Shown here: one piece after another, positions 1 to 64,000 of the stretch
How positions within the stretch are numbered: the stretch's first letter is position 1
Layout of the letters: every line of letters starts with the position of its first letter
From: Paenibacillus sp.
GTDB taxonomy: Bacteria > Bacillota > Bacilli > Paenibacillales > YIM-B00363
Direction: 5' to 3'
Assembly: GCF_035645195.1 (NCBI RefSeq)
Contig: NZ_DASQNA010000030.1
Coordinates: forward strand, 248,001 to 312,000
Length of the DNA stretch: 64,000 nucleotides
Notes under the pieces: model-generated
The model's database searches: none
Told to the model about the DNA's origin: nothing
The model's input: the letters and a program-made list of their open reading frames with translations, nothing else
Position numbers and translations under genes: made by a program

Positions 1-2
1 GT

Positions 3-1145
3 TCGTTCACGTCGCTCGATTCGTTCCCGCTCATGGCGATTCCGTTCTTCGTCCTCGCCGGGACGATCATGGAATTCGGCGGCATCAGCAGAAGGCTGGT
101 CGCCTTCGCGAACGCGCTGACGGGCCATTTCTCCGGCGGTCTCGCGATCGTGACGGTCGTCACGTCGATGTTCTTCGCGGCCATCTCCGGTTCGAGTGCG
201 GCGACGACGGCGGCGCTCGGCAGCATCTTGATCCCGGCGATGATCTCGCGCGGCTACCACCGTAACTTCGCGGGCTCCGTCCAATCGGTGTCCGGGGAGC
301 TCGGCGTCATCATTCCTCCGAGCATTCCGCTCATCCTGTACGGCGTCGCGACGGAAACGTCGATCGGCGATTTGTTCATGGCGGGCTTGATTCCGGGCCT
401 CTTGATCGGCCTGTCGCTCATCGCCACCGTCTTCGTCATCGCGAAGAAGCGCAGCTACGCCAAGGAAAACAAAAAGTCCGGCGCGGAGCTGTGGAAGGCG
501 TTCAAAGAAGCGTTCTTCGCGCTGCTCATGCCGATCATCATTCTCGGCGGCATCTACGGCGGCGTGTTTACGCCGACGGAAGCGGCGGGCGTCGCGGTCG
601 CGTACTCCTTCTTGGTCGGGGTGTTCGCTTACCGCGAAATCAAGCTGAAGCATATCTACGAAATTTTGCGATTGTCGTCGATCACGACGGCCATCATCAT
701 GTTCATTTTGGCGAGCGCGGGCTTGTTCGGCTGGATCCTGATGCGGGAAGGCATTCCGCAGCTCGTTGCTCAGTTCTTTATCAACATTTCGGATAACCCG
801 ATCGTCTTCTTGCTCCTCATCAACTTGTTCCTGCTCGTCGTGGGCATGTTTATGGAGACGAACGCGTCCATTATCATCTTGGCTCCGCTTCTCGTGCCGG
901 TCGCGGTACAGCTCGGCGTCGATCCGGTTCATTTCGGCATCATCATGATCGTCAACTTGGCGCTCGGCATGTGTACGCCGCCGCTCGGCATCAACCTGTT
1001 CATCTCCGCCCAAATCGCCAAGATTCGGCTGGAAGACATTACGAAAGGCATGATACCGTTCTATATCGTGTTGATCGCGGTGTTGATGTTGATCACCTTC
1101 GTGCCGCAAATCACGATGGCGATTCCGAACTGGCTGTCCAAATAA
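3..1145 (+). CDS. dctM: TRAP transporter large permease DctM, 5'-truncated
   Basis: This is the C-terminal part (about 380 residues) of the large membrane subunit of a TRAP (tripartite ATP-independent periplasmic) transporter, which imports organic or sugar acids using an ion gradient. The reading frame is open from base 3, before the first ATG at 33, and the residues ahead of that ATG (LDSFPLMAIPFFVLAG) match the usual DctM N-terminal region, so the start lies outside the window. The protein is strongly hydrophobic throughout. It has the glycine/serine-rich segment AISGSSAATTAALG and a second repeat containing NLALGMCTPPLGINLF, both typical of DctM. The class II aldolase follows 18 bp downstream and is likely co-transcribed. 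The substrate cannot be told, because DctP and DctQ are not in the window. Confidence 0.93.
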   Translation, partial: SFTSLDSFPLMAIPFFVLAGTIMEFGGISRRLVAFANALTGHFSGGLAIVTVVTSMFFAAISGSSAATTAALGSILIPAMISRGYHRNFAGSVQSVSGELGVIIPPSIPLILYGVATETSIGDLFMAGLIPGLLIGLSLIATVFVIAKKRSYAKENKKSGAELWKAFKEAFFALLMPIIILGGIYGGVFTPTEAAGVAVAYSFLVGVFAYREIKLKHIYEILRLSSITTAIIMFILASAGLFGWILMREGIPQLVAQFFINISDNPIVFLLLINLFLLVVGMFMETNASIIILAPLLVPVAVQLGVDPVHFGIIMIVNLALGMCTPPLGINLFISAQIAKIRLEDITKGMIPFYIVLIAVLMLITFVPQITMAIPNWLSK

Positions 1146-1163
1146 TCGGGAGGGATGAAGGCA

Positions 1164-1826
1164 ATGACGAAAGCGGATGCGGTGCGCAAGGAACTGCAGC
1201 ATACCGGGAAATATATGATGCAGTACGGCCTTGCCTGGGGCAACGCAGGCAACATCAGCGCGCGGACGGAAGGGGACCGCTACATGATTACGGCGAGCGG
1301 CACCTTCCTCGGCGAGCTGGCCGACGACGATTTGATCGAGTGCGATTTGGCGGGCGGCGTATACGGGGCTGCAGGGAAGAAGCCGTCGAAGGAGACGCCG
1401 ATGCACAGAGCCGTGTACGACAATCGTCCGGAAATCGGCGCCGTCCTGCACGCCTCGCCGTTCTACAGCACGCTGGTCGCCTGCTCGGATATCGAGCTGC
1501 CGTCGAACTGGTTCGTCGAGACGATGTACTACCTCGAACGCGTCGAACGGGTGCCTTATTACCACCCAGGCACGGAGGCGCTCGGCGAAGGCGTGCGGGA
1601 GAAGGCGAAGAAAGCGAACATTCTGCTGCTCGAAAATCACGGCGTGCTCGTGTACGACACGACGATTCGCGAGGCGCGCATGGCGCTCCAGACGCTGGAG
1701 ATGGCTTGCCGCATGCTGGTCGAGTCGAAGGCGTCGGGCATCGGCATTCGTCCGATCGCCCGCGACGTCGAGCGAGGCTTCCTCGAAGGCGCCGGATACA
1801 AGCCTCGCCGGGAATGGCCGGAATAA
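1164..1826 (+). CDS. Class II aldolase/adducin family protein
   Basis: Zinc-dependent class II aldolase or epimerase of the FucA/AraD/RhaD superfamily, about 220 residues, which is the usual size. Visible signatures are the N-terminal GNISAR phosphate-binding segment, the metal-ligand histidines in VLHASPF, the YYHPGTEALG stretch and a third histidine in LENHGVLV. The family cleaves or epimerises sugar-phosphates or related hydroxy-acids. Sitting directly behind a TRAP permease, it probably acts on the imported sugar acid or its phosphate. A GGGAGGG ribosome binding site (1148-1154) touches the ATG at 1155, so the in-frame ATG at 1164, nine bases away, is the better start. The exact substrate is unknown. 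A strong terminator follows. Confidence 0.88.
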   Translation: MTKADAVRKELQHTGKYMMQYGLAWGNAGNISARTEGDRYMITASGTFLGELADDDLIECDLAGGVYGAAGKKPSKETPMHRAVYDNRPEIGAVLHASPFYSTLVACSDIELPSNWFVETMYYLERVERVPYYHPGTEALGEGVREKAKKANILLLENHGVLVYDTTIREARMALQTLEMACRMLVESKASGIGIRPIARDVERGFLEGAGYKPRREWPE

Positions 1827-1845
1827 TCGAATAGCATAAGCGGCC

Positions 1846-1896
1846 AACGGCGGCGAAACGGCTCGATTCCGAGCAGTCTTCGCCGTCGTTTTTTTG
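1846..1896 (+). terminator. Rho-independent terminator after the TRAP/aldolase genes
   Basis: A 12-bp stem, AACGGCGGCGAA (1846-1857) with TTCGCCGTCGTT (1879-1890), is followed by a run of seven T ending at 1895. It separates the TRAP/aldolase unit from htpG. Confidence 0.85.
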
Positions 1897-1949
1897 CGTT
1901 CGCGCGGTCGGTTCGGCTGGGCGGCCTCGGAGGTTGGGCGTTCGCGCAG

Positions 1950-1978
1950 TTGACACCGAAAAAAAGGGTGTGTTATAT
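1950..1978 (+). promoter_or_regulatory. Sigma-A promoter of htpG
   Basis: TTGACA (1950-1955) and TTATAT (1973-1978) are separated by 17 bp. Transcription should start near 1985, placing the CIRCE operator directly in the early transcribed region. Confidence 0.85.
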
Positions 1979-1989
1979 AGAAAATAGAT

Positions 1990-2016
1990 TTAGCACTCGG
2001 GAGGATTGAGTGCTAA
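1990..2016 (+). promoter_or_regulatory. CIRCE operator (HrcA binding site)
   Basis: The sequence is a perfect match to the CIRCE consensus: TTAGCACTC (1990-1998), nine bases, GAGTGCTAA (2008-2016). CIRCE is bound by the heat-shock repressor HrcA. It usually precedes groESL and the hrcA-dnaK operon. Here it lies between the promoter and the htpG start codon, 44 bp upstream of the ATG. Confidence 0.97.
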
Positions 2017-2059
2017 GATGAGTGAGTAGACGCAACACCATGCGGGAGGAAACCGAACT

Positions 2060-3943
2060 ATGGCCAAGAAGCAGTTCAAGGCGGAGTCGAAGCGGCTGCT
2101 GGAGATGATGATCAACTCCATCTATACGCAGAAAGAAATTTTCCTGCGGGAGCTTATCTCGAACGCCAGCGACGCCATCGACAAAATTTATTACAAAGCG
2201 CTGACCGACGACAACCTGACGTTCAACCGAGACGACTACTACATCAAAATCACGCCGGACAAGTCGAACCGAACGCTGACGATTGCCGACACCGGCATCG
2301 GGATGACGAAGGAGGAGCTTGAAACGCACCTCGGCGTCATCGCGAAGAGCGGCTCGCTCGCCTTCAAGCAAGAAAACGAAATCAAAGACGGCCACAACAT
2401 TATCGGCCAATTCGGCGTAGGCTTCTACTCGGCGTTCATGGTCGCGGATGTCGTGACGGTAATCAGCCGTGCGCTCGGCAGCGACGAGGCGTACAAGTGG
2501 GAGTCGCGCGGCGCGGACGGCTACACGATCGAACCGGCGGAGAAGGCGACGGTCGGCACCGACATCATTTTGAAAATCAAAGGAAACACGGAAGACGAAA
2601 ACTACGACGAATACCTCGAGACGTACCGTTTGCAGGCGATCGTCAAAAAATATTCCGACTTCATCCGCTACCCGATCAAGATGGACGTCAAGCGGAGCAA
2701 GAAGAAGGAAGGCACGGAGAACGAGTACGAGGACGTCATCGAAGAGCAGACCGTCAACAGCATGGTGCCGATTTGGCGCAAAAACAAAAACGAGCTGACG
2801 AACGAAGATTACGAGAACTTCTATTTCGAGAAGCGGTACGGGTTCGATAAGCCGATCAAGCATCTGCATATCAGCGCGGACGGGGCCGTGGTGTACAACG
2901 CCATTTTGTTCATCCCGGGGCAAACGCCGTTCGATTATTACACGAAGGAATACGAGAAGGGGCTGGAGCTGTACTCCAACGGCGTCCTGATCATGAACAA
3001 GTGCCCCGACCTGCTCCCGGATTACTTCAGCTTCGTGAAGGGCATGGTCGATTCGGAGGATTTGTCGCTGAACATTTCCCGCGAAATGCTGCAGCACGAC
3101 CGTCAGCTGAAGCTGATCGCGAAAAATATCAAAAACAAAATCAAAAGCGCGCTGCTGAGCCTCCTGAAGGACGAACGCGAGAAGTACGAAGAGTTCTACA
3201 AATCGTTCGGCCGCCAGCTGAAGTTCGGGGTGTACAGCGATTTCGGCGCCAACAAAGAAGATCTTCAGGATTTGATCCTGTTCTACTCCTCCAAGGAGAA
3301 GAAGCTTGCAACGCTCGACGAGTACGTCTCCCGCATGCCGGAAGGGCAGAAGTATATCTACTACGCGACCGGCGATTCGATCGACCGGATCGACAAGCTG
3401 CCGCAAACCGAGCTCGTCGCCGAGAAGGGCTACGAAATTTTGTACTTCGTCGAAGATATCGACGAATTCGCGATCAAGATGCTGTCGAAGTACAAAGATA
3501 AGGAGTTCAAATCGGTATCGAGCGGCGATCTCGGCCTGGAAGATGCAAAGACGGACGAAGCGGACGACGCGGAAACCGGCGAAACGAAGGAGCTGTTCGA
3601 GTACATGCAGAGCCTCCTGACCGACAAGGTCAAGAAGGTGAAGGCGTCCAAGCGGCTCCGCACGCATCCGGTCTGCCTCTCGACGGAAGGCGAAATCACG
3701 ATCGAGATGGAGAAGGTGCTGAACGCGATGCCGGGCGGCGGGCAAAACGTGAAGGCGGAGAAAGTGCTCGAAATCAACACGAACCATCCCGTGTTTCAGT
3801 CGCTGAAAGCCGCGCACGCTAGCGACAAAGAAAAGCTGAACTTGTACACGAACTTGCTGTACAACCAAGCGCTGCTAATCGAAGGCCTGCCGGTGGAAGA
3901 TCCGGTGGCGTTCACGAACGACATTTGCAAAGTGATGATGTAA
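2060..3943 (+). CDS. htpG: Hsp90-family molecular chaperone HtpG
   Basis: Bacterial Hsp90, 627 residues, the normal length. The N-terminal GHKL ATPase domain shows the [12 protein letters not shown] helix, the DTGIGMT ATP-binding motif and the [13 protein letters not shown] lid segment. The middle domain includes LNISREMLQ with its catalytic-loop arginine. The C-terminal dimerisation part ends in a long helix (HPVFQSLKA). It is a cytosolic ATP-driven chaperone that helps refold and remodel client proteins under stress. The start ATG has a CGGGAGGA site about ten bases upstream. The gene is monocistronic, with its own promoter, CIRCE and terminator. In Bacillus subtilis htpG is not an HrcA target, so the CIRCE control here is a departure from that model. 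Confidence 0.98.
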
Positions 3944-3944
3944 C

Positions 3945-3985
3945 CGCGAACCCCGTTCCGGCTTGCGAGCCGAGCGGGGTTTTCG
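3945..3985 (+). terminator. Terminator after htpG
   Basis: GC-rich inverted repeat: CGCGAACCCCG (from 3945) pairs with CGGGGTTTTCGCG (3974-3986), with a T-run inside the 3' arm. It begins one base past the htpG stop codon. Confidence 0.7.
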
Positions 3986-4001
3986 CGTCTATATGATATT
4001 T

Positions 4002-4058
4002 GTCATCCCCGCGTACTGACGTTTATGACTAATCGGCCCGTCGTGCATTTTCTATAAT
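4002..4058 (+). promoter_or_regulatory. Probable DesR-activated promoter of des
   Basis: A perfect -10 TATAAT lies at 4053-4058, but the -35 position (4030-4035, TAATCG) is poor, as expected of an activator-dependent promoter. Immediately upstream is an inverted pair, GTCAT (4002-4006) and ATGAC (4025-4029). By analogy with B. subtilis, phosphorylated DesR would bind next to the -35 region on cooling. The binding-site assignment is inference. Confidence 0.55.
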
Positions 4059-4136
4059 GAAATTAGGAAAACTGCACGTGTGAAGGGCGCGACATGGGGC
4101 GCGTCCGTGCATTACGGAATAAAGGGGATGTTGGTC

Positions 4137-5168
4137 ATGTCGCAAAACAAAGCGGCGCAGCTCAAGAAAGAAGTGGCACCTTACGAAAGAACCGATGTCC
4201 GGAAAAGCGTCATCCAACTCGTGAACACGATTGTGCCGTTGCTCGTCTTCTGGTACCTCGCGTATGCGAGTCTGGCCGTATCGTATTGGCTAACGCTCGC
4301 GTTCGCCTTCGTCGCGGCGGGATTCGTGATCAGGACGTTCATCATTTTTCACGATTGCTGCCACGGTTCGTTCTTTAAGAATCGTCTTGCGAACGATATC
4401 GTCGGTACGCTGACGGGCATCTTGACCGTCGTGCCCTACCGGCAATGGAAGCACTCGCATTCCGTTCACCACGCGACGAGCGGCAATTTGGATAAGCGCG
4501 GCGTCGGCGACATTTGGGTCATGACGGTGAAAGAATATATGGAGGCGTCGCCTTGGCGCCGGCTCCAATATCGGCTTTACCGCAACCCGCTCGTCATGTT
4601 CGGCATCGGCCCGACATTCACGTTCTTGATCGAGTATCGGTTCAACCGCCGCGGCGCGCGTTGGCCGGAGCGGCTCAATACGTACCTCACGAACGCGAGC
4701 ATCGCCGCGCTGTATGCCGTTCTATGCTGGGCGATCGGATGGGAGGCGTTCCTGCTCGTGCAGGGGCCGATCTTCCTCGTGTCGGGTCTGATCGGCGTGT
4801 GGCTCTTCTACGTGCAGCATCAATTCGAAGACTCGTACTTCGAGCCGGAGCACGAATGGAGCTACGTGAAGGCGGCGGTCGAAGGAAGCTCTTACTATAA
4901 GCTGCCGAAGCCGTTACAATGGATTACAGGGAACATCGGGTTTCACCATGTGCATCATTTGGCGCCGAAGGTGCCGAACTATTTGCTCGAGGAAGCGCAT
5001 CGCTCGACTCCGCCGCTGCAGCAAGCGACGACGATCGATTTGCGCGGCAGTCTCCAGTCGCTGAAATTCCGGCTGTGGGACGAAGATCAGAAAAAGTTCA
5101 TCAGCTTCGGAGATCTTCGCCGCGAGCGTCGCGCACAGCGGAACCGCCCGAGCTTCCAAGGAGAGTAA
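4137..5168 (+). CDS. des: Acyl-lipid fatty acid desaturase
   Basis: Membrane di-iron desaturase that introduces a cis double bond into phospholipid acyl chains, restoring membrane fluidity in the cold. All three histidine boxes are present: HDCCH (residues 72-76), HSHSVHH (106-112) and a C-terminal HHVHH near residue 275. Hydrophobic segments lie around residues 30-70 and 190-230. The AAAGGGG site (4121-4127) is directly against an ATG at 4128 but nine bases before the ATG at 4137, so the 343-residue form starting MSQNKAAQ is preferred; a longer GTG start at 4080 also exists. DesK and DesR homologues follow directly, the same gene order as B. subtilis des-desK-desR, which supports a cold-shock role. 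Confidence 0.95.
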   Translation: MSQNKAAQLKKEVAPYERTDVRKSVIQLVNTIVPLLVFWYLAYASLAVSYWLTLAFAFVAAGFVIRTFIIFHDCCHGSFFKNRLANDIVGTLTGILTVVPYRQWKHSHSVHHATSGNLDKRGVGDIWVMTVKEYMEASPWRRLQYRLYRNPLVMFGIGPTFTFLIEYRFNRRGARWPERLNTYLTNASIAALYAVLCWAIGWEAFLLVQGPIFLVSGLIGVWLFYVQHQFEDSYFEPEHEWSYVKAAVEGSSYYKLPKPLQWITGNIGFHHVHHLAPKVPNYLLEEAHRSTPPLQQATTIDLRGSLQSLKFRLWDEDQKKFISFGDLRRERRAQRNRPSFQGE

Positions 5169-5201
5169 TCGGCTGTAACCAACGGAAGGGAGGATGGACG
5201 G

Positions 5202-6338
5202 ATGACGAAATGGAGCCAGTTTTTCCATAAAAACACGGGGCTCAGCCCGTACGTATGGGTCGTCTTCTACATCCTGCCCTTCTATTTTATATTCAGATCG
5301 TCTTCGACGTACGAGATCGTCTCGGGCATCGGGATGATTTTGCTTTTTTTCGCCTGCTACGTGTTGTCGTATGTTTCGAAGAAAGGCTGGCTCGTATTTT
5401 TCTGGACGAGCGTGCAAATCGCGATCTCCATCGCGATGACGGTGCTGTTCGGATATGTGTATTTCGCGCTGTTTCTTGCGTTTTTTATCGGTCATATTCA
5501 AAATCGCGGAGTATTCATCACGCTGTATACGATCCATTTGATCAGCACGATCGTGACGGTGAACGTCGGTTTCGCGATGCAGGGGTCCGTCATGCTGTCG
5601 CAGCTGCCGTTCATTCTCGTCTGCTTGATCGGCGTCGTTCTGCTCCCGGTGAGCACGTATAACAAAAACCGGCAAGATAAGCTGCAGGGGCAGCTCGAGG
5701 ACGCGAATAAGCGCATCTCCGAGCTGGTGAAGCTCGAGGAGCGGCAGCGCATCGCCCGCGACCTGCACGATACGCTCGGACAGAAGCTCAGCTTGATCGG
5801 GCTGAAAACCGACCTCGCGGGCAAGCTGCTCGCGATCGATCCGGCGCAAGCGAAGGTCGAGCTGGCCGACATTCGGCGGACGGCCCGCAGCGCGCTGAAG
5901 GAAGTGCGGGAGATGGTGACGCGCATGCGGGGGACGCGCCTCGAAGACGAAATGTTCCGGGTACGGCAAATGCTGAAAGCCGCCGGCATCGAGCTGCGCC
6001 TCGAGGGCGACCCGCAGCTCTCGGACACGACGCCGATGAGCGAGAACGTGCTCAGCATGTGCTTGAAGGAAGCCGTCACGAACGTCGTCCGGCACAGCCG
6101 GGCGACGGCGTGCACGATCCGCATCGACAAGGCGGACGCCGACCTCGTCCTGCGGGTGTCCGACGACGGCGTCGGTCTGCCGGCGAAGCCGGTGCGAGGC
6201 CACGGGCTGATTGGGATGCGCGAGCGGCTCGAATTCGTGAACGGGAGCATGGAGCTCTCTTCTTCGGACGGAGGCACGACGGTCGTCATCCGCGTGCCGA
6301 ACGCCGCCAAACAACCGCAGGAGGTGACCTCTTCATGA
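5202..6338 (+). CDS. desK: Membrane thermosensor histidine kinase DesK
   Basis: 378 residues. The N-terminal 155 residues hold about five membrane segments. They are followed by a coiled-coil-like linker and a HisKA_3 dimerisation domain with the phosphoacceptor histidine at about residue 189 in RIARDLHDTLGQKLSLIGLK. The ATPase domain at the C-terminus carries NVVRHSRA and DDGVGLP. The sequence around the histidine is very close to B. subtilis DesK, a kinase that senses membrane thickness and order. It phosphorylates DesR in the cold and acts as a phosphatase when warm. It starts 33 bp after des with an AAGGGAGG site, and its stop overlaps the desR start by four bases (ATGA), so the pair is translationally coupled. 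Confidence 0.94.
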   Translation: MTKWSQFFHKNTGLSPYVWVVFYILPFYFIFRSSSTYEIVSGIGMILLFFACYVLSYVSKKGWLVFFWTSVQIAISIAMTVLFGYVYFALFLAFFIGHIQNRGVFITLYTIHLISTIVTVNVGFAMQGSVMLSQLPFILVCLIGVVLLPVSTYNKNRQDKLQGQLEDANKRISELVKLEERQRIARDLHDTLGQKLSLIGLKTDLAGKLLAIDPAQAKVELADIRRTARSALKEVREMVTRMRGTRLEDEMFRVRQMLKAAGIELRLEGDPQLSDTTPMSENVLSMCLKEAVTNVVRHSRATACTIRIDKADADLVLRVSDDGVGLPAKPVRGHGLIGMRERLEFVNGSMELSSSDGGTTVVIRVPNAAKQPQEVTSS

Positions 6339-6931
6339 TTCGAATCGTCATCGCGGAAGATCAGCGCATGCTGCTCGGAGCGCTCTCGTCGCTGCTCGAT
6401 CTCGAGCCGGACATGGAGGTCGTCGGCCGGGCGGACAACGGAGAAGAGGCCGTTCGGCTCGTGAAAGAGCTGCGCCCGGACGTATGCGTGATGGATATCG
6501 AGATGCCGGCGAAGAGCGGGCTCGAAGCGGCTGAGGAGCTGAAAGGCAGCGGCTGCAAAATTCTGATGCTGACGACGTTCGCGCGCTCCGGTTACTTTGA
6601 ACGGGCGCTGAAGGCGGGCGTTCATGGCTATATGCTCAAGGACAGCCCGAGCGAGGAGCTCGCCGAATCGATTCGAAGCGTGATGGCGGGGCGGCGCATT
6701 TACGCGCCGGAGCTTGTGGACGACGCCGGGGAAGAAAATCCGCTCACGGAGCGGGAAACCGAAGTGCTCGAGCTGATGGCCGACGGCAAGAACACGAAGG
6801 AGATCGCCAGCCAGCTATATTTGACGACCGGGACGGTCCGCAACTACATCTCGGTCATCCTCGATAAGCTCGGCGTCGGCAACCGGATCGAAGCGATCAT
6901 GCGGTTTAAGGAGAAGGGCTGGTTTAAGTAA
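6335..6931 (+). CDS. desR: Response regulator DesR (NarL/LuxR type)
   Basis: 198 residues. The receiver domain starts MIRIVIAEDQRMLLGAL and has the phosphorylated aspartate at residue 54 (VMDIEMP), a threonine in LTTFAR and lysine in LKDSPSEE. A LuxR-type helix-turn-helix follows (LTERETEVLELMADGKNTKEIA). The match to B. subtilis DesR continues to the last residues (KEKGWFK). It is the transcription activator of des. An upstream in-frame start at 6059 exists, but the strong AGGAGGT site (6319-6325) and the ATGA overlap with desK fix the start at 6335. Confidence 0.95.
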   Translation: MIRIVIAEDQRMLLGALSSLLDLEPDMEVVGRADNGEEAVRLVKELRPDVCVMDIEMPAKSGLEAAEELKGSGCKILMLTTFARSGYFERALKAGVHGYMLKDSPSEELAESIRSVMAGRRIYAPELVDDAGEENPLTERETEVLELMADGKNTKEIASQLYLTTGTVRNYISVILDKLGVGNRIEAIMRFKEKGWFK

Positions 6932-6932
6932 G

Positions 6933-6953
6933 CGGCATGTTCCCCACATGCCG
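6933..6953 (+). other. Short perfect hairpin after desR
   Basis: CGGCATGT (6933-6940), five-base loop, ACATGCCG (6946-6953), beginning one base after the desR stop. There is no T-run, so it may be an mRNA 3' stabilising hairpin or a weak terminator. Confidence 0.5.
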
Positions 6954-6990
6954 ACAGTCAGAATCGTTATACGTTCGTTCAATTCTGCCC

Positions 6991-6999
6991 TGCTATACT
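6991..6999 (+). promoter_or_regulatory. Extended -10 promoter for the oxidoreductase at 7034
   Basis: TGC-TATACT gives an extended -10 element (TG at 6991-6992, TATACT 6994-6999). No good -35 is visible at the usual distance. Confidence 0.45.
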
Positions 7000-7033
7000 T
7001 TCCTTATCTTCGCGGAAAGGCGGACGGAAGCCA

Positions 7034-8080
7034 ATGAACGAATTGCGGATCGGGGTCATCGGGCTCGGGGGCATAGCCCGCAGCCATATTCGGGGGATTC
7101 TGGAAGGGCGGTATATGCGGCTAGCCGCCGTTTGCGACGCGGTTGCCGGCAACCGGGAAGAAGTGGGAGCGCAGTACGGCATCCCCACGTCCCTGCGGTT
7201 CGAAGATTACCGGCAGCTGATCGCATGCCCGGAGGTCGATGCGGTCGTCATCGCGCTGCCGAACCACTTGCATTACGAAGCGGCGAAAACCGCCATCCTT
7301 CATCGGAAACCGTTCTTACTGGAAAAACCGGTCGCTTTGAACGCGGGACAAGCGAAAGAGCTGCTGGAGCTTCAGCGGGCGCGCCAAGTCCCGAATATGG
7401 TCGCTTTTTCGTACCGGTATAAATCGGCGGTGCGCTACGCGAAGCATTTGATCGCCGAAGGCCGGCTCGGGAACATCCGCCATGTGTACGGCCGATATCT
7501 TCAAAGCTGGGGCCTCAAGGATTACCCGCTCGTTTGGCGTCTATCTAAGGCGCAATCGGGGAGCGGCGCGTTAGGCGACTTAGGCTCCCACCTGCTGGAC
7601 TTGACCCGGTATTTGGTCGGAGACATCACGGAAGTCGCCGCGGCCGCCGGCACGATCCGCAAGCGGCGCAAGCGGCTCGACGGCGACGAATGGGGCGAAG
7701 TCGACGTGGACGACTACTGTCACCTCCTCGCGGCGATCGACGGGGAGATTTCCGGCTCGTTCGAAATCAGCCGCTTCGCCCACGGGCGCGGGAATTACCA
7801 ACGCTTCGAAATTTACGGCGAGGAAGGCGCGCTCATCTACGAATTGGAAGCGGAGGATACGCTGTCCGTTTGCTTAGGCCCCGTTTACGGAGAGGCGAGG
7901 ACGTTCCAGCGCATTCCGATCCCCGACGCGTTCAAGGCGCACCAGATGCGGAGCTTCCGCGATATTGCGCTCGGCGCGTCCGACCCAGATTCGGCCACGC
8001 TGGAGGACGGGTACATCAATCAATTGTGGCTCGACAACATCCAGCGATCGTTCGAAGAACGAACATGGGTGAGAGGATGA
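7034..8080 (+). CDS. Gfo/Idh/MocA family oxidoreductase
   Basis: 348 residues. The N-terminal Rossmann domain has the glycine motif GVIGLGGIARSHIRG. The EKP motif (LLEKPVALNAGQAKELLEL) with the conserved lysine lies near residue 97. The C-terminal alpha/beta domain has a substrate histidine in the GDLGSHLLDL segment. The family oxidises or reduces sugar, inositol or related ring substrates with NAD(P). It has its own promoter element and a strong terminator, so it appears monocistronic; the substrate cannot be read from the sequence. The start has GGAAAGGCGG upstream. A second, less similar family member ends the operon at 24030. Confidence 0.9.
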   Translation: MNELRIGVIGLGGIARSHIRGILEGRYMRLAAVCDAVAGNREEVGAQYGIPTSLRFEDYRQLIACPEVDAVVIALPNHLHYEAAKTAILHRKPFLLEKPVALNAGQAKELLELQRARQVPNMVAFSYRYKSAVRYAKHLIAEGRLGNIRHVYGRYLQSWGLKDYPLVWRLSKAQSGSGALGDLGSHLLDLTRYLVGDITEVAAAAGTIRKRRKRLDGDEWGEVDVDDYCHLLAAIDGEISGSFEISRFAHGRGNYQRFEIYGEEGALIYELEAEDTLSVCLGPVYGEARTFQRIPIPDAFKAHQMRSFRDIALGASDPDSATLEDGYINQLWLDNIQRSFEERTWVRG

Positions 8081-8090
8081 GGCTGCTTCA

Positions 8091-8118
8091 GCCCCCGACG
8101 GTTCGCGTCGGGGGCTTT
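8091..8118 (+). terminator. Rho-independent terminator
   Basis: Perfect 10-bp stem GCCCCCGACG (8091-8100) / CGTCGGGGGC (8106-8115) with a five-base loop, then TTTT. Confidence 0.9.
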
Positions 8119-8183
8119 TCGCGCGCGTCGCGTGATTTATCAAATTTTTCATATCCAGCCGGTCATGATTCTTATATGGGGCC

Positions 8184-8204
8184 GTTCGCCGGGCGAACTA
8201 TACT
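8184..8204 (+). promoter_or_regulatory. -10 element with adjacent inverted repeat
   Basis: A perfect inverted repeat, GTTCGCC (8184-8190), G, GGCGAAC (8192-8198), sits directly against a -10 hexamer TATACT (8199-8204) and covers the spacer region. It could be the operator of an unknown repressor of the downstream dehydrogenase operon. No clear -35 is seen. Confidence 0.45.
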
Positions 8205-8250
8205 CTTCTTAGTCGAAAGGGCTTTCATGTTACGGAAGGGGGAGGACGAG

Positions 8251-9429
8251 GTGGAGATGAACCGCGCGTTCCGCTATGAGCTGCCGACGGCCATCGTGTT
8301 CGGCAACGGCGCCGCGGGCGGCCTGGCGGATCATGTCAGGCAGCTGCGAGGCTCCAAAGTGCTGCTCGTGTCGGATCCGGGCGTGCTGAAGGCCGGCCTC
8401 GCCGAGCGGCTGACCGCCGTATTGGAGAGCGCATCGATCCCTTACATCGTGTATTCGGACATCGAACCGGAGCCGGACATCGAAGGCGTCATGCGCGGCC
8501 GCGACGCCGCGCGGGAGAACGGCTGCGACTGCGTTGTCGGCGTCGGCGGCGGCAGCGCGCTAGATACGGCGAAGGCGATCGGGCTGATGCTGAACAACGA
8601 GGGACATATTCGCGATTACGTCGGCATCGGGAAGGTGCCGCGGAAGGGCGCTCCGGTCATCGCGATGCCGACGACCGCGGGCACCGGCAGCGAGCTGACG
8701 ATCTGGTCGGTGCTGTCGGATAAGCGCCATCGCGTCAAATTGAGCGTCGGCAGCCCCTACAATTGTCCGGACATGGCGTTATGCGATCCGGAGTTGACGC
8801 TGACGCTGCCCGGCCCGGTGACCGCCGCCACGGGGATGGACGCGTTGACGCATGCCTTGGAGTCCTATGTCAATAAAGCGACGCAGCCCATTTCGGAAGG
8901 GATGTCGCTGCAGGCGATGAAGCTTGTCGCGAGAAGCTTGCGGACGGCGGTGCTGCAGGGGGATCGGCTGCAGGCGAGATACGACATGCTGATGGCGAGC
9001 CTGCTGGCCGCGATGGCGTTCCATGCGACGCGCCTAGGCCTCGCGCATGCGCTGGCGATCCCCCTCGGGGCGAGGTTCGGTATTCCGCACGGCGTCGTCA
9101 ACGCGATTTTGCTGCCGGAGGTCATGCAGTTCAATCTTCCGGGCAGCCTCGAGAAGTTCGCGGAAATCGCCCGATTGTTCGGCATGCCGACGGAGGGGCG
9201 GTCGCCGCGGGAGGCGGCGGCGCAAGCCGTGATCGCCGTCCGGCAGCTGAAAGAAGATATCGGCATCCGCCAGACGCTGTCGGACTTCGGCGTGACGGAG
9301 GCGGATTTGGACGGGATCGCGGCGGAAGCGCTGCTGTCGGGCAACATCCCGGTCAATCCGGTGCAGCCGTCGGCCGACGACTTGAAGGCGATTTGCCGGA
9401 GCGCCATGCGAAGGGAGAGGGAGGCATGA
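8251..9429 (+). CDS. Iron-containing alcohol dehydrogenase
   Basis: About 392 residues, family III metal-dependent alcohol dehydrogenase. The NAD-binding part shows the GGGSALDTAKAIGL motif. Metal ligands lie in GMDALTHALESY and in GLAHALAIPLG / FGIPHGVVNAILLP, all histidines present. The family interconverts an alcohol or hydroxy-acid with its aldehyde or keto form. The AAGGGGGAGG site (8236-8244) favours the GTG at 8251; ATG at 8257 and at 8227 are alternatives. Its stop overlaps the aldehyde dehydrogenase start (ATGA at 9426), so alcohol oxidation to aldehyde and then to acid is a reasonable reading of the pair. The substrate is unknown. Confidence 0.92.
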   Translation: MEMNRAFRYELPTAIVFGNGAAGGLADHVRQLRGSKVLLVSDPGVLKAGLAERLTAVLESASIPYIVYSDIEPEPDIEGVMRGRDAARENGCDCVVGVGGGSALDTAKAIGLMLNNEGHIRDYVGIGKVPRKGAPVIAMPTTAGTGSELTIWSVLSDKRHRVKLSVGSPYNCPDMALCDPELTLTLPGPVTAATGMDALTHALESYVNKATQPISEGMSLQAMKLVARSLRTAVLQGDRLQARYDMLMASLLAAMAFHATRLGLAHALAIPLGARFGIPHGVVNAILLPEVMQFNLPGSLEKFAEIARLFGMPTEGRSPREAAAQAVIAVRQLKEDIGIRQTLSDFGVTEADLDGIAAEALLSGNIPVNPVQPSADDLKAICRSAMRREREA

Positions 9430-10907
9430 GCGGCCGCGCCATGCAGGAGTGGATCGAGTCGCAGGCGGGGAAAACGTATGCCAATTTCATCGGCGGGGAA
9501 TGGAAGGGAAGCCGCGGCGGAGGGACATACCCGCTATTCGAAGCGGCCCGCCCGTCGCGAAAGCTCGGCGAATTCCCCGATTCGGACATCGCGGACGTGG
9601 ACGAGGCCGTAAAGGCGGCGCATGAAGCGTTCCTCCGCTGGCGGACGGCGCCGGCTTCCGCGCGCGCCGCGGCGCTGTACCGGTTCGCCGAGCTGATCGA
9701 GCGGGACCGCACCGAGCTGTCGTACATCGTCTCGGCGGAACAGGGCAAGACGCTGGCCGAGTCGCTCGGGGAGACGCGAAGGGCCGCGAACGAAGCGCGG
9801 TTTGCCGCCGGGGAAGCGTACCGCATAGACGGCCAGACGCTGCCGGGCGAGACCGAATCGACCCGCGTCGAGGTGCGGCGATCCCCGATCGGCGTCGTCG
9901 CGGCGATCGCGCCGTGGAATTTCCCGGTCGTAACGCCCGTGCGCAAAATCGCCCCGGCGCTCGCCTACGGGTGCACGGTCGTCTACAAACCGGCGTCGGC
10001 GACGCCTTGGAGCGCGGTCAAGCTGATGGAGCTGCTCGCCGAAGCGGGCGTTCCTCCCGGCGTCGTCAACCTGGTGAACGGGACGGGCGGCAAGGTCGGC
10101 GACCCGCTCGCGGCGCATCCGCTCGTGAAGGGCATCAGCTTCACGGGCTCGACCGCGCTGGGCCTTCGCATCAACGCCGCTGCGGCGGCCCGCCTCGCGA
10201 AGACGCAGCTGGAGCTGGGCGGCAAGAACGCGGCGCTCGTGCTCGATTACGGCGATTTGGACGACGCCGCCGCGCAAATCGTCGGCGCCGCGTTCGCCTG
10301 CTCCGGGCAGCGCTGCACCTCCATCAGCCGCGTCATCGTGCTGAAGCGTCAAGCTTCCGCGCTCATCGCCCGCTTGGCGGACCGAATCGCCGGCATCCGC
10401 TTAGGACCGCCCGGGCGGGACGACGCGTCGATGGGTCCGCTCATCGACCGGAGGCAGTACTTGTCCGTCCTCGAATATATCGAAAGCGGGAAAGCCGAGG
10501 GGGCGAGATTGGTGTGCGGCGGCACGGGAGCGGAGACGGAGGAGGGCTGTTACGTAGCGCCGACGCTGTTCGCGAACGTGACGAAGGAGATGCGCATCGC
10601 CCGTGAGGAGGTGTTCGGCCCCGTGCTGTGCGTGATGGAGGCGGACGGCGAGGAGGAGGCGGCAGAGCTTGCGAACGGGACGATGTACGGGCTCGCCGCT
10701 TCCGTGTTTACGGACCGGCTGGACAGCGCGGAGCGGATGAAGGAGGCGCTGGACGCGGGCATGATCCACATCAACCACGGCACGGCCAGTCAAATCCATG
10801 TGCCGTTCGGAGGGGTGAAGAGCTCCGGATTCGGCGCGTATTCCATCGGCCATTCGAATCAAGAGTTTTACACGAACGCGAAAGCCGTTTACGTCAAAAC
10901 CCGATAA
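9426..10907 (+). CDS. NAD(P)-dependent aldehyde dehydrogenase
   Basis: 493 residues, normal for the ALDH superfamily. The cofactor-binding part has APWNFP and the GSTALG motif. The general-base glutamate is in LELGGKNAAL and the catalytic cysteine in SGQRCTSISR. The C-terminal part has EEVFGPV and the MIHINHGTASQIHVPFGG segment. It oxidises an aldehyde to the acid and resembles succinate-semialdehyde / lactaldehyde-type members. The start at 9426 is chosen because it overlaps the upstream stop and follows GAAGGGAGAGGG; a TTG at 9393 is also open. rpiB follows 35 bp later. The operon logic suggests detoxification or use of a short aldehyde made during sugar breakdown. Confidence 0.93.
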   Translation: MSGRAMQEWIESQAGKTYANFIGGEWKGSRGGGTYPLFEAARPSRKLGEFPDSDIADVDEAVKAAHEAFLRWRTAPASARAAALYRFAELIERDRTELSYIVSAEQGKTLAESLGETRRAANEARFAAGEAYRIDGQTLPGETESTRVEVRRSPIGVVAAIAPWNFPVVTPVRKIAPALAYGCTVVYKPASATPWSAVKLMELLAEAGVPPGVVNLVNGTGGKVGDPLAAHPLVKGISFTGSTALGLRINAAAAARLAKTQLELGGKNAALVLDYGDLDDAAAQIVGAAFACSGQRCTSISRVIVLKRQASALIARLADRIAGIRLGPPGRDDASMGPLIDRRQYLSVLEYIESGKAEGARLVCGGTGAETEEGCYVAPTLFANVTKEMRIAREEVFGPVLCVMEADGEEEAAELANGTMYGLAASVFTDRLDSAERMKEALDAGMIHINHGTASQIHVPFGGVKSSGFGAYSIGHSNQEFYTNAKAVYVKTR

Positions 10908-10942
10908 CCCGTTAACCCGACCTTCCTAGGAGGCTGATGACC

Positions 10943-11422
10943 ATGAACATTGCGATCGGAAGCGATCATTGCGGATACGAATTGAAATTGAAGCTGCTGC
11001 CGCTGCTGGAGGCGATGGGGCACGCCGTCACCGATTTCGGCAGCCATTCCGCCGACCCCGTCGACTTCCCGGACATCGCCCGAAGTGTGTGCGACGCCGT
11101 TCGCGGGAACGCGTTCGAGCGGGGGATTATGGTTTGCGGCACGGGCGTCGGAGCGGCCATCGCGGGGAACAAAATTCCGGGCATTCGCGCCTCGGTATGC
11201 CACGACATCCATTCCGCCCACCAATGCGTCGAACACGACGACGTCAACGTCATGTGCATCGGCGCCCAAATCGTCGGCCCGTGGCTGGCCGAAGATTTGG
11301 TTAAAGCGTTCCTCGCCGCCGAGTTCAGCACGGAGGAGCACTTCCGGAGAAGAGTCGGCAAGCTGCGGGATCTGGAAATCGCGTCGGCGAAGGAGCTTGC
11401 GCCTGGAAGCTCGACCCCTTGA
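10943..11422 (+). CDS. rpiB: RpiB/LacA/LacB family sugar-phosphate isomerase
   Basis: 159 residues. It begins MNIAIGSDHCGYELK, the typical RpiB start, and has the phosphate/ring-opening segment CGTGVGAAIAGNKIPGIRAS, followed by a second cysteine-histidine pair (VCHDIHSAHQ) and EHDDVNVMCIGAQ. RpiB enzymes interconvert ribose-5-phosphate and ribulose-5-phosphate, and relatives act on allose-6-phosphate or galactose-6-phosphate. The CTAGGAGG site (10926-10933) is nine bases from the ATG at 10943 and only three from the ATG at 10937, so the shorter form is chosen. It is the last gene of the ADH-ALDH operon. A role in using a pentose released by neighbouring systems is possible but unproven. Confidence 0.92.
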   Translation: MNIAIGSDHCGYELKLKLLPLLEAMGHAVTDFGSHSADPVDFPDIARSVCDAVRGNAFERGIMVCGTGVGAAIAGNKIPGIRASVCHDIHSAHQCVEHDDVNVMCIGAQIVGPWLAEDLVKAFLAAEFSTEEHFRRRVGKLRDLEIASAKELAPGSSTP

Positions 11423-11429
11423 TCTCTGC

Positions 11430-11464
11430 GAAAGCCGCCGCTCTGCGCAATAGCGGCGGCTTTC
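11430..11464 (+). terminator. Terminator after rpiB
   Basis: Perfect 13-bp stem GAAAGCCGCCGCT (11430-11442) / AGCGGCGGCTTTC (11452-11464) with a nine-base loop. The T-run is short. Confidence 0.8.
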
Positions 11465-11504
11465 CGCGCAACGAAAGCACGGAGTCGGACCGGGCGCGGC
11501 ATGC

Positions 11505-11533
11505 TTGTTTTTGGAAGACAAGCACCGTATACT
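11505..11533 (+). promoter_or_regulatory. Sigma-A promoter of the lipoprotein/kinase/regulator operon
   Basis: TTGTTT (11505-11510), 17 bp, TATACT (11528-11533). The predicted start is near 11540. Confidence 0.75.
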
Positions 11534-11547
11534 TACTCTAAACCAAA

Positions 11548-11562
11548 ATGTAAGCGCTTATC
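11548..11562 (+). promoter_or_regulatory. cre-like site (CcpA)
   Basis: ATGTAAGCGCTTATC matches the cre consensus WTGNAANCGNWNNCW except at its last two defined positions. It lies just downstream of the predicted transcription start, where CcpA-HPr(Ser-P) would block transcription. A LacI-family repressor could also use it. Confidence 0.6.
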
Positions 11563-11602
11563 GCAACCGACTCTGTAATTTCATATGCAAGGGGAGATTC
11601 CG

Positions 11603-12880
11603 GTGAAGCAAGGCTTATTGAACGTATTCCTTTCCTTCGGCGTACTCGTTCTCGGCAGCTTGGCAGGATGTTCCCAACCCGCGAACGTTACGCTTGGGTC
11701 CGGTTCTTCGAGAGACGATCCGGCGGCGCCCCCAGAAGTCGTTCGGCTCGAGTTTCTGCAGCAAAAGCGGGAACAGGTCGAAGCGTTCAACGCCCTCATC
11801 GCGAAGTTCCAAGCGGAGTATCCGCATATCGTCGTCGAGCAGGTCAGCGTCCCCGACGGGCAGCAGGTGCTGCAGACGAAAATCGCGAACGACAACCCCC
11901 CGGATCTGTTTACGCATTTCCCTACCAACGCCAACTTCAAGCTGCTTGCGCAGCGCGGATACGTGATGGAGTTAACGGACGATCCGATGCTCGAGCACGT
12001 ATCGGACGATATCCTAAGCGACTACGCCATCGAGGGGAAACAATATTTGCTGCCCTTGACGTTGAATACGACCGGCGTTTTTTATAACAAAGCCATCTTC
12101 GAAACTCACCGCTTGGCGATCCCCCGAACGTACGAAGATTTTATGGACATCTGTCAAACGCTGCAAGAGGCGAACGTCGTGCCGCTGCTGTTTTCCGATC
12201 ACGACGAGAACACGATCGGCCATCAGGCCAAAATTTTTTTCATCAACCATTCGTCCAATCGAGACGACATGTTCGTCGACGCCATGAACGGCGTCCGGCG
12301 GCTCTCGGAACATCCGGACATGCGCGAGATCGCGGAAAAGCTGCTCCAAATTCGCGCCTACGGTCAGCCGCACCGGCTGCAAACCTCGTACGAGGCGGCG
12401 CTGCGCGGCTTCGCGGAAGGCGAAGGGGCTATGTACATCACCGGCAATTGGGCGATCCCGCTCATTCGGAAAGAAAACCCCAGCCTGCGATTCGGGATGT
12501 TCCCTCTTCCCGCCGAGCGGGCGGAAGATACGCGCGTCATCGCAGGCATCGACTCCGCGATCGCGATCGCAAGCGGCAGCCGGCATCCGGAGGAAGCGTT
12601 AACGTTCCTTCGATTTATGGCCAGGGTGGAAAACGCGCAGCTGTTTTCGGACTTGGACGCGGGGGCTCCGTCTGCCTTCACGAACGTGAGAAGCGGGGAA
12701 TCCGAGGAAATCGAGCTGATGATGGATATGATCCGCGCGGGGAAGAACATCTCCTGGCCGAACGCCAGATGGAAGTCGGGCATGATGGAGGACGAACGGA
12801 TTGCGCTGCAAAACTTGGTGGCGACGAAAGACGTCGACCGATTCCTCCGGGAGATCGATGAAATCTTTTATGAAAAATAA
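11603..12880 (+). CDS. Sugar-type ABC solute-binding lipoprotein (sensor-associated)
   Basis: 425 residues, family 1 extracellular solute-binding protein. The N-terminus is a lipoprotein signal (MKQGLLNVFLSFGVLVLGSLAGC), with lipidation expected at the cysteine of LAGC. Family features include the NDNPPDLFTHFP stretch, GVFYNKAIFE, a GEGAMYITGNWAIP segment and a C-terminal helical domain. The GTG at 11603 is preferred, because AAGGGGAGA ends five bases before it; the ATG at 11585 precedes that site. The gene overlaps the sensor kinase by 23 bases and no permease lies between them. It therefore more likely presents a ligand to the kinase, or recruits another transporter, than serving as the binding protein of the importer at 17.5-20.7 kb, which has its own. 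Confidence 0.9.
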   Translation: MKQGLLNVFLSFGVLVLGSLAGCSQPANVTLGSGSSRDDPAAPPEVVRLEFLQQKREQVEAFNALIAKFQAEYPHIVVEQVSVPDGQQVLQTKIANDNPPDLFTHFPTNANFKLLAQRGYVMELTDDPMLEHVSDDILSDYAIEGKQYLLPLTLNTTGVFYNKAIFETHRLAIPRTYEDFMDICQTLQEANVVPLLFSDHDENTIGHQAKIFFINHSSNRDDMFVDAMNGVRRLSEHPDMREIAEKLLQIRAYGQPHRLQTSYEAALRGFAEGEGAMYITGNWAIPLIRKENPSLRFGMFPLPAERAEDTRVIAGIDSAIAIASGSRHPEEALTFLRFMARVENAQLFSDLDAGAPSAFTNVRSGESEEIELMMDMIRAGKNISWPNARWKSGMMEDERIALQNLVATKDVDRFLREIDEIFYEK

Positions 12881-14699
12881 CGTCCCTACGCTCGCTAAGC
12901 CCGGACGCTCCAGCTTCCGCAGGCAGTTTCTGGTCAGTTACGTCATGGTGCTGCTCATTCCCTTCGTCTCCACCCTCGCGGTTTTCGGTTTTCAATCGAT
13001 GGAGGAGACCAAATCTTCTTACTCCGATTTTATGAGACAGTTGACGAGCCAAACGAATACCGGCCTCGATAACTTTTTTATCAACGCCAACCGGATTACC
13101 TTGATGCACATCATCGACGACGAGGTAGCCGACATTTTAGCCAAACCCGATCCGCAGCCCGACGCCGAATATGTGGGGGATTTACGGAAAGTGAAAATTT
13201 CCATCGATCATGCCGTTCGGTTGAATCCCGATATTTCCGGCGTCACGTTCGTGGGTAAAAACGGCAACGTCTACAGCAATACGGACGTGGACGAGACATA
13301 TATGAGGCAGGTTTCCCCATGGTACACGCTCGCGGAACAGTCGGCCGGCGGAGCATTCATTACGCCGGTCTACGACGGCACCTTCTTCCAAAACCGGACG
13401 AAGCTCATTTCGATCGTGCGCGTGCTGACGGGGTGGAATACCGAAAAAATCGGCTACGTTAACGTCGACATCCACTTCCAGTCGATTCTTGCAATGATCG
13501 GCGAGAAGGATCAGAAGCATTCCGACGTCGAGACGCTGCTGATCGATAAGGAGTCTATTATTTACGATTCTTACCGGGGATTCAATGAGTTGAGCGCCTA
13601 TCATTACGCAGAAATCGTCGGCACGATTCGAGAGAACCTGAATGCCGGCCGGGACAACGTATTCGAGTACAAAACCGGAGACAACGGATACCTCGTCGCC
13701 GCGGCCTTCAACGAAACGACCGGTTGGCTTATCGTCAAATACATGCCCTTGGATGTAATCGTCGACAAGTTCAAAAGCAAAATCAGCTACTTCGTCTCGA
13801 TCCTGCTCGCGTCGCTGGCGCTGGCGGCGATTTGCGCTTACGGCTTCTCGCTCCGCATCAGCAAGCCCATTACGCGTCTCGTGCGGACGATGAAGATGGC
13901 GAAGACGGGCAAATTTACTCCGATCATGGACTTTGCGGACCGCAATGATGAAGTCGGCGAGCTGTTCAACAGCTATAACGCCATGATCAAACGAATCAAC
14001 GAGGGCATCCAAAAAGAGTACTTGGCCGACATCAACCAGAAGAAAATCGAATTCAAAATGCTGCAGGCCCAAATCAACCCGCATTTCCTGTACAACACAT
14101 TAAACGTCATCAGTTCGATCGCGGAGCTGAACAATGTCAACGAAATTCAAGACATTACGCATCATCTGGCCAAAATGTTCCGGTACAGCATCACGCCGAG
14201 GGACAGCGTGCGGCTCAGCGAGGAGCTTGAACAAGTGAGGCATTACGTCAGCATTCAGCAGGTCCGTTTCCTCGGGAAAATCCAAGTCGTGTACGACATC
14301 GAAGAATCGCTGCTGCAGGCGACGGTGATGAAATTTTTGCTCCAGCCGTTCATCGAGAACGCGGTGTACCACGGCATCGAACCGAAAGGCGGCAAAGGGA
14401 CGCTGCGCCTCACGACTCGAATCGAAGATTCGCTCTTGCTCTTTATCGTAGAGGACGACGGCGTCGGCATGCCGGAGGAGCGGCTGCGCGCGCTGAACGA
14501 TTCGCTGTCGGCGCCGTCCGCGCCGTCGGCGGGTCGAGGGCACGAAAGCCTCGGCGTGAAAAACGTTCATCAACGCATTAAGGACTATTACGGAGACGAC
14601 TACGGGATCCAGCTCCGAAGCAGCCCCGGACAGGGAACGTCCGTATATATCCGGATTCCGCTTCCCCGGAGCGAATTAACCATGGAGGTGGCGCCATGA
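12858..14699 (+). CDS. YesM-type sensor histidine kinase
   Basis: 613 residues. One membrane helix lies near residues 30-50, followed by an extracellular sensor (Cache-like) of about 230 residues, a second helix near residues 300-320 and a HAMP-like region (SKPITRLVRTMK). The His_kinase domain has the phosphoacceptor histidine at about 409 (QINPHFLYNTLN). The ATPase domain follows (LQPFIENAVYHGIEPKGG, DDGVGMP). The start overlaps the end of the lipoprotein gene; a weak GGGAGA site precedes it, so translation is probably coupled. It pairs with the regulator that overlaps its own stop by four bases. Such kinases respond to sugars or oligosaccharides and switch on a nearby uptake operon, here most likely the one starting at 16407. 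Confidence 0.92.
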   Translation: MKSFMKNNVPTLAKPGRSSFRRQFLVSYVMVLLIPFVSTLAVFGFQSMEETKSSYSDFMRQLTSQTNTGLDNFFINANRITLMHIIDDEVADILAKPDPQPDAEYVGDLRKVKISIDHAVRLNPDISGVTFVGKNGNVYSNTDVDETYMRQVSPWYTLAEQSAGGAFITPVYDGTFFQNRTKLISIVRVLTGWNTEKIGYVNVDIHFQSILAMIGEKDQKHSDVETLLIDKESIIYDSYRGFNELSAYHYAEIVGTIRENLNAGRDNVFEYKTGDNGYLVAAAFNETTGWLIVKYMPLDVIVDKFKSKISYFVSILLASLALAAICAYGFSLRISKPITRLVRTMKMAKTGKFTPIMDFADRNDEVGELFNSYNAMIKRINEGIQKEYLADINQKKIEFKMLQAQINPHFLYNTLNVISSIAELNNVNEIQDITHHLAKMFRYSITPRDSVRLSEELEQVRHYVSIQQVRFLGKIQVVYDIEESLLQATVMKFLLQPFIENAVYHGIEPKGGKGTLRLTTRIEDSLLLFIVEDDGVGMPEERLRALNDSLSAPSAPSAGRGHESLGVKNVHQRIKDYYGDDYGIQLRSSPGQGTSVYIRIPLPRSELTMEVAP

Positions 14700-16231
14700 A
14701 GGTGTTAATCGCCGACGATGAATATTACACCCGCTTGGGGCTCGCGAAACGCATTCGAGAATGGGACGGCCAAGCGGACATTCGCGAGGCGGAGACGGGG
14801 GCGGACGCCTTGAGGCTCATCGAGCGCGACCCGCCCGACATTTTGCTGGCGGATATCCGCATGCCCGAGATGGACGGCCTAACGTTAGTGGAACGGGTTC
14901 GCTTGCAGTATCCGGCCGTCACGTCGGTCATGATCAGCGGGTTCGCCGAATTCGCTTACGCCAAACAAGCGTTGGCCTTCGGCGTGAAAGACTATTTGCT
15001 TAAGCCGATCGATCGCGGCGAATTCATGTCGCTGCTCGAGCGGTTGTACGAGGAGATCGGCCGACGCAAACGGTCGAACTCGGCGGCGCTGCTGAACCGG
15101 TTGTTGTATTCGGCGGCGGAGGATGCGAACGCGAACGCGGGCGCGGGCGATCCCGCATCGCTGCTGCCCGAGGGCCGCCCGTTCGCCGTCATGGCCGTCC
15201 AATGCGCGGGAGCGGCGACGGCGGAGGATATCGACGGCTTCCTCGGGGCGCTGCGGGAGGCGAAGCTTCCGGTCGCAGTCGACGGGTATGCCAGCCGGCT
15301 GCACGATAACGAGCGGATTGTCCTGCTGTATGCCGCAGACCCGGCGACGGATCTCGAGCTGTTCAACATGCACATGGAGCTGTGCCTGGCGCAGCTGCGA
15401 GCCCTGTTTCGAACGATGCCGGAGTCGTTCTCCGCGGGAGTCAGCAGAACGAGGATCGGCGGGAGCATCAAGGAAGCGTACGGGGAAGCGAAGCTTGCGT
15501 TGAATTGCCGGTTGCTCAGCGGTTTAAACCGAACGAACTCTTACGAAAAAGAGGCGCAGCGCGGCCGCTACAACATCGAGGGGGCCGAGGAAATCGCAGG
15601 CGCGCTCTTCCATAAGCTGACCGCCCTTCGGTGCGAGGAGGCCAAGCAGATCGTAGCGAACGTATTCGAACGGCTGAAGCGGGACAAGGAGCGGCTGACG
15701 GTGCAAAGTTTGCAGGACACGTACTGCCGATTCGTCCTGATCCTGAATTCTTCCATTGAATATCTCCGGGGGAAGCACCCCGAGTGCGTCTGCGAATATT
15801 TCGAACAGTGCGATATATCCGGCTTTACGTCGTTCGACGAGCTGCCGCTCTCGCTTCACCGAAGCATCGACGCGATCCGCGAACGGTTTCCCCCCGATCC
15901 TGCGAACGAAAGCGTAGTGGAGGAAATCAAGCGATTCATCGCCGGCCATTACTACGAGGACATCCTGCTGGACGACATCGCGAGGAAACAATATTACGTC
16001 GATCCGTCTTACCTGAGCAGGCTGTTCAAGCACGAAACCGGCGTCAAATTTTCCGAATATTTGTTGTCCGTGCGCATGCAGCGGGCGAAAGAGCTGTTGG
16101 AAACGTGCCCGCAGCTGTCGATATCGGACGTCGCCAACGCGGTCGGTTACAACGATTCTTCGTATTTCGTCCAGTTGTTCAAAAAGTACTACGGCCAAAC
16201 GCCGGGGAAGTTCAGGCAAGCCCAAATGTAA
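14696..16231 (+). CDS. YesN-type response regulator with AraC DNA-binding domain
   Basis: 511 residues. The receiver domain has an acidic pair in IADDEYY, a phosphorylated aspartate at residue 53 (LLADIRMPEMDG) and lysine in DYLLKPID. A middle region of about 270 residues has no recognised motif. The C-terminus carries two AraC helix-turn-helix units (DDIARKQYYVDPSYLSRLFKH and SISDVANAVGYNDSSYFVQLFKKYYGQTP). It starts by an ATGA overlap with the kinase and has GGAGGTG upstream. It is the output of the lipoprotein/kinase module; probable targets are its own promoter and the glycohydrolase/ABC operon just downstream. Confidence 0.93.
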   Translation: MKVLIADDEYYTRLGLAKRIREWDGQADIREAETGADALRLIERDPPDILLADIRMPEMDGLTLVERVRLQYPAVTSVMISGFAEFAYAKQALAFGVKDYLLKPIDRGEFMSLLERLYEEIGRRKRSNSAALLNRLLYSAAEDANANAGAGDPASLLPEGRPFAVMAVQCAGAATAEDIDGFLGALREAKLPVAVDGYASRLHDNERIVLLYAADPATDLELFNMHMELCLAQLRALFRTMPESFSAGVSRTRIGGSIKEAYGEAKLALNCRLLSGLNRTNSYEKEAQRGRYNIEGAEEIAGALFHKLTALRCEEAKQIVANVFERLKRDKERLTVQSLQDTYCRFVLILNSSIEYLRGKHPECVCEYFEQCDISGFTSFDELPLSLHRSIDAIRERFPPDPANESVVEEIKRFIAGHYYEDILLDDIARKQYYVDPSYLSRLFKHETGVKFSEYLLSVRMQRAKELLETCPQLSISDVANAVGYNDSSYFVQLFKKYYGQTPGKFRQAQM

Positions 16232-16237
16232 CGCAGC

Positions 16238-16283
16238 AAACCGGGATCGCGGCAGCATCGTCTGCCGCCGGTCCCGGTTTTTT
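16238..16283 (+). terminator. Rho-independent terminator after the two-component genes
   Basis: AAACCGGGATCGCGGCAG (from 16238) pairs with CTGCCGCCGGTCCCGGTTT, followed by T's to 16283. It separates the sensing operon from the glycohydrolase operon. Confidence 0.9.
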
Positions 16284-16366
16284 CGTGCGGTCAGCGATCA
16301 CGATATTCACATTTCCCATCTCAGAATGTTTATACCGAGCCAACGGAGGCGAGGTGTAAGCTATAC

Positions 16367-16381
16367 ATGTAAACGTTACCA
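16367..16381 (+). promoter_or_regulatory. cre site (full consensus)
   Basis: ATGTAAACGTTACCA fits every position of the cre consensus WTGNAANCGNWNNCW. It lies 26 bp before the proposed TTG start of the first glycohydrolase gene, so carbon catabolite repression by CcpA is likely. Confidence 0.7.
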
Positions 16382-16406
16382 AACATCCGAGGAAGAAGGT
16401 GAATGC

Positions 16407-17495
16407 TTGGATCGAGCGACCTTGCAAGACAAATTTTACGGCTGCATCGCAGGGGTGCATATCGGTTCGTCCATGGGCGCCATCGTCGAAGGGTACAACG
16501 GTTGGGACTATAACCGGATCGAGCGGGAATTCGGCACGTTGGACGATCTGTACTGTTACGAGCATTACGAAAACGGGTGGATCCGTGAGCCGGGCACGAC
16601 GGAGGACGGCGTAGAGAGACAGAAGCTGATGATCACGGCCGTCATCGAAAAGCAGGACCGGGTGACCGCGGAGGACGTGCGCCGCATTTGGCTTCGCGAC
16701 ATTCGCCCGGAGGCCGCCGGCATGATTTCGGAGAAATTCGAAGCGGCGCTGCTCGCCATGGCAAGGAGCGGCATACCGGCGCGGGATCTCGGAAAATATT
16801 GCGACTACGCTGGACTGAACAGCTTCTCCCGGTCGTGCCACCCGATCGGCCTCATCAACGCCGGGGACGAGGCGGGCGCCGTCGAGGACGTCCTCGAGGT
16901 CGGGCAGCTGTACCAAACCTCGAACAGCCGAGGGCTCAAGTGGGCCTGCGTCACGGCGGCGGCCATCGCCGCGGCGACCCGTCCGAACGCGACGGCGGAC
17001 AGCGTGATCGGAGCGATCTACGACTATTGCGACCCGGACGAGGTCGTGCGCGAGCTGGACCGCGGACTGCGGATCGCGAGCGGCTGCAGCGACTTCCGCG
17101 AGCTTCGCGCCGCCTTCGACGGCGTGTACAACGGCTGCGGCGTTCCTTACTACATGAGCTACGCGAACGAGGTCGTCACCAAAGGGGTTTGCATTTTCCG
17201 AATGACCGGCGGCGTCCTGTACGACGCGATGATCGCGGGCGCGAACATGGGGCGGGACACCGACTGCACCGCCGCCGTGGCGGCGGGCATCGCCGGCGCG
17301 TTGTCCGGGATCGCGTCCATGCCGGAGAAGCTGATCCAACAGGTCGACCGCGCGACGGATCTCATCGCCTTCACCAATTCGAAACGAACGATGAAGGAGT
17401 CCGCCGACGGGCTGTACGGGGCTTTCCAAGCAAGGCTGCGGCGAATGAAGGAGCATGCAACGCTCATGGGCGAGTTCTCCGGCGCCGCCAACTAA
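16407..17495 (+). CDS. ADP-ribosylglycohydrolase-fold protein, paralogue 1
   Basis: About 362 residues, ADP_ribosyl_GH superfamily (DraG/ARH). Enzymes of this fold hydrolyse N- or O-glycosidic bonds to ribose using two Mg ions. The two metal motifs are recognisable but altered: TTEDG near residue 65 in place of the usual TDDT, and GRDTDC near residue 280 in place of GGDTDT. The N-terminal GVHIGSSMG replaces the usual GDALG. The TTG at 16407 is chosen because GGAAGAAGG ends seven bases before it, and the resulting N-terminus (LDRATLQDKFYGC) aligns with both paralogues; an ATG at 16326 would add 27 unrelated residues. It opens the ABC operon and 22 bp separate it from the binding protein. The true substrate is unknown; a ribosylated or other N-glycosylated compound brought in by the importer is an inference. 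Confidence 0.85.
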   Translation: MDRATLQDKFYGCIAGVHIGSSMGAIVEGYNGWDYNRIEREFGTLDDLYCYEHYENGWIREPGTTEDGVERQKLMITAVIEKQDRVTAEDVRRIWLRDIRPEAAGMISEKFEAALLAMARSGIPARDLGKYCDYAGLNSFSRSCHPIGLINAGDEAGAVEDVLEVGQLYQTSNSRGLKWACVTAAAIAAATRPNATADSVIGAIYDYCDPDEVVRELDRGLRIASGCSDFRELRAAFDGVYNGCGVPYYMSYANEVVTKGVCIFRMTGGVLYDAMIAGANMGRDTDCTAAVAAGIAGALSGIASMPEKLIQQVDRATDLIAFTNSKRTMKESADGLYGAFQARLRRMKEHATLMGEFSGAAN

Positions 17496-17517
17496 ACCGT
17501 TACGGGAGGGAACGCAA

Positions 17518-18885
17518 ATGAAATCCACGAAGCTGAAAACTTTCGCGCTCGTGCTGCTCGCCTTCGGTCTCGCGCTCGGCGCATGCTCCGGAGGCGGCTC
17601 CGAGCCGACCTCGCAGCCGACCGCCGAGAAGCCGGACGCTGCGGCGAACCAGAAGGATGCCCCAGCGCAAGAAGCGGCGAAAGAGCCGGTCGAAATTACG
17701 TTCTGGCACAACTGGGAAACGGGGCCGTCCGGCGAATCGATCAAGCAATCCGTCGCCCGCTTCAACGAGCTGCATCCGCATATCAAGGTGAACGCCGTAT
17801 ACGCGGCGCCGGACGGCAGCAACGATTCCGTAACGAGCAAGCTGATGACGGCCGTCGCCGCGGGCAACCCGCCGGACGTGTTCCTGGCGAGCCGGAACGG
17901 GGTCGCGGAATCGATGGCGATCGAGACCGATTTGACGGAGCTGGCCGCGAGGGACGGCATTACGGCCGATCTGTTTTACCCTTGGGCTTGGGCAGAGTCG
18001 ACGTACGAAGGCAAGCTGCTTGGACTCCCGTACGACGGTACCGCCCGCGCGCTTTGGTATAACAAGGACCACTTCATCGAAGCCGGCCTCGACCCGGAGA
18101 AGCCGCCCCGCACGATCAAAGAGCTGGAAGAGTACGCGGCGAAGCTCACGAAGAAGGAAGGCAACCGGTACACGCGCTTCGGATTGATTCCTTGGTGGGG
18201 CCAAGGCTGGCTTTACAGCTGGGGCTGGGCGTTCGGCGGCGAATTCATCGACGAGAGCACCGGCAAGGTGACCGCCAACAATCCGAAAATCGTCGAGGCG
18301 CTGGATTGGATGGCGAATTTCGGGAAGACGTACGGGATCGAAGACGTCAACAGCTTCGTCAACTCGGCGGGCTCCAACGCGACGGATCCGTTCCTCAGCG
18401 GCCAGCTGTCAATGATGATCAACGGCAACTGGATGATCCAACAGGCGGCGCAGTACAACCCGGATCTGAACTACGGATTGGCCTACATCCCGTCGCCGGA
18501 CGGCAACACCTTAAGCACCTTCGTGGGGGGCCGCGTGCTGCTCATCCCGAAGGGCGCCAAACACCAAGAAGAGGCGTGGGAATTCATCAAATGGATGTGC
18601 GCGACGGAGGAAGGCCAAAGCTTCAAGAAAATTACGGGCGAATTCGCAGCGATGCCGAGCGTGAACGACAAGCTGTACGGCGACGATCCGCTGCAGAAGG
18701 TGTTCCTCGAGCTGCTGCCGCACGGAAACTATCGCCCCGTAACGCTGGCGGGCAACCTGATGTGGGATGAACTCGCGAAAGCCCCGGACCTCGTCATGCA
18801 CGGACAGTATACGGCGCAGCAAATTTTGGATCAAATTACGGACAAAGTGAACAAAGAGATCGAAACGAAAAAAGCCCAGCAATAA
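17518..18885 (+). CDS. Sugar ABC transporter substrate-binding lipoprotein
   Basis: 455 residues, family 1 solute-binding protein. It has a lipoprotein signal peptide with the lipobox LALGAC and a low-complexity Ser/Pro/Ala linker to about residue 55. The mature domain starts EITFWHNWE and includes AAGNPPDVFLASR, a tryptophan-rich stretch IPWWGQGWLYSWGWAFGG, which suggests sugar-ring stacking, and MMINGNWMIQQAA. The start ATG has GGGAGGG upstream; a longer frame from 17455 overlaps the previous gene and is rejected. Two permeases follow, but no ATPase gene is in the operon, so a shared MsmK/MalK-type ATPase encoded elsewhere must energise it, as is common in Firmicutes. Confidence 0.94.
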   Translation: MKSTKLKTFALVLLAFGLALGACSGGGSEPTSQPTAEKPDAAANQKDAPAQEAAKEPVEITFWHNWETGPSGESIKQSVARFNELHPHIKVNAVYAAPDGSNDSVTSKLMTAVAAGNPPDVFLASRNGVAESMAIETDLTELAARDGITADLFYPWAWAESTYEGKLLGLPYDGTARALWYNKDHFIEAGLDPEKPPRTIKELEEYAAKLTKKEGNRYTRFGLIPWWGQGWLYSWGWAFGGEFIDESTGKVTANNPKIVEALDWMANFGKTYGIEDVNSFVNSAGSNATDPFLSGQLSMMINGNWMIQQAAQYNPDLNYGLAYIPSPDGNTLSTFVGGRVLLIPKGAKHQEEAWEFIKWMCATEEGQSFKKITGEFAAMPSVNDKLYGDDPLQKVFLELLPHGNYRPVTLAGNLMWDELAKAPDLVMHGQYTAQQILDQITDKVNKEIETKKAQQ

Positions 18886-18894
18886 CGTTCGGGA

Positions 18895-18920
18895 GGGGGA
18901 ATGCGGCCTCGCCTTCCCCC
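18895..18920 (+). other. Intercistronic hairpin between binding protein and permease
   Basis: GGGGGAA (18895-18901) and TTCCCCC (18914-18920) form a GC-rich stem in the 60-bp gap. No T-run follows. Such hairpins commonly protect the upstream mRNA, so that more binding protein than permease is made. Confidence 0.6.
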
Positions 18921-18945
18921 GAAACCGCCGAAAGGAGGAGTCCGC

Positions 18946-19881
18946 ATGCAGGTATTCCGGCAGCTGCGCAGAACGTCGAACCTGGCCAAAGCGCCGCCCG
19001 GCCGCGCTTTCAAATATAGAAACCGCGCCGGCTATTACTTCGTCCTGCCTTGGGCGCTCGGACTGCTCGCCTTCTACGCGTATCCGCTTCTAAGCTCCAT
19101 CTATTACAGCTTCACGAATTACAGCGTAGTAGGGAGCGTTCGATGGATCGGCGCGGAAAATTACGCGACCTTGTTCCGGGACGACGTGTTCTGGATCGCG
19201 ATTCGGAATACGCTCGCATTTACCGCCATGACGGTGCCCTTAAGCGTCGTCGTCGGCATCTCCGTCGCGCTGCTGCTCAACAACGACGTGTTCGGCCAAG
19301 GCGTCTTTCGGACGATCTTTTTCCTGCCGGTGCTTGTGCCGGTCGTCGCCATCTCGATCATTTGGCAGTGGCTGCTCAACCCGCAATTCGGTCTCGTGAA
19401 TTATTTGCTCGAATTCGTCGGCATCTCGGGACCGGGCTGGCTCGGCGATCCGGATTGGGCGAAGCCGTCGCTGGTGCTGATGTCGCTGTGGACGATCGGC
19501 AACGCGATGCTGATTTACTTGGCGGGGCTGCAGGATATTTCGAAGGAATATTACGAAGCCGCCGAGGTGGACGGGGCGAATTGGTTTTGGAAGATTTGGC
19601 ATGTGACGCTGCCGCTGCTGACGCCCGTCATCTTTTTCAATACGGTCATGGGTATCATCCATACGCTGCAGGAATTTACGCTGCCTTACACCCTTACCTT
19701 CGGCAGCGGCAGCCCGGCCAACTCGCTGCTGTTTTACAACATGTATTTGTACGACAACGCTTTTAAGTATTTGAAAATGGGATACGCCAGCGCGATGGCT
19801 TGGATTTTATTCATCGTCATCATGGGTATCACGCTGTTGATGTTTAAGTTCTCCAACAAATGGGTTCATTACGAGGAATGA
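18946..19881 (+). CDS. Sugar ABC transporter permease (MalF/UgpA type)
   Basis: 311 residues with six predicted membrane segments, the first around residues 30-50. The EAA loop that contacts the ATPase is EAAEVDGANWFWKIWHVTLPLLTP. The start ATG follows AAAGGAGG; an upstream in-frame ATG at 18901 lies inside the intercistronic hairpin and has no such site. It forms the translocation pore with the next gene product. The preceding lipoprotein is its binding protein. Confidence 0.94.
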   Translation: MQVFRQLRRTSNLAKAPPGRAFKYRNRAGYYFVLPWALGLLAFYAYPLLSSIYYSFTNYSVVGSVRWIGAENYATLFRDDVFWIAIRNTLAFTAMTVPLSVVVGISVALLLNNDVFGQGVFRTIFFLPVLVPVVAISIIWQWLLNPQFGLVNYLLEFVGISGPGWLGDPDWAKPSLVLMSLWTIGNAMLIYLAGLQDISKEYYEAAEVDGANWFWKIWHVTLPLLTPVIFFNTVMGIIHTLQEFTLPYTLTFGSGSPANSLLFYNMYLYDNAFKYLKMGYASAMAWILFIVIMGITLLMFKFSNKWVHYEE

Positions 19882-19898
19882 CGGGGAGGTGCATATCG

Positions 19899-20729
19899 TT
19901 GAGACGACGCGGGTTCGCGGCTGCGGCCGCGCTGTACGCTCTGCTGCTGGTCCTAGGCTTCGTATTTTTGCTTCCGTTCCTCTGGATGGTGTCGACGTCG
20001 CTGAAACCGACGACTCAACTGTTCGTGTTCCCTCCGCCGTGGATTCCGGATCCCGTGCGGTGGAGGAACTATTACGAAGCGGTGACCTTCGTCGACTTCT
20101 TCACCTATTTCCGGAACACACTCGTCATCGCGACGGTGTCCACGATCGGCACCGTGATCGCTTCGCCGCTTGCGGCTTATAGCTTCGCCAGGCTCCAGTG
20201 GCGGGGGCGGGATACGATGTTTTTCGTCACCTTGGCCATCATGATGATTCCGTCGCAGGTCACGATGGTGCCGCTGTTCATCGTGTTTTCGAAGCTGCAT
20301 TTGACGAATACGATTTGGCCGCTCGTGCTGCCGTCCTTCGTCGGGGTCCCGTTCTTTATTTTCCTGATGCGGCAGTTTTTCAAGCAGCTTCCGTCCAGCC
20401 TGGAGGACGCAGCTCGCATCGACGGCTGCTCCGAGTTCAAGGTGTACGCCAAGATTATGTACCCGCTCTGTCAGCCCGGCTTGCTGACGATCGCTCTCTT
20501 CCAGTTCATGTGGGCGTGGAACGATTTTATCGGGCCGCTGATTTACCTCAGCGACGAGAAGAAGTACACGCTGCAGATCGGGCTGCAAATGTTTCGGCAA
20601 ACCAATGATACGGCGTGGTCACAGCTGATGGCGGCATCCGTCATCATCGCCCTGCCGATCATTTTGCTCTATTTCTTTATTCAAAAGGCGTTCGTCAAAG
20701 GCATCACGTTCGGCGGCGTCAAAGGGTAG
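19899..20729 (+). CDS. Sugar ABC transporter permease (MalG/UgpE type)
   Basis: 276 residues with six membrane segments. The N-terminal helix runs through ALYALLLVLGFVFLLPFLWMV, followed by STSLKP. The EAA loop is EDAARIDGCSEFKVYAKIMYPLCQPG. A TTG at 19899 is chosen because GGGGAGGT ends eight bases upstream; ATG codons at 19860 and 19878 would overlap the previous gene and precede that site. It is the second pore subunit, directly after its partner, and the second glycohydrolase follows 52 bp later. Confidence 0.93.
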   Translation: MRRRGFAAAAALYALLLVLGFVFLLPFLWMVSTSLKPTTQLFVFPPPWIPDPVRWRNYYEAVTFVDFFTYFRNTLVIATVSTIGTVIASPLAAYSFARLQWRGRDTMFFVTLAIMMIPSQVTMVPLFIVFSKLHLTNTIWPLVLPSFVGVPFFIFLMRQFFKQLPSSLEDAARIDGCSEFKVYAKIMYPLCQPGLLTIALFQFMWAWNDFIGPLIYLSDEKKYTLQIGLQMFRQTNDTAWSQLMAASVIIALPIILLYFFIQKAFVKGITFGGVKG

Positions 20730-20781
20730 CGGCAAGCGTTTGCGCGGAAGTCCAAATTTGATCAAAAGGATGTGTTCGAAC

Positions 20782-21846
20782 ATGAGTAAACCGGCAGAGC
20801 TGCAGGACAAATTTTACGGCTGCATCGCCGGCGTCCACGTCGGTTCCGCGATGGGCGCGCAGGTGGAAGGCTGGAGCTGGCAAAAAATCGAGGAGACGTA
20901 CGGCACGCTCGACAAGCTGGTATCTTACCAGCATTACAATAACGGCTGGGACCGCGAGCCGGGCACGACGGAGGACGGCGTCGAGCGGCAGAAGCTGATG
21001 ATTACCGCCATTATGGAAAAGCAGGATCGGGTCAATGCGGAGGACGTGCGCGCGGCGTGGGTCAAATATATTAAGCCCGAGTCCGCGGGCATGATTTCGG
21101 AGCCGTTCGAGGCGGTGCTGCTGGCGATGGCGAAGAGCGGCATCCCCGCCCGCGAACTGGGCCGGTACTGCGATTACGCGGGGCTCAACAGCTTCTCCCG
21201 TTCGTGCCATCCGATCGGGTTGATCAACGCCGGGGACGTGACCGGCGCAATCAACGACGTGTTCGAGGTCGGGCAGCTGTACCAAACATCGAACAGCCGC
21301 GGCCTCCAGTGGGCGGCCGTTACGGGAGCGGCGATCGCCGAGGCGACGAAGCCGAACGCGACGGTCGACAGCGTCATCGGCGTTATTTACGACCACTGTC
21401 ATCCCGACATGGTCGTGAAAGAAATCGACCGCGAGCTGAAGCGGACGGCGCACTGCACGGATTTCCGCGAGCTGCGGAGCGCGTTCGATCCGGTATACAA
21501 CGTTAAGGGCATCAAGTATTCGATGAGCTATGCGAACGAAGTCGTCACGAAGGCGATCTGCCTGTTCAAGATGACCGAGGGCAATCTGCATGACACGTTG
21601 ATCGCGGCCGTGAACATGGGGCGGGATACCGATTGCGTCGCCGCCGTATCCGCCGGTATCGCGGGAGCGCTGAGCGGCTCCGCCACGATGCCCGAAGCGT
21701 ACATCAAGCAGGTCGACTACGCGACGAGCCTGCATAAGGTCAGCAATTCGCAGCGGACGATTCGCGAGCATGCCGACGGACTGTTCCAAGCGTACATGGC
21801 GAGAATGCACCGGATGAAAGCTTTCGCGGAGCAAATGGCGTATTAA
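20782..21846 (+). CDS. ADP-ribosylglycohydrolase-fold protein, paralogue 2
   Basis: 354 residues. It shares long identical runs with paralogue 3 (for example the CDYAGLNSFSRSCHPIGLIN region) and is somewhat more distant from paralogue 1. The metal motifs are TTEDG and GRDTDC, as in the other two. The ATG at 20782 (MSKPAELQDKFYG) is preferred; AAAGGA lies 11 bases before it, and an ATG at 20770 is adjacent to that site. The product is cytoplasmic, with no signal peptide. It lies in the same transcription unit as the importer. Its activity is unknown; glycosidic bond cleavage of the imported compound fits the fold and context. Confidence 0.87.
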   Translation: MSKPAELQDKFYGCIAGVHVGSAMGAQVEGWSWQKIEETYGTLDKLVSYQHYNNGWDREPGTTEDGVERQKLMITAIMEKQDRVNAEDVRAAWVKYIKPESAGMISEPFEAVLLAMAKSGIPARELGRYCDYAGLNSFSRSCHPIGLINAGDVTGAINDVFEVGQLYQTSNSRGLQWAAVTGAAIAEATKPNATVDSVIGVIYDHCHPDMVVKEIDRELKRTAHCTDFRELRSAFDPVYNVKGIKYSMSYANEVVTKAICLFKMTEGNLHDTLIAAVNMGRDTDCVAAVSAGIAGALSGSATMPEAYIKQVDYATSLHKVSNSQRTIREHADGLFQAYMARMHRMKAFAEQMAY

Positions 21847-21880
21847 TTCATTTTACGATACGGAAGGGGAGAACGGATCC

Positions 21881-22945
21881 ATGAGCCAACCCGTTACTTT
21901 GCGAGATAAATTTTACGGCTGCCTGATCGGCGTGCACGTCGGCTCCGCGATGGGAGCCCCCGTGGAAGGGTGGAGCTGGCGAAAGATCGAAGACACGTAC
22001 GGCACCCTCGACAAGTTAGTCTCCTACGAGCACTACAACAATGGCTGGCAGCGGGAGCCGGGGACGACGGAGGACGGCGTCGAACGGCAAAAGCTGATGA
22101 TCACGGCGATCATCGAAAAGCAGGATCGCGTCAACGCCGAAGACGTCCGCAAAGCTTGGGTCAAGTATATTAAGCCGGAATCGGCCGGCATGATTTCGGA
22201 GCCGTTCGAGGCAGTGCTGCTCGCGATGGCGAAGAGCGGCATCCCCGCGCGCGACCTGGGGAAGTACTGCGATTACGCGGGGCTCAACAGCTTCTCCCGC
22301 TCCTGCCATCCGATCGGGCTCATTAACGCCGGCGACGTGCGCGGGGCGATCGAAGACGTCCTGGAGGTCGGGCAGCTGTACCAGACGTCGAACAGCCGCG
22401 GCCTTCGGTGGGCGTCGGTCACAGCCGCGGCGATCGCCGAGGCGACGAAGCCGGACGCGACGGTCGACCAGGTGATCGGGGCCATCTACGATCATTGCCA
22501 CGAGGAGGTCGTGTCGGAGATCGACCGCGAATTGAAGCGTACCGCGGGGATCCAAGATTTCCGCGAGCTGCGGTCCCATTTCGACAACGTGTATTCCGGC
22601 TGCGGCGTTCCTTATTGCATGAGCTACGCCAACGAGGTCGTCACGAAAGCGATCTGCCTGTTCCGGATGACGAACGGGAAGCTGAAGGAGACGATGATTT
22701 CGGCCGTCAACATGGGGCGGGATACGGATTGCGTCACCGCCGTGTCCGCCGGTATCGCGGGGGCGCTCAGCGGCTCGGCCGGCTTCCCGGAGGAGTACGT
22801 GCGGCAGGTCGATTACGCGACGAGCCTGCATACGGTCAGCAACTCCCAGCGCACGATTCGCGAGCATGCGGACGGCGTTTACCAAGCATACGTCTCGAGG
22901 CTGCGGCGGATGAGCAAGTTCGCCTCGGCGATGGCGGGCCTGTAA
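21881..22945 (+). CDS. ADP-ribosylglycohydrolase-fold protein, paralogue 3
   Basis: 354 residues, tandem duplicate of the preceding gene with the same length and motifs: TTEDG, CDYAGLNSFSRSCHPIG, and NMGRDTDC with a cysteine after the second aspartate. The start ATG has GGAAGGGGAG upstream. The 34-bp gap to paralogue 2 and the close similarity point to a local duplication, while retention of all motif residues in both copies argues that neither is a decaying pseudogene. The copies may have split substrates, such as anomers or different aglycones, or may work as a hetero-oligomer; neither can be decided from sequence. Confidence 0.87.
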   Translation: MSQPVTLRDKFYGCLIGVHVGSAMGAPVEGWSWRKIEDTYGTLDKLVSYEHYNNGWQREPGTTEDGVERQKLMITAIIEKQDRVNAEDVRKAWVKYIKPESAGMISEPFEAVLLAMAKSGIPARDLGKYCDYAGLNSFSRSCHPIGLINAGDVRGAIEDVLEVGQLYQTSNSRGLRWASVTAAAIAEATKPDATVDQVIGAIYDHCHEEVVSEIDRELKRTAGIQDFRELRSHFDNVYSGCGVPYCMSYANEVVTKAICLFRMTNGKLKETMISAVNMGRDTDCVTAVSAGIAGALSGSAGFPEEYVRQVDYATSLHTVSNSQRTIREHADGVYQAYVSRLRRMSKFASAMAGL

Positions 22946-22950
22946 ACGCG

Positions 22951-24030
22951 GTGCCCGCGGCATTCCGGGCGATCGTCGTCGGCACCGGCGGGTTCGGAGC
23001 GCAATGGTGCACTGCGTTTTTGCCGCCCTTCGTCCGGGAGGGGCGCATCGACGTCGTCGCCGCCGTCGATGCGAATCCCCTCGCGCTTCAGCATGCGAGC
23101 GAGGGGCTCGGCGTCCCGCCATCCCGCTGCTATACGAGCGCGAAGGACGCCTTCGAGCGGCATCCCGCGGATTTTTGCATCTTGGTCGTGCCGCCTGCGT
23201 TCCGCGAAGAGCTCGTCCGGTTGGCGCTTGCTCACGGTATGCACATTTTGTCGGAGAAGCCGATCGCCGATACGCTGGAGGCTTCGATCCGCATCGCCCG
23301 AAGCGTGCGCAGCGCAGGGAAGAAGATGGGCGTCGCGATGAGCCGCCGGTACGAGCGAGACAAGGAGGCGCTGCGCGGTGCGCTGCGGTCGGGCGCCCAC
23401 GGCGCGCTCGATTATTTGATCCTTCGCCATACTTGCGATCTGCGCAAGTACGGCAGCTGGGGCGCCTATCGCCACCGGATGCCGGATCCGCTGTTGACGG
23501 AGTCCGCGCCGCATCGGCTGGACCTGTTGGCCGATTTGGCCGGCGCGCCTTGCGAGACGGTATACGCGCAAACGTGGAGGCCGCCGTGGGCGGAATTCGC
23601 GGGGGATTGCCAAGCGCTGGTCACGATGACGTTCGCGAACGGCGTCCGCGCATTGTTCGAGGGGGGTTACGCCAACGCAGTCGAATTGAACGGCTTCGGC
23701 GAGGAGTATATCCGGGCGGAGTGCGAGCGCTCTACGGTCGTGCTGCATCGGAAGCGGGTCGAGGCGTTCCCGCATTCGCCGGAGCGGAGCGGCCCTGCGC
23801 AGGAGGGAGAAGGAGCGGAAATCGCCCCTCCGGATCGGGAGCGCTGGGGACATGGCCGGGTGATCGAGCAGTTTTTGGATTGGCTCGAAGGCGGCGAACC
23901 GATGGAAACGCGTGTTGACGAAAATTTGAAACTAGCGGCTCTGTGCAGCGCGGCGATCGAGAGCAGCAGGACGGGGAAGCCGATCCGCGTGGAGACGTAT
24001 TTCGAGGAAACTGATGCGAAAGTGAAGTGA
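22951..24030 (+). CDS. Gfo/Idh/MocA family oxidoreductase (operon end)
   Basis: About 359 residues. The N-terminal Rossmann motif is VVGTGGFGAQW, and the EKP motif is SEKPIADTLEASIRIA with the conserved lysine. The C-terminal domain is characteristic but divergent. The GTG at 22951 is five bases after the paralogue 3 stop; no strong ribosome binding site is visible, so the gene is probably translated by coupling. It may oxidise or epimerise the sugar released by the glycohydrolases, using NAD(P). A hairpin terminator follows. It belongs to a different subgroup from the oxidoreductase at 7034. Confidence 0.88.
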   Translation: MPAAFRAIVVGTGGFGAQWCTAFLPPFVREGRIDVVAAVDANPLALQHASEGLGVPPSRCYTSAKDAFERHPADFCILVVPPAFREELVRLALAHGMHILSEKPIADTLEASIRIARSVRSAGKKMGVAMSRRYERDKEALRGALRSGAHGALDYLILRHTCDLRKYGSWGAYRHRMPDPLLTESAPHRLDLLADLAGAPCETVYAQTWRPPWAEFAGDCQALVTMTFANGVRALFEGGYANAVELNGFGEEYIRAECERSTVVLHRKRVEAFPHSPERSGPAQEGEGAEIAPPDRERWGHGRVIEQFLDWLEGGEPMETRVDENLKLAALCSAAIESSRTGKPIRVETYFEETDAKVK

Positions 24031-24036
24031 ACGCGG

Positions 24037-24067
24037 CCGCCGTCCGATTTGTCGGGCGGTGGTTTCT
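24037..24067 (+). terminator. Terminator of the glycohydrolase/ABC operon
   Basis: CCGCCGTCCGA (24037-24047) pairs with TCGGGCGGTGG (24052-24062), including two G-T pairs, and TTTCTT follows. Confidence 0.7.
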
Positions 24068-24171
24068 TGTTTGTATGTCTGAATATTTACATAATTTAAC
24101 GCGAGCATTAACGTAACCTTAACAAACCGATGCTATATTGAAGGAAACCTGCAAGCATCGGGAGGGATTCT

Positions 24172-24396
24172 ATGACGGCTTGGGTTTTCGCCGGCATGCT
24201 GTCGCTCGTCGGGTTGGGCGGATTGATTTGGTTTTCCGTTCGGCAGCCCGACCGGGATCGGAAGAAAAGGGAGGTCGGCGGCAGCGACGGGTTTATGCCA
24301 ATCCCGAACGTCGGTGATTCGCATCGGGGGGACGCCGGAGGCAGTTCCGGGGGAGGCGGCGACGGCGACGGCGGAGGAGGCGGCGGGGGCGATTGA
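24172..24396 (+). CDS. Small membrane peptide with glycine-rich tail
   Basis: 74 residues. Residues 2-22 form one membrane helix (TAWVFAGMLSLVGLGGLIWF), followed by a basic stretch (RQPDRDRKKREVGG) that predicts N-out/C-in topology, then a tail of about 20 residues made almost entirely of glycine with serine and aspartate. The start has a GGGAGGG site seven bases upstream, and a terminator-like hairpin follows, so it is very likely a real gene. I do not recognise a family. Glycine-rich C-termini of this kind occur in small Firmicute membrane proteins of unknown role. Confidence 0.7.
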   Translation: MTAWVFAGMLSLVGLGGLIWFSVRQPDRDRKKREVGGSDGFMPIPNVGDSHRGDAGGSSGGGGDGDGGGGGGGD

Positions 24397-24409
24397 GGAG
24401 ATTGGGAAC

Positions 24410-24441
24410 AAGGCAGCCTTTCTTTGCGGAAGGGCTGCCTT
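24410..24441 (+). terminator. Hairpin terminator between convergent genes
   Basis: AAGGCAGCCT (24410-24419) and AGGGCTGCCTT (24431-24441). It lies between the small peptide gene and the convergent ArsR-type gene and could serve both. Confidence 0.6.
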
Positions 24442-24460
24442 CATTGCGTTGATCCGCGAA

Positions 24461-25381
24461 TCATGCGCGAGCTTCGTACGTCACGGCGACGCGGATGTCT
24501 TGGTCGTAGTTGCCGAAGCCCCTGCCGAATAACGTGACGCCGCCGCAATGGCGAGCCGATTCGAGCGAAGCGACGCGAAAGCCGATCGTCTCTCCGTAGG
24601 CGATCCCCAGTTCGTCGATCGTGACGTCGGAGAGGCGGACCCCGTCGATGTACGCGCCGGCTCGGCTCACGGAAATCGTCTTCAGCAGCCCGTACTGCGA
24701 ACGGTTCGTCCACCAATCGGGCGTGTACACGCCCTTCGTCGAACCGTAATCGCCCGGACACGTCCACGTGCCGACGAGGCGGTCGTTCATGTAAAAGCTG
24801 ATGTCGGACGGCCAATTTTCGTTGTATCCTGGCGCTTCGGAACAAATTTCCAGGGAAATGTCAATATTTACAGGAACTTGGTTTGCTAATAGGTAGTTCG
24901 GGATTCGATACTCTACGTACCCGCTGCCGAACCAAAGGTGGCTCGCTTTGACATGGTCCGGGTCGGAAAAATATCTCGGATCGTCGACGATGCCGATCAT
25001 GCCGTGCTCTGACGCGAGTCCGCACGTCGGCTTTACTTGGCATGCGGAATATTGTCCGACCGGCAGCTCGATTTCGTAACGGTCGGGAGCAGGTGCCGGA
25101 ACGCTCGGCGTCCGTTTCAGAAGCAACGTCAATTCGTCGAGGGCGAGCCGGCACAGCTTCTGCATGCCGCGTTTGCCCGCGATCGTTTCGGTCGTGACGA
25201 TGCCGGCTTCTTCGAGCTTCTGGACATGCTTCGTCACGATGGCGGAGGAGAGTCCGACCGCTTCGGCCAGCTCTTTGATGTTCATCGGCCGTTCGTCGAG
25301 CAGCTCGATCATATGGAGTCTCGTCTCGGACGAGAAGCATTCGAATACGGCGACGTTCGCCCGTTCGGCGCGCAGCTTCAT
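24461..25381 (-). CDS. ArsR-type regulator with long C-terminal domain
   Basis: 306 residues. Residues 1-90 are an ArsR-type winged helix (FSSETRLHMIELL, NIKELAEAVGLSSAIVTKHVQKLEEAGIV). The metal-binding cysteines of classical ArsR are absent. Residues 100-306 form a second domain rich in beta-strand-like and aromatic stretches (HLWFGSGYVEYRIPNYLL, DISFYMNDRLVGTWTCPGDYG). I know no firm function for it, but it looks like a ligand-binding beta-sandwich. The start has AGAAGGGA upstream. It is divergent from the GH2 gene 186 bp away, so it most probably regulates that enzyme in response to a sugar. A classical metal role is unlikely. Confidence 0.85.
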   Translation of the reverse strand: MKLRAERANVAVFECFSSETRLHMIELLDERPMNIKELAEAVGLSSAIVTKHVQKLEEAGIVTTETIAGKRGMQKLCRLALDELTLLLKRTPSVPAPAPDRYEIELPVGQYSACQVKPTCGLASEHGMIGIVDDPRYFSDPDHVKASHLWFGSGYVEYRIPNYLLANQVPVNIDISLEICSEAPGYNENWPSDISFYMNDRLVGTWTCPGDYGSTKGVYTPDWWTNRSQYGLLKTISVSRAGAYIDGVRLSDVTIDELGIAYGETIGFRVASLESARHCGGVTLFGRGFGNYDQDIRVAVTYEARA

Positions 25382-25445
25382 TGCGTTCCCTTCTTTCTGT
25401 TTTTCCTGCGGCGAGAAGTGTTGTTTTCACGATTATATAACCAGT

Positions 25446-25537
25446 AAGTTAATTAATCAACTTTAATGTTGACGAATCGATGGGTTCCTTATTACAATCG
25501 GTGTAGAAATCATAACTTCATCATTGATAGGTTAACC
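25446..25537 (+). promoter_or_regulatory. Divergent control region: GH2 promoter and operators
   Basis: The promoter for the GH2 gene is TTGACG (25469-25474), 18 bp, TACAAT (25493-25498). Just upstream is an 18-bp near-palindrome with arms AAGTTAATT / AATCAACTT (25446-25463), a likely operator of the divergent ArsR-type regulator. A second small palindrome, GGTTAACC, lies at 25530-25537, downstream of the start site. Confidence 0.65.
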
Positions 25538-25567
25538 AAATAGTTTACCAAAGGAGTTGTATTACCA

Positions 25568-27322
25568 ATGACATTGCCAAGACCGGATTACCCGCGTCCG
25601 CAATTCGTCCGTGACGTCTGGGAAAGCTTGAACGGGGAATGGGAATTTGCGTTCGACGACGAGAATGTCGGTTTGCGGGAGAAGTGGCATCGGGGCGAGC
25701 GGGCGCTCGACCGGCGCATTCAGGTGCCATTCGCGTTCGAAAGCCGGCTGAGCGGCATCGGGGAAACAGGCTTCCACGACGTCGTCTGGTACCGGAAGCT
25801 GTGGAGCCCGCCGGCGTCGTTCGCGGGGAAGCGGGTGCTGCTGCATTTCGGCGCGGTCGATTACGAGGCTCGCGTCTGGGTGAACGGCGAGCTCGCGGCG
25901 TCGCATATCGGCGGCCATACTCCGTTCTCCGCGGACATCACGGATGCGCTGTCGCCGGACGGTCCGAACGCGATCGTCGTGCGCGCCGAGGATCGCGGGA
26001 AGGACGTGTTCCAGCCGCGCGGCAAGCAGTTCTGGGAAGAGAAGTCGCGGGGCATTTGGTATACGCGTACGACGGGCATTTGGCAGACGGTGTGGGCGGA
26101 GGCGGTGTCGCCGACGTATTTGGCGAAGGTGAAGTATGAGCCCGACATCGACCGGAACGAAATTCGGATTCGCGCGTTTTTCGAGGGACCGGTCGAAGGG
26201 CGGGACGCGGCGCTGCGCATTCGGATTACGTTCCAAGGAGAGCCGGTCGCGGAGGAGACGATTCGCGTGCTTCGCGCCGAGGAGCGCCGGACGATCGGGC
26301 TGCACGGGCTGAACGATCACGGGATGGACCGGTTTTGGTCGCCGGAGCGGCCGAACTTGTACGACGTCGAGTACGAGCTGACGGTGGACGGCGCGGTCGT
26401 CGACCGGGCGGCGGGCTATTTCGGCATGCGGAAGGTATCGATCGAGAACGGCCGGTTCGCGCTGAACAATCGTCCGTATTTCATGAAGCTGGTGCTCGAT
26501 CAGGGCTATTTCCCGGACGGCAACCTGACGCCGCCGAGCGACGAAGCGATTCGCCTGGACGTCGAGCTGACGAAGGCGATGGGCTTTAACGGCGCGCGCA
26601 AGCATCAGAAAGTGGAGGATCCGCGGTATTTGTACTGGTGCGACAAGCTCGGGCTGCTCGTGTGGGGCGAGATGGCGAACGCATGCGACTTCTCGGAGGC
26701 GTATTCGCAGCGGATGACCGCGGAATGGCAGGAAGCGGTCGAGCGCGACTATAATCATCCGTGCATCGTCGCGTGGGTGCCGCTCAACGAAAGCTGGGGC
26801 GTGCCGAATATCCAGATCGACGCGCGGCAGCAGCAGCATGCGCTGGCGATGTACCATTTGACGAAGTCGCTCGATCCGACGCGTCCGGTCGTCTCGAACG
26901 ACGGCTGGGAGCTCGTGAAGACGGATTTGTTCACCATTCACGATTACGAGTGGCGTGAGGAGGTGCTGGCCGAACGGTACAGCACCGTCGAAGGCGCCGT
27001 GACGAGCATGCCGGCGAACCGGCGGTTGTCCGTCGGCGGCTTCGCCTACGAGGGTCAGCCGATTCTCGTGACCGAGTTCGGCGGCATCGCGTACAAGAAG
27101 AGCGAGTGGGAAGGCTGGGGCTACTCGGGCGCTAGCGACGACGACGATTATTTGGCGCGGCTGCGCGCCGTCGTGCTGCCGCTTCGCCGCTCCGGCGTCG
27201 TGCAGGGATACTGCTACACGCAGCTGACGGACGTCGAGCAGGAGATTAACGGGCTGCTGACGTACGACCGGGTGCCGAAGGTGCCGATCGAGAAGATTAA
27301 GGAAATTATCGATATGAGGTAA
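25568..27322 (+). CDS. Glycoside hydrolase family 2 enzyme
   Basis: 584 residues, cytoplasmic (no signal peptide). The domain order is the usual GH2 one: jelly-roll sugar-binding domain (SLNGEWEFAFD to about residue 180), immunoglobulin-like domain (about 180-280), and TIM barrel. The catalytic acid/base is the glutamate of LNESWG (residue 408) and the nucleophile the glutamate of LVTEFGG (residue 503). Length and absence of extra C-terminal domains fit a short beta-glucuronidase/beta-galactosidase-like member. The start follows AAAGGAG. It has its own promoter and terminator and the divergent ArsR-type regulator, so it is probably induced by its oligosaccharide. The precise glycoside is not determinable. 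Confidence 0.93.
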   Translation: MTLPRPDYPRPQFVRDVWESLNGEWEFAFDDENVGLREKWHRGERALDRRIQVPFAFESRLSGIGETGFHDVVWYRKLWSPPASFAGKRVLLHFGAVDYEARVWVNGELAASHIGGHTPFSADITDALSPDGPNAIVVRAEDRGKDVFQPRGKQFWEEKSRGIWYTRTTGIWQTVWAEAVSPTYLAKVKYEPDIDRNEIRIRAFFEGPVEGRDAALRIRITFQGEPVAEETIRVLRAEERRTIGLHGLNDHGMDRFWSPERPNLYDVEYELTVDGAVVDRAAGYFGMRKVSIENGRFALNNRPYFMKLVLDQGYFPDGNLTPPSDEAIRLDVELTKAMGFNGARKHQKVEDPRYLYWCDKLGLLVWGEMANACDFSEAYSQRMTAEWQEAVERDYNHPCIVAWVPLNESWGVPNIQIDARQQQHALAMYHLTKSLDPTRPVVSNDGWELVKTDLFTIHDYEWREEVLAERYSTVEGAVTSMPANRRLSVGGFAYEGQPILVTEFGGIAYKKSEWEGWGYSGASDDDDYLARLRAVVLPLRRSGVVQGYCYTQLTDVEQEINGLLTYDRVPKVPIEKIKEIIDMR

Positions 27323-27329
27323 TTGGGTG

Positions 27330-27372
27330 CAGCCGCGCGGGCGTTTTGTCCGCGCGGCTGTTTGTTGTTTTT
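27330..27372 (+). terminator. Strong terminator after the GH2 gene
   Basis: Perfect 11-bp stem CAGCCGCGCGG (27330-27340) / CCGCGCGGCTG (27350-27360), followed by TTTGTTGTTTTT. Confidence 0.92.
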
Positions 27373-27403
27373 GCGAGCGCTGGGGGCTTCGGCGGGTGGG
27401 ATG

Positions 27404-27807
27404 TAGCCGCAAAATTGCGGCTAAGGAGCCGTTGGCGGTGGCGTCGGCGGGCTGTAAGGAGCAAATGTTCTTATTCGGCGGTTGGCGGGGCTGGCGGCGG
27501 TGTGTAAGGAGCAAATGTTTCTTATTCAGCGGTTGGCGGGGCTGGCGGCGGGCTGTAAGGAGCAAATGTTTCTTATTTGGCGGTTGACGGGGCTGAAGGC
27601 GGGCTGTAAGGAGCAAATGTTTCTTATTCGGCGTTTGGCGGGGGTGTAGGCGGGCTGTAAGGAGCAAATGTTTCTTATTCGGTGGTTGGCGGGGCTGAAG
27701 GCGGGCTGTAAGGAGCAATTGTTTCTTATTCGGCGGTTGGCGGGGCTGAGGGCGGGCTGTAAGGAGCAAATGTTCCTTATTCGGCGGTTGGCGGGGCTGA
27801 AGGCGGC
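27404..27807 (+). repeat. Tandem array A: eight 51-bp palindrome-plus-linker units
   Basis: Units start at 27404, 27455, then every 51 bp (27505 for the third, because the second unit lacks one T) to 27760. Each has a roughly 20-bp imperfect palindrome followed by a GC-rich linker ending GGCGGGCTG. In units 2-8 the palindrome arms are TAAGGAGCA and TGTTTCTTA; the last copy reads TGTTCCTTA, giving full pairing apart from one G-T. Unit 1 instead has arms TAGCCGCAA / TTGCGGCTA at the same phase, on a related linker. The array fills most of the 507-bp space between the convergent GH2 and lacI genes, which otherwise holds only the GH2 terminator. Because 51 is divisible by three, both strands stay open, but no ribosome binding site supports translation. 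Confidence 0.95.
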
Positions 27808-27829
27808 AACCCACCAACCGCCGCGAGGC

Positions 27830-28891
27830 TTAACCCGACGCGCGGACGACGAGGCGCGCGGACAGCAGCACCTTCTCCGGCTGGGCGCCGGGCTGCGCGC
27901 GGCGGCGAGCGAGCTGCTCCACCGCGCGGCGGCCGAGCGCCTCATTGGCGAGCTCGACGGTCGTGAGCGCCGGGTCGGCATCGGCGGACGCTCCGATGTT
28001 GTCGAAGCCGGTGACGGCGCAATCGTCCGGCACGCGCAGCCCGCGCTGGCGCAAGCCGCGCAGCAGCTCCAGCGCGATCTGGTCGTTCGCGCAGACGAAC
28101 GCGTCCGGCCGATCCGCTGGATCGAGGCCGGCCAGCTTCGCGTGCAGCGCGTCCGACCAGCGGCGTTCGGGATACGGGTACGTCCATTTGCGCAGCCGCG
28201 TATCCCCGCCGAACGCCTCCACCGCGCTGCGGCAGCCGAGCCATCGTTCGCGGAAGCTCGGCGCGAAGTCGTCGTTGCCGACGAAGACGAACGACCGCCG
28301 CCCGCCGTACAGCAAATGGCCCGCAAGCAGCACGGCGCCGTCCGCGTTCGCGTTCATGACCGCGTCCGCTTCGACGAGCGGCTCTTCGTGGTCGAGCAGC
28401 ACAAGCGGTCCGCCCATCGCCTGCAGCGCGACGAGCGTCCCCGTCGGCAGGCTGCCGACGGCGATATGTCCGAGACAGGCGCTCCGGTCCATGTACGCGG
28501 GGAACGACGGCCCTTCGCCGTTCGCGCCCGACCGAGGCGCGACGACGGCATGCTCCCAGCCGAATTCCGCGCAGCCGTTCGCGACGCCGGTCAGTACTCG
28601 CGCCCAATAGGAAGCTTCGCTTTGAATGGAGGGGTCCATCCACACCAGCACATAGCCGCGGGACGCGGCGAACGAAGCCGAATCCGCTGCGACGGCAGCT
28701 CCCGCAACGCCGGGCGCGCCTGCGACCGCCGCCCCGGCCGGCAGCCGGTAGCCGAGCGCGCGGGCGGCGGCGAGCACGCGCTGGCGCGTTACGTCGCTGA
28801 CGCCCGGCTTGCCGGACAGCGCGCGCGAGACGGCGTATTTGGACACGTGCAGCGTATCGGCAATCGTTTGGAGCGAGACGCGGCGAGCCAT
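27830..28891 (-). CDS. LacI-family transcriptional regulator
   Basis: 353 residues. The N-terminal LacI helix-turn-helix and hinge are clear (VSLQTIADTLHVSKYAVSRALSGKPGVSDVTRQRVLAAARALGY). The effector-binding domain of about 280 residues has the usual periplasmic-binding-protein fold segments (FVCANDQIALELLRGL, RVPDDCAVTGFDNI). An alanine/glycine-rich insert follows the hinge. The ATG is preceded by AAGGAG. It is divergent from the large GH-A gene and an inverted repeat overlies that gene's promoter, so it is most likely its repressor. The stop codon is only 23 bp from the last unit of array A, and no separate terminator is seen before the array. Confidence 0.93.
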   Translation of the reverse strand: MARRVSLQTIADTLHVSKYAVSRALSGKPGVSDVTRQRVLAAARALGYRLPAGAAVAGAPGVAGAAVAADSASFAASRGYVLVWMDPSIQSEASYWARVLTGVANGCAEFGWEHAVVAPRSGANGEGPSFPAYMDRSACLGHIAVGSLPTGTLVALQAMGGPLVLLDHEEPLVEADAVMNANADGAVLLAGHLLYGGRRSFVFVGNDDFAPSFRERWLGCRSAVEAFGGDTRLRKWTYPYPERRWSDALHAKLAGLDPADRPDAFVCANDQIALELLRGLRQRGLRVPDDCAVTGFDNIGASADADPALTTVELANEALGRRAVEQLARRRAQPGAQPEKVLLSARLVVRASG

Positions 28892-28902
28892 AACAACACT
28901 CC

Positions 28903-28931
28903 TTGACAGAACGTTAGGGTGTACCTAGAAT
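28903..28931 (+). promoter_or_regulatory. Consensus promoter of the GH-A gene with embedded repeat
   Basis: TTGACA (28903-28908), 17 bp, TAGAAT (28926-28931). TAGG (28915-28918) and CCTA (28924-28927) form a short inverted repeat within the spacer and -10, a position suited to repression by the divergent LacI-type protein. Confidence 0.75.
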
Positions 28932-29040
28932 ATAGCAAATTTCGGCTAACAGCAACATAACAAACCTAACAAACAAAGGCGAGGAATGAACCGGGTGTCG
29001 CGGGGCAGGGCAAGAAAAACATACGGGAGAGTGCAAAGTC

Positions 29041-32000
29041 ATGGCAATGAGCGAGAACAGCAAAACGGTATTTTTTTACGATGCGTCGTTTCCGTACGAC
29101 GGGGCGAGGCCCGGCGACACGGAAGTCCAACGTTTGCAACAAATAGGTCGAGTCGTCTCCGCCGACCAACTTGAAAGCGCGCTGGAAGAGGCGGACGCGT
29201 TCGCGACGCTGCACGGCCCGTACTTCCCGAAGGAGGCGTGGCCGGCGGTGCTGCGCTTCCTGAAGCGCGGCGGCGGCCTCGTCCTGGTCGGCGGCGCGCC
29301 GTTCCGCGTGCCCGTGTTCAAAGACGACCAAGGCAGCTGGGCGCTCGAGCGCGAGCAGACGGCGTACCACCGCCAGCTGCTCATCCACGAGGCGCTCCGC
29401 GCGGACGGGTCCCGCATCGCGCAACTGCAGGCGAACCCCGACATCCCGCTGTTCGCGGGCAAGGAAGCGTTGTTCGCGCCGAGCGACACGTACGGGCTCG
29501 TGCTGCACGTCACGCGGCAGAGCGACAACCCGCGCGAGCACGGCTCGGGCGGTCCGATGGACGCCTTCGTCTACCCGCTGCTGAAGGGCGTCTCCAGAGA
29601 CGGCCGCGAAACCGCCGCGCCGGCGGTGCTGCTCGAGCACGTGAAGGGGGATTTTGCAGGAGGACGCTGGGTACTCGTCGCCCAACCCGTCGCGCCCGCC
29701 TTCTGGGAGCGAGGCGGCGCGGACGCGCTCGCCGAATGGGCGGCCTTCGCCGCCAAAGGCGCAACCGAGCTGTGGCTGAAGCCGAACTACGGCTGCTACG
29801 AGGTCGGCGAGCGCCCGAGCCTCGCGCTGACGGCGCAGGCGGTCGGCGGCGCGAGGCCGCGCGCGTGGACGTTCCGCATCCGGGCGGCGATCGAGCGGAA
29901 CGGAGGCGCGCCGCAGCCGGCGTGGGAGCATACGGTCCGGCTGCAGGCGGACGGGGCTTTGCGCATCGAGCGGTTCCAAGCGCCCGACCCGGTCGAGCCC
30001 GGCTGCTACAGCATCGAATGCGAGGCGACGGCCGAAGACGGCGAAACGCGCATCCTCCGGCAAGGCTTCTGGGGCATGGACCGCGCCCTGCTCGAAGCCG
30101 GCGAGCCGCTGACCGCGGGGCGCGATTATTTTTATAAGAACGGCAAACCGCTGCCGATCGTCGGCATGACGTACATGACGAGCGACGTCGCGCGCAAATA
30201 TTTGTTCCTGCCCAACGTCGCGGCATGGGACAAAGACATGGCCGAGATGCGGCGCGCCGGCATCAACCTCATACGCACCGGCGTCTGGACCGGCTGGCGC
30301 CAAATGGCGTTCGTCGACGGCCATTTCTCGGAGGAGGTGCTGCGCGCGATCGACGCGTTCCTGCTGACGGCGAAAAAGCATGAACTCGAAGTCACGTTCA
30401 ACTTCTTCTCGTTCACGCCGGAGACGTGGGAGGGCGCGAACCCGTACCTCGACCCGCGCAGCGTGGAGGCGCAGAAGCGGTTTATCGTCTCGCTCGTCTC
30501 CCGGCACCGAACGAGCACGCACGTCCATTGGGACCTCATCAACGAGCCGTCGATGTTCGATCCGTCGCGCATCTTCCAAGGCCCGCGGACGGCGAACGAC
30601 CGGTTCGAACGCGAAGCGTACGTCGAATGGCTGAAGCGCCGCCACGGCTCGATCCGTTCGCTGCAGGAGCGTTGGAACATGACGCCCGAGGAGCTGCCGA
30701 GCTTCGAAGCGGCGCGCCCGCCGGAGCGAAGCGACATCAACTTCGACGTGCAGGACGTCAGCCGCCCGAAGAAAGGGCTCGTCTGGCTCGACTACGCCTT
30801 ATTCACGATGGAGATGCACAACCGCTGGGCGCGAGAGCTTGTCGGCGCGATTAAGGCGGCCGCGCCGAATCAGCTCGTGACGGTCGGCCAAGACGAGGGG
30901 CTCGCGAGCGGACGCCCGTCGCCGTTCTTCTACGCGGAGGCGGTCGACTACACGACGGTGCATACCTGGTGGAAAATGGACGCGCTCGTGTGGGACGGCA
31001 TTTTCACGAAAGACGGGCACAAGCCGAACCTCATCCAAGAGACGGGCATTATGTACGTAGAGGCGGCCGATGGGCGGGCGAAGCGCAGCGAAGAGGAGCT
31101 GCGCAATATTCTCGAGCGCAAATACGCGTACGCCTTCTCGACCGGCGGCGCGGGCGCCGTGCAGTGGATTTGGAACACGAACTTCTACATGGACAACGTC
31201 AACGAATCGAACATCGGCGCGCTGCGGGCGGACGGGACGCAGAAGCCGGAGGCGGACGTGTCGTACGATTTCGGCTCGTTCTTCGCCGCCGTCGGACGCA
31301 AGCTCGAGGATCGCGCCCTCGAGGACATCGCGGTCGTCTTCCCGTACTCGAACGACTTCTCGAACCGCAGCTTCGCCTATGACGCGACGGCGAAGCTGAC
31401 GCGCGTGCTCGCCTACGACATGAAGCGGCCGTTCCGCGGCGTCTCCGAGTACCATCTCGACCGGCTGACCGGCCCCGCGCCGAAGCTGTGGATCGTGCCG
31501 AGCGCGCACAATATCGAAGACGAAGCGCTCGCCGCGCTCGCCGACATCGTGCGCCGCGACGGCGGCACGCTGCTCGTGACCGGGCCGCTGCGCCTCGACG
31601 CCTACTGGGGACCGAACCGCTCGCGCCTCGCGGACGTCGTCGGGCCGACGCGGATCGAGAATGTGCTGCGCGAGGAGCTGCTCGACGTCGACGGCCGGGC
31701 GTATCCGGTCTCGTTCGGCGGCAGCGGCATCGCGGCGCTGAATAAGGAGCGCCCCGAAGACGGCGCGCCCTTGCGGCTCGCCGAATACGCGCTCGGGCGC
31801 GGCAAGCTGCTCTGGTGCCCGCTGCCGATCGAGCTGAACGAGCGCAGCGAAACGATCCGCGCGGTATACGCCAAAGCGATCGCGACGGCGGGCGTCGCCG
31901 ACGAGCTGCTGTGGGAGCAAGGCGGCGATCTGCCGGGCGTGTACGGCCGGAAGCTCGCGTTCCGGGACGGGGCGCTGTTCGTGTTCGTCTCGGAGCTCGG

Positions 32001-32154
32001 CCAGGACGCCGACGTGAAGGTGAAAGATCCCGCGACGGGCCGTTCCTACGCGTTCTCCCTCGAGCGGGAGCGCAGCGTTCTGTTCTTCGCGGACCGCGAG
32101 GGCGCGGTCGAAGCGGCGTACCGACCGGATCAAAACGTCATTCGCGTCGAATAA
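29041..32154 (+). CDS. Large clan GH-A glycoside hydrolase (beta-galactosidase-like)
   Basis: 1037 residues without a signal peptide. Residues 1 to about 250 resemble a class I glutamine-amidotransferase-like fold (ADAFATLHGPYFPKEAWPAVLRFLKRGGGLVLVGGAPF). A beta-rich region runs to about 360. A TIM barrel follows with the acid/base glutamate at 502 (DLINEPSM) and nucleophile glutamate at 667 (LIQETGIM). After it comes a second amidotransferase-like domain (KLWIVPSAHNIEDEALAALADIVRRDGGTLLVTG), as in GH42 trimerisation domains, and a C-terminal beta domain. GGGAGAG lies nine bases before the start ATG. The arrangement is closest to GH42-type enzymes but the N-terminal part is extra. It stands alone behind a promoter controlled by the divergent LacI protein. 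Confidence 0.85.
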   Translation: MAMSENSKTVFFYDASFPYDGARPGDTEVQRLQQIGRVVSADQLESALEEADAFATLHGPYFPKEAWPAVLRFLKRGGGLVLVGGAPFRVPVFKDDQGSWALEREQTAYHRQLLIHEALRADGSRIAQLQANPDIPLFAGKEALFAPSDTYGLVLHVTRQSDNPREHGSGGPMDAFVYPLLKGVSRDGRETAAPAVLLEHVKGDFAGGRWVLVAQPVAPAFWERGGADALAEWAAFAAKGATELWLKPNYGCYEVGERPSLALTAQAVGGARPRAWTFRIRAAIERNGGAPQPAWEHTVRLQADGALRIERFQAPDPVEPGCYSIECEATAEDGETRILRQGFWGMDRALLEAGEPLTAGRDYFYKNGKPLPIVGMTYMTSDVARKYLFLPNVAAWDKDMAEMRRAGINLIRTGVWTGWRQMAFVDGHFSEEVLRAIDAFLLTAKKHELEVTFNFFSFTPETWEGANPYLDPRSVEAQKRFIVSLVSRHRTSTHVHWDLINEPSMFDPSRIFQGPRTANDRFEREAYVEWLKRRHGSIRSLQERWNMTPEELPSFEAARPPERSDINFDVQDVSRPKKGLVWLDYALFTMEMHNRWARELVGAIKAAAPNQLVTVGQDEGLASGRPSPFFYAEAVDYTTVHTWWKMDALVWDGIFTKDGHKPNLIQETGIMYVEAADGRAKRSEEELRNILERKYAYAFSTGGAGAVQWIWNTNFYMDNVNESNIGALRADGTQKPEADVSYDFGSFFAAVGRKLEDRALEDIAVVFPYSNDFSNRSFAYDATAKLTRVLAYDMKRPFRGVSEYHLDRLTGPAPKLWIVPSAHNIEDEALAALADIVRRDGGTLLVTGPLRLDAYWGPNRSRLADVVGPTRIENVLREELLDVDGRAYPVSFGGSGIAALNKERPEDGAPLRLAEYALGRGKLLWCPLPIELNERSETIRAVYAKAIATAGVADELLWEQGGDLPGVYGRKLAFRDGALFVFVSELGQDADVKVKDPATGRSYAFSLERERSVLFFADREGAVEAAYRPDQNVIRVE

Positions 32155-32176
32155 AAGGGCTAAGTCTCGTCCCGAA

Positions 32177-32207
32177 TGGGTAATATGAAAGATAGCATAT
32201 TCACCCA
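32177..32207 (+). promoter_or_regulatory. Leader hairpin just before the speD ribosome binding site
   Basis: TGGGTAATATG (32177-32187) pairs with CATATTCACCCA (32196-32207) with one bulged base. The stem ends about two bases before AAGGAGAG, so it could modulate speD translation or act as a terminator of the preceding gene. No T-run is present. Confidence 0.5.
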
Positions 32208-32222
32208 GAAGGAGAGAGCATC

Positions 32223-33053
32223 ATGCCGCTAACGCCGGAGCAACGCATTACGCTGCACGGTTTCAACAATTTGACGAAATCGCTGAGCTTCAATATGTAC
32301 GATATATGCTACACCCAGACGAAGCAGGAGCGGGAAGCGTATCTCGAATATATCGACGAGCAGTACAACTCCGACCGGCTGCGCTCGATTCTGAAACACG
32401 TCGCGGACATCATCGGCGCGCATGTGCTGAACGTGGCGCAGCAGGACTACGTACCGCAAGGGGCGAGCGTCACGCTGCTCGTGTCCGAAGGGCCGATCGT
32501 CGAGGTGCCGCAGGAGTCGTATACCGAATCGCCGGGGCCGCTCCCGGAATCGGTCGTCATGCAGCTCGACAAAAGCCACATCACGGTGCACACGTACCCG
32601 GAGTACCATCCGGACGAAGGCATCAGCACGTTCCGCGCGGACATCGACGTGTCCACGTGCGGCGAAATTTCGCCGCTGAAGGCGCTGAACTATTTGATCC
32701 GCTCGTTCGACACGGACATCATGACGATCGACTACCGCGTGCGCGGTTTTACAAGGGATATCGAAGGGAACAAGCTGTTCATCGACCATGACATCAGCTC
32801 GATCCAAAACTATATCCCGGAAGAAATTAAGGACCTCTACCATATGATCGACGTCAACGTTTATCAGGAGAACATTTTCCACACGAAATGCAAGCTCAGG
32901 AAATTCGATTTAAACAATTATTTGTTCGGGTATACGAAGGATAAGCTGAGACCGGAAGAAGTGGAAAGCATCACGGACCGGCTGCAGACGGAGATGGACG
33001 AAATTTTTTACGGTCGAACGATTTCGAGCGGTTCGATCGACCAAATGATGTGA
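32223..33053 (+). CDS. speD: S-adenosylmethionine decarboxylase proenzyme, E. coli type
   Basis: 276 residues, the long class 1A form, unlike the roughly 126-residue SpeD of B. subtilis. It makes decarboxylated SAM, the aminopropyl donor for spermidine. The self-cleavage site is [13 protein letters not shown]; the bond between Lys117 and Ser118 is expected to break, and Ser118 to become the catalytic pyruvoyl group. The segments [35 protein letters not shown] and [13 protein letters not shown] match the E. coli enzyme closely. AAGGAGAG precedes the start. It is monocistronic; a spermidine synthase gene is not in the window. Confidence 0.96.
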
Positions 33054-33069
33054 CTTCAGCGGCGGCCGG

Positions 33070-33903
33070 TTACGGTCCGCCGCTTTTCGCCGTTCCGCCG
33101 CGCCGCCGGTAGCCGCTCGGACTGACGCCGTACCGTTTGCGAAACTGCTGCAGGAAATGGTTGTAGTTGCGAAAGCCGACCTCGTAGGCGATCTCCGCCG
33201 CGCCGAGCGCCGTCATTTCGAGCAGCATGGCCGCATGACGAATCCGCATCGCGTTCAGCGCGTCGATAACCGACTGGCCGGTCGTCTCCTTGAACAAATG
33301 AGACAGCCGCGACGGCGACATGCCGACCGCCCCTGCCACCGTTGCGACGCGCACCTCTTCGCGCATATGCGCCGAGAGCCAGCGGAGCGCTTCGGCCGCG
33401 CGCGGGTCCGATCCGCGGCCGCCGCAGCGGGCGGCGAGCGCGAGCGCCTCCCGCAGCGAGGCGAGGCACAGCTCGTCCCAGAACGGCCCCTGCGCCCTGG
33501 CGTCGTCCACCACCCGCAGCATCGCGCGGTACAGCCGCCGCCGATCGCCGGGGGAGACGATGCGCACGACGCTTGCTTCTCCGTCGGGCAGCAGTCCGGC
33601 TTCGACCCGATCCCCGGGGAAATGCGCCCAGATGAAATGCCACGTCTCCCCGGGACAAGTGCCGTAATGATGAGGCGCGCCGGGTCGGAGCAGGACGACG
33701 TCGCCCGCTTCGCACCGCCGCTCGCCGTCCGCCGTTCGGAAATACCCGCTCCCGCCGAGCGTGAACGCGAGCAGCCAATCGGGCCGGCCGCGCGGTCGAA
33801 CGGTTTCGTATCGATCGGATTGGCGGAACAGCCCCGCAATGACCGCGCCTTCGCCTTCGCCTCCGTAAATTTCCATATGGCCGACTTCTCGAGCTCTCGC
33901 CAT
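33070..33903 (-). CDS. AraC-family transcriptional regulator
   Basis: 277 residues from the ATG at 33903, which has GAGGAGG ten bases upstream; a longer frame to 33975 has no such site. The N-terminal cupin-like sensor domain contains RCEAGDVVLLRPGAPHHY. The C-terminal two helix-turn-helix units are VATVAGAVGMSPSRLSHLFKETTGQS and AAEIAYEVGFRNYNHFLQQFRKRYGVSP. It is divergent from the PhyH-type oxygenase 141 bp away, and the two are probably a regulator-target pair. Confidence 0.9.
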   Translation of the reverse strand: MARAREVGHMEIYGGEGEGAVIAGLFRQSDRYETVRPRGRPDWLLAFTLGGSGYFRTADGERRCEAGDVVLLRPGAPHHYGTCPGETWHFIWAHFPGDRVEAGLLPDGEASVVRIVSPGDRRRLYRAMLRVVDDARAQGPFWDELCLASLREALALAARCGGRGSDPRAAEALRWLSAHMREEVRVATVAGAVGMSPSRLSHLFKETTGQSVIDALNAMRIRHAAMLLEMTALGAAEIAYEVGFRNYNHFLQQFRKRYGVSPSGYRRRGGTAKSGGP

Positions 33904-34044
33904 TAGGCCAGCCTCCTCGCTCCTTCGCGATTTTTCGAATGCAGCAGGATCGTGTGATGTTTTAGCATGATCCATACTTCATTGTACCTGCGAATCGGCG
34001 CTAGAATAAAGGGAAATCGCAACAACAATACGGTGCTCGGGGGG

Positions 34045-34860
34045 ATGAACGTGGACGGCAGAGCAGTCGGATTGACGGAGGAGCAGCGGAAACGTTTCGA
34101 GGAAGAGGGCTATTTGCTCGCGAAAGGGTTGTTTACGAAGGAGGAGCTGTCCGACATCGAGCGGACGTTCGAGCGCATCGCGGAGCGGACGGTGCCCGGC
34201 CATTTCGAGCCGGATTTCGCGGCGGACGGGACGGACCCGCTGAAGCGGTATCCTCGCGTCATGCACCCGCACCGGTTCGACGCGACGGCGAAACGGTACA
34301 TGCTGCATCCGCCGGTTATGGCGGCGCTCGCGGATTTGTTCGGCGAGGAGGCGCTCGCCGCGCAAAGCATGTTTTATTATAAGCCCCCGGGTTCGCGCGG
34401 GCAGGCGCTGCATCAGGACAATTTCTACCTGAAGGTGGAGCCGGGCAACTGCATCGCCGCGTGGACGGCAGTCGATCCGGCCGACGAGGAGAACGGGGGC
34501 TTGCTCGTCGTGCCGAAGACGCAGGCGCACGAGATCGTCTGTCCGGAGCGGGCGGACGCGCGGGAATCGTTCACGACGCATTTCGTGAAGCCGCCCGAAG
34601 GGAAGAAACCGGTGCCGATCGTCATGGAAGCGGGGGATGTGCTGTTCTTCAACGGCAACTTGATACACGGCTCGTACCGGAACAAATCGAAGGACCGGTT
34701 CCGCCGCTCGTTCATCTGCCATTACGCGAACGCGTCCGCCGCGCGCATCTCGAGTTATTACCGGCCCTTGTACCGCGCCGACGGCACGGAGGTCGAGCTC
34801 GAAACGAATCCGGACGGCGGCCCGTGCGGCGTGGAGTACGCCTACTACGGCGCGCACTGA
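34045..34860 (+). CDS. Phytanoyl-CoA dioxygenase family protein
   Basis: About 271 residues, Fe(II)/2-oxoglutarate-dependent oxygenase of the PhyH group. The iron-binding HxD is in ALHQDNFYLKVEPGN, the distal histidine in LIHGSYRNKS, and the 2-oxoglutarate-binding arginine follows (DRFRRSFICHY). The family hydroxylates small molecules; members in soil bacteria act on diverse substrates, so none is assigned. CGGGGGGA abuts the ATG at 34045; a GTG at 34051 has better spacing and is nearly as likely. A bidirectional terminator follows. Confidence 0.88.
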   Translation: MNVDGRAVGLTEEQRKRFEEEGYLLAKGLFTKEELSDIERTFERIAERTVPGHFEPDFAADGTDPLKRYPRVMHPHRFDATAKRYMLHPPVMAALADLFGEEALAAQSMFYYKPPGSRGQALHQDNFYLKVEPGNCIAAWTAVDPADEENGGLLVVPKTQAHEIVCPERADARESFTTHFVKPPEGKKPVPIVMEAGDVLFFNGNLIHGSYRNKSKDRFRRSFICHYANASAARISSYYRPLYRADGTEVELETNPDGGPCGVEYAYYGAH

Positions 34861-34876
34861 CGTTTTCAAAAAAATA

Positions 34877-34907
34877 ACGCCGTCTTCCCGCTAAGGGAAG
34901 GCGGCGT
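34877..34907 (+). terminator. Bidirectional terminator
   Basis: ACGCCGTCTTCCC (34877-34889) and GGGAAGGCGGCGT (34895-34907) with a five-base loop. A-runs upstream (34867-34874) supply the T-tract for the convergent minus-strand lactonase gene. Confidence 0.85.
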
Positions 34908-34916
34908 CCTTACGTT

Positions 34917-35969
34917 TTATAAAAACTTAATGCACACGGGCTTCGATACGTTCAGCCGGTGGCCGGTCGGGCGCAGCTTGCCGGTGGCGGCGTTGCGGCG
35001 GAATACGACGACGTCGTTCGTATCCCGGTTCGCCGCCAGCACGTACGAGCCGTCCGGCGTCAGCGCGAAGTTGCGCGGATGCGCTCCGAGCACGCTCGCG
35101 TGCTCGACCCAGCTCAGGCGGCCGTCGACGTCGATCCGGTACACGACGATGCTGTCGTGGCCCCGATTGGAACCGTACAAAAATTTGCCGTCCGGGGAAA
35201 CGTGAATGTCGGCGCACGCGTTGTCGCCGCGGAAATCGTCGGGCAGCGTCGCCACCGTTTGGATTTCCGACAGCTCGCCGCTCATTTCGTCGTAAGCGTA
35301 TACGGCGACCGTCGAGTTCAGCTCGTTGATGGCGTAGCCGAGCATGCGCGACGGATGGAACGCGAAGTGGCGCGGTCCCGCGCCCGGCGCGGCGGCCACG
35401 CTCGACGCGTACGTCAGCTTGCCGGACGCGTCGTCGAGCCGGTAGGTCACGATCCGGTCGGCGCCGAGATCGCACACGACGGCGAACCGGTTGTTGCGGT
35501 CGATCGTCGCGGAATGCGCCCGCGGCCGATCCTGCACCGGCAGCACGCTCGAGCCTTCGTGGCGCTGAATATCGGAGGCGGGCCCGACTTCCCCTTCCTC
35601 GTAGACGGGCGTCACGCCGACCATGCCGCCGTGGTAGCTCGACGTCAGCAGCCAGCGGCGCGTCCGGTCGAGCTCCACGTGGCAGGTGGGGGCGGGCACC
35701 GTCCCCTCGATGTTGAGCAGCGACAGCCCGTGCGACTCGTCGATCGCGAACGCGGCGAGCGCGCCGCGCTTGCCGCCGTCCGGGCCGGGCAGCTCCGCGA
35801 TCGCGTACAGCCTCCGGTCGACCGCGTCGACGGACAGGAACGTCGGATTTTGCAGGCCGGCGTAGCTGCCGAGCAGGCGTACTTCGCCGGTTTCGTTATC
35901 GAATTCGGCGGCATAGACGCCGGTTTCTTCCGCTTTCGCATATGAGCCTATAAAAAAGATTTCCTTCAT
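34917..35969 (-). CDS. Lactonase family beta-propeller protein (YkgB/Pgl type)
   Basis: 350 residues, seven-bladed beta-propeller of the 6-phosphogluconolactonase (Pgl) family. Repeated blade motifs occur, including NPTFLSVD, CHVELDRTRRWLLTSSY, GPRHFAFHP, NACADIHVSPDGKFLYGSNRGHDSI and PRNFALTPDGSYVLAANRDTNDVVVF. Catalytic-type histidine and arginine residues are present (RAHSATIDRNN, GPRHFAF). It probably hydrolyses 6-phosphogluconolactone in the pentose phosphate pathway, though other lactones are possible for this family. GCGAGGTG precedes the ATG. It is monocistronic on the minus strand and convergent with the PhyH gene. Confidence 0.88.
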   Translation of the reverse strand: MKEIFFIGSYAKAEETGVYAAEFDNETGEVRLLGSYAGLQNPTFLSVDAVDRRLYAIAELPGPDGGKRGALAAFAIDESHGLSLLNIEGTVPAPTCHVELDRTRRWLLTSSYHGGMVGVTPVYEEGEVGPASDIQRHEGSSVLPVQDRPRAHSATIDRNNRFAVVCDLGADRIVTYRLDDASGKLTYASSVAAAPGAGPRHFAFHPSRMLGYAINELNSTVAVYAYDEMSGELSEIQTVATLPDDFRGDNACADIHVSPDGKFLYGSNRGHDSIVVYRIDVDGRLSWVEHASVLGAHPRNFALTPDGSYVLAANRDTNDVVVFRRNAATGKLRPTGHRLNVSKPVCIKFL

Positions 35970-36093
35970 GGGGAAGACACCTCGCTAAGTCGATTGAAAC
36001 GATACTTTCCTATTATCGCCGAAATAGCGGAGGAAAGACAAATCGAATTGCAAGAAATAGGAGCCTAAGAACCGGGTAATATGCAAAGAAATC

Positions 36094-36126
36094 GCTCCTT
36101 CCCCGGAGAGACGGGGGAGGAGCTTT
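36094..36126 (+). terminator. Hairpin upstream of the alkyltransferase-like gene
   Basis: GCTCCTTCCCC (36094-36104) pairs with GGGGGAGGAGC (36113-36123), one G-T, then TTTCTT. It looks like a terminator, although no plus-strand gene ends just before it; it might isolate the gene at 36173 or act as a leader attenuator. Confidence 0.5.
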
Positions 36127-36172
36127 CTTGTATGATAGGGACGAGAACACACGAAGCAAAGGGGGACGAAGC

Positions 36173-36547
36173 ATGCAGCCGTTCACGCGGCGCGCCGTCG
36201 CCGTCATTCGCTCCATTCCCGCCGGGAAGGTCATGACGTACGCACAAATCGCCGAGGCGGCGGGAAGCCGCAGAGGGGCGCGGCAGGTCGTCCGCATCCT
36301 CCATTCGTTAAGCGAATCCCAAAGACTGCCGTGGCATCGGGTCGTAGACGCTCAGGGGCGCCTCGTCATCGCCGACGAGGAAGCCCGATTTACGCAGCGA
36401 ATTCGCCTCTTGGAAGAGGGCGTCGAGGTCGGCGCCGACGACCGGATCGACCTCGCGACGTACCGGCATTTCCCGGACGTTCCGCTGCCGGAAGACGCAC
36501 CGCCGGAAGACGCGCTTCCGGACGAGCTCGACGACGACGAAATCTAA
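36173..36547 (+). CDS. Alkyltransferase-like protein (ATL, MGMT family)
   Basis: 124 residues. The MGMT DNA-binding domain is present (RAVAVIRSIPAGKVMTYAQIAEAAGSRRGARQVVRIL), but the active-site motif is PWHRVV, with tryptophan in place of the alkyl-accepting cysteine of PCHRV. That substitution defines ATL proteins, which bind O6-alkylguanine and flag it for nucleotide excision repair rather than transferring the alkyl group. After the domain comes an unusually acidic, proline-rich tail (about residues 100-124, ending DELDDDEI). AAAGGGGG precedes the ATG at 36173. Its stop is immediately next to the stop of the convergent mqnD. Confidence 0.9.
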   Translation: MQPFTRRAVAVIRSIPAGKVMTYAQIAEAAGSRRGARQVVRILHSLSESQRLPWHRVVDAQGRLVIADEEARFTQRIRLLEEGVEVGADDRIDLATYRHFPDVPLPEDAPPEDALPDELDDDEI

Positions 36548-37378
36548 CTAGGACCGCAGCAGCGCCATGTCGAACGCGGGCACGAGCCCTTCGGCCGCGG
36601 CCCGGCCGAGCAGCGCCTCTACCGCGGCGTAGCCTTCCTCGCCGAGCTCGGCGGTGAAGCGGTTGACGTACAGCTCGATATGCGATTTCGCGACGTCCGG
36701 ATCCATCTCCTGCGCGTGCTCCATCACGTATGCCCGGGACGCATCGGGATGCGCCCACGCGTATTCGACGGACGCGCGCGCCCACCGGGCGATCGCGTCC
36801 TTGTCGAGGGAACGCTTCGCGATGATGGCGCCGAGCGGAATCGGCAGCCCCGTGTCCTCCTCCCACCACTCGCCGAGGTCGGCCAGCTTCGAGAGGCCGT
36901 ACGACGGGTAGGTGAACCGGGCTTCGTGAATGACGAGGCCCGCGTCGACGGCGCCGTCGCGCACGGCCGGCATAATGTCGTGGAACGGCATGACGACGAT
37001 GTCGAGGCCGCCGTTCGGCACGCGCTGCGCCGCCCATAAGCGGAACAGCAGGTAGGCGGTCGAGCGCTCGCTCGGCACGGCGACCCGCTTGCCGGCGAGC
37101 TCGGCAGGTTCGCCCCCCGACTTCGTCAGCACGAGCGGGCCGTTGCCGCGCCCGAGCGCGCCGCCGCAAGGCACGAGCGCGTATTTGTCCAGCACCCAAG
37201 GCAAGGCGGCGTACGAAATTTTCATGACGTCGAGCCCGTTCGCTCCGGCGGCCAGCGTATTCGTAATATCGATATCGGCGTACATGACGTCGAGCCCCGG
37301 AGCGCCCGGAATAAGGCCGTGCACCCAAGCGTGAAACACGAACGTGTCGTTCGGGCAAGGCGAGAATGCGATCTTCAT
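36548..37378 (-). CDS. mqnD: 1,4-dihydroxy-6-naphthoate synthase
   Basis: 276 residues, MqnA/MqnD family. It begins KIAFSPCPNDTFVFHAW, a hallmark of MqnD. It also has YADIDITNTLA, MKISYAALPWVLDKYALVPCGGALGRGNGPL and the conserved histidine in GLVIHEARFTY. The enzyme converts cyclic de-hypoxanthinyl futalosine to 1,4-dihydroxy-6-naphthoate in the futalosine route to menaquinone. It overlaps mqnB by four bases, so the two are coupled. mqnA, mqnC and mqnE must be elsewhere in the genome. Confidence 0.95.
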   Translation of the reverse strand: MKIAFSPCPNDTFVFHAWVHGLIPGAPGLDVMYADIDITNTLAAGANGLDVMKISYAALPWVLDKYALVPCGGALGRGNGPLVLTKSGGEPAELAGKRVAVPSERSTAYLLFRLWAAQRVPNGGLDIVVMPFHDIMPAVRDGAVDAGLVIHEARFTYPSYGLSKLADLGEWWEEDTGLPIPLGAIIAKRSLDKDAIARWARASVEYAWAHPDASRAYVMEHAQEMDPDVAKSHIELYVNRFTAELGEEGYAAVEALLGRAAAEGLVPAFDMALLRS

Positions 37379-38040
37379 TGGTCGCTAAGCACCTCCGCGA
37401 GTATGGCGCAGGCGGCTTCGAGCGCCGCGAGCGCGTCTTTGATGCGCCAGGCCGCGCGGTCGCGCGGACCGACGGCGTTGGATATGCCCCGGACTTCGAG
37501 GACGGGGACGCCGGCGCGCGCCGCGGCGGCGGCGACGCCCGCCCCCTCCATCGCTTCGGCGGCCGCGCCGGGGACGCGCGCCGCGACGGCCGCCGCAGTC
37601 GCCGCGGTGCCGGTCGCCGTCGAGACGGTCGCGATCGGGCCGAGGACGGCGTCAAAGCCGCGCTCGCGCATCGCCTCGGTCCACCGCGCCGCAAGCGCCG
37701 CGTCGACCGCGAAGCGGGAGCGGCCGAAGCCGAGATCGTCGACGCTGGCGAAGCCTTCCGGCGTCTCCGAGCCCCAGTCCGCGGCGTGGATCGCGTCGGC
37801 GACGACGGCCGCGCCGATCGCCGCGCGGCCGGGGAAGCCGCCGCCGATGCCGGCGCTGACGGCGAGCGCATAGCCGCCGGCGGCGAGCTCGAACGCGGCG
37901 CCCGCCGCGGCGTGCGCCGGTCCGACTCCGGCCGCGACGACATGGAAGCGCGGATCGCCGCGGAAGCCGCGCAGCGCGGCCTCGCGCTCGGCGTCGACCG
38001 CCGTCACGACGAGCACGCGCTTAAGGGGATGATCGTTCAT
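37375..38040 (-). CDS. mqnB: Futalosine hydrolase
   Basis: 221 residues, nucleoside phosphorylase-like hydrolase that removes hypoxanthine from futalosine. Signatures are VLVVTAVDAERE at the start, SAGIGGGFPGRAAIGAAVVAD, and the GAAAEAMEGAGVA motif with the catalytic glutamate, followed by PVLEVRGISNAVGPRD. The protein is very alanine-rich. AAAGGAG lies ahead of the ATG. It forms an operon with mqnD, which agrees with the futalosine menaquinone pathway being used by this organism. Confidence 0.94.
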   Translation of the reverse strand: MNDHPLKRVLVVTAVDAEREAALRGFRGDPRFHVVAAGVGPAHAAAGAAFELAAGGYALAVSAGIGGGFPGRAAIGAAVVADAIHAADWGSETPEGFASVDDLGFGRSRFAVDAALAARWTEAMRERGFDAVLGPIATVSTATGTAATAAAVAARVPGAAAEAMEGAGVAAAAARAGVPVLEVRGISNAVGPRDRAAWRIKDALAALEAACAILAEVLSDQ

Positions 38041-38110
38041 CGCAAGGAATCGCTCCTTTATCGGTTCTGTTCCGGTTTTCCCCGGTAAATTGCATGGACG
38101 AAAGCGTCGA

Positions 38111-38140
38111 TGGACAAGTACGTTTAATGTTAACTATACC
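38111..38140 (+). promoter_or_regulatory. Probable promoter of the beta-propeller glycosidase gene
   Basis: TGGACA (38111-38116), 18 bp, TATACC (38135-38140), a moderate sigma-A match 25 bp before the start codon. Confidence 0.5.
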
Positions 38141-38164
38141 GGATAAGGGGGCAGGGAACAAACG

Positions 38165-39097
38165 ATGAAGGCACCGTTGTTCAGAGATCCGATCTATGAC
38201 GGAGCGGCCGATCCGGTCGTCGTTTGGAACGAACCGGCACAGGAGTGGTGGATGGTTTATACGAACCGGAGGGCGACGGCGGAAGGGCCGAAGTTCGCCT
38301 GGGTGCATGGCACCGACCTCGGCGTCGCGTCGTCCGCGGACGGCGGCCGCACGTGGAAATACCGGGGGACGCTGCAGGGGCTCGACACCGAATGGGGGCG
38401 CAACACGTTCTGGGCGCCTGAAATCATTCGGCGCGAAGGGCTGTACCACATGTACGTCAGCTACATTCAAGGCGTGCCGGACGATTGGCCGGGACATCGG
38501 CGGGACATTCGCCACTACACGAGCCCGGATCTCATCCGTTGGAAGTATGTAAGCACGCTGGAGCTGAGCTCCGACCGCGTCATCGACGCATGCGTCTATC
38601 CGCTGCCGGACGGCCGGTTCCGCATGTGGTACAAGGACGAGGCGAACGGCTCGCATACGTACGCGGCGGACAGCGACGACTTGTACCGATGGAGCGTCGT
38701 CGGTCCCGTCATCGCCGATCGGCCGCATGAAGGGCCGAACGTGTTCCGGCTCGCAGGAGCGTATTGGATGATCGTGGACGAATGGCGGGGGCAGGGCGTC
38801 TACCGGTCCGACGATTTGGAACGGTGGGAGCGGAACGGGCTCATCCTCGATACGCCCGGTTCGCGCGAGGACGACGGCACGATCGGCTTGCATGCCGACG
38901 TCGTCGTGCAGGGAGAGGAAGCGTACATTTTTTATTTCACGCATCCCGAGCGGGGCGGCGCGCTGTCGTCGCCGTCCGGCATCGCGGCGTACGCGGACCG
39001 GCGCTCCTCGATTCAAGTCGCGAAGCTGCGCGTCGCCGACGGCAAGCTCGTCTGCGACCGGGACGAGCCGTTCGAGCTGCGCTTGACCGCGCCATGA
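38165..39097 (+). CDS. Five-bladed beta-propeller glycosidase (GH43-like)
   Basis: 310 residues, no signal peptide. Tandem propeller motifs are seen: DGAADPVVVWNEPAQEWWMVYTNR, FWAPEIIRREGLYHMYVSYIQG, DACVYPLPDGRFRMWYKDE, GPNVFRLAGAYWMIVDEW and LHADVVVQGEEAYIFYFTHPE. The acidic residues at the starts of the blades (DP, APE, E of the KDE segment) are in the places expected for a GH43/GH117-like catalytic set. Arabinan, xylan or galactan fragments are possible substrates, but none is certain. GGGGGCAGGGA precedes the ATG. It is monocistronic, with a terminator starting just after its stop. Confidence 0.82.
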   Translation: MKAPLFRDPIYDGAADPVVVWNEPAQEWWMVYTNRRATAEGPKFAWVHGTDLGVASSADGGRTWKYRGTLQGLDTEWGRNTFWAPEIIRREGLYHMYVSYIQGVPDDWPGHRRDIRHYTSPDLIRWKYVSTLELSSDRVIDACVYPLPDGRFRMWYKDEANGSHTYAADSDDLYRWSVVGPVIADRPHEGPNVFRLAGAYWMIVDEWRGQGVYRSDDLERWERNGLILDTPGSREDDGTIGLHADVVVQGEEAYIFYFTHPERGGALSSPSGIAAYADRRSSIQVAKLRVADGKLVCDRDEPFELRLTAP

Positions 39098-39146
39098 AGA
39101 AAAGAAGGCCGACGTCGGAATGTCCGGCGCCGGCCTTCTTTCTTCA
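39098..39146 (+). terminator. Bidirectional terminator
   Basis: GAAGAAAAGAAGGCCG (from about 39096) pairs with CGGCCTTCTTTCTTC (39131-39145), with an inner CGTCGGA / TCCGGCG stem. It serves the glycosidase and probably the convergent sensor kinase. Confidence 0.85.
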
Positions 39147-39151
39147 TGTTC

Positions 39152-40972
39152 TTATTCGATGAAAGGCAGCGAGATCGAAACCGTCGTTCCTTCGCCGGGG
39201 CAGCTGTCGATTCGCATCGTTCCGCCGTGGCTCTCCAGGATCCGGTGGCAGATCATCAAGCCGAGCCCCGTGCCGGTCGATTTGGTCGTGAAGAACGGCT
39301 CGCCGATTCTCGGGAGCAGCTCCTTCGGAATGCCAGGTCCTTCGTCGCGGATGCAGGCGACCGCCAGATCTTGCGAGCGGAGGACGGACAGGTGGATCGT
39401 ACCGCCCTGCGGCATCGCGTCGATCGCGTTCTTCAGCACGTTCAGGAACACCTGCTTGATCCGATGCTCGTCGCACAAGACCGGCGGCAGCTCCTCGCAA
39501 ATGTCCCACGCGAACAGGACGTTGTGCAGGATCGTTTCGCTCTCCAGCACGAACAAGACGGAGCGAAGCATGTCCGCGAACCCGACGGGGGCGATGGTCG
39601 TCATCTGCGGCTTCGATAAACTCATGAAATCGTTCACAATTAAGTTGATCCGATCGATTTCGCTCAGCATCGTATCCAAATAATGCTGCTTGTGCGCGAC
39701 CAAATCTCTGCGCAGCAGTTGCGTGAACCCGCGGAGCGACGTGAGCGGGTTCCGAATTTCGTGGGCGACGCCCGCGGCCAGTTGGCCGAGGAAGCTCAGC
39801 TTCTCGGAACGCAGAAGCATATCTTCCGATTGTTTGCGCTCCGTCAAATCCCGGAGCACGCTTAACGTCACCGATTTCCCCTTATAGTCGTGAATTTGGA
39901 TGCTTGAGATTTCTACCGTAATGACGACGCCGTCGCCGCAAACGAGCCTCCGTTCCTGGAACGGCGACGGGTCCTCGGTTTGCATGATGTCCCTGACGAC
40001 CTGTGCCGAAGCCTCGTGATCGTCGGGATGAATAAACCGGAAAATGCTTTGCCCGACGATGTCTTCCGTTCGCTCCATCCGGACGAGCTTGACGGTCGAT
40101 TTATTGCAGTACACGATTTGTCCCATATCCGTAATCACGAGCGGCTCGGGCAAAAATTTAATCAAGCGCTCCAAGCTCTCCGAATATTTCCGCAGCCGTT
40201 CCTCCTGCGCGACGCGTTCGGTGACGTCCCGGAGCACCGTCTGCACGCAGTTCTCGTTCTCGATGTCGCGAATCGCGACGCTGGACACCTCGGCGTCGAA
40301 CAACTCTCCGTCGACGCGCATCATTTTGTAAACGGTATAGTTCAGCCGTTCCTTGGAAGCTTTGGCCTGGGCGATCCGGGCTTGTCCTTCGGCAAGGTAA
40401 TCGGGGTGGACGTGGTCGTAGATGTTCCGGCCGATCAGGTCGGCGGCGGAGCGCGCATGGAACATCCGGACCGCCGAATCGTTCACGTAGTAAACGATAT
40501 CGTTCGCGTGGAGCACGATCGCATCCGGCGAATGCTGGACCATGCGCCGCAGCGTTCGCTCGCTCCGGTACAGGGAACGTTCGAATCTTTTCTCGGCGGT
40601 GAGATCTTTGCCGATCAGCAGCACCGAAGGCTGGCCGTTATAATCCATGGGAAACGCTTGCAATCTAACGATCACCGGTTTCCCGTCGAGCCGTATGAAA
40701 TGCATGATCGCCGGCCTCGTCGGCATGCCGTTCAGCGGCGATTCGATGAAGCGCTCGAAGGCGGAGCGGTAGGCGCTTGGCACGAAATCGATAACGGAGT
40801 TACCTAATATCTGCCCCGGCGTCTGGGCCCCCGCGATCGCCGCGGCAGCGGGGTTCGCATAGACGATACTCCCATCGCGGTAAACGGCGACCGGATCTGG
40901 AAGCGAATCAACGATGAATCGGTACTGTTCGGACGAAAACAACGGGACGACGGGTTGCGCGCGATGCGGCAT
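39152..40972 (-). CDS. Soluble PAS sensor histidine kinase (KinA/KinE-like)
   Basis: 606 residues without membrane segments. Three PAS domains are visible: residues about 10-125 (RFIVDSLPDPVAVYRDGSIVYANPAA), 140-255 (DAIVLHANDIVYYVNDSAVRMF) and 270-385 (ITDMGQIVYCNKSTVKLV). Then come HisKA with the phosphoacceptor histidine at 404 (LAAGVAHEIRNPLTSLRGFTQLL) and HATPase_c (EEGPGIP region and TTKSTGTGLGLMICHRIL). The arrangement is that of the cytosolic sporulation-phosphorelay kinases KinA/KinE, so a role in entry to sporulation is plausible. No response regulator is adjacent, which agrees with such an orphan kinase. GAAAGAGG lies before the ATG. Confidence 0.92.
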   Translation of the reverse strand: MPHRAQPVVPLFSSEQYRFIVDSLPDPVAVYRDGSIVYANPAAAAIAGAQTPGQILGNSVIDFVPSAYRSAFERFIESPLNGMPTRPAIMHFIRLDGKPVIVRLQAFPMDYNGQPSVLLIGKDLTAEKRFERSLYRSERTLRRMVQHSPDAIVLHANDIVYYVNDSAVRMFHARSAADLIGRNIYDHVHPDYLAEGQARIAQAKASKERLNYTVYKMMRVDGELFDAEVSSVAIRDIENENCVQTVLRDVTERVAQEERLRKYSESLERLIKFLPEPLVITDMGQIVYCNKSTVKLVRMERTEDIVGQSIFRFIHPDDHEASAQVVRDIMQTEDPSPFQERRLVCGDGVVITVEISSIQIHDYKGKSVTLSVLRDLTERKQSEDMLLRSEKLSFLGQLAAGVAHEIRNPLTSLRGFTQLLRRDLVAHKQHYLDTMLSEIDRINLIVNDFMSLSKPQMTTIAPVGFADMLRSVLFVLESETILHNVLFAWDICEELPPVLCDEHRIKQVFLNVLKNAIDAMPQGGTIHLSVLRSQDLAVACIRDEGPGIPKELLPRIGEPFFTTKSTGTGLGLMICHRILESHGGTMRIDSCPGEGTTVSISLPFIE

Positions 40973-41096
40973 GGAACCAGCCTCTTTCGCCTAACGATGG
41001 GTATTTTGATTGTAAGATACCACAAATTATGTATATTAATAAAGATAAAATTACGCGCGCGTGATTTGCTTCGGCAAAAACGCGGCGCCGGACCCG

Positions 41097-41128
41097 AAAA
41101 AAAGGCCGTCCGCCGGAGCGGAACGGCC
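41097..41128 (-). terminator. Terminator of the mannitol operon
   Basis: On the minus strand GGCCGTTCC and GGACGGCC form a stem, followed by seven T. On the plus strand these are 41104-41111 and 41120-41128, with A's at 41097-41103. Confidence 0.85.
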
Positions 41129-41156
41129 TTCGTTCGTAGGAATAAACGAGTGCTGA

Positions 41157-41417
41157 TTAATCGTGAATTTGCGCGAACAGCGGCCCGAGCGCTTCCATCG
41201 CTTGCGCTTCCTGCTCGCCGTCGATTTCGAGCGTGACTTCGTCGTTCTGGGCGATGCCGAGCGTCAGCATGCTTAACGAGCTTTTGCCGTTCACTTTTTT
41301 TCCTTTGCTGATGACGCTGATTTTGCATGGGAACGCGCTCGCTTTTTCGACGAACGTTTTCGTCGGGCGAACGTGAAAGCCTTGCGGGTTGGCGACTACG
41401 AACGTTTTGCTGATCAT
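41157..41417 (-). CDS. ptsH: Phosphocarrier protein HPr
   Basis: 86 residues. The catalytic histidine is at position 15 (NPQGFHVRPTKTF), and the regulatory serine at position 46 (VNGKSSLSML), the site of HPr kinase, is also kept. It carries phosphate from Enzyme I to the mannitol EIIA and, when phosphorylated on serine, is the CcpA co-repressor. HVRPT replaces the usual HARPA. The start is the ATG at 41417, which has GAGGAGT upstream; the frame runs open further upstream inside ptsI. It is the last gene of the mannitol operon, overlapping ptsI by four bases. Confidence 0.95.
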   Translation of the reverse strand: MISKTFVVANPQGFHVRPTKTFVEKASAFPCKISVISKGKKVNGKSSLSMLTLGIAQNDEVTLEIDGEQEAQAMEALGPLFAQIHD

Positions 41418-43144
41418 ACGGGAACACTCCTCAGTTGGTTTTGGACGAACGCTTTGACTTCTTCGTGGCTGCTCATGTCGAGCGCCTGCTCCGCGAGAGT
41501 CTTCCATTGTTCGCGGGAAAGGCCCCCGATGAGCCGGCGCGCCGGCAGGATCGAGCCTGCGCTCATGCTGAATTCATGCAAGCCGAGGCCGAGCAGCAGC
41601 GGGATCGCCGTTTCGTCGCCGGCCATTTCGCCGCACATGCCGACCCATTTGCCCTCGCGCTCCGCCGCGCGGATCACCATTCGGATCAGGCGCAAAATGG
41701 ACGGATGGCAAGGCTGGTACAGATAGGACACGGTTTCGTTCATCCGGTCCGCGGCCATCGTATATTGGATGAGATCGTTCGTGCCGATGCTGAAAAAGTC
41801 GACGTCCTTCGCGAACGTATCCGCGGCGATCGCGGCCGCCGGCACTTCGATCATGATGCCGACCTCGATGCGCGCCGCGACGGGAACGCCTTCGGCTTGC
41901 AGTTTGGCGCGCTCCTCGTCGAGCAGACGCTTCGCGGCGAGCCATTCCGAGCGGACGGCGACCATCGGGAACATGATTCTCAGGTTCCCATGCGCGCTCG
42001 AGCGCAGCAGGGCGCGGAGCTGCGTGCGGAACACGTCCTCGCGGTCGAGGCACAGGCGAAGGGCGCGCTGCCCGAGGAACGGGTTCGATTCCTTCGGCAG
42101 GTCGAGGTACGGCAGCTCTTTGTCGCCGCCGATGTCGAGCGTCCGGATGACGACGGGTTTGCCGTTCATTTTCTCGAGCACGGTTTTGTACGTGTGATAC
42201 TGTTCCTCTTCGGTCGGAAGGGAGGAGCGCTCCATATAGAGAAATTCCGTTCGGAACAGGCCGATCGCTTCGGCTCCGTTCGCGAGCGCCTTCTCGACGT
42301 CGGCGATGCCTCCGATGTTGGCGGCCAGCTCGACGCGATGGCCGTCGCTCGAGACGCTCGGCCGCTCGCGCAGCCGCGCCAGCTCGGCTTTGTCCCGTTC
42401 GTAGGCGGCTTTCTTCGCTTCGTACTCGGCGAGCCGCTCGGGCGCAGGTTCGACGATGATGCGGCCCTCGACGGCGTCGAGGATGACGGTCGCGCCGTTC
42501 GGGACGCTCAGGACGTCCGCGCCCGCGCCGACGACGGCCGGCAGCTCGAGCGACCGCGCCATGATGGCGGAGTGCGACGTCCGGCTGCCGATTTCGGTGA
42601 CGAAGCCGCGCACGGCGTCAAGGTTCAGCTGCGCCGTATCGGACGGCGTCAAATCGTGCGCGAACACGATGCACGGCTCGGCGACGGAGGCGAGGCTCGC
42701 GTTCGGCACGCCGCGCAGATGGCTCATCAGCCGGTCGGCGACGTCCTTCACGTCCGCGGCGCGGGCGCGGAGCAGCTCATTGTCCATGGCGAGCAGCATG
42801 TCGATGAAGCCTTGCGCGGTGTCGTGGAGTGCGAACTCCGCGGTGACGCGCTGTTCGGTCAGCCGCTCCTCGATGCCGTCCATCAAGTCAGGGTCCTCGA
42901 GCAGCAGGAGATGCCCTTCGAAAATTTCGGCTTTGTCCGCTCCGAGCTTCGCGGCTGTCCGGTCGCGGATCGCTTCCAGCTCGCCGCGCGCCGCGGCGGC
43001 CGCTTGCGAGAGCCGCTGGCGCTCCACGGCCGGATCTTCCGCCGTCGTCCGCTCCGGCACGTACGTCTCCGCCGCGGCGACGAACGCCTTGGAGATGACG
43101 ATGCCCGGGGAGGCGGCGATGCCTTGCAGCGTAATTTCGGTCAT
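41414..43144 (-). CDS. ptsI: PTS Enzyme I (phosphoenolpyruvate-protein phosphotransferase)
   Basis: 576 residues, full length. The N-terminal domain holds the phosphorylated histidine at 191 (EIGSRTSHSAIMARSLELP). The PEP-binding barrel has RTLDIGGDKELPYL, GIMIEVPAAA, the SIGTNDLIQYTMAADR stretch and the active cysteine in GMCGEMAGD. It takes phosphate from PEP to HPr at the start of the sugar phosphotransferase chain. It overlaps mtlD and ptsH by four bases on either side. General PTS enzymes are more often in a separate ptsHI operon, so this could be either the only copy or an extra mannitol-linked pair. Confidence 0.97.
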   Translation of the reverse strand: MTEITLQGIAASPGIVISKAFVAAAETYVPERTTAEDPAVERQRLSQAAAAARGELEAIRDRTAAKLGADKAEIFEGHLLLLEDPDLMDGIEERLTEQRVTAEFALHDTAQGFIDMLLAMDNELLRARAADVKDVADRLMSHLRGVPNASLASVAEPCIVFAHDLTPSDTAQLNLDAVRGFVTEIGSRTSHSAIMARSLELPAVVGAGADVLSVPNGATVILDAVEGRIIVEPAPERLAEYEAKKAAYERDKAELARLRERPSVSSDGHRVELAANIGGIADVEKALANGAEAIGLFRTEFLYMERSSLPTEEEQYHTYKTVLEKMNGKPVVIRTLDIGGDKELPYLDLPKESNPFLGQRALRLCLDREDVFRTQLRALLRSSAHGNLRIMFPMVAVRSEWLAAKRLLDEERAKLQAEGVPVAARIEVGIMIEVPAAAIAADTFAKDVDFFSIGTNDLIQYTMAADRMNETVSYLYQPCHPSILRLIRMVIRAAEREGKWVGMCGEMAGDETAIPLLLGLGLHEFSMSAGSILPARRLIGGLSREQWKTLAEQALDMSSHEEVKAFVQNQLRSVPV

Positions 43145-44325
43145 GGGCGTAACGCTCCTTTCGGTTCCGCCGCCGTCGAGGCGTGACGTTCGTACGCGGC
43201 AGCGGCTTGATCGTGGATCGGATGGCCCTTCGGCAATCCGGTATACTTCTCGAGCGCGCCGTGCACGCCGAGGTCCTGCAGCGCCTGCTGGAGCTCCGCC
43301 GCCTCGGGATCGTCCGCGGCGTCGAAGCGGAGGGCTGCGCCCATCGCGGCGGCCAAGTGCGGCACGGCGATGCCGAGCTCGTGCGCGAGCGTCGCCGGGC
43401 GAACGAGCCGGTCGTTCGGCGACAGCTTCCGGATCGGCGAGCGGCCGACCCGCGCGACCTCGTCGGTAAGGTAAGGGTTCGCGAAGCGCTCGAGAATCGT
43501 TTCGCGGTAGCGGCGGTGCTCTTCTTCGTCGAAGCCGTATTTGGCGACGAGCATCGCGCCGGTTTCTTCGAGAATGGCGACGACTTCCGACTTGACGCGT
43601 TCGTCCGCCATGGCGGCTTGAATCGTGTCATGGCCGAGGAGGTAGCCGTGGTACGCGGCGCAGCAGTGGCCGGTGTTGACCGTGAACAGCTTGCGCTCGA
43701 TATACGGCTGCAGCTCATCGACGTAGTGGACGCCTTCGATGTCGAGCGGTCCGCCGGGCAGCATCGCGGAGCGGTCGACGACCCACTCGGCGAACGGCTC
43801 CACCGTGACGCGGAGCGGATCGTCGTGCTTCTGCAGCGGCACGATGCGGTCGACCGCCGCGTTCGGGAACGCGACGCGGCCTTCCGCCGCGGCCCGCGTC
43901 TCCGGCGACAGCCGCGCGTAGACATGCTCCTTCAGCTGCTCGCTGCCTCGAATCGCGTTCTCGCAGGCGATGACGTGCAGCGGCGCGGCGACTCCCGCTG
44001 CGAGCCGGCGCTCGATGCCCCGCGCGATTCCGTCGGCGATCAGCTTCAGAATGTTCACGCCGACCGCCGTCGTCACGAGATCCGCCTTCGCGACCGCCGC
44101 GGCGACGTCGTCCGTCCGCTTGCCGTCGATCGCGTCGACGCCTTCGACGCGGATCGTGTCGCCGCTGCCGTTCGCGAGAGCGACCTCGTAGCTGCCGCGC
44201 TCCTGCAGCAGCTTCACGAGGGCGTCGTTCACGTCGACGAACACGACGTTATACCCGGCTTTCGCCAGCATGAGGCCGATGAAGCCGCGTCCGATGTTGC
44301 CGGCTCCGAAATGTACCGCGTTCAT
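43141..44325 (-). CDS. mtlD: Mannitol-1-phosphate 5-dehydrogenase
   Basis: 394 residues. The N-terminal Rossmann motif is MNAVHFGAGNIGRGFIGLML. It also has LVTTAVGVNILKLIA, the CENAIRGSEQLKEHV segment and the C-terminal domain with TGHCCAAYHGYLLG. It oxidises mannitol-1-phosphate to fructose-6-phosphate with NAD. It sits between mtlF and ptsI, overlapping each by four bases, in one polycistronic unit. Confidence 0.97.
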   Translation of the reverse strand: MNAVHFGAGNIGRGFIGLMLAKAGYNVVFVDVNDALVKLLQERGSYEVALANGSGDTIRVEGVDAIDGKRTDDVAAAVAKADLVTTAVGVNILKLIADGIARGIERRLAAGVAAPLHVIACENAIRGSEQLKEHVYARLSPETRAAAEGRVAFPNAAVDRIVPLQKHDDPLRVTVEPFAEWVVDRSAMLPGGPLDIEGVHYVDELQPYIERKLFTVNTGHCCAAYHGYLLGHDTIQAAMADERVKSEVVAILEETGAMLVAKYGFDEEEHRRYRETILERFANPYLTDEVARVGRSPIRKLSPNDRLVRPATLAHELGIAVPHLAAAMGAALRFDAADDPEAAELQQALQDLGVHGALEKYTGLPKGHPIHDQAAAAYERHASTAAEPKGALRP

Positions 44326-44759
44326 TCGTCCATCCCGCTTTCGAAAATGTCGATGAGCGCTTGCTCCGAGTCGGCCGACAGGATGCGTTCGAAGCTCTCT
44401 TCATCGGAGCAAATCATCGCTACGTTCGTGAGGATGTCGAGGTGATCGTCGCCGGCCGCCGCGATGCCGATGACGAGCTTCGCCGTTTGGCCGTCCCCGA
44501 ACGGCACGCCGTCCGGGAACACAAGGATCGACATGCCCGTGGTACGGACTAGGCTTTTCGCTTCGTTCGTGCCGTGCGGGATGGCGAGGCCGCCGCCCAT
44601 GTAGGTGGAAGCAATCGAGTCGCGCTCGATCATCTTGTCGACATACTCGGCGGGCACGTGGCCCGCGTCGACGAGCAGCTGCCCGGCCATGCGGATCGCT
44701 TCGTTTTTGTCTGCCGCCTTAGCGTTGAGGCGTACTTTCTCTTTGGATAAAATGCTCAT
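44322..44759 (-). CDS. mtlF: Mannitol-specific PTS component EIIA
   Basis: 145 residues, fructose/mannitol EIIA family. The phosphorylated histidine is residue 62 in GGGLAIPHGTNEAK. It transfers phosphate from HPr to the EIIB domain of MtlA. The ATG at 44759 with GGAGTGGAG upstream is preferred to the GTG at 44771, which lies against that site. It starts one base past the mtlR stop. Confidence 0.95.
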   Translation of the reverse strand: MSILSKEKVRLNAKAADKNEAIRMAGQLLVDAGHVPAEYVDKMIERDSIASTYMGGGLAIPHGTNEAKSLVRTTGMSILVFPDGVPFGDGQTAKLVIGIAAAGDDHLDILTNVAMICSDEESFERILSADSEQALIDIFESGMDE

Positions 44760-44760
44760 C

Positions 44761-46851
44761 TTACGCTCCACTCCTATCGATATTTGTATGGATATATTCT
44801 TCGAGCTGTCCTGCCAAATAACTCAGTATGGTTGCTGCGTCGTCCGTCGTCAGCGCATCGACGAATTCGGGCTGCAGCAGCATCGCGCTCACTTCGCTGA
44901 GCAGCTCGAGCTCGTGGCGGGCGAGCCGCTGCGGCGCGAGCATGAGCAGAAAGCGGGAGATGCGGCCGTCGTTCGCCGCAGGACCGGGGGCCTGCGCGAG
45001 CGGCGCGCCGATCGGCGGTTCGAGCTTGAACAGCGCCAGCACCGGCGACTCGAGCCGATCGCTGCGCGTATGCAGCAGCGCCAGCTCCGTCCCCGGGATG
45101 AGCAGGGAGCCCTGGCGTTCGCGCTCGAGCAACCGGTCGGCTACGTCGCCGGCCGCCTCGCCGGCCCGCGCCAATCGGCAGGCTTCGGTGAGCAGCTCGC
45201 GTTCGCCGCGCCCGGCGGTCCGGAGCGTGTGGACGTCGAACCGCTCGAGCAGCCGCAGCACGCCGTCGGCGTACCGCCGCAGCGAGCGCAGCCGCTCGAG
45301 CGCGCCCGCGCCGTCGTGCGCCGCATCGGGTTTGTCCGCGGCATCGTTTCGCTTGCGGGAGGCGACGTCGCGCAGCGCTTCGCGAAGCCGCTCCGTCTCC
45401 TCGGCGGTGAGCAGCGGCGACAGCTTCAAATATTGCTCCGGCGGGATCGGCAGGTCGACGGTCGACACGATCAAATCGTAATCGCCGCTCGGCCGATGGG
45501 CCGCCTCGAACCACGACGCATGGCCGATGATGTCGACCTGCGGGAATTCTTTGGCGATGCGGACGGCAAGCATGTTCGAAGAGCCGATGCCGCTCGTGCA
45601 GACGAGCAGCGCCCGAACGGCCGCCGGCAGCTGCTTCGCCCGCTCCAGCGAAGCGCCGAAATGCATCGCGAGAAATCCGATCTCTTCGTCCGGCAGCGCA
45701 AGGTCCGGGAAGGCGTCCGAGGCGGCCGCTTTGACGGCGGCGAACAGCGCCTCGTAGTCCTTGCGGATTTGGGGCAGCAGCGGATTGCGAATCGTTCCGC
45801 CGGCGCGGATGCGCGCAAGCGCGGGCTCGAGATGCAGCAGCAGCCCTTCCCGCAGCTGGCGGTCCCCGGCGAGCGACGCGTCGAGGCGCCGTTCCACGCC
45901 GCGGATGAGCGCTTCGGCCGCCTGCAGCCGCAGTCCGTCGAACGAGGCCAGGCCGCCGCCGCTCGGCGCCCCGTCCGCCGGCTCCGCGAGCAGCGCGGCG
46001 ATATGCGCCGCTTCGTCCGGCGGCAGCGCTTCGACGCCGATCCGCTCGGCGAGGGCGCGCGCGGTGTCGAGGTGCGCCGCGGCTTCGCGGGGCGGCTCGG
46101 CCGGCGCGCCGATGCGGCGGCCTTTCCGGAAGCGGGCGAACGCGACCGAGAGCTGCAGCAGCTTGCGCGTGTACGCCGCTTCTGACAGCTCGTCGGCGCG
46201 GTTGCGCTGCAGCGCCCAGAGCGCCTGCTCGAGCGGGAACAGCGTCGCCCCTCCGACCATGTCGAGCAGCTTCGCGTTGACCGGGTGCGGCGCCTCGCCC
46301 GGCTCCGGCCGGCCGAACAAATCGGATTCGTCCAGCATATCGAGGGCGAGCTTCACGATCGCTTCGCGCTTCGCCGCCTCGGAGCCCTCGAGCGCCACGC
46401 CGTAGCCTCTGCGGCGCACGAGCGTTAGGCCGCGCTTCGCCGCCCACGGCTCGACCTCGTCGAGGTCGTGCGTCACGGTCGGCGCCGTCACCTGCAGCTC
46501 GTGCGAGAGCGCGAACAGCTTCGCCGGCTCGCCGGCGTCGAGCAGCTCGCACAGCAGCAGCGTCTTCCGGTCGACGGCCGACAAATCGTGCGATTCGGCG
46601 TGGCGGATGACGTGCTCGAGGGAAGCGAGCCGCTCCGGCGGCGCGTCGAGCCTCAGGCCCGCGCCCGCCTTTTTGTGCAGGGCGACGCCGACCGACGCGA
46701 GCAGCGCTTCGATGTCGGGCAGCTCGCGATGGACGGTGCGCCCGCTGACGCCCGCCGCCTCGGCGAGCTCGCCCGCGGATACGTCGCCGTGGGCGCGAAG
46801 CAGCGCTTCGATAATTTTCTTTTGTCGCTGGGATACCTTCATGGCATGCAT
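44761..46851 (-). CDS. mtlR: PRD-containing transcriptional activator MtlR
   Basis: 696 residues, in the order N-terminal winged helix (RQKKIIEALLRAHGDVSAGELAEAAGVSGRTVHREL), a second helix-turn-helix-like region (SHELQVTAPTVTHDLDEV), two PTS regulation domains (about residues 180-400), an EIIB-like domain with cysteine in LLVCTSGIGSSNMLAVRIAKEF, and an EIIA-like C-terminus with LLHTRSDRLESPV. PTS-dependent phosphorylation of these domains sets its activity: the EIIA-like and EIIB-like sites couple it to mannitol flux, the PRDs to HPr. It is expected to activate the mtl operon. AAGGGAG precedes the start. A hairpin separates it from mtlA. Confidence 0.93.
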   Translation of the reverse strand: MHAMKVSQRQKKIIEALLRAHGDVSAGELAEAAGVSGRTVHRELPDIEALLASVGVALHKKAGAGLRLDAPPERLASLEHVIRHAESHDLSAVDRKTLLLCELLDAGEPAKLFALSHELQVTAPTVTHDLDEVEPWAAKRGLTLVRRRGYGVALEGSEAAKREAIVKLALDMLDESDLFGRPEPGEAPHPVNAKLLDMVGGATLFPLEQALWALQRNRADELSEAAYTRKLLQLSVAFARFRKGRRIGAPAEPPREAAAHLDTARALAERIGVEALPPDEAAHIAALLAEPADGAPSGGGLASFDGLRLQAAEALIRGVERRLDASLAGDRQLREGLLLHLEPALARIRAGGTIRNPLLPQIRKDYEALFAAVKAAASDAFPDLALPDEEIGFLAMHFGASLERAKQLPAAVRALLVCTSGIGSSNMLAVRIAKEFPQVDIIGHASWFEAAHRPSGDYDLIVSTVDLPIPPEQYLKLSPLLTAEETERLREALRDVASRKRNDAADKPDAAHDGAGALERLRSLRRYADGVLRLLERFDVHTLRTAGRGERELLTEACRLARAGEAAGDVADRLLERERQGSLLIPGTELALLHTRSDRLESPVLALFKLEPPIGAPLAQAPGPAANDGRISRFLLMLAPQRLARHELELLSEVSAMLLQPEFVDALTTDDAATILSYLAGQLEEYIHTNIDRSGA

Positions 46852-46882
46852 GGCGCGCGGCTCCCTTGGGAAACGGAAATGG

Positions 46883-46920
46883 ACCTAACGCCGACGACTC
46901 GGGGTCGGCAGCGTTAGGGT
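46883..46920 (-). other. Intercistronic hairpin between mtlA and mtlR
   Basis: On the plus strand ACCTAACGC (46883-46891) pairs with GCGTTAGGGT (46911-46920), and CCGAC with GTCGG inside. There is no T-tract. It probably lowers expression of the regulator relative to the transporter or protects the mtlA mRNA. Confidence 0.65.
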
Positions 46921-46934
46921 CGGAAGATGTCCAA

Positions 46935-48374
46935 TTACTTGAATCGCTTTACGAGCTCGTCGTATTCCGGGCTCTTCAAGAAATCGTCGATGGAAATATG
47001 CTCCGCGTTCGGCGCTTTTTGCTTTGCGCGGTCGGTCAGCGTTTTGTGCGTGATGACGATGTCGGCGTCCGACGGAATGTCGTTGATCGCCGTATTCGTC
47101 ACCGCGATCGGCACGTCGGCCGACTTCATTTTTTTCCGAAGGATGGACGCGCCCATGGCGCTGGAGCCCATGCCGGCATCGCAGGAGAAGACGATTTTCT
47201 TCACTTCGTCCTTCGCTTTGGCCGGCGTTGGCGCCGCAGCTTGCGCCGCAGACTGCGCCGGAGCGGCCGCGGTCGAGCCGGCACTCTTCATTTCGCGCAT
47301 CTTCGCCTGCGCTTGCTCCAGATCTTCTTCCGACTGACGGCCCGTCTTCAGCAGCAGCGCGGACACCGCGAACGATGCGGCGGCGGCGGTCAATACGCCG
47401 GCGAGCACCGGCAGCAGCCCGCCCCGCGGCGACATGGCGGCCAGCGCGAAAATGCTGCCCGGCGACGGCGTCGCGACGAGCCCCGCGCCGAGAATCAAGA
47501 ACGTGAATGTGCCGACGACGCCGCCTGCAATGACGCCGAGAATGAGGCGCGGGTTCATGAGAATGTACGGGAAGTAAATCTCGTGAATGCCCCCAAGGAA
47601 GTGGATGATCGTCGCGCCCGGCGCCGACTGCTTCGCCGCGCCCCGGCCGACGAGCCAGTACGCGAGCAGGACGCCGAGGCCCGGACCCGGGTTCGCTTCC
47701 AGCAGGAAGATGATCGACTTGCCGGCGGTCGACGCCTGCTCGAGCGCGATCGGACCGAGCACGCCGTGGTTGATCGCGTTGTTGAGGAACAAAATTTTAC
47801 CCGGCTCGATCAACAAGTTCGCGAGCGGGAGCAGTCCGGTGTCGACGAGGAAGCCGACGCCGCCTGCGAGCGCCTGGCTGATCGCTTGCACGACCGGGCC
47901 GATGCCGACGTACGCGAGCAGCGCCAGCGCCGCGCCGATGATGCCGGCGGAGAAGTTGTTGACGAGCATCTCGAAGCCGGCGCGGACTTTGCCTTCGATC
48001 GACTTGTCGAACTTCTTCAGCACCCAGGCCGAGAGCGGTCCGACGATCATCGCCCCGAGGAACATCGGGATCGAGGAGCCGACGACGACGCCCATCGTCG
48101 CCACGGCGCCGATGACGCCGCCGCGCGTGCCGTGGATCATCGAGCCGCCCGTATAACCGATGAGGATCGGGAGCAGGTACGTGATCATCGGGCTGACGAG
48201 CGCAGCGAGATTTTCGTTCGGAATCCAGCCGGTCGGAATGAACAACGCGGTAATAAGACCCCATGCGATGAACGCGCCGATATTCGGCATCACCATACCG
48301 CTTAAGAATCGGCCGAATTTTTGAACCGATACGCGAAGACCTCCTTGGCCTTGCGATGAAGCAGTGTCTTGCAT
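46935..48374 (-). CDS. mtlA: Mannitol-specific PTS permease EIICB
   Basis: 479 residues from the ATG at 48374, which has AAGGAGG upstream; eight further residues are open before it. The EIIC membrane domain covers about residues 10-340 and includes the GGIHEIYFPY motif with the sugar-binding glutamate, and NHGVLGPIALEQA. After an alanine/proline-rich linker comes EIIB, with the phosphorylated cysteine at about 398 (FSCDAGMGSSAMGAS). EIIA is a separate protein (mtlF), as in other Firmicutes. It imports mannitol and phosphorylates it to mannitol-1-phosphate. It is the first gene of the operon. Confidence 0.96.
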   Translation of the reverse strand: MQDTASSQGQGGLRVSVQKFGRFLSGMVMPNIGAFIAWGLITALFIPTGWIPNENLAALVSPMITYLLPILIGYTGGSMIHGTRGGVIGAVATMGVVVGSSIPMFLGAMIVGPLSAWVLKKFDKSIEGKVRAGFEMLVNNFSAGIIGAALALLAYVGIGPVVQAISQALAGGVGFLVDTGLLPLANLLIEPGKILFLNNAINHGVLGPIALEQASTAGKSIIFLLEANPGPGLGVLLAYWLVGRGAAKQSAPGATIIHFLGGIHEIYFPYILMNPRLILGVIAGGVVGTFTFLILGAGLVATPSPGSIFALAAMSPRGGLLPVLAGVLTAAAASFAVSALLLKTGRQSEEDLEQAQAKMREMKSAGSTAAAPAQSAAQAAAPTPAKAKDEVKKIVFSCDAGMGSSAMGASILRKKMKSADVPIAVTNTAINDIPSDADIVITHKTLTDRAKQKAPNAEHISIDDFLKSPEYDELVKRFK

Positions 48375-48425
48375 GGACGAAACCTCCTTAACATCCAATC
48401 TATTGAGAGTAGTATGGGTTAAATC

Positions 48426-48444
48426 CTTACGAACAAATCGTAAG
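48426..48444. promoter_or_regulatory. Inverted repeat upstream of mtlA
   Basis: CTTACGA (48426-48432), five bases, TCGTAAG (48438-48444), a perfect 7-bp repeat about 50 bp before the mtlA start. It may be the operator of MtlR or of another regulator; it differs from the B. subtilis MtlR site as I remember it. The rest of 48399-48635 shows nothing else. Confidence 0.5.
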
Positions 48445-48635
48445 ATAAACCGTTTTCAGCTTCAACAAAAGGATAATCAGGTTCCGTCATGATTGCCGAT
48501 GACAGCATTTTGTTTTATTTGCGGCGTTAATAATGAGGGGGCGCGAGCGGCGGGTTTGGTGGGGGAGAGGATGCAGGAGCATCGGGGGGCGTTGAAGTAT
48601 TCAGCGATTCGTCCGCCTCGGGTCCGCGGGCAGTT

Positions 48636-49680
48636 TAGCCGGAGTTTTTCCGACTATTTCGTCCCGAGCAGGGGCCGCAGGCAGAATAGTCGGAGTTTTT
48701 CCGGCTATTTCGTCCCGCGCAGGGGCCGCAGGCAGAATAGTCGGAGTTACTCCGGCTATTCCGTCCCGAGCAGGGTCCGCGGGCAGTTTAGTCGGAGTTT
48801 CTCCGACTATTTCGTCCCGAGCAGGGTCCGCGGGCAGTTTAGTCGGAGTTTCTCCGACTATTCCGTCTCGCGCAAGGTTCGGCGGCAGAATAGTCGGAGT
48901 TTCTCCGACTATTTCGTCCCGCGCAGGGGCCGCAGGCAGCTTAGTCGGAGTTTCTCCGACTATTTCGTCCCAAGCAGGGTCGGCGGGCGGTTTAGTCGGA
49001 GTTTCTCCGACTATTTCGTCCCGCGTAAGGTCCGGCGGCAGTTTAGTCGGAGTTTTTCCGACTATTTCGACCCGAGCAGAGGCCGCAGGCAGCTTAGTCG
49101 GAGTTTCTCCGACTGTACCGCATCGCGCAAGGTCCGCAGGCAGTTTAGTCGGAGTTTCTCCGACTATTCCGTCTCGCGCAAGGTTCGGCGGCAGCTTAGT
49201 CGGAGTTTCTCCGACTATTCCGCATCGCTCAAGGTCCGGCGGCAGAATAGTCGGAGTTTTTCCGACTATTTCGTCCCGCGCAGGGGCCGCAGGCAGTTTA
49301 GTCGGAGTTTCTCCGACTATTCCGCACCGTGCAAGGTCCAGCGTCAGTTTAGTCGGAGTTTCTCCGACTATTTCGTCCCGCGCAGGGTCCGCGAGCAGTT
49401 TAGTCGGAGTTTCTCCAACTATTTCGTTCCGCGCAGGGTCCGGCGGCAGTTTAGTCGGAGTTTCTCCGACTATTCCGCACCGTGCAGGGTCCGCAGGCAG
49501 AATAGTCGGAGTTTTTCCGACTATTTCGTCCCGCGCAGGGTCCGCGGGCAGTTTAGTCGGAGTTTCTCCGACTATTCCGCACCGCGCCAGGTCCAGCGGC
49601 AATATAGTCGGAGTTTCTCCGACTGTTCCGCATCGCGCAAGGTCCGTCCGCCAGCAGTGTAGTCGAAGTTCCTCCGACGA
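48636..49680 (+). repeat. Tandem array B: about 21 palindrome-plus-linker units of 51 bp
   Basis: Twenty units start at exactly 51-bp intervals from 48636 to 49605, and a degenerate 21st begins at 49660 after a 55-bp step. Each unit has a 21-bp palindrome with arms TAGTCGGAG and CTCCGACTA around TTT, and a linker of about 30 bp resembling TTCGTCCCGCGCAGGGTCCG-CGGGCAG. The arms are nearly invariant, while the linker varies (TTC/TCC, GTC/GCA, CCC/CTC, AGG/AAG). There are no indels in twenty units. It lies between mtlA's upstream region and the gntR stop, three bases away. Both strands are open in one frame, encoding 17-residue repeats (SRSFSDY type on the plus strand), but no ribosome binding site is seen and no protein is called. 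Confidence 0.97.
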
Positions 49681-49684
49681 TGGA

Positions 49685-50425
49685 CTACGCGAGCTCGTTC
49701 AGCACCTGCTCCACCTTGGCGATATGCGCCTCCATGCGGCGCTGCGCCTCGGCGGCGTCGCCGTCGCGGATCGCTTCGAGGATCGAGCGATGCTCCCGCA
49801 GCAGCCGCTCGGCGGTCGACTGCTCGGCGTAAAACCACAGCTCCCGCGTGTCCCGCATGCTGTCGTGCAGCCGCTCTGTCAGCGACTCCATCATGTCGAC
49901 CAGCAGCGGGTTGCGGGTGGCGGCGGCGACGCCGAGATGAAACTTGACGTCGGCTTGCTCGCCGAGCGACTGGTCGCCGAGGCCGCGCTCCATCTCCGCC
50001 ACCAGCGCCTCGAGCGCGGCGACGTCCTCCGCGGTCCGGTTGGCGGCGGCGAGGGCGGCGCAGCCCGCCTCGAGCACGCGGCGCACCTCGAGGATGCGCT
50101 TCAGCGTCGCGGCGCGGCCGGACCACAGCGCGGGGCGGTCCCGCGCGGGCGCCGGCGGCGGCGCCGCCAAGGCGAACGTGCCCCCGCCTTGGCGAACGGC
50201 GAGCCGGCCCATCGCCTTCAAGGCGCTGATCGCTTCGCGGACGGTGGAGCGGCCGACGCCGTAGCGCCGGCTCAATTCGTCGACGGACGGGAGCCTCGCG
50301 CCCGGCGCGAACGTGCCGTCGTCGAGCTGGCGGAGCAAATCCGCTTGGACCCATTCGGAGCTTTTCATCGGGCGCGGGGCTTCGCCGGCCGGAAGAGCGG
50401 ACGGTCCTTCTTGTCGGTTGGTCAT
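49685..50425 (-). CDS. GntR/FadR-family transcriptional regulator
   Basis: 246 residues. The N-terminal GntR winged helix is LPSVDELSRRYGVGRSTVREAISALKAMGRLAVRQGGGTFAL. The C-terminal FCD domain (about residues 95-240) has its metal-binding histidines in KFHLGVAAATRN and REHRSILEAIRDGD and HIAKVEQ. FadR-type regulators of this kind respond to lactate, glycolate or other small acids. It is divergent from glcD, and a perfect inverted repeat lies in the intervening promoter, so it probably represses glcDF. AAGGAGG precedes the ATG. Its stop codon is adjacent to array B. Confidence 0.93.
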   Translation of the reverse strand: MTNRQEGPSALPAGEAPRPMKSSEWVQADLLRQLDDGTFAPGARLPSVDELSRRYGVGRSTVREAISALKAMGRLAVRQGGGTFALAAPPPAPARDRPALWSGRAATLKRILEVRRVLEAGCAALAAANRTAEDVAALEALVAEMERGLGDQSLGEQADVKFHLGVAAATRNPLLVDMMESLTERLHDSMRDTRELWFYAEQSTAERLLREHRSILEAIRDGDAAEAQRRMEAHIAKVEQVLNELA

Positions 50426-50507
50426 CGGCTTTGCCGCCTCCTTTTACGCAGAAGCAAATTTATCGAAACGGTCTCTATTGGCCATATCCATTTCCACTAT
50501 TTTATTG

Positions 50508-50540
50508 TATACTACTCTCACACTAAAGTCATCAGATGAC
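50508..50540 (+). promoter_or_regulatory. glcD promoter -10 and GntR-type operator
   Basis: A -10 element TATACT lies at 50508-50513 without a good -35. A perfect palindrome, GTCATC-A-GATGAC (50528-50540), lies just past the expected start, in the position for a repressor. The palindrome has the length and symmetry of FadR/GntR operators, but its assignment to the divergent regulator is inference. Confidence 0.65.
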
Positions 50541-50574
50541 CTGACGACCGTGATTTCGGGGAGGATGAAACGCA

Positions 50575-51990
50575 GTGCTGCCGGAACAAGTAAAACGAGA
50601 GCTTGAGGACATATTGGGTTCAGCTTATGTGAAAGACGATCCGCAAACGCGGGTTACGCATTCGTACGATGGAACGCCGATGCTGCAATCGCTGCCGGAC
50701 GCGGTCGTGTACCCGGCGTCGACGGAGGACGTGTCGCGGACGATGAAGGTGCTACATAAGCATCGCATTCCGGTCGTGTCGCGCGGCTCCGGGACGAACT
50801 TGTGCGGAGGCACGGTGCCGACGGAAGGCGGGGTCGTCATGGTTATGCACCGGATGAACCGCATTCTCGAGGTCGACCTCGAAAATTTGACCGCCACGGT
50901 TCAGCCGGGCCTCAATACGAAGCAGTTCATTACGCACGTGGAAGAGCTTGGCTTGTTTTATCCGCCGGACCCGAGCTCGATGGCCGTCTCGACGATCGGC
51001 GGCAACATCGCCGAATGCTCCGGCGGTCTGCGCGGGCTGAAATACGGCACGACGAAAGATTACGTGATCGGGCTCGAGGCGGTGCTCGCGAACGGAGACG
51101 TGCTTCGCACGGGCGGCAAGCTGATGAAGGACGTGGCCGGCTACGATTTGACGAAGCTGCTCGTCGGCTCGGAGGGGACGCTCGCGATCGTGACGGAAGC
51201 GACGCTGAAGCTGATTCCGCCCCCGGCGTACAAGAAAACGATGCTCGCCATGTTCAAGGAGCTGCACGGCGCGGCGCGGGCCGTCTCCAGCATCATCGAG
51301 GCGAAGATCATTCCGGCGACGCTCGAAATTATGGATAACCCGACGATCCGCGTCGTGGACGACTTCGCGAAGCTCGGGCTGCCCCGCGACATGGAGGCGA
51401 TCCTCTTAATCGAGCAGGACGGGGATGAGGCGACGGTCGAGCGCGACATCGCCCGAATCGCGGACATTTGCAGGGCGGAGCAGGCGGATCGGGTCGAAGT
51501 GGCGAAGACGCAGGAGGAGGCGTTGAAGCTGCTGACCGCGCGGCGCAGCGCGTTCACGGCGCTCGCGCGGCTGCGCCCGACGACGATTCTCGAGGACGCG
51601 ACGGTGCCGCGGTCCAAAATCGCCGACATGGTGCTCGAAATTAATCGGATCGCGAAAAAATACGACGTGCAAATCGCGACGTTCGGCCATGCCGGCGATG
51701 GCAACCTGCATCCGACGGCGACGACGGACGCGCGCGATGTCGACGAGGTGCATCGGGTGGAGGCGGCGTTCGAGGAAATTTTCGAGGCGGCCATCCGGCT
51801 CGGCGGCACGATCACCGGCGAGCACGGCGTCGGCCTCGTGAAGGCGCCGTTCCTCGAATGGAAGGTCGGCGCCCCGGGGATTGCCGTCATGCGCGGCATC
51901 AAGCAGGCGTTCGACCCGCATAATCTGCTGAATCCCGGCAAGCTGTTCGCCAAGGAGACGCGGAAAAGGGTGGTGATCGACCGTGGCTGA
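50575..51990 (+). CDS. glcD: FAD-linked glycolate/lactate oxidase subunit GlcD
   Basis: 471 residues. The FAD-binding (BBE/PCMH-type) domain has VVSRGSGTNLCGG and a PDPSSMAVSTIGGNIAECSGGLRGLKYG segment. The C-terminal FAD oxidase domain has FGHAGDGNLHPT and TGEHGVGLVK with conserved histidines. Such proteins oxidise 2-hydroxy acids (glycolate, D-lactate), passing electrons to the Fe-S partner. The start GTG follows GGGGAGG by ten bases. It overlaps glcF by eight bases; no separate glcE is found, as in Bacillus relatives. It is probably controlled by the divergent GntR regulator. Confidence 0.93.
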   Translation: MLPEQVKRELEDILGSAYVKDDPQTRVTHSYDGTPMLQSLPDAVVYPASTEDVSRTMKVLHKHRIPVVSRGSGTNLCGGTVPTEGGVVMVMHRMNRILEVDLENLTATVQPGLNTKQFITHVEELGLFYPPDPSSMAVSTIGGNIAECSGGLRGLKYGTTKDYVIGLEAVLANGDVLRTGGKLMKDVAGYDLTKLLVGSEGTLAIVTEATLKLIPPPAYKKTMLAMFKELHGAARAVSSIIEAKIIPATLEIMDNPTIRVVDDFAKLGLPRDMEAILLIEQDGDEATVERDIARIADICRAEQADRVEVAKTQEEALKLLTARRSAFTALARLRPTTILEDATVPRSKIADMVLEINRIAKKYDVQIATFGHAGDGNLHPTATTDARDVDEVHRVEAAFEEIFEAAIRLGGTITGEHGVGLVKAPFLEWKVGAPGIAVMRGIKQAFDPHNLLNPGKLFAKETRKRVVIDRG

Positions 51991-53311
51991 GGCGCTTAGA
52001 ACGAGCGAAGCGACGGCGGCGAAGCTGAAGCTGAAGCTCGACTACGATCAGTTGACGAACTGCATGCGGTGCGGGTTCTGTCTGCCGGCGTGCCCGACGT
52101 TCCGGGAGACAGGCGTCGAAGCGGAATCGCCGCGCGGCCGCATCGCCCTCATGAAGGCGGCCGCCGACGGCCTGCTGAAGCCGGATCGGGCGTTCGAGGA
52201 GCAAATGAACCACTGCCTCGGCTGCCGCGCCTGCGAGCCGGCTTGCCCGGCCGACGTCAAGTACGGGCGGCTGATCGAGCAGGCGCGCGACGCGGTGGAG
52301 GATCATACCGACAGCCATCGCTGGTGGATTCGCGCGATTCGCAAGACCGCCTTCGACGGCGTCTTCCCGCATCCGAAGCGGATGCGCGCGCTCGGCAAGG
52401 CGCTGAAGCTGTACCAGCGCACTCCGCTCCGCCGCTGGGCGCGCGCGAGCGGCGCCATGAATTTGCTGCCGTCCCATCTGAGGGACATGGAGCGGGTGCT
52501 TCCCGACGCCGCGGACGACGGCGTCGTCGCCCGCATCGGCGCGTCGCATTCCGCCCGGGGGCGGCCGGCCGCCAAGGTCGGCTTGTTCCGCGGCTGCGTC
52601 ATGGACGTCTTGTTCACCGAGACGAACGTCAACACGGTGAGGCTGCTGACCGAAGCGGGCTTTACCGTCGTCATTCCGGACGCTCAAAGCTGCTGCGGCG
52701 CCTTGCACGCGCACAGCGGCGAGGCGGACGGCGCCAAGGAGCTGGCGAAGCGCAACATTCGCGCGTTCCACGAGGCGGAGGTCGATTATATCGTCACGAA
52801 CGCGGGAGGCTGCGGCGCCATCCTCGTGGAGTACGACCACCTGCTGCATGGCGAGCCGGAGTGGGAGGAGGCGGCCGCTTGGTTCGCCGCCCGCGTCGTC
52901 GACGCCGCGGAGCTGCTCGTGCGCAAGGGACGGCCGCTCGACTTCGAGTCGGCGCTAGAGACGCGCGTCACCTACCAAGATTCGTGCCATCTCCGCAACG
53001 TGATGAAGAGCGCCGCCGCTCCCCGGGAGCTCATTCGCCGCGCCGCGGGCGACGCGTTCTGCGAAATGAAGGAGGCCGACCGCTGCTGCGGCTCCGCGGG
53101 CATTTACAATTTGACGCAGCCCGAGATGGCCGGACAAATTCTCGAGCACAAGATGGAGCACGCGAACGCGACGGAAGCCGGCGTGCTGCTGACGAGCAAC
53201 CCCGGCTGCTTGCTCCAAATGAAGCTCGGCATCGAAAAGCACGGCGACCCGAAGAAGATGCAGGCGATGCATGTCATTGATTTTATTTACGCGCGCATGA
53301 AAAAACAGTAA
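51983..53311 (+). CDS. glcF: Glycolate/lactate oxidase iron-sulfur subunit GlcF
   Basis: 442 residues. Two 4Fe-4S clusters are bound by CMRCGFCLPACP (about residues 28-39) and CLGCRACEPACP (about residues 80-91). Two CCG domains follow, with CCGALHAHSG and CCGSAGIYN, which coordinate further clusters. It carries electrons from GlcD to the membrane quinone pool. The GTG start is inside the end of glcD, with AAAGGGTGG upstream, so translation is coupled. This operon would let the cell use glycolate or D-lactate as carbon and electron source. Confidence 0.94.
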   Translation: MAEALRTSEATAAKLKLKLDYDQLTNCMRCGFCLPACPTFRETGVEAESPRGRIALMKAAADGLLKPDRAFEEQMNHCLGCRACEPACPADVKYGRLIEQARDAVEDHTDSHRWWIRAIRKTAFDGVFPHPKRMRALGKALKLYQRTPLRRWARASGAMNLLPSHLRDMERVLPDAADDGVVARIGASHSARGRPAAKVGLFRGCVMDVLFTETNVNTVRLLTEAGFTVVIPDAQSCCGALHAHSGEADGAKELAKRNIRAFHEAEVDYIVTNAGGCGAILVEYDHLLHGEPEWEEAAAWFAARVVDAAELLVRKGRPLDFESALETRVTYQDSCHLRNVMKSAAAPRELIRRAAGDAFCEMKEADRCCGSAGIYNLTQPEMAGQILEHKMEHANATEAGVLLTSNPGCLLQMKLGIEKHGDPKKMQAMHVIDFIYARMKKQ

Positions 53312-53347
53312 AACCGATGCGATGCTGGGACTTTTTGCCCAATTAGA

Positions 53348-53379
53348 GGTGTACACCCGCCGCTCCCCTGGATTATAAT
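53348..53379 (+). promoter_or_regulatory. Probable promoter of the diguanylate cyclase
   Basis: TATAAT at 53374-53379. A perfect palindrome GGTGTACACC (53348-53357) sits at the -35 position, which lacks a TTGACA. It may be a regulator binding site. Confidence 0.5.
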
Positions 53380-53414
53380 TTGGGAAACCGAATCCGCGTA
53401 AGGAGCAATGTGCG

Positions 53415-54974
53415 ATGATTACCCTCGGCTTCATGTTGTCGGCGACCCTAGCCCTATTCGGACTATGGTTCGCGTACCGGCATCGCCATGTGCCCGGAGC
53501 CCTGTCGTTTATGGCGGTTTGCGCGCTCGTCTGTTGGACGGCGGTCGCCTCGGGCTTCGAATATACGGGAGTGGGCTTGGAGCAAAAGCTGTTCTGGCGG
53601 AATGCGCAGCAGCCCGGGTATTACTTTTTGCCCGTAGCCGTACTTGCGCTGTCGGCTGCCTATGCCTCGGAGGGCGGGAAGATCGCCGCGTCGAAGCTGG
53701 CGCTGCTTTCGATCGCGCCCGCCGCGGCGGTGCTGCTGCTGTTTACCGACGAATCCCACCATTGGATGCGGGCGTCGATCGCATGGAACGGGACCGGACA
53801 ACTGGTCATCGAGCGAACGTTGCTGAGCCAACTGTTTATAAATTATAACTTCCTATTGAATATCGTTTCGCTCGGACTGCTGACGCGAGCGCTGCTGACG
53901 GCGAAAGGGCGGCCTCGCAAACAGCTCGCCTTCCTCGCGTCCGGCGTGGCGCTGCCGTGCGTCATCTCGCTGCTGCGGACGTTCGGCATGTTTCCGATTA
54001 CCGGGTACGCGGCTTTGACCGCCATTACGTACGTGCCGGCTTCCGTCATCATGATGTGGGGCATTTTCAAATATCAACTGCTACAGGTCGTGCCGATCGG
54101 GCGAAGCGCGCTCGTGGACGCGATGAAAGAAGGCATCGTCGTATTGGACGCGGACAAGCGGGTGCTCGACGCGAACGTGTCGGCCCGGCGGATGGTCGCC
54201 ATGCTCGCCGGACGTTCGGAGGAGCCGCTCGAAGGGCGTTCGTTCGCGGACGTGCTGCCGTCCGCCGACGCCTGGCTCGGGGTTCATGACAGCCGGAAGG
54301 AAGGAACGATCGAGCTTGCGTCCGGTTTAGGCGAGGAAGGCTATTACTGGACGGTGCGGGTCATGCCGATCTGGCGCGGGGAAGACCGGTTCGGCGGCTC
54401 GGTGTCCGTCATTACCGACATGACGGATATCAAGCGCCGGGAGCGGGAGCTGCGCCGCACCGCTTCGATCGACGCGTTGACCGGCGTGTACAACCGCGCG
54501 GCGTTCGTCGAGCGGACGGAGAAGCTGATGAAGGCGGCCGCCGTGATGGACCAGCCGGTGTCGCTGCTCCTCATGGATATCGACGAATTCAAACCGATCA
54601 ACGACCGGTACGGCCGCCGCGTCGGCGACGAGGCGATTCGCGCGTTCGCCCGCGCGGTGGAACCATGTCTCGACCGCACGCATGTGTTCGGCCGCATCGG
54701 CGGCGAGGAGTTCGCGGTCGCGCTGCCCGGCGTCGCGCTCGACGGCGCCGCGGCGCTGGCCGACGCGATCCGGCAAGCGGTCGAGCGAACGCGCGTCGCC
54801 GCCGGCGACCGGGACATTCGCATGACGGTCAGCATCGGCGCGGCATGCGGCGCGGCGGGGGAGCTGTTCGACCGGCTGCTCGCCGAAGCCGACCGAAGGT
54901 TGTACCGGGCGAAGCGAGGCGGACGCAATCGCGTCGCGGCCGACGACGACACGGAAGCTGTCCCCCGCGGATGA
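53415..54974 (+). CDS. Membrane-bound PAS-GGDEF diguanylate cyclase
   Basis: 519 residues. The N-terminal 220 residues form a seven-helix membrane domain of the histidine-kinase 7TM sensor type. A PAS domain spans about residues 235-340 (ALVDAMKEGIVVLDADKRVLDANVSARRMV). The GGDEF domain spans about residues 350-515, with intact active site GGEEF at 429-433 and the fold segment DALTGVYNRAAF and metal-binding DIDEFKPIND. It should make cyclic di-GMP from two GTP; an RxxD inhibitory site is not evident. AAGGAG precedes the ATG. No partner genes adjoin it, and the terminator's 5' arm lies inside the last codons. Confidence 0.92.
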   Translation: MITLGFMLSATLALFGLWFAYRHRHVPGALSFMAVCALVCWTAVASGFEYTGVGLEQKLFWRNAQQPGYYFLPVAVLALSAAYASEGGKIAASKLALLSIAPAAAVLLLFTDESHHWMRASIAWNGTGQLVIERTLLSQLFINYNFLLNIVSLGLLTRALLTAKGRPRKQLAFLASGVALPCVISLLRTFGMFPITGYAALTAITYVPASVIMMWGIFKYQLLQVVPIGRSALVDAMKEGIVVLDADKRVLDANVSARRMVAMLAGRSEEPLEGRSFADVLPSADAWLGVHDSRKEGTIELASGLGEEGYYWTVRVMPIWRGEDRFGGSVSVITDMTDIKRRERELRRTASIDALTGVYNRAAFVERTEKLMKAAAVMDQPVSLLLMDIDEFKPINDRYGRRVGDEAIRAFARAVEPCLDRTHVFGRIGGEEFAVALPGVALDGAAALADAIRQAVERTRVAAGDRDIRMTVSIGAACGAAGELFDRLLAEADRRLYRAKRGGRNRVAADDDTEAVPRG

Positions 54975-55000
54975 ACATCCGAAGGGACAGCTTCCTTTTT
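54953..55000 (+). terminator. Terminator overlapping the cyclase stop codon
   Basis: GGAAGCTGTCCC (54953-54964, inside the coding sequence) pairs perfectly with GGGACAGCTTCC (54984-54995), followed by T's to 55000. Confidence 0.9.
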
Positions 55001-55043
55001 GGGCATGCTTTTGACATCAAATGAAGTACAGGAGGAATCGAGC

Positions 55044-55265
55044 ATGACGAACGGATCGGGACAAGTGCGCAGCAACATTCGGCCGGGCCTTGCGGTGGAT
55101 ATCGTACTGAAGCAGGACCAGCGAACCGGGAAAACGACCCGCGGCGTCGTGAAGGATATTCTGACGAATTCGCCCCGCCATCCCCACGGCATCAAAGTGC
55201 GGCTGCAGGACGGTCAGGTCGGACGCGTCAAAGCGATTCTAAGCGCGGAAGCGGATCAAATTTGA
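55044..55265 (+). CDS. YwbE-family small protein
   Basis: 73 residues. The core, RSNIRPGLAVDIVLKQDQRTGKTTRGVVKDILTNSPRHPHGIKVRLQDGQVGRVK, is the YwbE/DUF2196 fold, a small beta-barrel of unknown function that may bind nucleic acid. AGGAGGAATCGAGC precedes the ATG; earlier in-frame ATGs lie before that site. The stop overlaps the end of the convergent gene by ten bases. Confidence 0.88.
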   Translation: MTNGSGQVRSNIRPGLAVDIVLKQDQRTGKTTRGVVKDILTNSPRHPHGIKVRLQDGQVGRVKAILSAEADQI

Positions 55266-55639
55266 AAATCGGCGCCGATTTCGCGGTGGACGTACGCCCG
55301 GAAGCCGGGGCCGGCGGAGGAGACGGCGCGGTACAGCTCTTCCAGCCGGTCGTTCAGCACCGCTTCCATTAACTGAACGCGCAAATTGCCGTCGTCTTTC
55401 CGGAGATGGTGTACAACCCGGATCGGCTGCAGCGCGCCGCCGTCGTTCAAGCAAAACAGAGCGAACGACACGCCTTGATAATAAAACGTAACGACGAGTT
55501 GACGTTGGGCGGGGATATACTGCAGGGCGACATCTTCCAGCCGGTCGTTGCCGAAAGGCACGGAACGGGCATAGGGTGTTGCGGTCACGTAAATAATCCC
55601 TTCTTTCATCGGGCGAAATGGATAGAGCTCAAGAACCAT
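55256..55639 (-). CDS. Hypothetical protein
   Basis: Up to 127 residues, no family recognised. Visible features are a beta-rich N-terminal half (EGIIYVTATPYARSVPFG, LVVTFYYQGVSFALFCLNDGG) and a helical C-terminal half (DDGNLRVQLMEAVLNDRLEELYRAV). The composition looks like a soluble globular protein. Neither the ATG at 55639 nor the ATG at 55609 has a clear ribosome binding site, so the start is uncertain. It is convergent with the YwbE gene, with overlapping ends. Confidence 0.65.
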   Translation of the reverse strand: MVLELYPFRPMKEGIIYVTATPYARSVPFGNDRLEDVALQYIPAQRQLVVTFYYQGVSFALFCLNDGGALQPIRVVHHLRKDDGNLRVQLMEAVLNDRLEELYRAVSSAGPGFRAYVHREIGADFQI

Positions 55640-55707
55640 TATGCCATGAACGAAAGAAGGAAACTAGTTCCTTCGCCCGGTTAATTTAGGGTCGAATATG
55701 CCGAAAG

Positions 55708-55743
55708 AATCAGCCTGCGCGGTATGCGGCAGGCTGATTTTTT
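55708..55743. terminator. Bidirectional terminator
   Basis: AATCAGCCTGC (55708-55718) and GCAGGCTGATT (55729-55739), perfect stem, T's on the plus strand and a TTCTTT on the minus strand. It ends the minus-strand ABC transporter operon. Confidence 0.8.
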
Positions 55744-55753
55744 AGACTTGCGT

Positions 55754-56434
55754 TTATACGGTCGCCCTGCGCAGCAACACGAAGGAGACGAGCGCCAGAA
55801 GCGCCGTGACGGGCAGCACCCAAAGCGAAAGGTCGACGATGCTGTCGAGCGACAGCAGCCATTCGAACACCGCGGGCCAACCGTCGAAGAGGTGAAGGGC
55901 CGTCGCCGCGAGGAACAGCCCCGCGAAGAACAGATACAGACTGATATTCCCGAACCGCTTATGGAGCAGCGCCAGCATCATCCCGAGCGCGAAGGCGGAC
56001 GCGAGGAATACGAACTGCGAGCCCCATTCGCCGCCGAGCCCGATCGTCCGGTACACGGGCATGCTGAAGAACGAAATGCGGATATCCGCGCCGGCGAACA
56101 CGGCTTGCTCGATGCGGGACAGCAGCGTGGAGAAGGCGCTGAACGCCGCCGCTACGGCGAGGCCGCCGCCGAGCAGCCCGAAATAATAGTCTTTGCGCCG
56201 GACGCTCATCCCGAGCGCGTACGGCAGCGTTTCCCGCAGCGCGACGATGCCGAGTATCACCATATATATATACATCGGGGTGAGGCCGCCGGTCGTCGCC
56301 TCGCCGCCGCCGAACCGATAGAGCAGCAGCGCCAGAAGCCCGTATACGAAAAATAGAATCGCCCAGAAGATGGCCGCCGACGTTCGCACGTCGAGCAGCA
56401 TCATTTTCCAAATACCGCCGATCGATCGATTCAT
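55754..56434 (-). CDS. ABC transporter membrane protein (YtrC/YtrD-like)
   Basis: 226 residues with six hydrophobic segments: TSAAIFWAILFFVYGLLALLL, GLTPMYIYMVILGIVAL, FGLLGGGLAVAAAFSAF, FVFLASAFALGMMLAL, LYLFFAGLFLAATAL and LWVLPVTALLALVSFVL. No other motif is seen. The ATG at 56434 overlaps the ATPase stop by four bases. Together with the ATPase and the GntR regulator it resembles the ytr operon of B. subtilis, which is induced by cell-wall antibiotics. The substrate is not known. Confidence 0.85.
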   Translation of the reverse strand: MNRSIGGIWKMMLLDVRTSAAIFWAILFFVYGLLALLLYRFGGGEATTGGLTPMYIYMVILGIVALRETLPYALGMSVRRKDYYFGLLGGGLAVAAAFSAFSTLLSRIEQAVFAGADIRISFFSMPVYRTIGLGGEWGSQFVFLASAFALGMMLALLHKRFGNISLYLFFAGLFLAATALHLFDGWPAVFEWLLSLDSIVDLSLWVLPVTALLALVSFVLLRRATV

Positions 56435-57333
56435 TGTCCGCTCGCCGCCTTTCCGTCGGAATGAATTGGATTCGTCAGATGCACGAACAGCTGCTGCAGC
56501 GACACCGCTCCGAGCTCGAGGCCGAGACTTTCGGCTTTGCGGATCGCATCCGGCGTCGCCGCGCCTTTCACCGTCAGCGACGCCAGACCGCCGACGGCTT
56601 CGGCGTGCAGGACGTCGCGCCCGACGGCGAACGCCTCGGCCTTCGCCTTCGGCCCCGTGACGGTGTAAGCCATGCCCCGCAGCGCGTCGGCCTCTTCGTT
56701 CACGAGCAGCCGGCCGCGGTCCAAGATGAGCACGTGCTCCAGCATGCGGCTCACTTCGTCGATGAGGTGCGTGGAGAGCACGATCGTGCGCGGATGCTCG
56801 GCGTAATCCTCCAGCAGCAAATCGTAGAACAGCCGGCGGGCGGCCGCGTCGAGGCCGAGGTACGGCTCGTCGAAAATCGTGAGCGGCGCCCGGCTGGCGA
56901 GACCGATGATGATGCCGACGGCGGACAGCATGCCGCGGGACAATTTGTTCATGCGCCGATCGAGCGGCAATTCGAACAGCGACGCGAGCCGCAGCGCGTA
57001 CTCCCGATCCCAGCTCGGGAAGAAGGAGCCCGACAGATCGAGCACGTTTCTTACTTGCAGCGTCTTCGGATACGTCTGGCTTTCTTTCACGAAGCAAATC
57101 CGGCGCAGCACGGCGTCGTTCTCGTACGGCGCCTCGCCGAACAGGCGAACCTCGCCGCGCGTGGCGAACTGCTGCGCGGTCAGAATGTGCATCAGCGTCG
57201 TTTTGCCCGCGCCGTTGCGGCCGAGGAGGCCGTAAATTTTGTTTGGCGCGAGGCGAAAGCTAACGTCGTCGAGCGCCCGCATCGTGCCATACGTCTTCGC
57301 GACGCGGTTCGCCTCGATAATCGGTTCATGCAT
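56431..57333 (-). CDS. ABC transporter ATP-binding protein (YtrB-like)
   Basis: 300 residues. Walker A GRNGAGKT (38-45), a degenerate signature LSRGML, Walker B LTIFDEPYLGLD, and the switch histidine in LSTHLIDE. The C-terminal part (about residues 220-300) is an accessory domain. It is the ATPase of a multi-gene exporter or antibiotic-response transporter; the partner membrane protein is next. It starts three bases past the regulator's stop. Confidence 0.93.
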   Translation of the reverse strand: MHEPIIEANRVAKTYGTMRALDDVSFRLAPNKIYGLLGRNGAGKTTLMHILTAQQFATRGEVRLFGEAPYENDAVLRRICFVKESQTYPKTLQVRNVLDLSGSFFPSWDREYALRLASLFELPLDRRMNKLSRGMLSAVGIIIGLASRAPLTIFDEPYLGLDAAARRLFYDLLLEDYAEHPRTIVLSTHLIDEVSRMLEHVLILDRGRLLVNEEADALRGMAYTVTGPKAKAEAFAVGRDVLHAEAVGGLASLTVKGAATPDAIRKAESLGLELGAVSLQQLFVHLTNPIHSDGKAASGQ

Positions 57334-57336
57334 GGA

Positions 57337-57699
57337 CTATGCCTCCCTCCGAATCATGCGGATCAATTCTTCGCGATCGATCCCAAGCTTACCCGCCTCG
57401 TTCAGCATCGAGACGACGAATTGCTCGTAAAACTGTTGTTTGCGTTTTTCGATCAACGTTTCCCTCGCTCCGGCCGCCACGAACATGCCGATCCCTCTTT
57501 TCTTGTACAAAATGCCTTGCTCCGCCAACAGATTGACGCCTTTCGCCGCAGTGGCGGGATTGATTTGGTAAAACGCCGCAAACTGGTTGGTCGACGGCAC
57601 CTGCGTTTCCTCAGGCAGCGTTTCGCTGATGATGTCGTCCTCGATGCGCTCCGCGATTTGTTGAAAGATCGGTTTTCCGTCGTCGATTAAACTCGCCAT
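57337..57699 (-). CDS. YtrA-type GntR regulator
   Basis: 120 residues, the short GntR subfamily: winged helix (GKPIFQQIAERIEDDIISETLPEETQVPSTNQFAAFYQINPATAAKGVNLLAEQGILYKKRGIGMFV) plus a short helical dimerisation tail. YtrA-type proteins repress their own operon, and a large inverted repeat immediately upstream is the likely target. It is the first gene of the three-gene unit. Confidence 0.93.
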   Translation of the reverse strand: MASLIDDGKPIFQQIAERIEDDIISETLPEETQVPSTNQFAAFYQINPATAAKGVNLLAEQGILYKKRGIGMFVAAGARETLIEKRKQQFYEQFVVSMLNEAGKLGIDREELIRMIRREA

Positions 57700-57714
57700 G
57701 GCTTCACCACCACA

Positions 57715-57742
57715 ATGGTTAATTACTCATGTAACTAACCAT
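57715..57742 (-). promoter_or_regulatory. Operator of the YtrA-type regulator
   Basis: ATGGTTAATTAC (57715-57726), four bases, GTAACTAACCAT (57731-57742). The 12-bp arms differ at one position. It lies 16 bp before the regulator start, so autoregulation is expected. Confidence 0.8.
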
Positions 57743-57777
57743 ACAACCGGTGGATGAATTTGTCAACGGGCGAAGGC

Positions 57778-57810
57778 AAAAAAAATACCGGCTTCGCAAA
57801 TCGAAGCCGG
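57778..57810 (-). terminator. Terminator of the small gene at 57824
   Basis: CCGGCTTCG (57788-57796) / CGAAGCCGG (57802-57810), with a T-run on the minus strand (plus-strand A's 57778-57785). Confidence 0.9.
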
Positions 57811-57823
57811 CGGGCGGAGCCCG

Positions 57824-58039
57824 TTATTTGGAGGGCATTTCGAAAAATTCGGACTGCTCCCTGTCGTGGTAGGCGACATCGCCGACCCCGGACTGCAGGA
57901 CGACGACGGACTCGTCGAAACGGACGAGCAGGCCGCCCGAGTCGACGATCATGTCGTCGCGAAACACGCGTACCGGCGTGCGGCGTTCCATCGCTTCCCG
58001 AAAATCTTGATCGGTGACCAAACGATTGTTGCGAGGCAT
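57824..58039 (-). CDS. Small hypothetical protein
   Basis: 71 residues from the ATG at 58039, which follows AAAGGAGAATTTC; the ATG at 58063 lies before that site. The sequence RLVTDQDFREAMERRTPVRVFRDDMIVDSGGLLVRFDESVVVLQSGVGDVAYHDREQSEFFEM has a helix then several beta-strands, looking like a small barrel-like fold. I do not recognise a family. It has its own ribosome binding site and terminator, so it is probably real. Confidence 0.72.
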   Translation of the reverse strand: MPRNNRLVTDQDFREAMERRTPVRVFRDDMIVDSGGLLVRFDESVVVLQSGVGDVAYHDREQSEFFEMPSK

Positions 58040-58245
58040 GAAATTCTCCTTTCCGTCGGCCATTGCAGCCTACCCTCTTAGAATAGCGGTTATCGCGACT
58101 TTTTTCGATAGGAGGCGAACCTCCGACGCGCACCGCACGCGCGATCTACCGAGCGCCCCGGCGGCTGGCTGGCGTCTTGGCTGGCTTTTCTGGCGGTTCC
58201 GGTAGGCTAACGATATACTGAAGGTAACGAACGGAGGTGCCGAAG

Positions 58246-59262
58246 GTGGTCTTACTCCTGCGCGTGACGCAAAAACTGCTAAAACTGAATAACCGCTTCT
58301 TGGCGCTGTTTACCGCGTTGTTCGTCCTCGTCAGCTCCACGATCATGTATGCGTTGGAGCCGGAGACGTTCACCACGTGGTTCAATGCGCTGTGGTATGT
58401 AATGACGACGATGGCGACGGTCGGATACGGGGATTATTTTCCGACGACGGTGCCGGGCAAGCTGTACGCCATGTTCCTGTACTTGTTCGGGATCGGCCTG
58501 CTTAGCCTCGTCATCGGCAAACTGCTTGAGTTTTTCGGCACGCTGAAAAAACGGAAGGAGGCGGGAACATTGAAATTTCACGGCAACGGACACGTACTGA
58601 TTATCGGCTGGAGCCGGAAAGCGCAGGCGGCGCTCGACGAGCTGCTGCACGCCGAACCGGACCTCGAAGTCGTCGTCGTCGACGATTTGGAGCGCACGCC
58701 GGTCGATCGGGAGCGAGTGCATTTCGTAAGCGGCGATCCTGCCGCGGAGGAGACGCTGGAGACGGCGGGCCTTGCGCGGGCGCGGGCGGCGATCGTATTT
58801 TCCGACCGCAGCATCGATAACCCGGCGCTGGCCGACGGCAAAGCGCTTCTCGTCGCCTCCAGCATCGAGCGGCTCGCGCCGCACATTCATACGACGGTCG
58901 AAATCGTGCTGGAGCAGCATATTCAAAACTTCCGCCACGTTCAGGTGAACGAATTCATTTTGTCGGACGAAGCGGTATCCCGGCTGGCCGTCCGCTCGGC
59001 GCTTCACGCGGGCAGCGTGTCGCTGCTGACGCAGCTGCTCAGCCGCCGCATCGGCGAGGACGTGTTCGAGGTGGCGTCGCGCGCGGAGTGGCGGACGTAC
59101 GGCGACGCTTTCCAAGGCTTGCTTCGGCTCGGCGCGACGCTAATCGCGGACGGAAGCGACATGACGATCAACCGCAAGCTTGACGAACCGCTGCCGAGGG
59201 ACGCCCGGCTGTTCATCATTTGCGACAAGCCGACGTACGAGCGCATTCGCGGGCAGGCTTGA
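58246..59262 (+). CDS. Two-helix potassium channel with RCK domain (YugO-like)
   Basis: 338 residues. Two membrane helices flank the pore loop with the selectivity filter TVGYGD (about residues 58-63). A Rossmann-like RCK domain follows (HVLIIGWSRKAQAALDELL, EVVVVDDLER, VSGDPAAEETLETAGLARARAAIVFSDR). The usual GxGxxG is replaced by GWSRKA, as in YugO-like proteins. It is the type of K+ channel that in B. subtilis carries electrical signals in biofilms. GTG at 58246 is preferred, eight bases after CGGAGG; GTG at 58237 overlaps the site. Confidence 0.92.
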   Translation: MVLLLRVTQKLLKLNNRFLALFTALFVLVSSTIMYALEPETFTTWFNALWYVMTTMATVGYGDYFPTTVPGKLYAMFLYLFGIGLLSLVIGKLLEFFGTLKKRKEAGTLKFHGNGHVLIIGWSRKAQAALDELLHAEPDLEVVVVDDLERTPVDRERVHFVSGDPAAEETLETAGLARARAAIVFSDRSIDNPALADGKALLVASSIERLAPHIHTTVEIVLEQHIQNFRHVQVNEFILSDEAVSRLAVRSALHAGSVSLLTQLLSRRIGEDVFEVASRAEWRTYGDAFQGLLRLGATLIADGSDMTINRKLDEPLPRDARLFIICDKPTYERIRGQA

Positions 59263-59352
59263 CTCGCCTTACGGGCGGGGCAGGCCGAATGCGCCCAACC
59301 ATTCAGCAGCTTCTTGAACCGTGTATGCATGACGCAGCGCGATCCGTTGGAC

Positions 59353-60231
59353 TCAGCGATCTTTCCGATATTTCAACGGTGTGGTACCTACGGTTTTTTT
59401 GAAAATACGGATGAAGTACGATGGGTTCGGGATCCCGACTTCGATGCCGATGCGCTCAATCGGTAAAGAGGTCGTTTGCAGGAGTCTGCAGGCGATCTTG
59501 ATTCGCCTTGCCGTTACATACTGGGGGATGCCGCTGCCGGTTTCGTTCTGAAACAGTCGAGATAAATAATATTTCGAAAGATGCATGGCCTCCGCGATGT
59601 CCTCCAACCGAATGTCCTCTTTGTAATGCTCTTCGACCCATTGCATCACCTTCTCTGCATACGTGAACGTTCTCGGGAGCATGCCGTTCGATTGCTTCGC
59701 CTGACGCGGCTCCAAGTGAGGGGAGATAGCGTTCAATACCTGCATGACCAGCAGGGAGGACAGTTCGAGTGCCGCTTCCCGATTGCCCTCGGCCGCGGGG
59801 GCGTTCCTTTCATGAACGGCTAGCACTTGCTCAATATAATCGAAGGTTGTTTCCCCCATATCGAAAGCTTGCAGCGATTGATTCCCTTGCCAAAGCTGAA
59901 GCAACAGCGCATGGAGCATGGGGAAGGGGCGAAGCTTGTCCTCAACCTCATAAGGCTCGAAGTGAATATTCGACCGAATGTAGGGCTGTGCGCGGCTCAC
60001 GTTGGCGGAAACCTTGTGCAGCTGGAAAGGCTGAAAGAAGAAGACCATCCCGCGTCGAATTTCGAACGTCTTTTGGTTGACGATCACGGTGCCGCTGCCT
60101 TCGTGAACCATGAGGATCTCGCAGCACTGGTGCCAGTGATAATACCCCGAAAAATCCGCTTCGGTTTTTCTTTTATGTACCCATAGCAGAAGCTCGTTGT
60201 GTAACGGTACGGGTTCGAACAAATAATGCAC
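59353..60231 (-). CDS. AraC-family transcriptional regulator
   Basis: 292 residues from the GTG at 60231, which is five bases after GAAGGGGGG; the frame is open to an ATG at 60306. The N-terminal cupin sensor has HWHQCCEILMVHEGSGTVIVNQKTFEIRRGMVFFFQPFQLHKV. The C-terminal double helix-turn-helix is RLEDIAEAMHLSKYYLSRLFQNETGSG and ERIGIEVGIPNPSYFIRIFKKTVGTTP. It is divergent from the GH31 gene and presumably activates it in the presence of its sugar. Confidence 0.92.
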   Translation of the reverse strand: MHYLFEPVPLHNELLLWVHKRKTEADFSGYYHWHQCCEILMVHEGSGTVIVNQKTFEIRRGMVFFFQPFQLHKVSANVSRAQPYIRSNIHFEPYEVEDKLRPFPMLHALLLQLWQGNQSLQAFDMGETTFDYIEQVLAVHERNAPAAEGNREAALELSSLLVMQVLNAISPHLEPRQAKQSNGMLPRTFTYAEKVMQWVEEHYKEDIRLEDIAEAMHLSKYYLSRLFQNETGSGIPQYVTARRIKIACRLLQTTSLPIERIGIEVGIPNPSYFIRIFKKTVGTTPLKYRKDR

Positions 60232-60329
60232 AGGCGCCCCCCCTTCGGTTAAATTGATCAAGCATACTGCTATCATAGCAAGATATGAACATTTTTGTAG
60301 CGTCAATGACCACTATCGGGGTGTAAAAA

Positions 60330-60344
60330 GCACTATAATAGTGC
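60330..60344 (+). promoter_or_regulatory. GH31 promoter: -10 inside a perfect palindrome
   Basis: GCACTAT-A-ATAGTGC (60330-60344) is a perfect palindrome that contains the -10 TATAAT (60334-60339). CACTAT occurs again at 60311-60316, where a -35 would be. The layout suggests that a dimeric regulator competes with or assists RNA polymerase. Confidence 0.65.
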
Positions 60345-60373
60345 AAAATCATAGATTGCGCTAGGAGATTCCT

Positions 60374-62449
60374 ATGGAGAATATAGCGAACGGAGTTTGG
60401 AAATATCGATGGGGAGAACCGGAGAAGCATACGCCAACGACGTATCGCGAATTCGAGATCCAGCACGAGGCTCTCGCTCGATTGGTTTGCGGAGGGAAAC
60501 CCCCGATTGCGCAGCGCGACATCCATGTCGCAAGATCGTCCAGAGGCGTGCGGATCGAGCTGCCGCTTGGGGCCGATGAACAAGTATACGGCTTCGGCTT
60601 ACAGCTGCATCGGGTAAACCACACGGGACGCAAGAAAATGATTCGCGTGAACAGCGATCCGGTGGCGGATACGGGCGACAGCCATGCGCCGGTTCCCTTT
60701 TACGTATCCACCGCTGGCTACGGCGTATTCGTCGATACGTCGCGCTACGCAACATTTTACTGCGGAACGAATTTGCGGAAAGGCGACTCCGCTTCGAAGG
60801 AGAATGTGAAACGTTCCATCGGCACATCGGAAAGTGAGCTATATGCTTATAAAGGCACGGACGTCAGCCGCTCTGTGTTAGTCGACGTGCCGGCTGCGGA
60901 GGGTATTGACGTGTACTTCTTCGAGGGACCCGATCTGCGTACGGCGGTGCAGCGGTACGTGCTCTTTTCGGGCGGGGGGTGCTTGCCGCCGATGTGGGGG
61001 CTCGGCATATGGTACCGGGCCTACAGCGCCGCGCGGAAAGACGATGTGATGAAGCTGGCCGCAGGCTTCCGTAAGGAGCGGATGCCGGTGGATGTGTTCG
61101 GCTTTGAGCCGGGGTGGCAAACCCGTGCCTATAGCTGTTCCTTCGTATGGGACGAGGAACGGTTCCCGCGGCATCAAGAGATGCTGGATCGGCTGTACGA
61201 GATGGATTATAAGGTGAACCTGTGGGAGCACCTCTTCGTCCATCCGACCTCGCCGATGTACGATGCCCTCTCGCCGCATTCGGGCGATTACGAGGTATGG
61301 GAAGGGCTCGTTCCCGATTTGTCGATTCAAGAAGCGAAGCGTATTTTCGCGGACCATCACAGGGAAGCCTTCGTGGATCGCGGGATATCCGGCTTTAAAC
61401 TGGATGAATGCGACAGCTCGGACTATGTGCATTCGAATTGGTCCTTCCCGGACGTCAGCTCGTTCCCTTCGGGGATGGACGGAGAGCAGATGCACAATCA
61501 GATCGGAACGCTTTACCAATCGGCGATACTGGCTCCCTTCGAAGCAGCGGGCAAGCGCACATGGTCGCAGGTTCGCGCCTCCGGCGCGCTTGCGAGCCCG
61601 TATCCGTTCGTATTGTACAGCGACTTGTACGATCATAAGGTGTTTATTCGCGGCATCGTCAGTTCCGGCTTCTCCGGGCTGCTGTGGACGCCCGAAGTAA
61701 GGCAGGCCGCTTCCGCGGAGGATCTCATCCGCCGTGTACAGACGGTGATCTTCTCCCCGCTAGCGCTGCTAAACTGTTGGCGAATTCCCAATCCGCCCTG
61801 GGTACAAGTGGATCGCGAGAAAAACAAAGCCGGCATTGTCATGAGCGATTATGAATCGGTGCAGCGCATCTGCCGGGAGCTGTTCGAGTTGCGTATGAGT
61901 CTGATTCCGTACTTATATTCGGCTTTCGCGAAGTATTGGCAGGAAGGTCTTCCGCCCTTCCGCGCGCTTGCGATGGATTACCCGGACGACGCGGCTGCTC
62001 AGCAAATCGATGATGCGTATATGATGGGCGATTCGATCCTCGTCGCCCCCCTGACGGCGGACTCCAGCGAACGCACGGTGTATTTGCCCGCAGGGAGCTG
62101 GAGAGACTTCTGGACGCATGAGCGCTATGAAGGCGGAAGTTCGTACTCGTTTGCATATGGGTTGGACCGAATTCCGATATTCGTCAAAGACAACGCGATA
62201 TTGCCCCTCGCGGTGCCGTTGCAGCACGTCCGCGAGGATGCGGTCTTCGAGCTTACGGTTAGGATGTATGGAGATTCGCCGAAGGAATGCCTTCTCTTCG
62301 AGGATGACGGCAACAGCCTATCGTATCGGGAGGGACGCTATAATTGGGTACGGCTTCGTCCCGGAGCGGAGGGAGCGGGCGAAGTCGAACGCCGCGGAAG
62401 CTTCGAGGGAATGAAGTATAAGATCAAAGAATGGGTATCGTTCAAGTAG
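60374..62449 (+). CDS. Glycoside hydrolase family 31 enzyme
   Basis: 691 residues, cytoplasmic. The N-terminal beta domain runs to about residue 180 (DEQVYGFGLQLHRVNHTGRK). The TIM barrel has the catalytic nucleophile aspartate at 344 (GFKLDECDSS) and the acid/base expected further on in the SQVRASGALASPYPF region. The C-terminal beta domains end near 690 (VFELTVRMYG). It is an alpha-glucosidase or alpha-xylosidase type enzyme; the motif around the nucleophile is closer to the alpha-xylosidase/galactosidase-like branch than to typical alpha-glucosidases. TAGGAGATTCCT precedes the ATG. The divergent AraC regulator and the following membrane regulator suggest a sugar-responsive locus continuing beyond the window. 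Confidence 0.9.
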   Translation: MENIANGVWKYRWGEPEKHTPTTYREFEIQHEALARLVCGGKPPIAQRDIHVARSSRGVRIELPLGADEQVYGFGLQLHRVNHTGRKKMIRVNSDPVADTGDSHAPVPFYVSTAGYGVFVDTSRYATFYCGTNLRKGDSASKENVKRSIGTSESELYAYKGTDVSRSVLVDVPAAEGIDVYFFEGPDLRTAVQRYVLFSGGGCLPPMWGLGIWYRAYSAARKDDVMKLAAGFRKERMPVDVFGFEPGWQTRAYSCSFVWDEERFPRHQEMLDRLYEMDYKVNLWEHLFVHPTSPMYDALSPHSGDYEVWEGLVPDLSIQEAKRIFADHHREAFVDRGISGFKLDECDSSDYVHSNWSFPDVSSFPSGMDGEQMHNQIGTLYQSAILAPFEAAGKRTWSQVRASGALASPYPFVLYSDLYDHKVFIRGIVSSGFSGLLWTPEVRQAASAEDLIRRVQTVIFSPLALLNCWRIPNPPWVQVDREKNKAGIVMSDYESVQRICRELFELRMSLIPYLYSAFAKYWQEGLPPFRALAMDYPDDAAAQQIDDAYMMGDSILVAPLTADSSERTVYLPAGSWRDFWTHERYEGGSSYSFAYGLDRIPIFVKDNAILPLAVPLQHVREDAVFELTVRMYGDSPKECLLFEDDGNSLSYREGRYNWVRLRPGAEGAGEVERRGSFEGMKYKIKEWVSFK

Positions 62450-62454
62450 CTCGG

Positions 62455-62487
62455 GACGCGCGGCAGTGCCGCCGAATTCGTCGCGTC
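62455..62487 (+). terminator. Possible terminator after GH31
   Basis: GACGCG (62455-62460) and CGCGTC (62482-62487) with an inner CGGC/GCCG stem, followed by TTCGTTG. Weak T-run. Confidence 0.4.
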
Positions 62488-62544
62488 TTCGTTGTCGAAG
62501 TGTTGGTTTATGGATAGAATAAGAGCCGAAGGGAGCGAAAAGGT

Positions 62545-64000
62545 ATGCCGAAGAACTGGTATAATCGACTGCTGTTATCCTATATTCCAATTTTCGTTAT
62601 CGTTCCCTTGGTGCTTATCATCATATTCCTTCTCGGCGCGGCGGAGATGACGAGGAAAGAAACGGTTCGCGCGAACGAGGTGTTTTCCGGCCAGGCGTCG
62701 CAATCGTTGGAGTACTCGCTGCGCGCGATCAACGAGATGATGAATCGGGAAATCATTTCTAACGGATTCAAGTCGTTCTTTGCCCAATCCGGAAATCCGT
62801 ATCTTGCGGCGAACGAGGTGTCCCGCAAGTTGAACGAGATCAAGCTGTCCAATCCGCTGATCGACTCGCTCTATCTGTACCGTCACGTAGACGGCGTCGT
62901 GCTCGGGCATCAATCGATGCATGCGGCGGATCAGTTTCCGGATCATGCGTTCCTGACGAGCGTACTCGAACATCCCGGCAGAACGGGATGGTCCGATCCG
63001 AGAACGCTGCATCCGGAAGGGAAGGTCGTCGTTAGTTTAACCCGCAACGTGCCTCTCCTGACCGGGGAGCACGGTTTGATGGTCGTGAACGTGTCGCAAA
63101 GCGCGTTGCGCGATTTCTTGAGGGGAATGATCGGCAACGATTTGACATTCATTCACCTGTACGACAGCCAAGGGAAGCTATGGTTCGGCACCGAAAGCGA
63201 GCATTTGGAGGCGGTGTCGGAGAACGTGGGGCGCGAATTGTCGGGCGTCGAATCGGCATACACGGGCTGGAGCATTCGAAGCGGGATGATCGGCGGTCCG
63301 CCGTTCCGGGCGTTCAAGGAGCTGTCCGATATATATATCGTGGCGGTCATTGGGACACTCGCATTCGGCCTCGCTTGGCTCATTCTCGTCTCGAGGCGGC
63401 AATACCGCCCGGTCGTCAGCATCGTGAAGCGAATACGCGATATGTCTAACCCCGGAACCGCCGCGGAAGAAAATCCGCCGGTCAAGGACGAGTTTTTATT
63501 CATTGAATCCACGCTCAGCAAAATTATGCAGCAATCCGAGGAATATCGAAAGCAGCAAGCGGCGGATGTCGTGTATAAACGCCGGCATTTCTTCCACGAA
63601 TTAATGGAGGGCGGCAGAACGATCGGGAGAGAGGAATGGGAGAAGGAGCTCCGGCGCTTCGGGATGGACCCCGAATTCGGCGTGATGGCCGCCGGCATGC
63701 TAGAGATCGATAAATACCCGACCTTCGAGCAATTGTACTCCGGCAACGGCAAGGATCTCCTTCGATACGCGCTCACGAATGTGATCGCCGAGATCGCGTC
63801 GATCCGGTCTGTACAGGTATGGCCGGAGTGGAGCTCGAGCCAGCAGCTGGGGCTGCTCTTCCTAGCGAAGCCCGGCGATGCGGAGCAAGGCTTCGAGGAT
63901 CGCTTAAGAGAGCTTTGCGAGCACATGGTCCGGTGGACGGCGGACAATCTGAACTTTTCGGTCACGCTCTCGATCGGTACGCTTACGTCGTCGATTTCGG
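62545..64000 (+). CDS. Membrane-anchored sensor regulator (AraC type expected), 3'-truncated
   Basis: The frame is open from the ATG at 62545 to the window end (485 residues). The first membrane helix is LLSYIPIFVIVPLVLIIIFLLGA. An extracellular sensor domain of about 230 residues follows, then a second helix near residues 262-285 (YIVAVIGTLAFGLAWLILV) and a cytoplasmic segment with coiled-coil-like stretches. This is the design of large Paenibacillus transcription regulators with two membrane helices, a Cache-like sensor and a C-terminal AraC DNA-binding domain; the DNA-binding part would lie beyond base 64000. GGGAGCGAAAAGGT precedes the start. It probably controls a sugar uptake operon downstream. 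Confidence 0.8.
   Translation, partial: MPKNWYNRLLLSYIPIFVIVPLVLIIIFLLGAAEMTRKETVRANEVFSGQASQSLEYSLRAINEMMNREIISNGFKSFFAQSGNPYLAANEVSRKLNEIKLSNPLIDSLYLYRHVDGVVLGHQSMHAADQFPDHAFLTSVLEHPGRTGWSDPRTLHPEGKVVVSLTRNVPLLTGEHGLMVVNVSQSALRDFLRGMIGNDLTFIHLYDSQGKLWFGTESEHLEAVSENVGRELSGVESAYTGWSIRSGMIGGPPFRAFKELSDIYIVAVIGTLAFGLAWLILVSRRQYRPVVSIVKRIRDMSNPGTAAEENPPVKDEFLFIESTLSKIMQQSEEYRKQQAADVVYKRRHFFHELMEGGRTIGREEWEKELRRFGMDPEFGVMAAGMLEIDKYPTFEQLYSGNGKDLLRYALTNVIAEIASIRSVQVWPEWSSSQQLGLLFLAKPGDAEQGFEDRLRELCEHMVRWTADNLNFSVTLSIGTLTSSIS

Follow-up and report, generated by a model that had tools for sequence, protein, structure and literature searches.

A Satellite-Like Family of 50–52-bp Palindromic Tandem Arrays in Paenibacillales

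Introduction

What keeps a short palindrome nearly constant, at a constant spacing, when the DNA between its copies drifts? This question is raised by an intergenic locus in a 64,000-nucleotide stretch of a Paenibacillus-like genome (hereafter the window), where a 21-bp palindrome recurs every 51 bp. A preliminary description of the locus had proposed a protein-binding array, a chain of RNA hairpins in a long 3' untranslated region or a mobile palindrome of the REP type. We show here that the array is one member of a satellite-like DNA family that is found across the lineage and whose units of 50–52 bp each combine one palindrome of 20–21 bp with a linker of about 30 bp that drifts faster. We tentatively propose that a putative binding protein, reading palindromes set about five helical turns apart in a sequence-specific manner, maintains this family for a presumed function.

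Results

Layout of the window array

The array is flanked on the left by an mtlA-like PTS gene, whose 5' end faces it, and on the right by a GntR-type gene, whose 3' end does; both names are readings of the translated sequences (Table 1). The twenty regular palindromes of the array start at 48636 + 51k (k = 0–19), a spacing of exactly 51 bp, and are of the type TAGTCGGAG-TTT-CTCCGACTA, the exact 21-mer TAGTCGGAGTTTCTCCGACTA accounting for 11 of the 20; the final linker extends to 49659. Both TRF (period 51, 20.7 copies, 48620–49678) and a palindrome scan (21 copies, with 19 consecutive spacings of 51 bp and then one of 55 before the decayed copy) confirmed the twenty copies and the decayed twenty-first at 49660 given in the preliminary description. 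Its remark that linkers drift around near-constant arms was also borne out, as the mean pairwise diversity in the window array is 0.236 for the linker and 0.051 for the arms. As single strand, the palindrome forms a hairpin of -7.8 kcal/mol (z -5.6 versus shuffles), and linker hairpins are unremarkable (mean fold z -0.31).

Table 1. Annotated features of the window around the two 51-bp arrays.
Feature	Position	Strand	Remarks
Mannitol-type PTS EIICB gene (mtlA-like)	46935..48398	-	Named from translated sequence; ~240-340 bp separate its 5' end from the array to the right; also a neighbour in congener G001
20 x 51-bp units	48636..49625	.	21-bp palindrome TAGTCGGAG-N3-CTCCGACTA (family A) + 30-bp linker
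Decayed 21st palindrome	49660..49680	.	55 bp past the 20th; stops a few bases short of the GntR-type gene 3' end
GntR/FadR-type regulator gene	49685..50425	-	Named from translated sequence; 3' end toward the array; also a neighbour in congener G001
Second 51-bp array in the window	27431..27806	.	7 units with the family B palindrome (TAAGGAGCAAATGTTTCTTA type); flanking genes convergent

Two open frames, of 389 aa on the plus strand (48493–49662) and of 333 aa on the minus strand (48601–49602), span the array, 51 being divisible by 3. The array could on this ground be read as coding for a protein of 17-residue repeats. However, a codon-usage gene caller leaves it non-coding, and the 52-bp units of congeners cannot remain in frame; we therefore rejected this reading, which is most improbable. 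Automatic annotation may nonetheless generate false repeat proteins at the window array. Just upstream of the mtlA-like gene, the non-coding segment 48434–48514 is 83% identical to congener G001, far above the adjacent array linkers, and is probably the promoter or operator region of that gene.

Array families in the genome and its congeners

This Paenibacillus-like genome has at least two dozen 51-bp arrays, the window array among them. The census drew on 1.2 Mb from this genome together with stretches from others; many array stretches were picked by pattern match, and the unbiased set is smaller. The palindrome of the window array, which defines family A, has 77 copies in the 5.95-Mb genome (at most 2 mismatches). 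All 74 copies in the stretches read sit in tandem arrays and an array on contig C15 accounts for the other 3; none of the genome's 77 copies is solitary, and the repeats are direct only. They make up about 12 arrays of 51-bp units, and many family A arrays are also present in congeners G001 and G002. That the palindrome occurs nowhere else in related genomes, one of the earlier conditions for a one-off satellite, is false, given the many loci in this genome and the two congeners.

Family B has a different palindrome, likewise in 51-bp units, at about 12 loci, one of them in the window, and family C (TARSCGCA-N4-TGCGSYTA type) provides additional 51-bp arrays. Arrays count 3–23 units. Across unrelated linkers and three palindrome families, the interval is 51 bp in 300 of 336 cases and 52 bp in 32; 52-bp units are the main type in congeners G003 and G005, the latter also having units of 51. 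Adjacent arrays of different families are out of phase, with junctions of 39, 62, 72, 78, 85 and 128 bp, and phase continuity across different palindromes was accordingly discarded. We also observed a composite array, family B followed by family A with an identical 78-bp junction, on two contigs (L090:9139-9636 and L091:2011-2899) whose left flanks differ, which suggests either that array segments are copied or an assembly effect.

The arrays share with satellites and minisatellites head-to-tail monomers, homogenisation within arrays, decayed ends and copy numbers that differ between counterparts. The main rival to a binding array is a selfish or neutral bacterial satellite. In this view, a palindromic monomer of about 51 bp reached many intergenic sites, undergoes amplification and homogenisation through hairpin-aided slippage or unequal crossing-over, and survives where it is harmless, after stop codons, functionless and with an inherited unit length. 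We consider this account possible, if somewhat doubtful. It is favored by the restriction of copies to arrays and by the composite array, with one junction in two places of different flanks. A search among viral contigs, plasmids and phages gave no match pointing to a phage or plasmid origin, and no description of 51/52-bp palindromic tandem arrays was found in the open-access literature searched.

The arms are conserved in sequence rather than in pairing

Arms are less variable than linkers in 38 of 41 arrays, and over family A the diversity is 0.039 in arms versus 0.130 in linkers, 3.3-fold lower in the arms. Column diversity in family A is lowest in GTCGGA-N5-TCCGAC, two inverted half-sites 11 bp apart; the genome has 72 occurrences of this motif and 0 of the reversed-pattern control. 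The family A loop varies freely in sequence and is at times inverted between neighbouring units. Inversions of the 3-base loop within one array (TTC/GAA and TTT/AAA, at L107:6656-6953 and L086:9591-10007) are what hairpin strand switching would yield.

Family A linkers are strongly different between loci, with a common flank signature, CAG on one side and GCGRAA on the other (21.2 bits versus 12.2 +/- 0.4 in shuffles). Linkers of family B, compared over 12 loci, show 72% identity; therefore, whole units of this family have spread, linkers included, as a satellite would. The same account is supported by array ends, which are more decayed than interiors (0.96 versus 0.42 mismatches). Against it, arms and not linkers are fixed within arrays, between loci and between species.

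Among the arm changes in 203 family A units, 96 are one-sided and a single one is a compensated pair. Conservation is therefore of sequence, not of pairing. This also speaks against a satellite shaped by hairpin-driven repair, which predicts paired changes where 96 of 97 are one-sided. The preliminary description had held that arm changes mostly keep G-T pairing. This is so for the plus strand of the window array alone (9 G.T, 3 A.C), but neither on the strand reading out of the abutting gene nor across the 203 family units.

Arrays lie close to gene 3' ends

According to a simple codon-usage gene caller, arrays are intergenic; a few overlap called genes substantially, but these are located at the ends of contigs, where we took the call to be wrong. 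The median distance from array to gene is 33 bp for 3' ends and 140 bp for 5' ends, and convergent intergenes are enriched for arrays (8/82 vs 11/571, p=0.001). In two cases (L107:6679-6681 and L085:16831-16833), the upstream gene uses the first TAG of the palindrome as its stop codon, so that the array starts right where the coding sequence stops. The location of the arrays is compatible both with promoter avoidance and with a role at 3' ends. Scored by eye, units are opposite to the abutting gene in 10 cases and in the same orientation in 4, which is not significant, the orientation being weakly determined as the units are palindromic.

These data bear on the RNA hairpin chain, in which arrays would be transcribed as 3' UTRs and their hairpins would end transcription or would protect or regulate the mRNA. 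The proximity to 3' ends, the convergent enrichment, the stop codons supplied by palindromes and the stability of the hairpin are all in its favor, so the proposal stands as far as location is concerned, arrays abutting stop codons. On the contrary, compensatory or G-U evidence and a strand preference are absent: on the transcribed strand of tandem-gene contexts, G.T and A.C are about equally frequent (27 and 29 in family A, 67 and 50 in family B), compensation is almost nil, the loop is unconserved, and pairing alone would not keep the arm sequence constant across loci. Moreover, no Rfam family matched, and terminator-like sites number 1 against a shuffle mean of 2.8, with no excess of U-tract terminators. 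A known structured RNA or an intrinsic terminator was thus rejected, and the RNA hairpin chain as a whole appears improbable.

Dispersed intergenic palindromes close to 3' ends also recall REP/BIME elements moved by a Y1 transposase (RAYT). However, PF01797 gave 0 matches in G000–G007 and in the more distant G112, G184 and G128, G103 alone being positive, and the units are direct tandem repeats of fixed period with no solitary copies. The suggestion of a REP-like mobile palindrome was therefore abandoned, and its chance of being right is slight indeed.

Counterpart sites in congeners

Three arrays have congener counterparts, assigned by gene neighbourhood: the window array and L106, L085 and L112, and L101 and L110. 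At the mtlA/GntR position, the congener has the same palindrome with an unrelated linker. Window and L106 linkers indeed bear no recognisable kinship, whereas those of L101 and L110 are still alike next to the palindrome. An extra gene separates the array from the GntR gene in G001. Copy numbers in the three pairs are 21 and 8, 4 and 11, and 6 and 5, and at some other orthologous sites the array is absent. A palindrome kept beside a different linker at such positions speaks for a binding array; differing copy numbers and empty sites are again as expected of a satellite.

Distribution across the order

In distant genera of the order, we found 50–52-bp arrays with other palindromes in G112, G184, G061, G103, G128 and G125, in stretches that, except for most of G112, were chosen near pattern matches. 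To this we can add 1.96 Mb sampled irrespective of arrays, where 50–52 bp is the commonest tandem-repeat period between 25 and 200 bp (10 of 33 loci); more loci have multiples of 50–52, and some of the 50–52-bp units are missing a strong palindrome. The pattern GGAG-N3-CTCC at 50–53 bp, which fixes core and spacing and thus gauges that core alone, was present in 16 of 298 genomes of the order versus 2 for the reversed control. In the class sample it matched this genome and, outside the order, two more genomes with one non-arrayed match apiece. One distant genus also has a larger composite repeat region (L224:10975-13024 in G128), with periods of 31 and 103–107 bp and with palindromes. The recurrence of 50–52 bp across genera counts against a satellite, as neutral monomers with free turnover should drift in length.

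Discussion

A proposed dimer-binding array as the best explanation

A binding array is the best-fitting candidate because the arms are kept in sequence and the loop is not, and because the spacing stays at 50–52 bp across unrelated linkers and palindromes. In such a system, a dimeric protein would recognise the double-stranded DNA of the palindromes sequence-specifically, and the palindromes would be kept for this reason. The half-sites GTCGGA-N5-TCCGAC of family A have centres 11 bp apart, about one helical turn, and a unit of 50–52 bp, close to five turns, would place successive dimers on the same face and allow cooperative binding, as for SopB/ParB on sopC. Unequal exchange or slippage would let arrays grow, shrink and homogenise. 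Different palindrome families would have different or diverged proteins as their readers. Candidate outputs include nucleoid organisation, insulation between transcription units, segregation and titration.

Several observations weigh against a binding array, even though the arms, free loop and fixed spacing fit this candidate of the preliminary description best. No binding protein was found. Solitary sites are absent, whereas an ordinary operator usually also occurs singly, and three or more palindrome families in a single genome would each require a reader. The unit length could be common by descent from one ancestral monomer, in line with the family B linkers and the flank signature of family A. 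Finally, adjacent families are out of phase, and arrays are missing at some orthologous sites.

The proposal can be extended to the order Paenibacillales, where dispersed arrays of binding sites along the chromosome would follow a ruler of about five helical turns (50–52 bp). Palindromes of diverse sequence would have come to use this one spacing, with cooperative loading of dimeric proteins at gene 3' ends and at convergent junctions. The outcome would be a distributed system for nucleoid organisation, insulation or partition. In this full form, we regard the idea as unlikely.

The arrays themselves are a ready bait for a reader protein. If there is no reader, they would represent a clear bacterial satellite DNA with conserved monomer length, which itself needs a mechanism. 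In practical terms, such arrays end contigs in assemblies and produce spurious long ORFs.

Comparison with known systems

Among known architectures, sopC of the F plasmid comes closest, with twelve 43-bp tandem direct repeats, ten of which have a conserved 16-bp inverted repeat, a layout for binding of dimeric ParB/SopB (PMC6238139). Like sopC (parS-F), the 51-bp arrays repeat in tandem a unit that contains a conserved inverted repeat, a resemblance that we take as one of layout only. In contrast to the single 43-bp plasmid array lying beside its own partition genes, here there are dozens, chromosomal, with 50–52-bp units and several palindrome types. On location, the window array does not group with sopC: it lies on a chromosomal contig next to genes of the mtlA (PTS) and GntR types, there was no plasmid match, and no partition operon was noticed beside it.

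With REP/BIME, the arrays have in common dispersed, intergenic palindromes near gene 3' ends; they differ by the lack of a Y1 transposase in the genus, by having no solitary copies and by their direct tandem arrangement of fixed period. In CRISPR arrays, a palindromic repeat also alternates with spacers of about 30 bp, but those spacers are unique, whereas the linkers of one array resemble each other here (~13% diversity), and this candidate was rejected on the similarity of the linkers. Bacterial minisatellites such as MIRU-VNTR are likewise intergenic tandem repeats of variable copy number; the present arrays differ in having a period of 50–52 bp across unrelated sequences and genera, with a guarded palindrome in most units. 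Eukaryotic satellite DNA consists of homogenised monomers of conserved length, in which a short protein box (e.g., the CENP-B box) persists in a diverging monomer. The arrays are similar in monomer length conservation and in the short conserved box, but they are bacterial, short (3–23 units), intergenic and dispersed. Most intergenic repeats of bacteria are mobile palindromes that occur singly, or minisatellites whose period is arbitrary. A unit length common to unrelated sequences and genera, in which the palindrome alone is guarded, is the pattern expected of a protein that reads both sequence and spacing.
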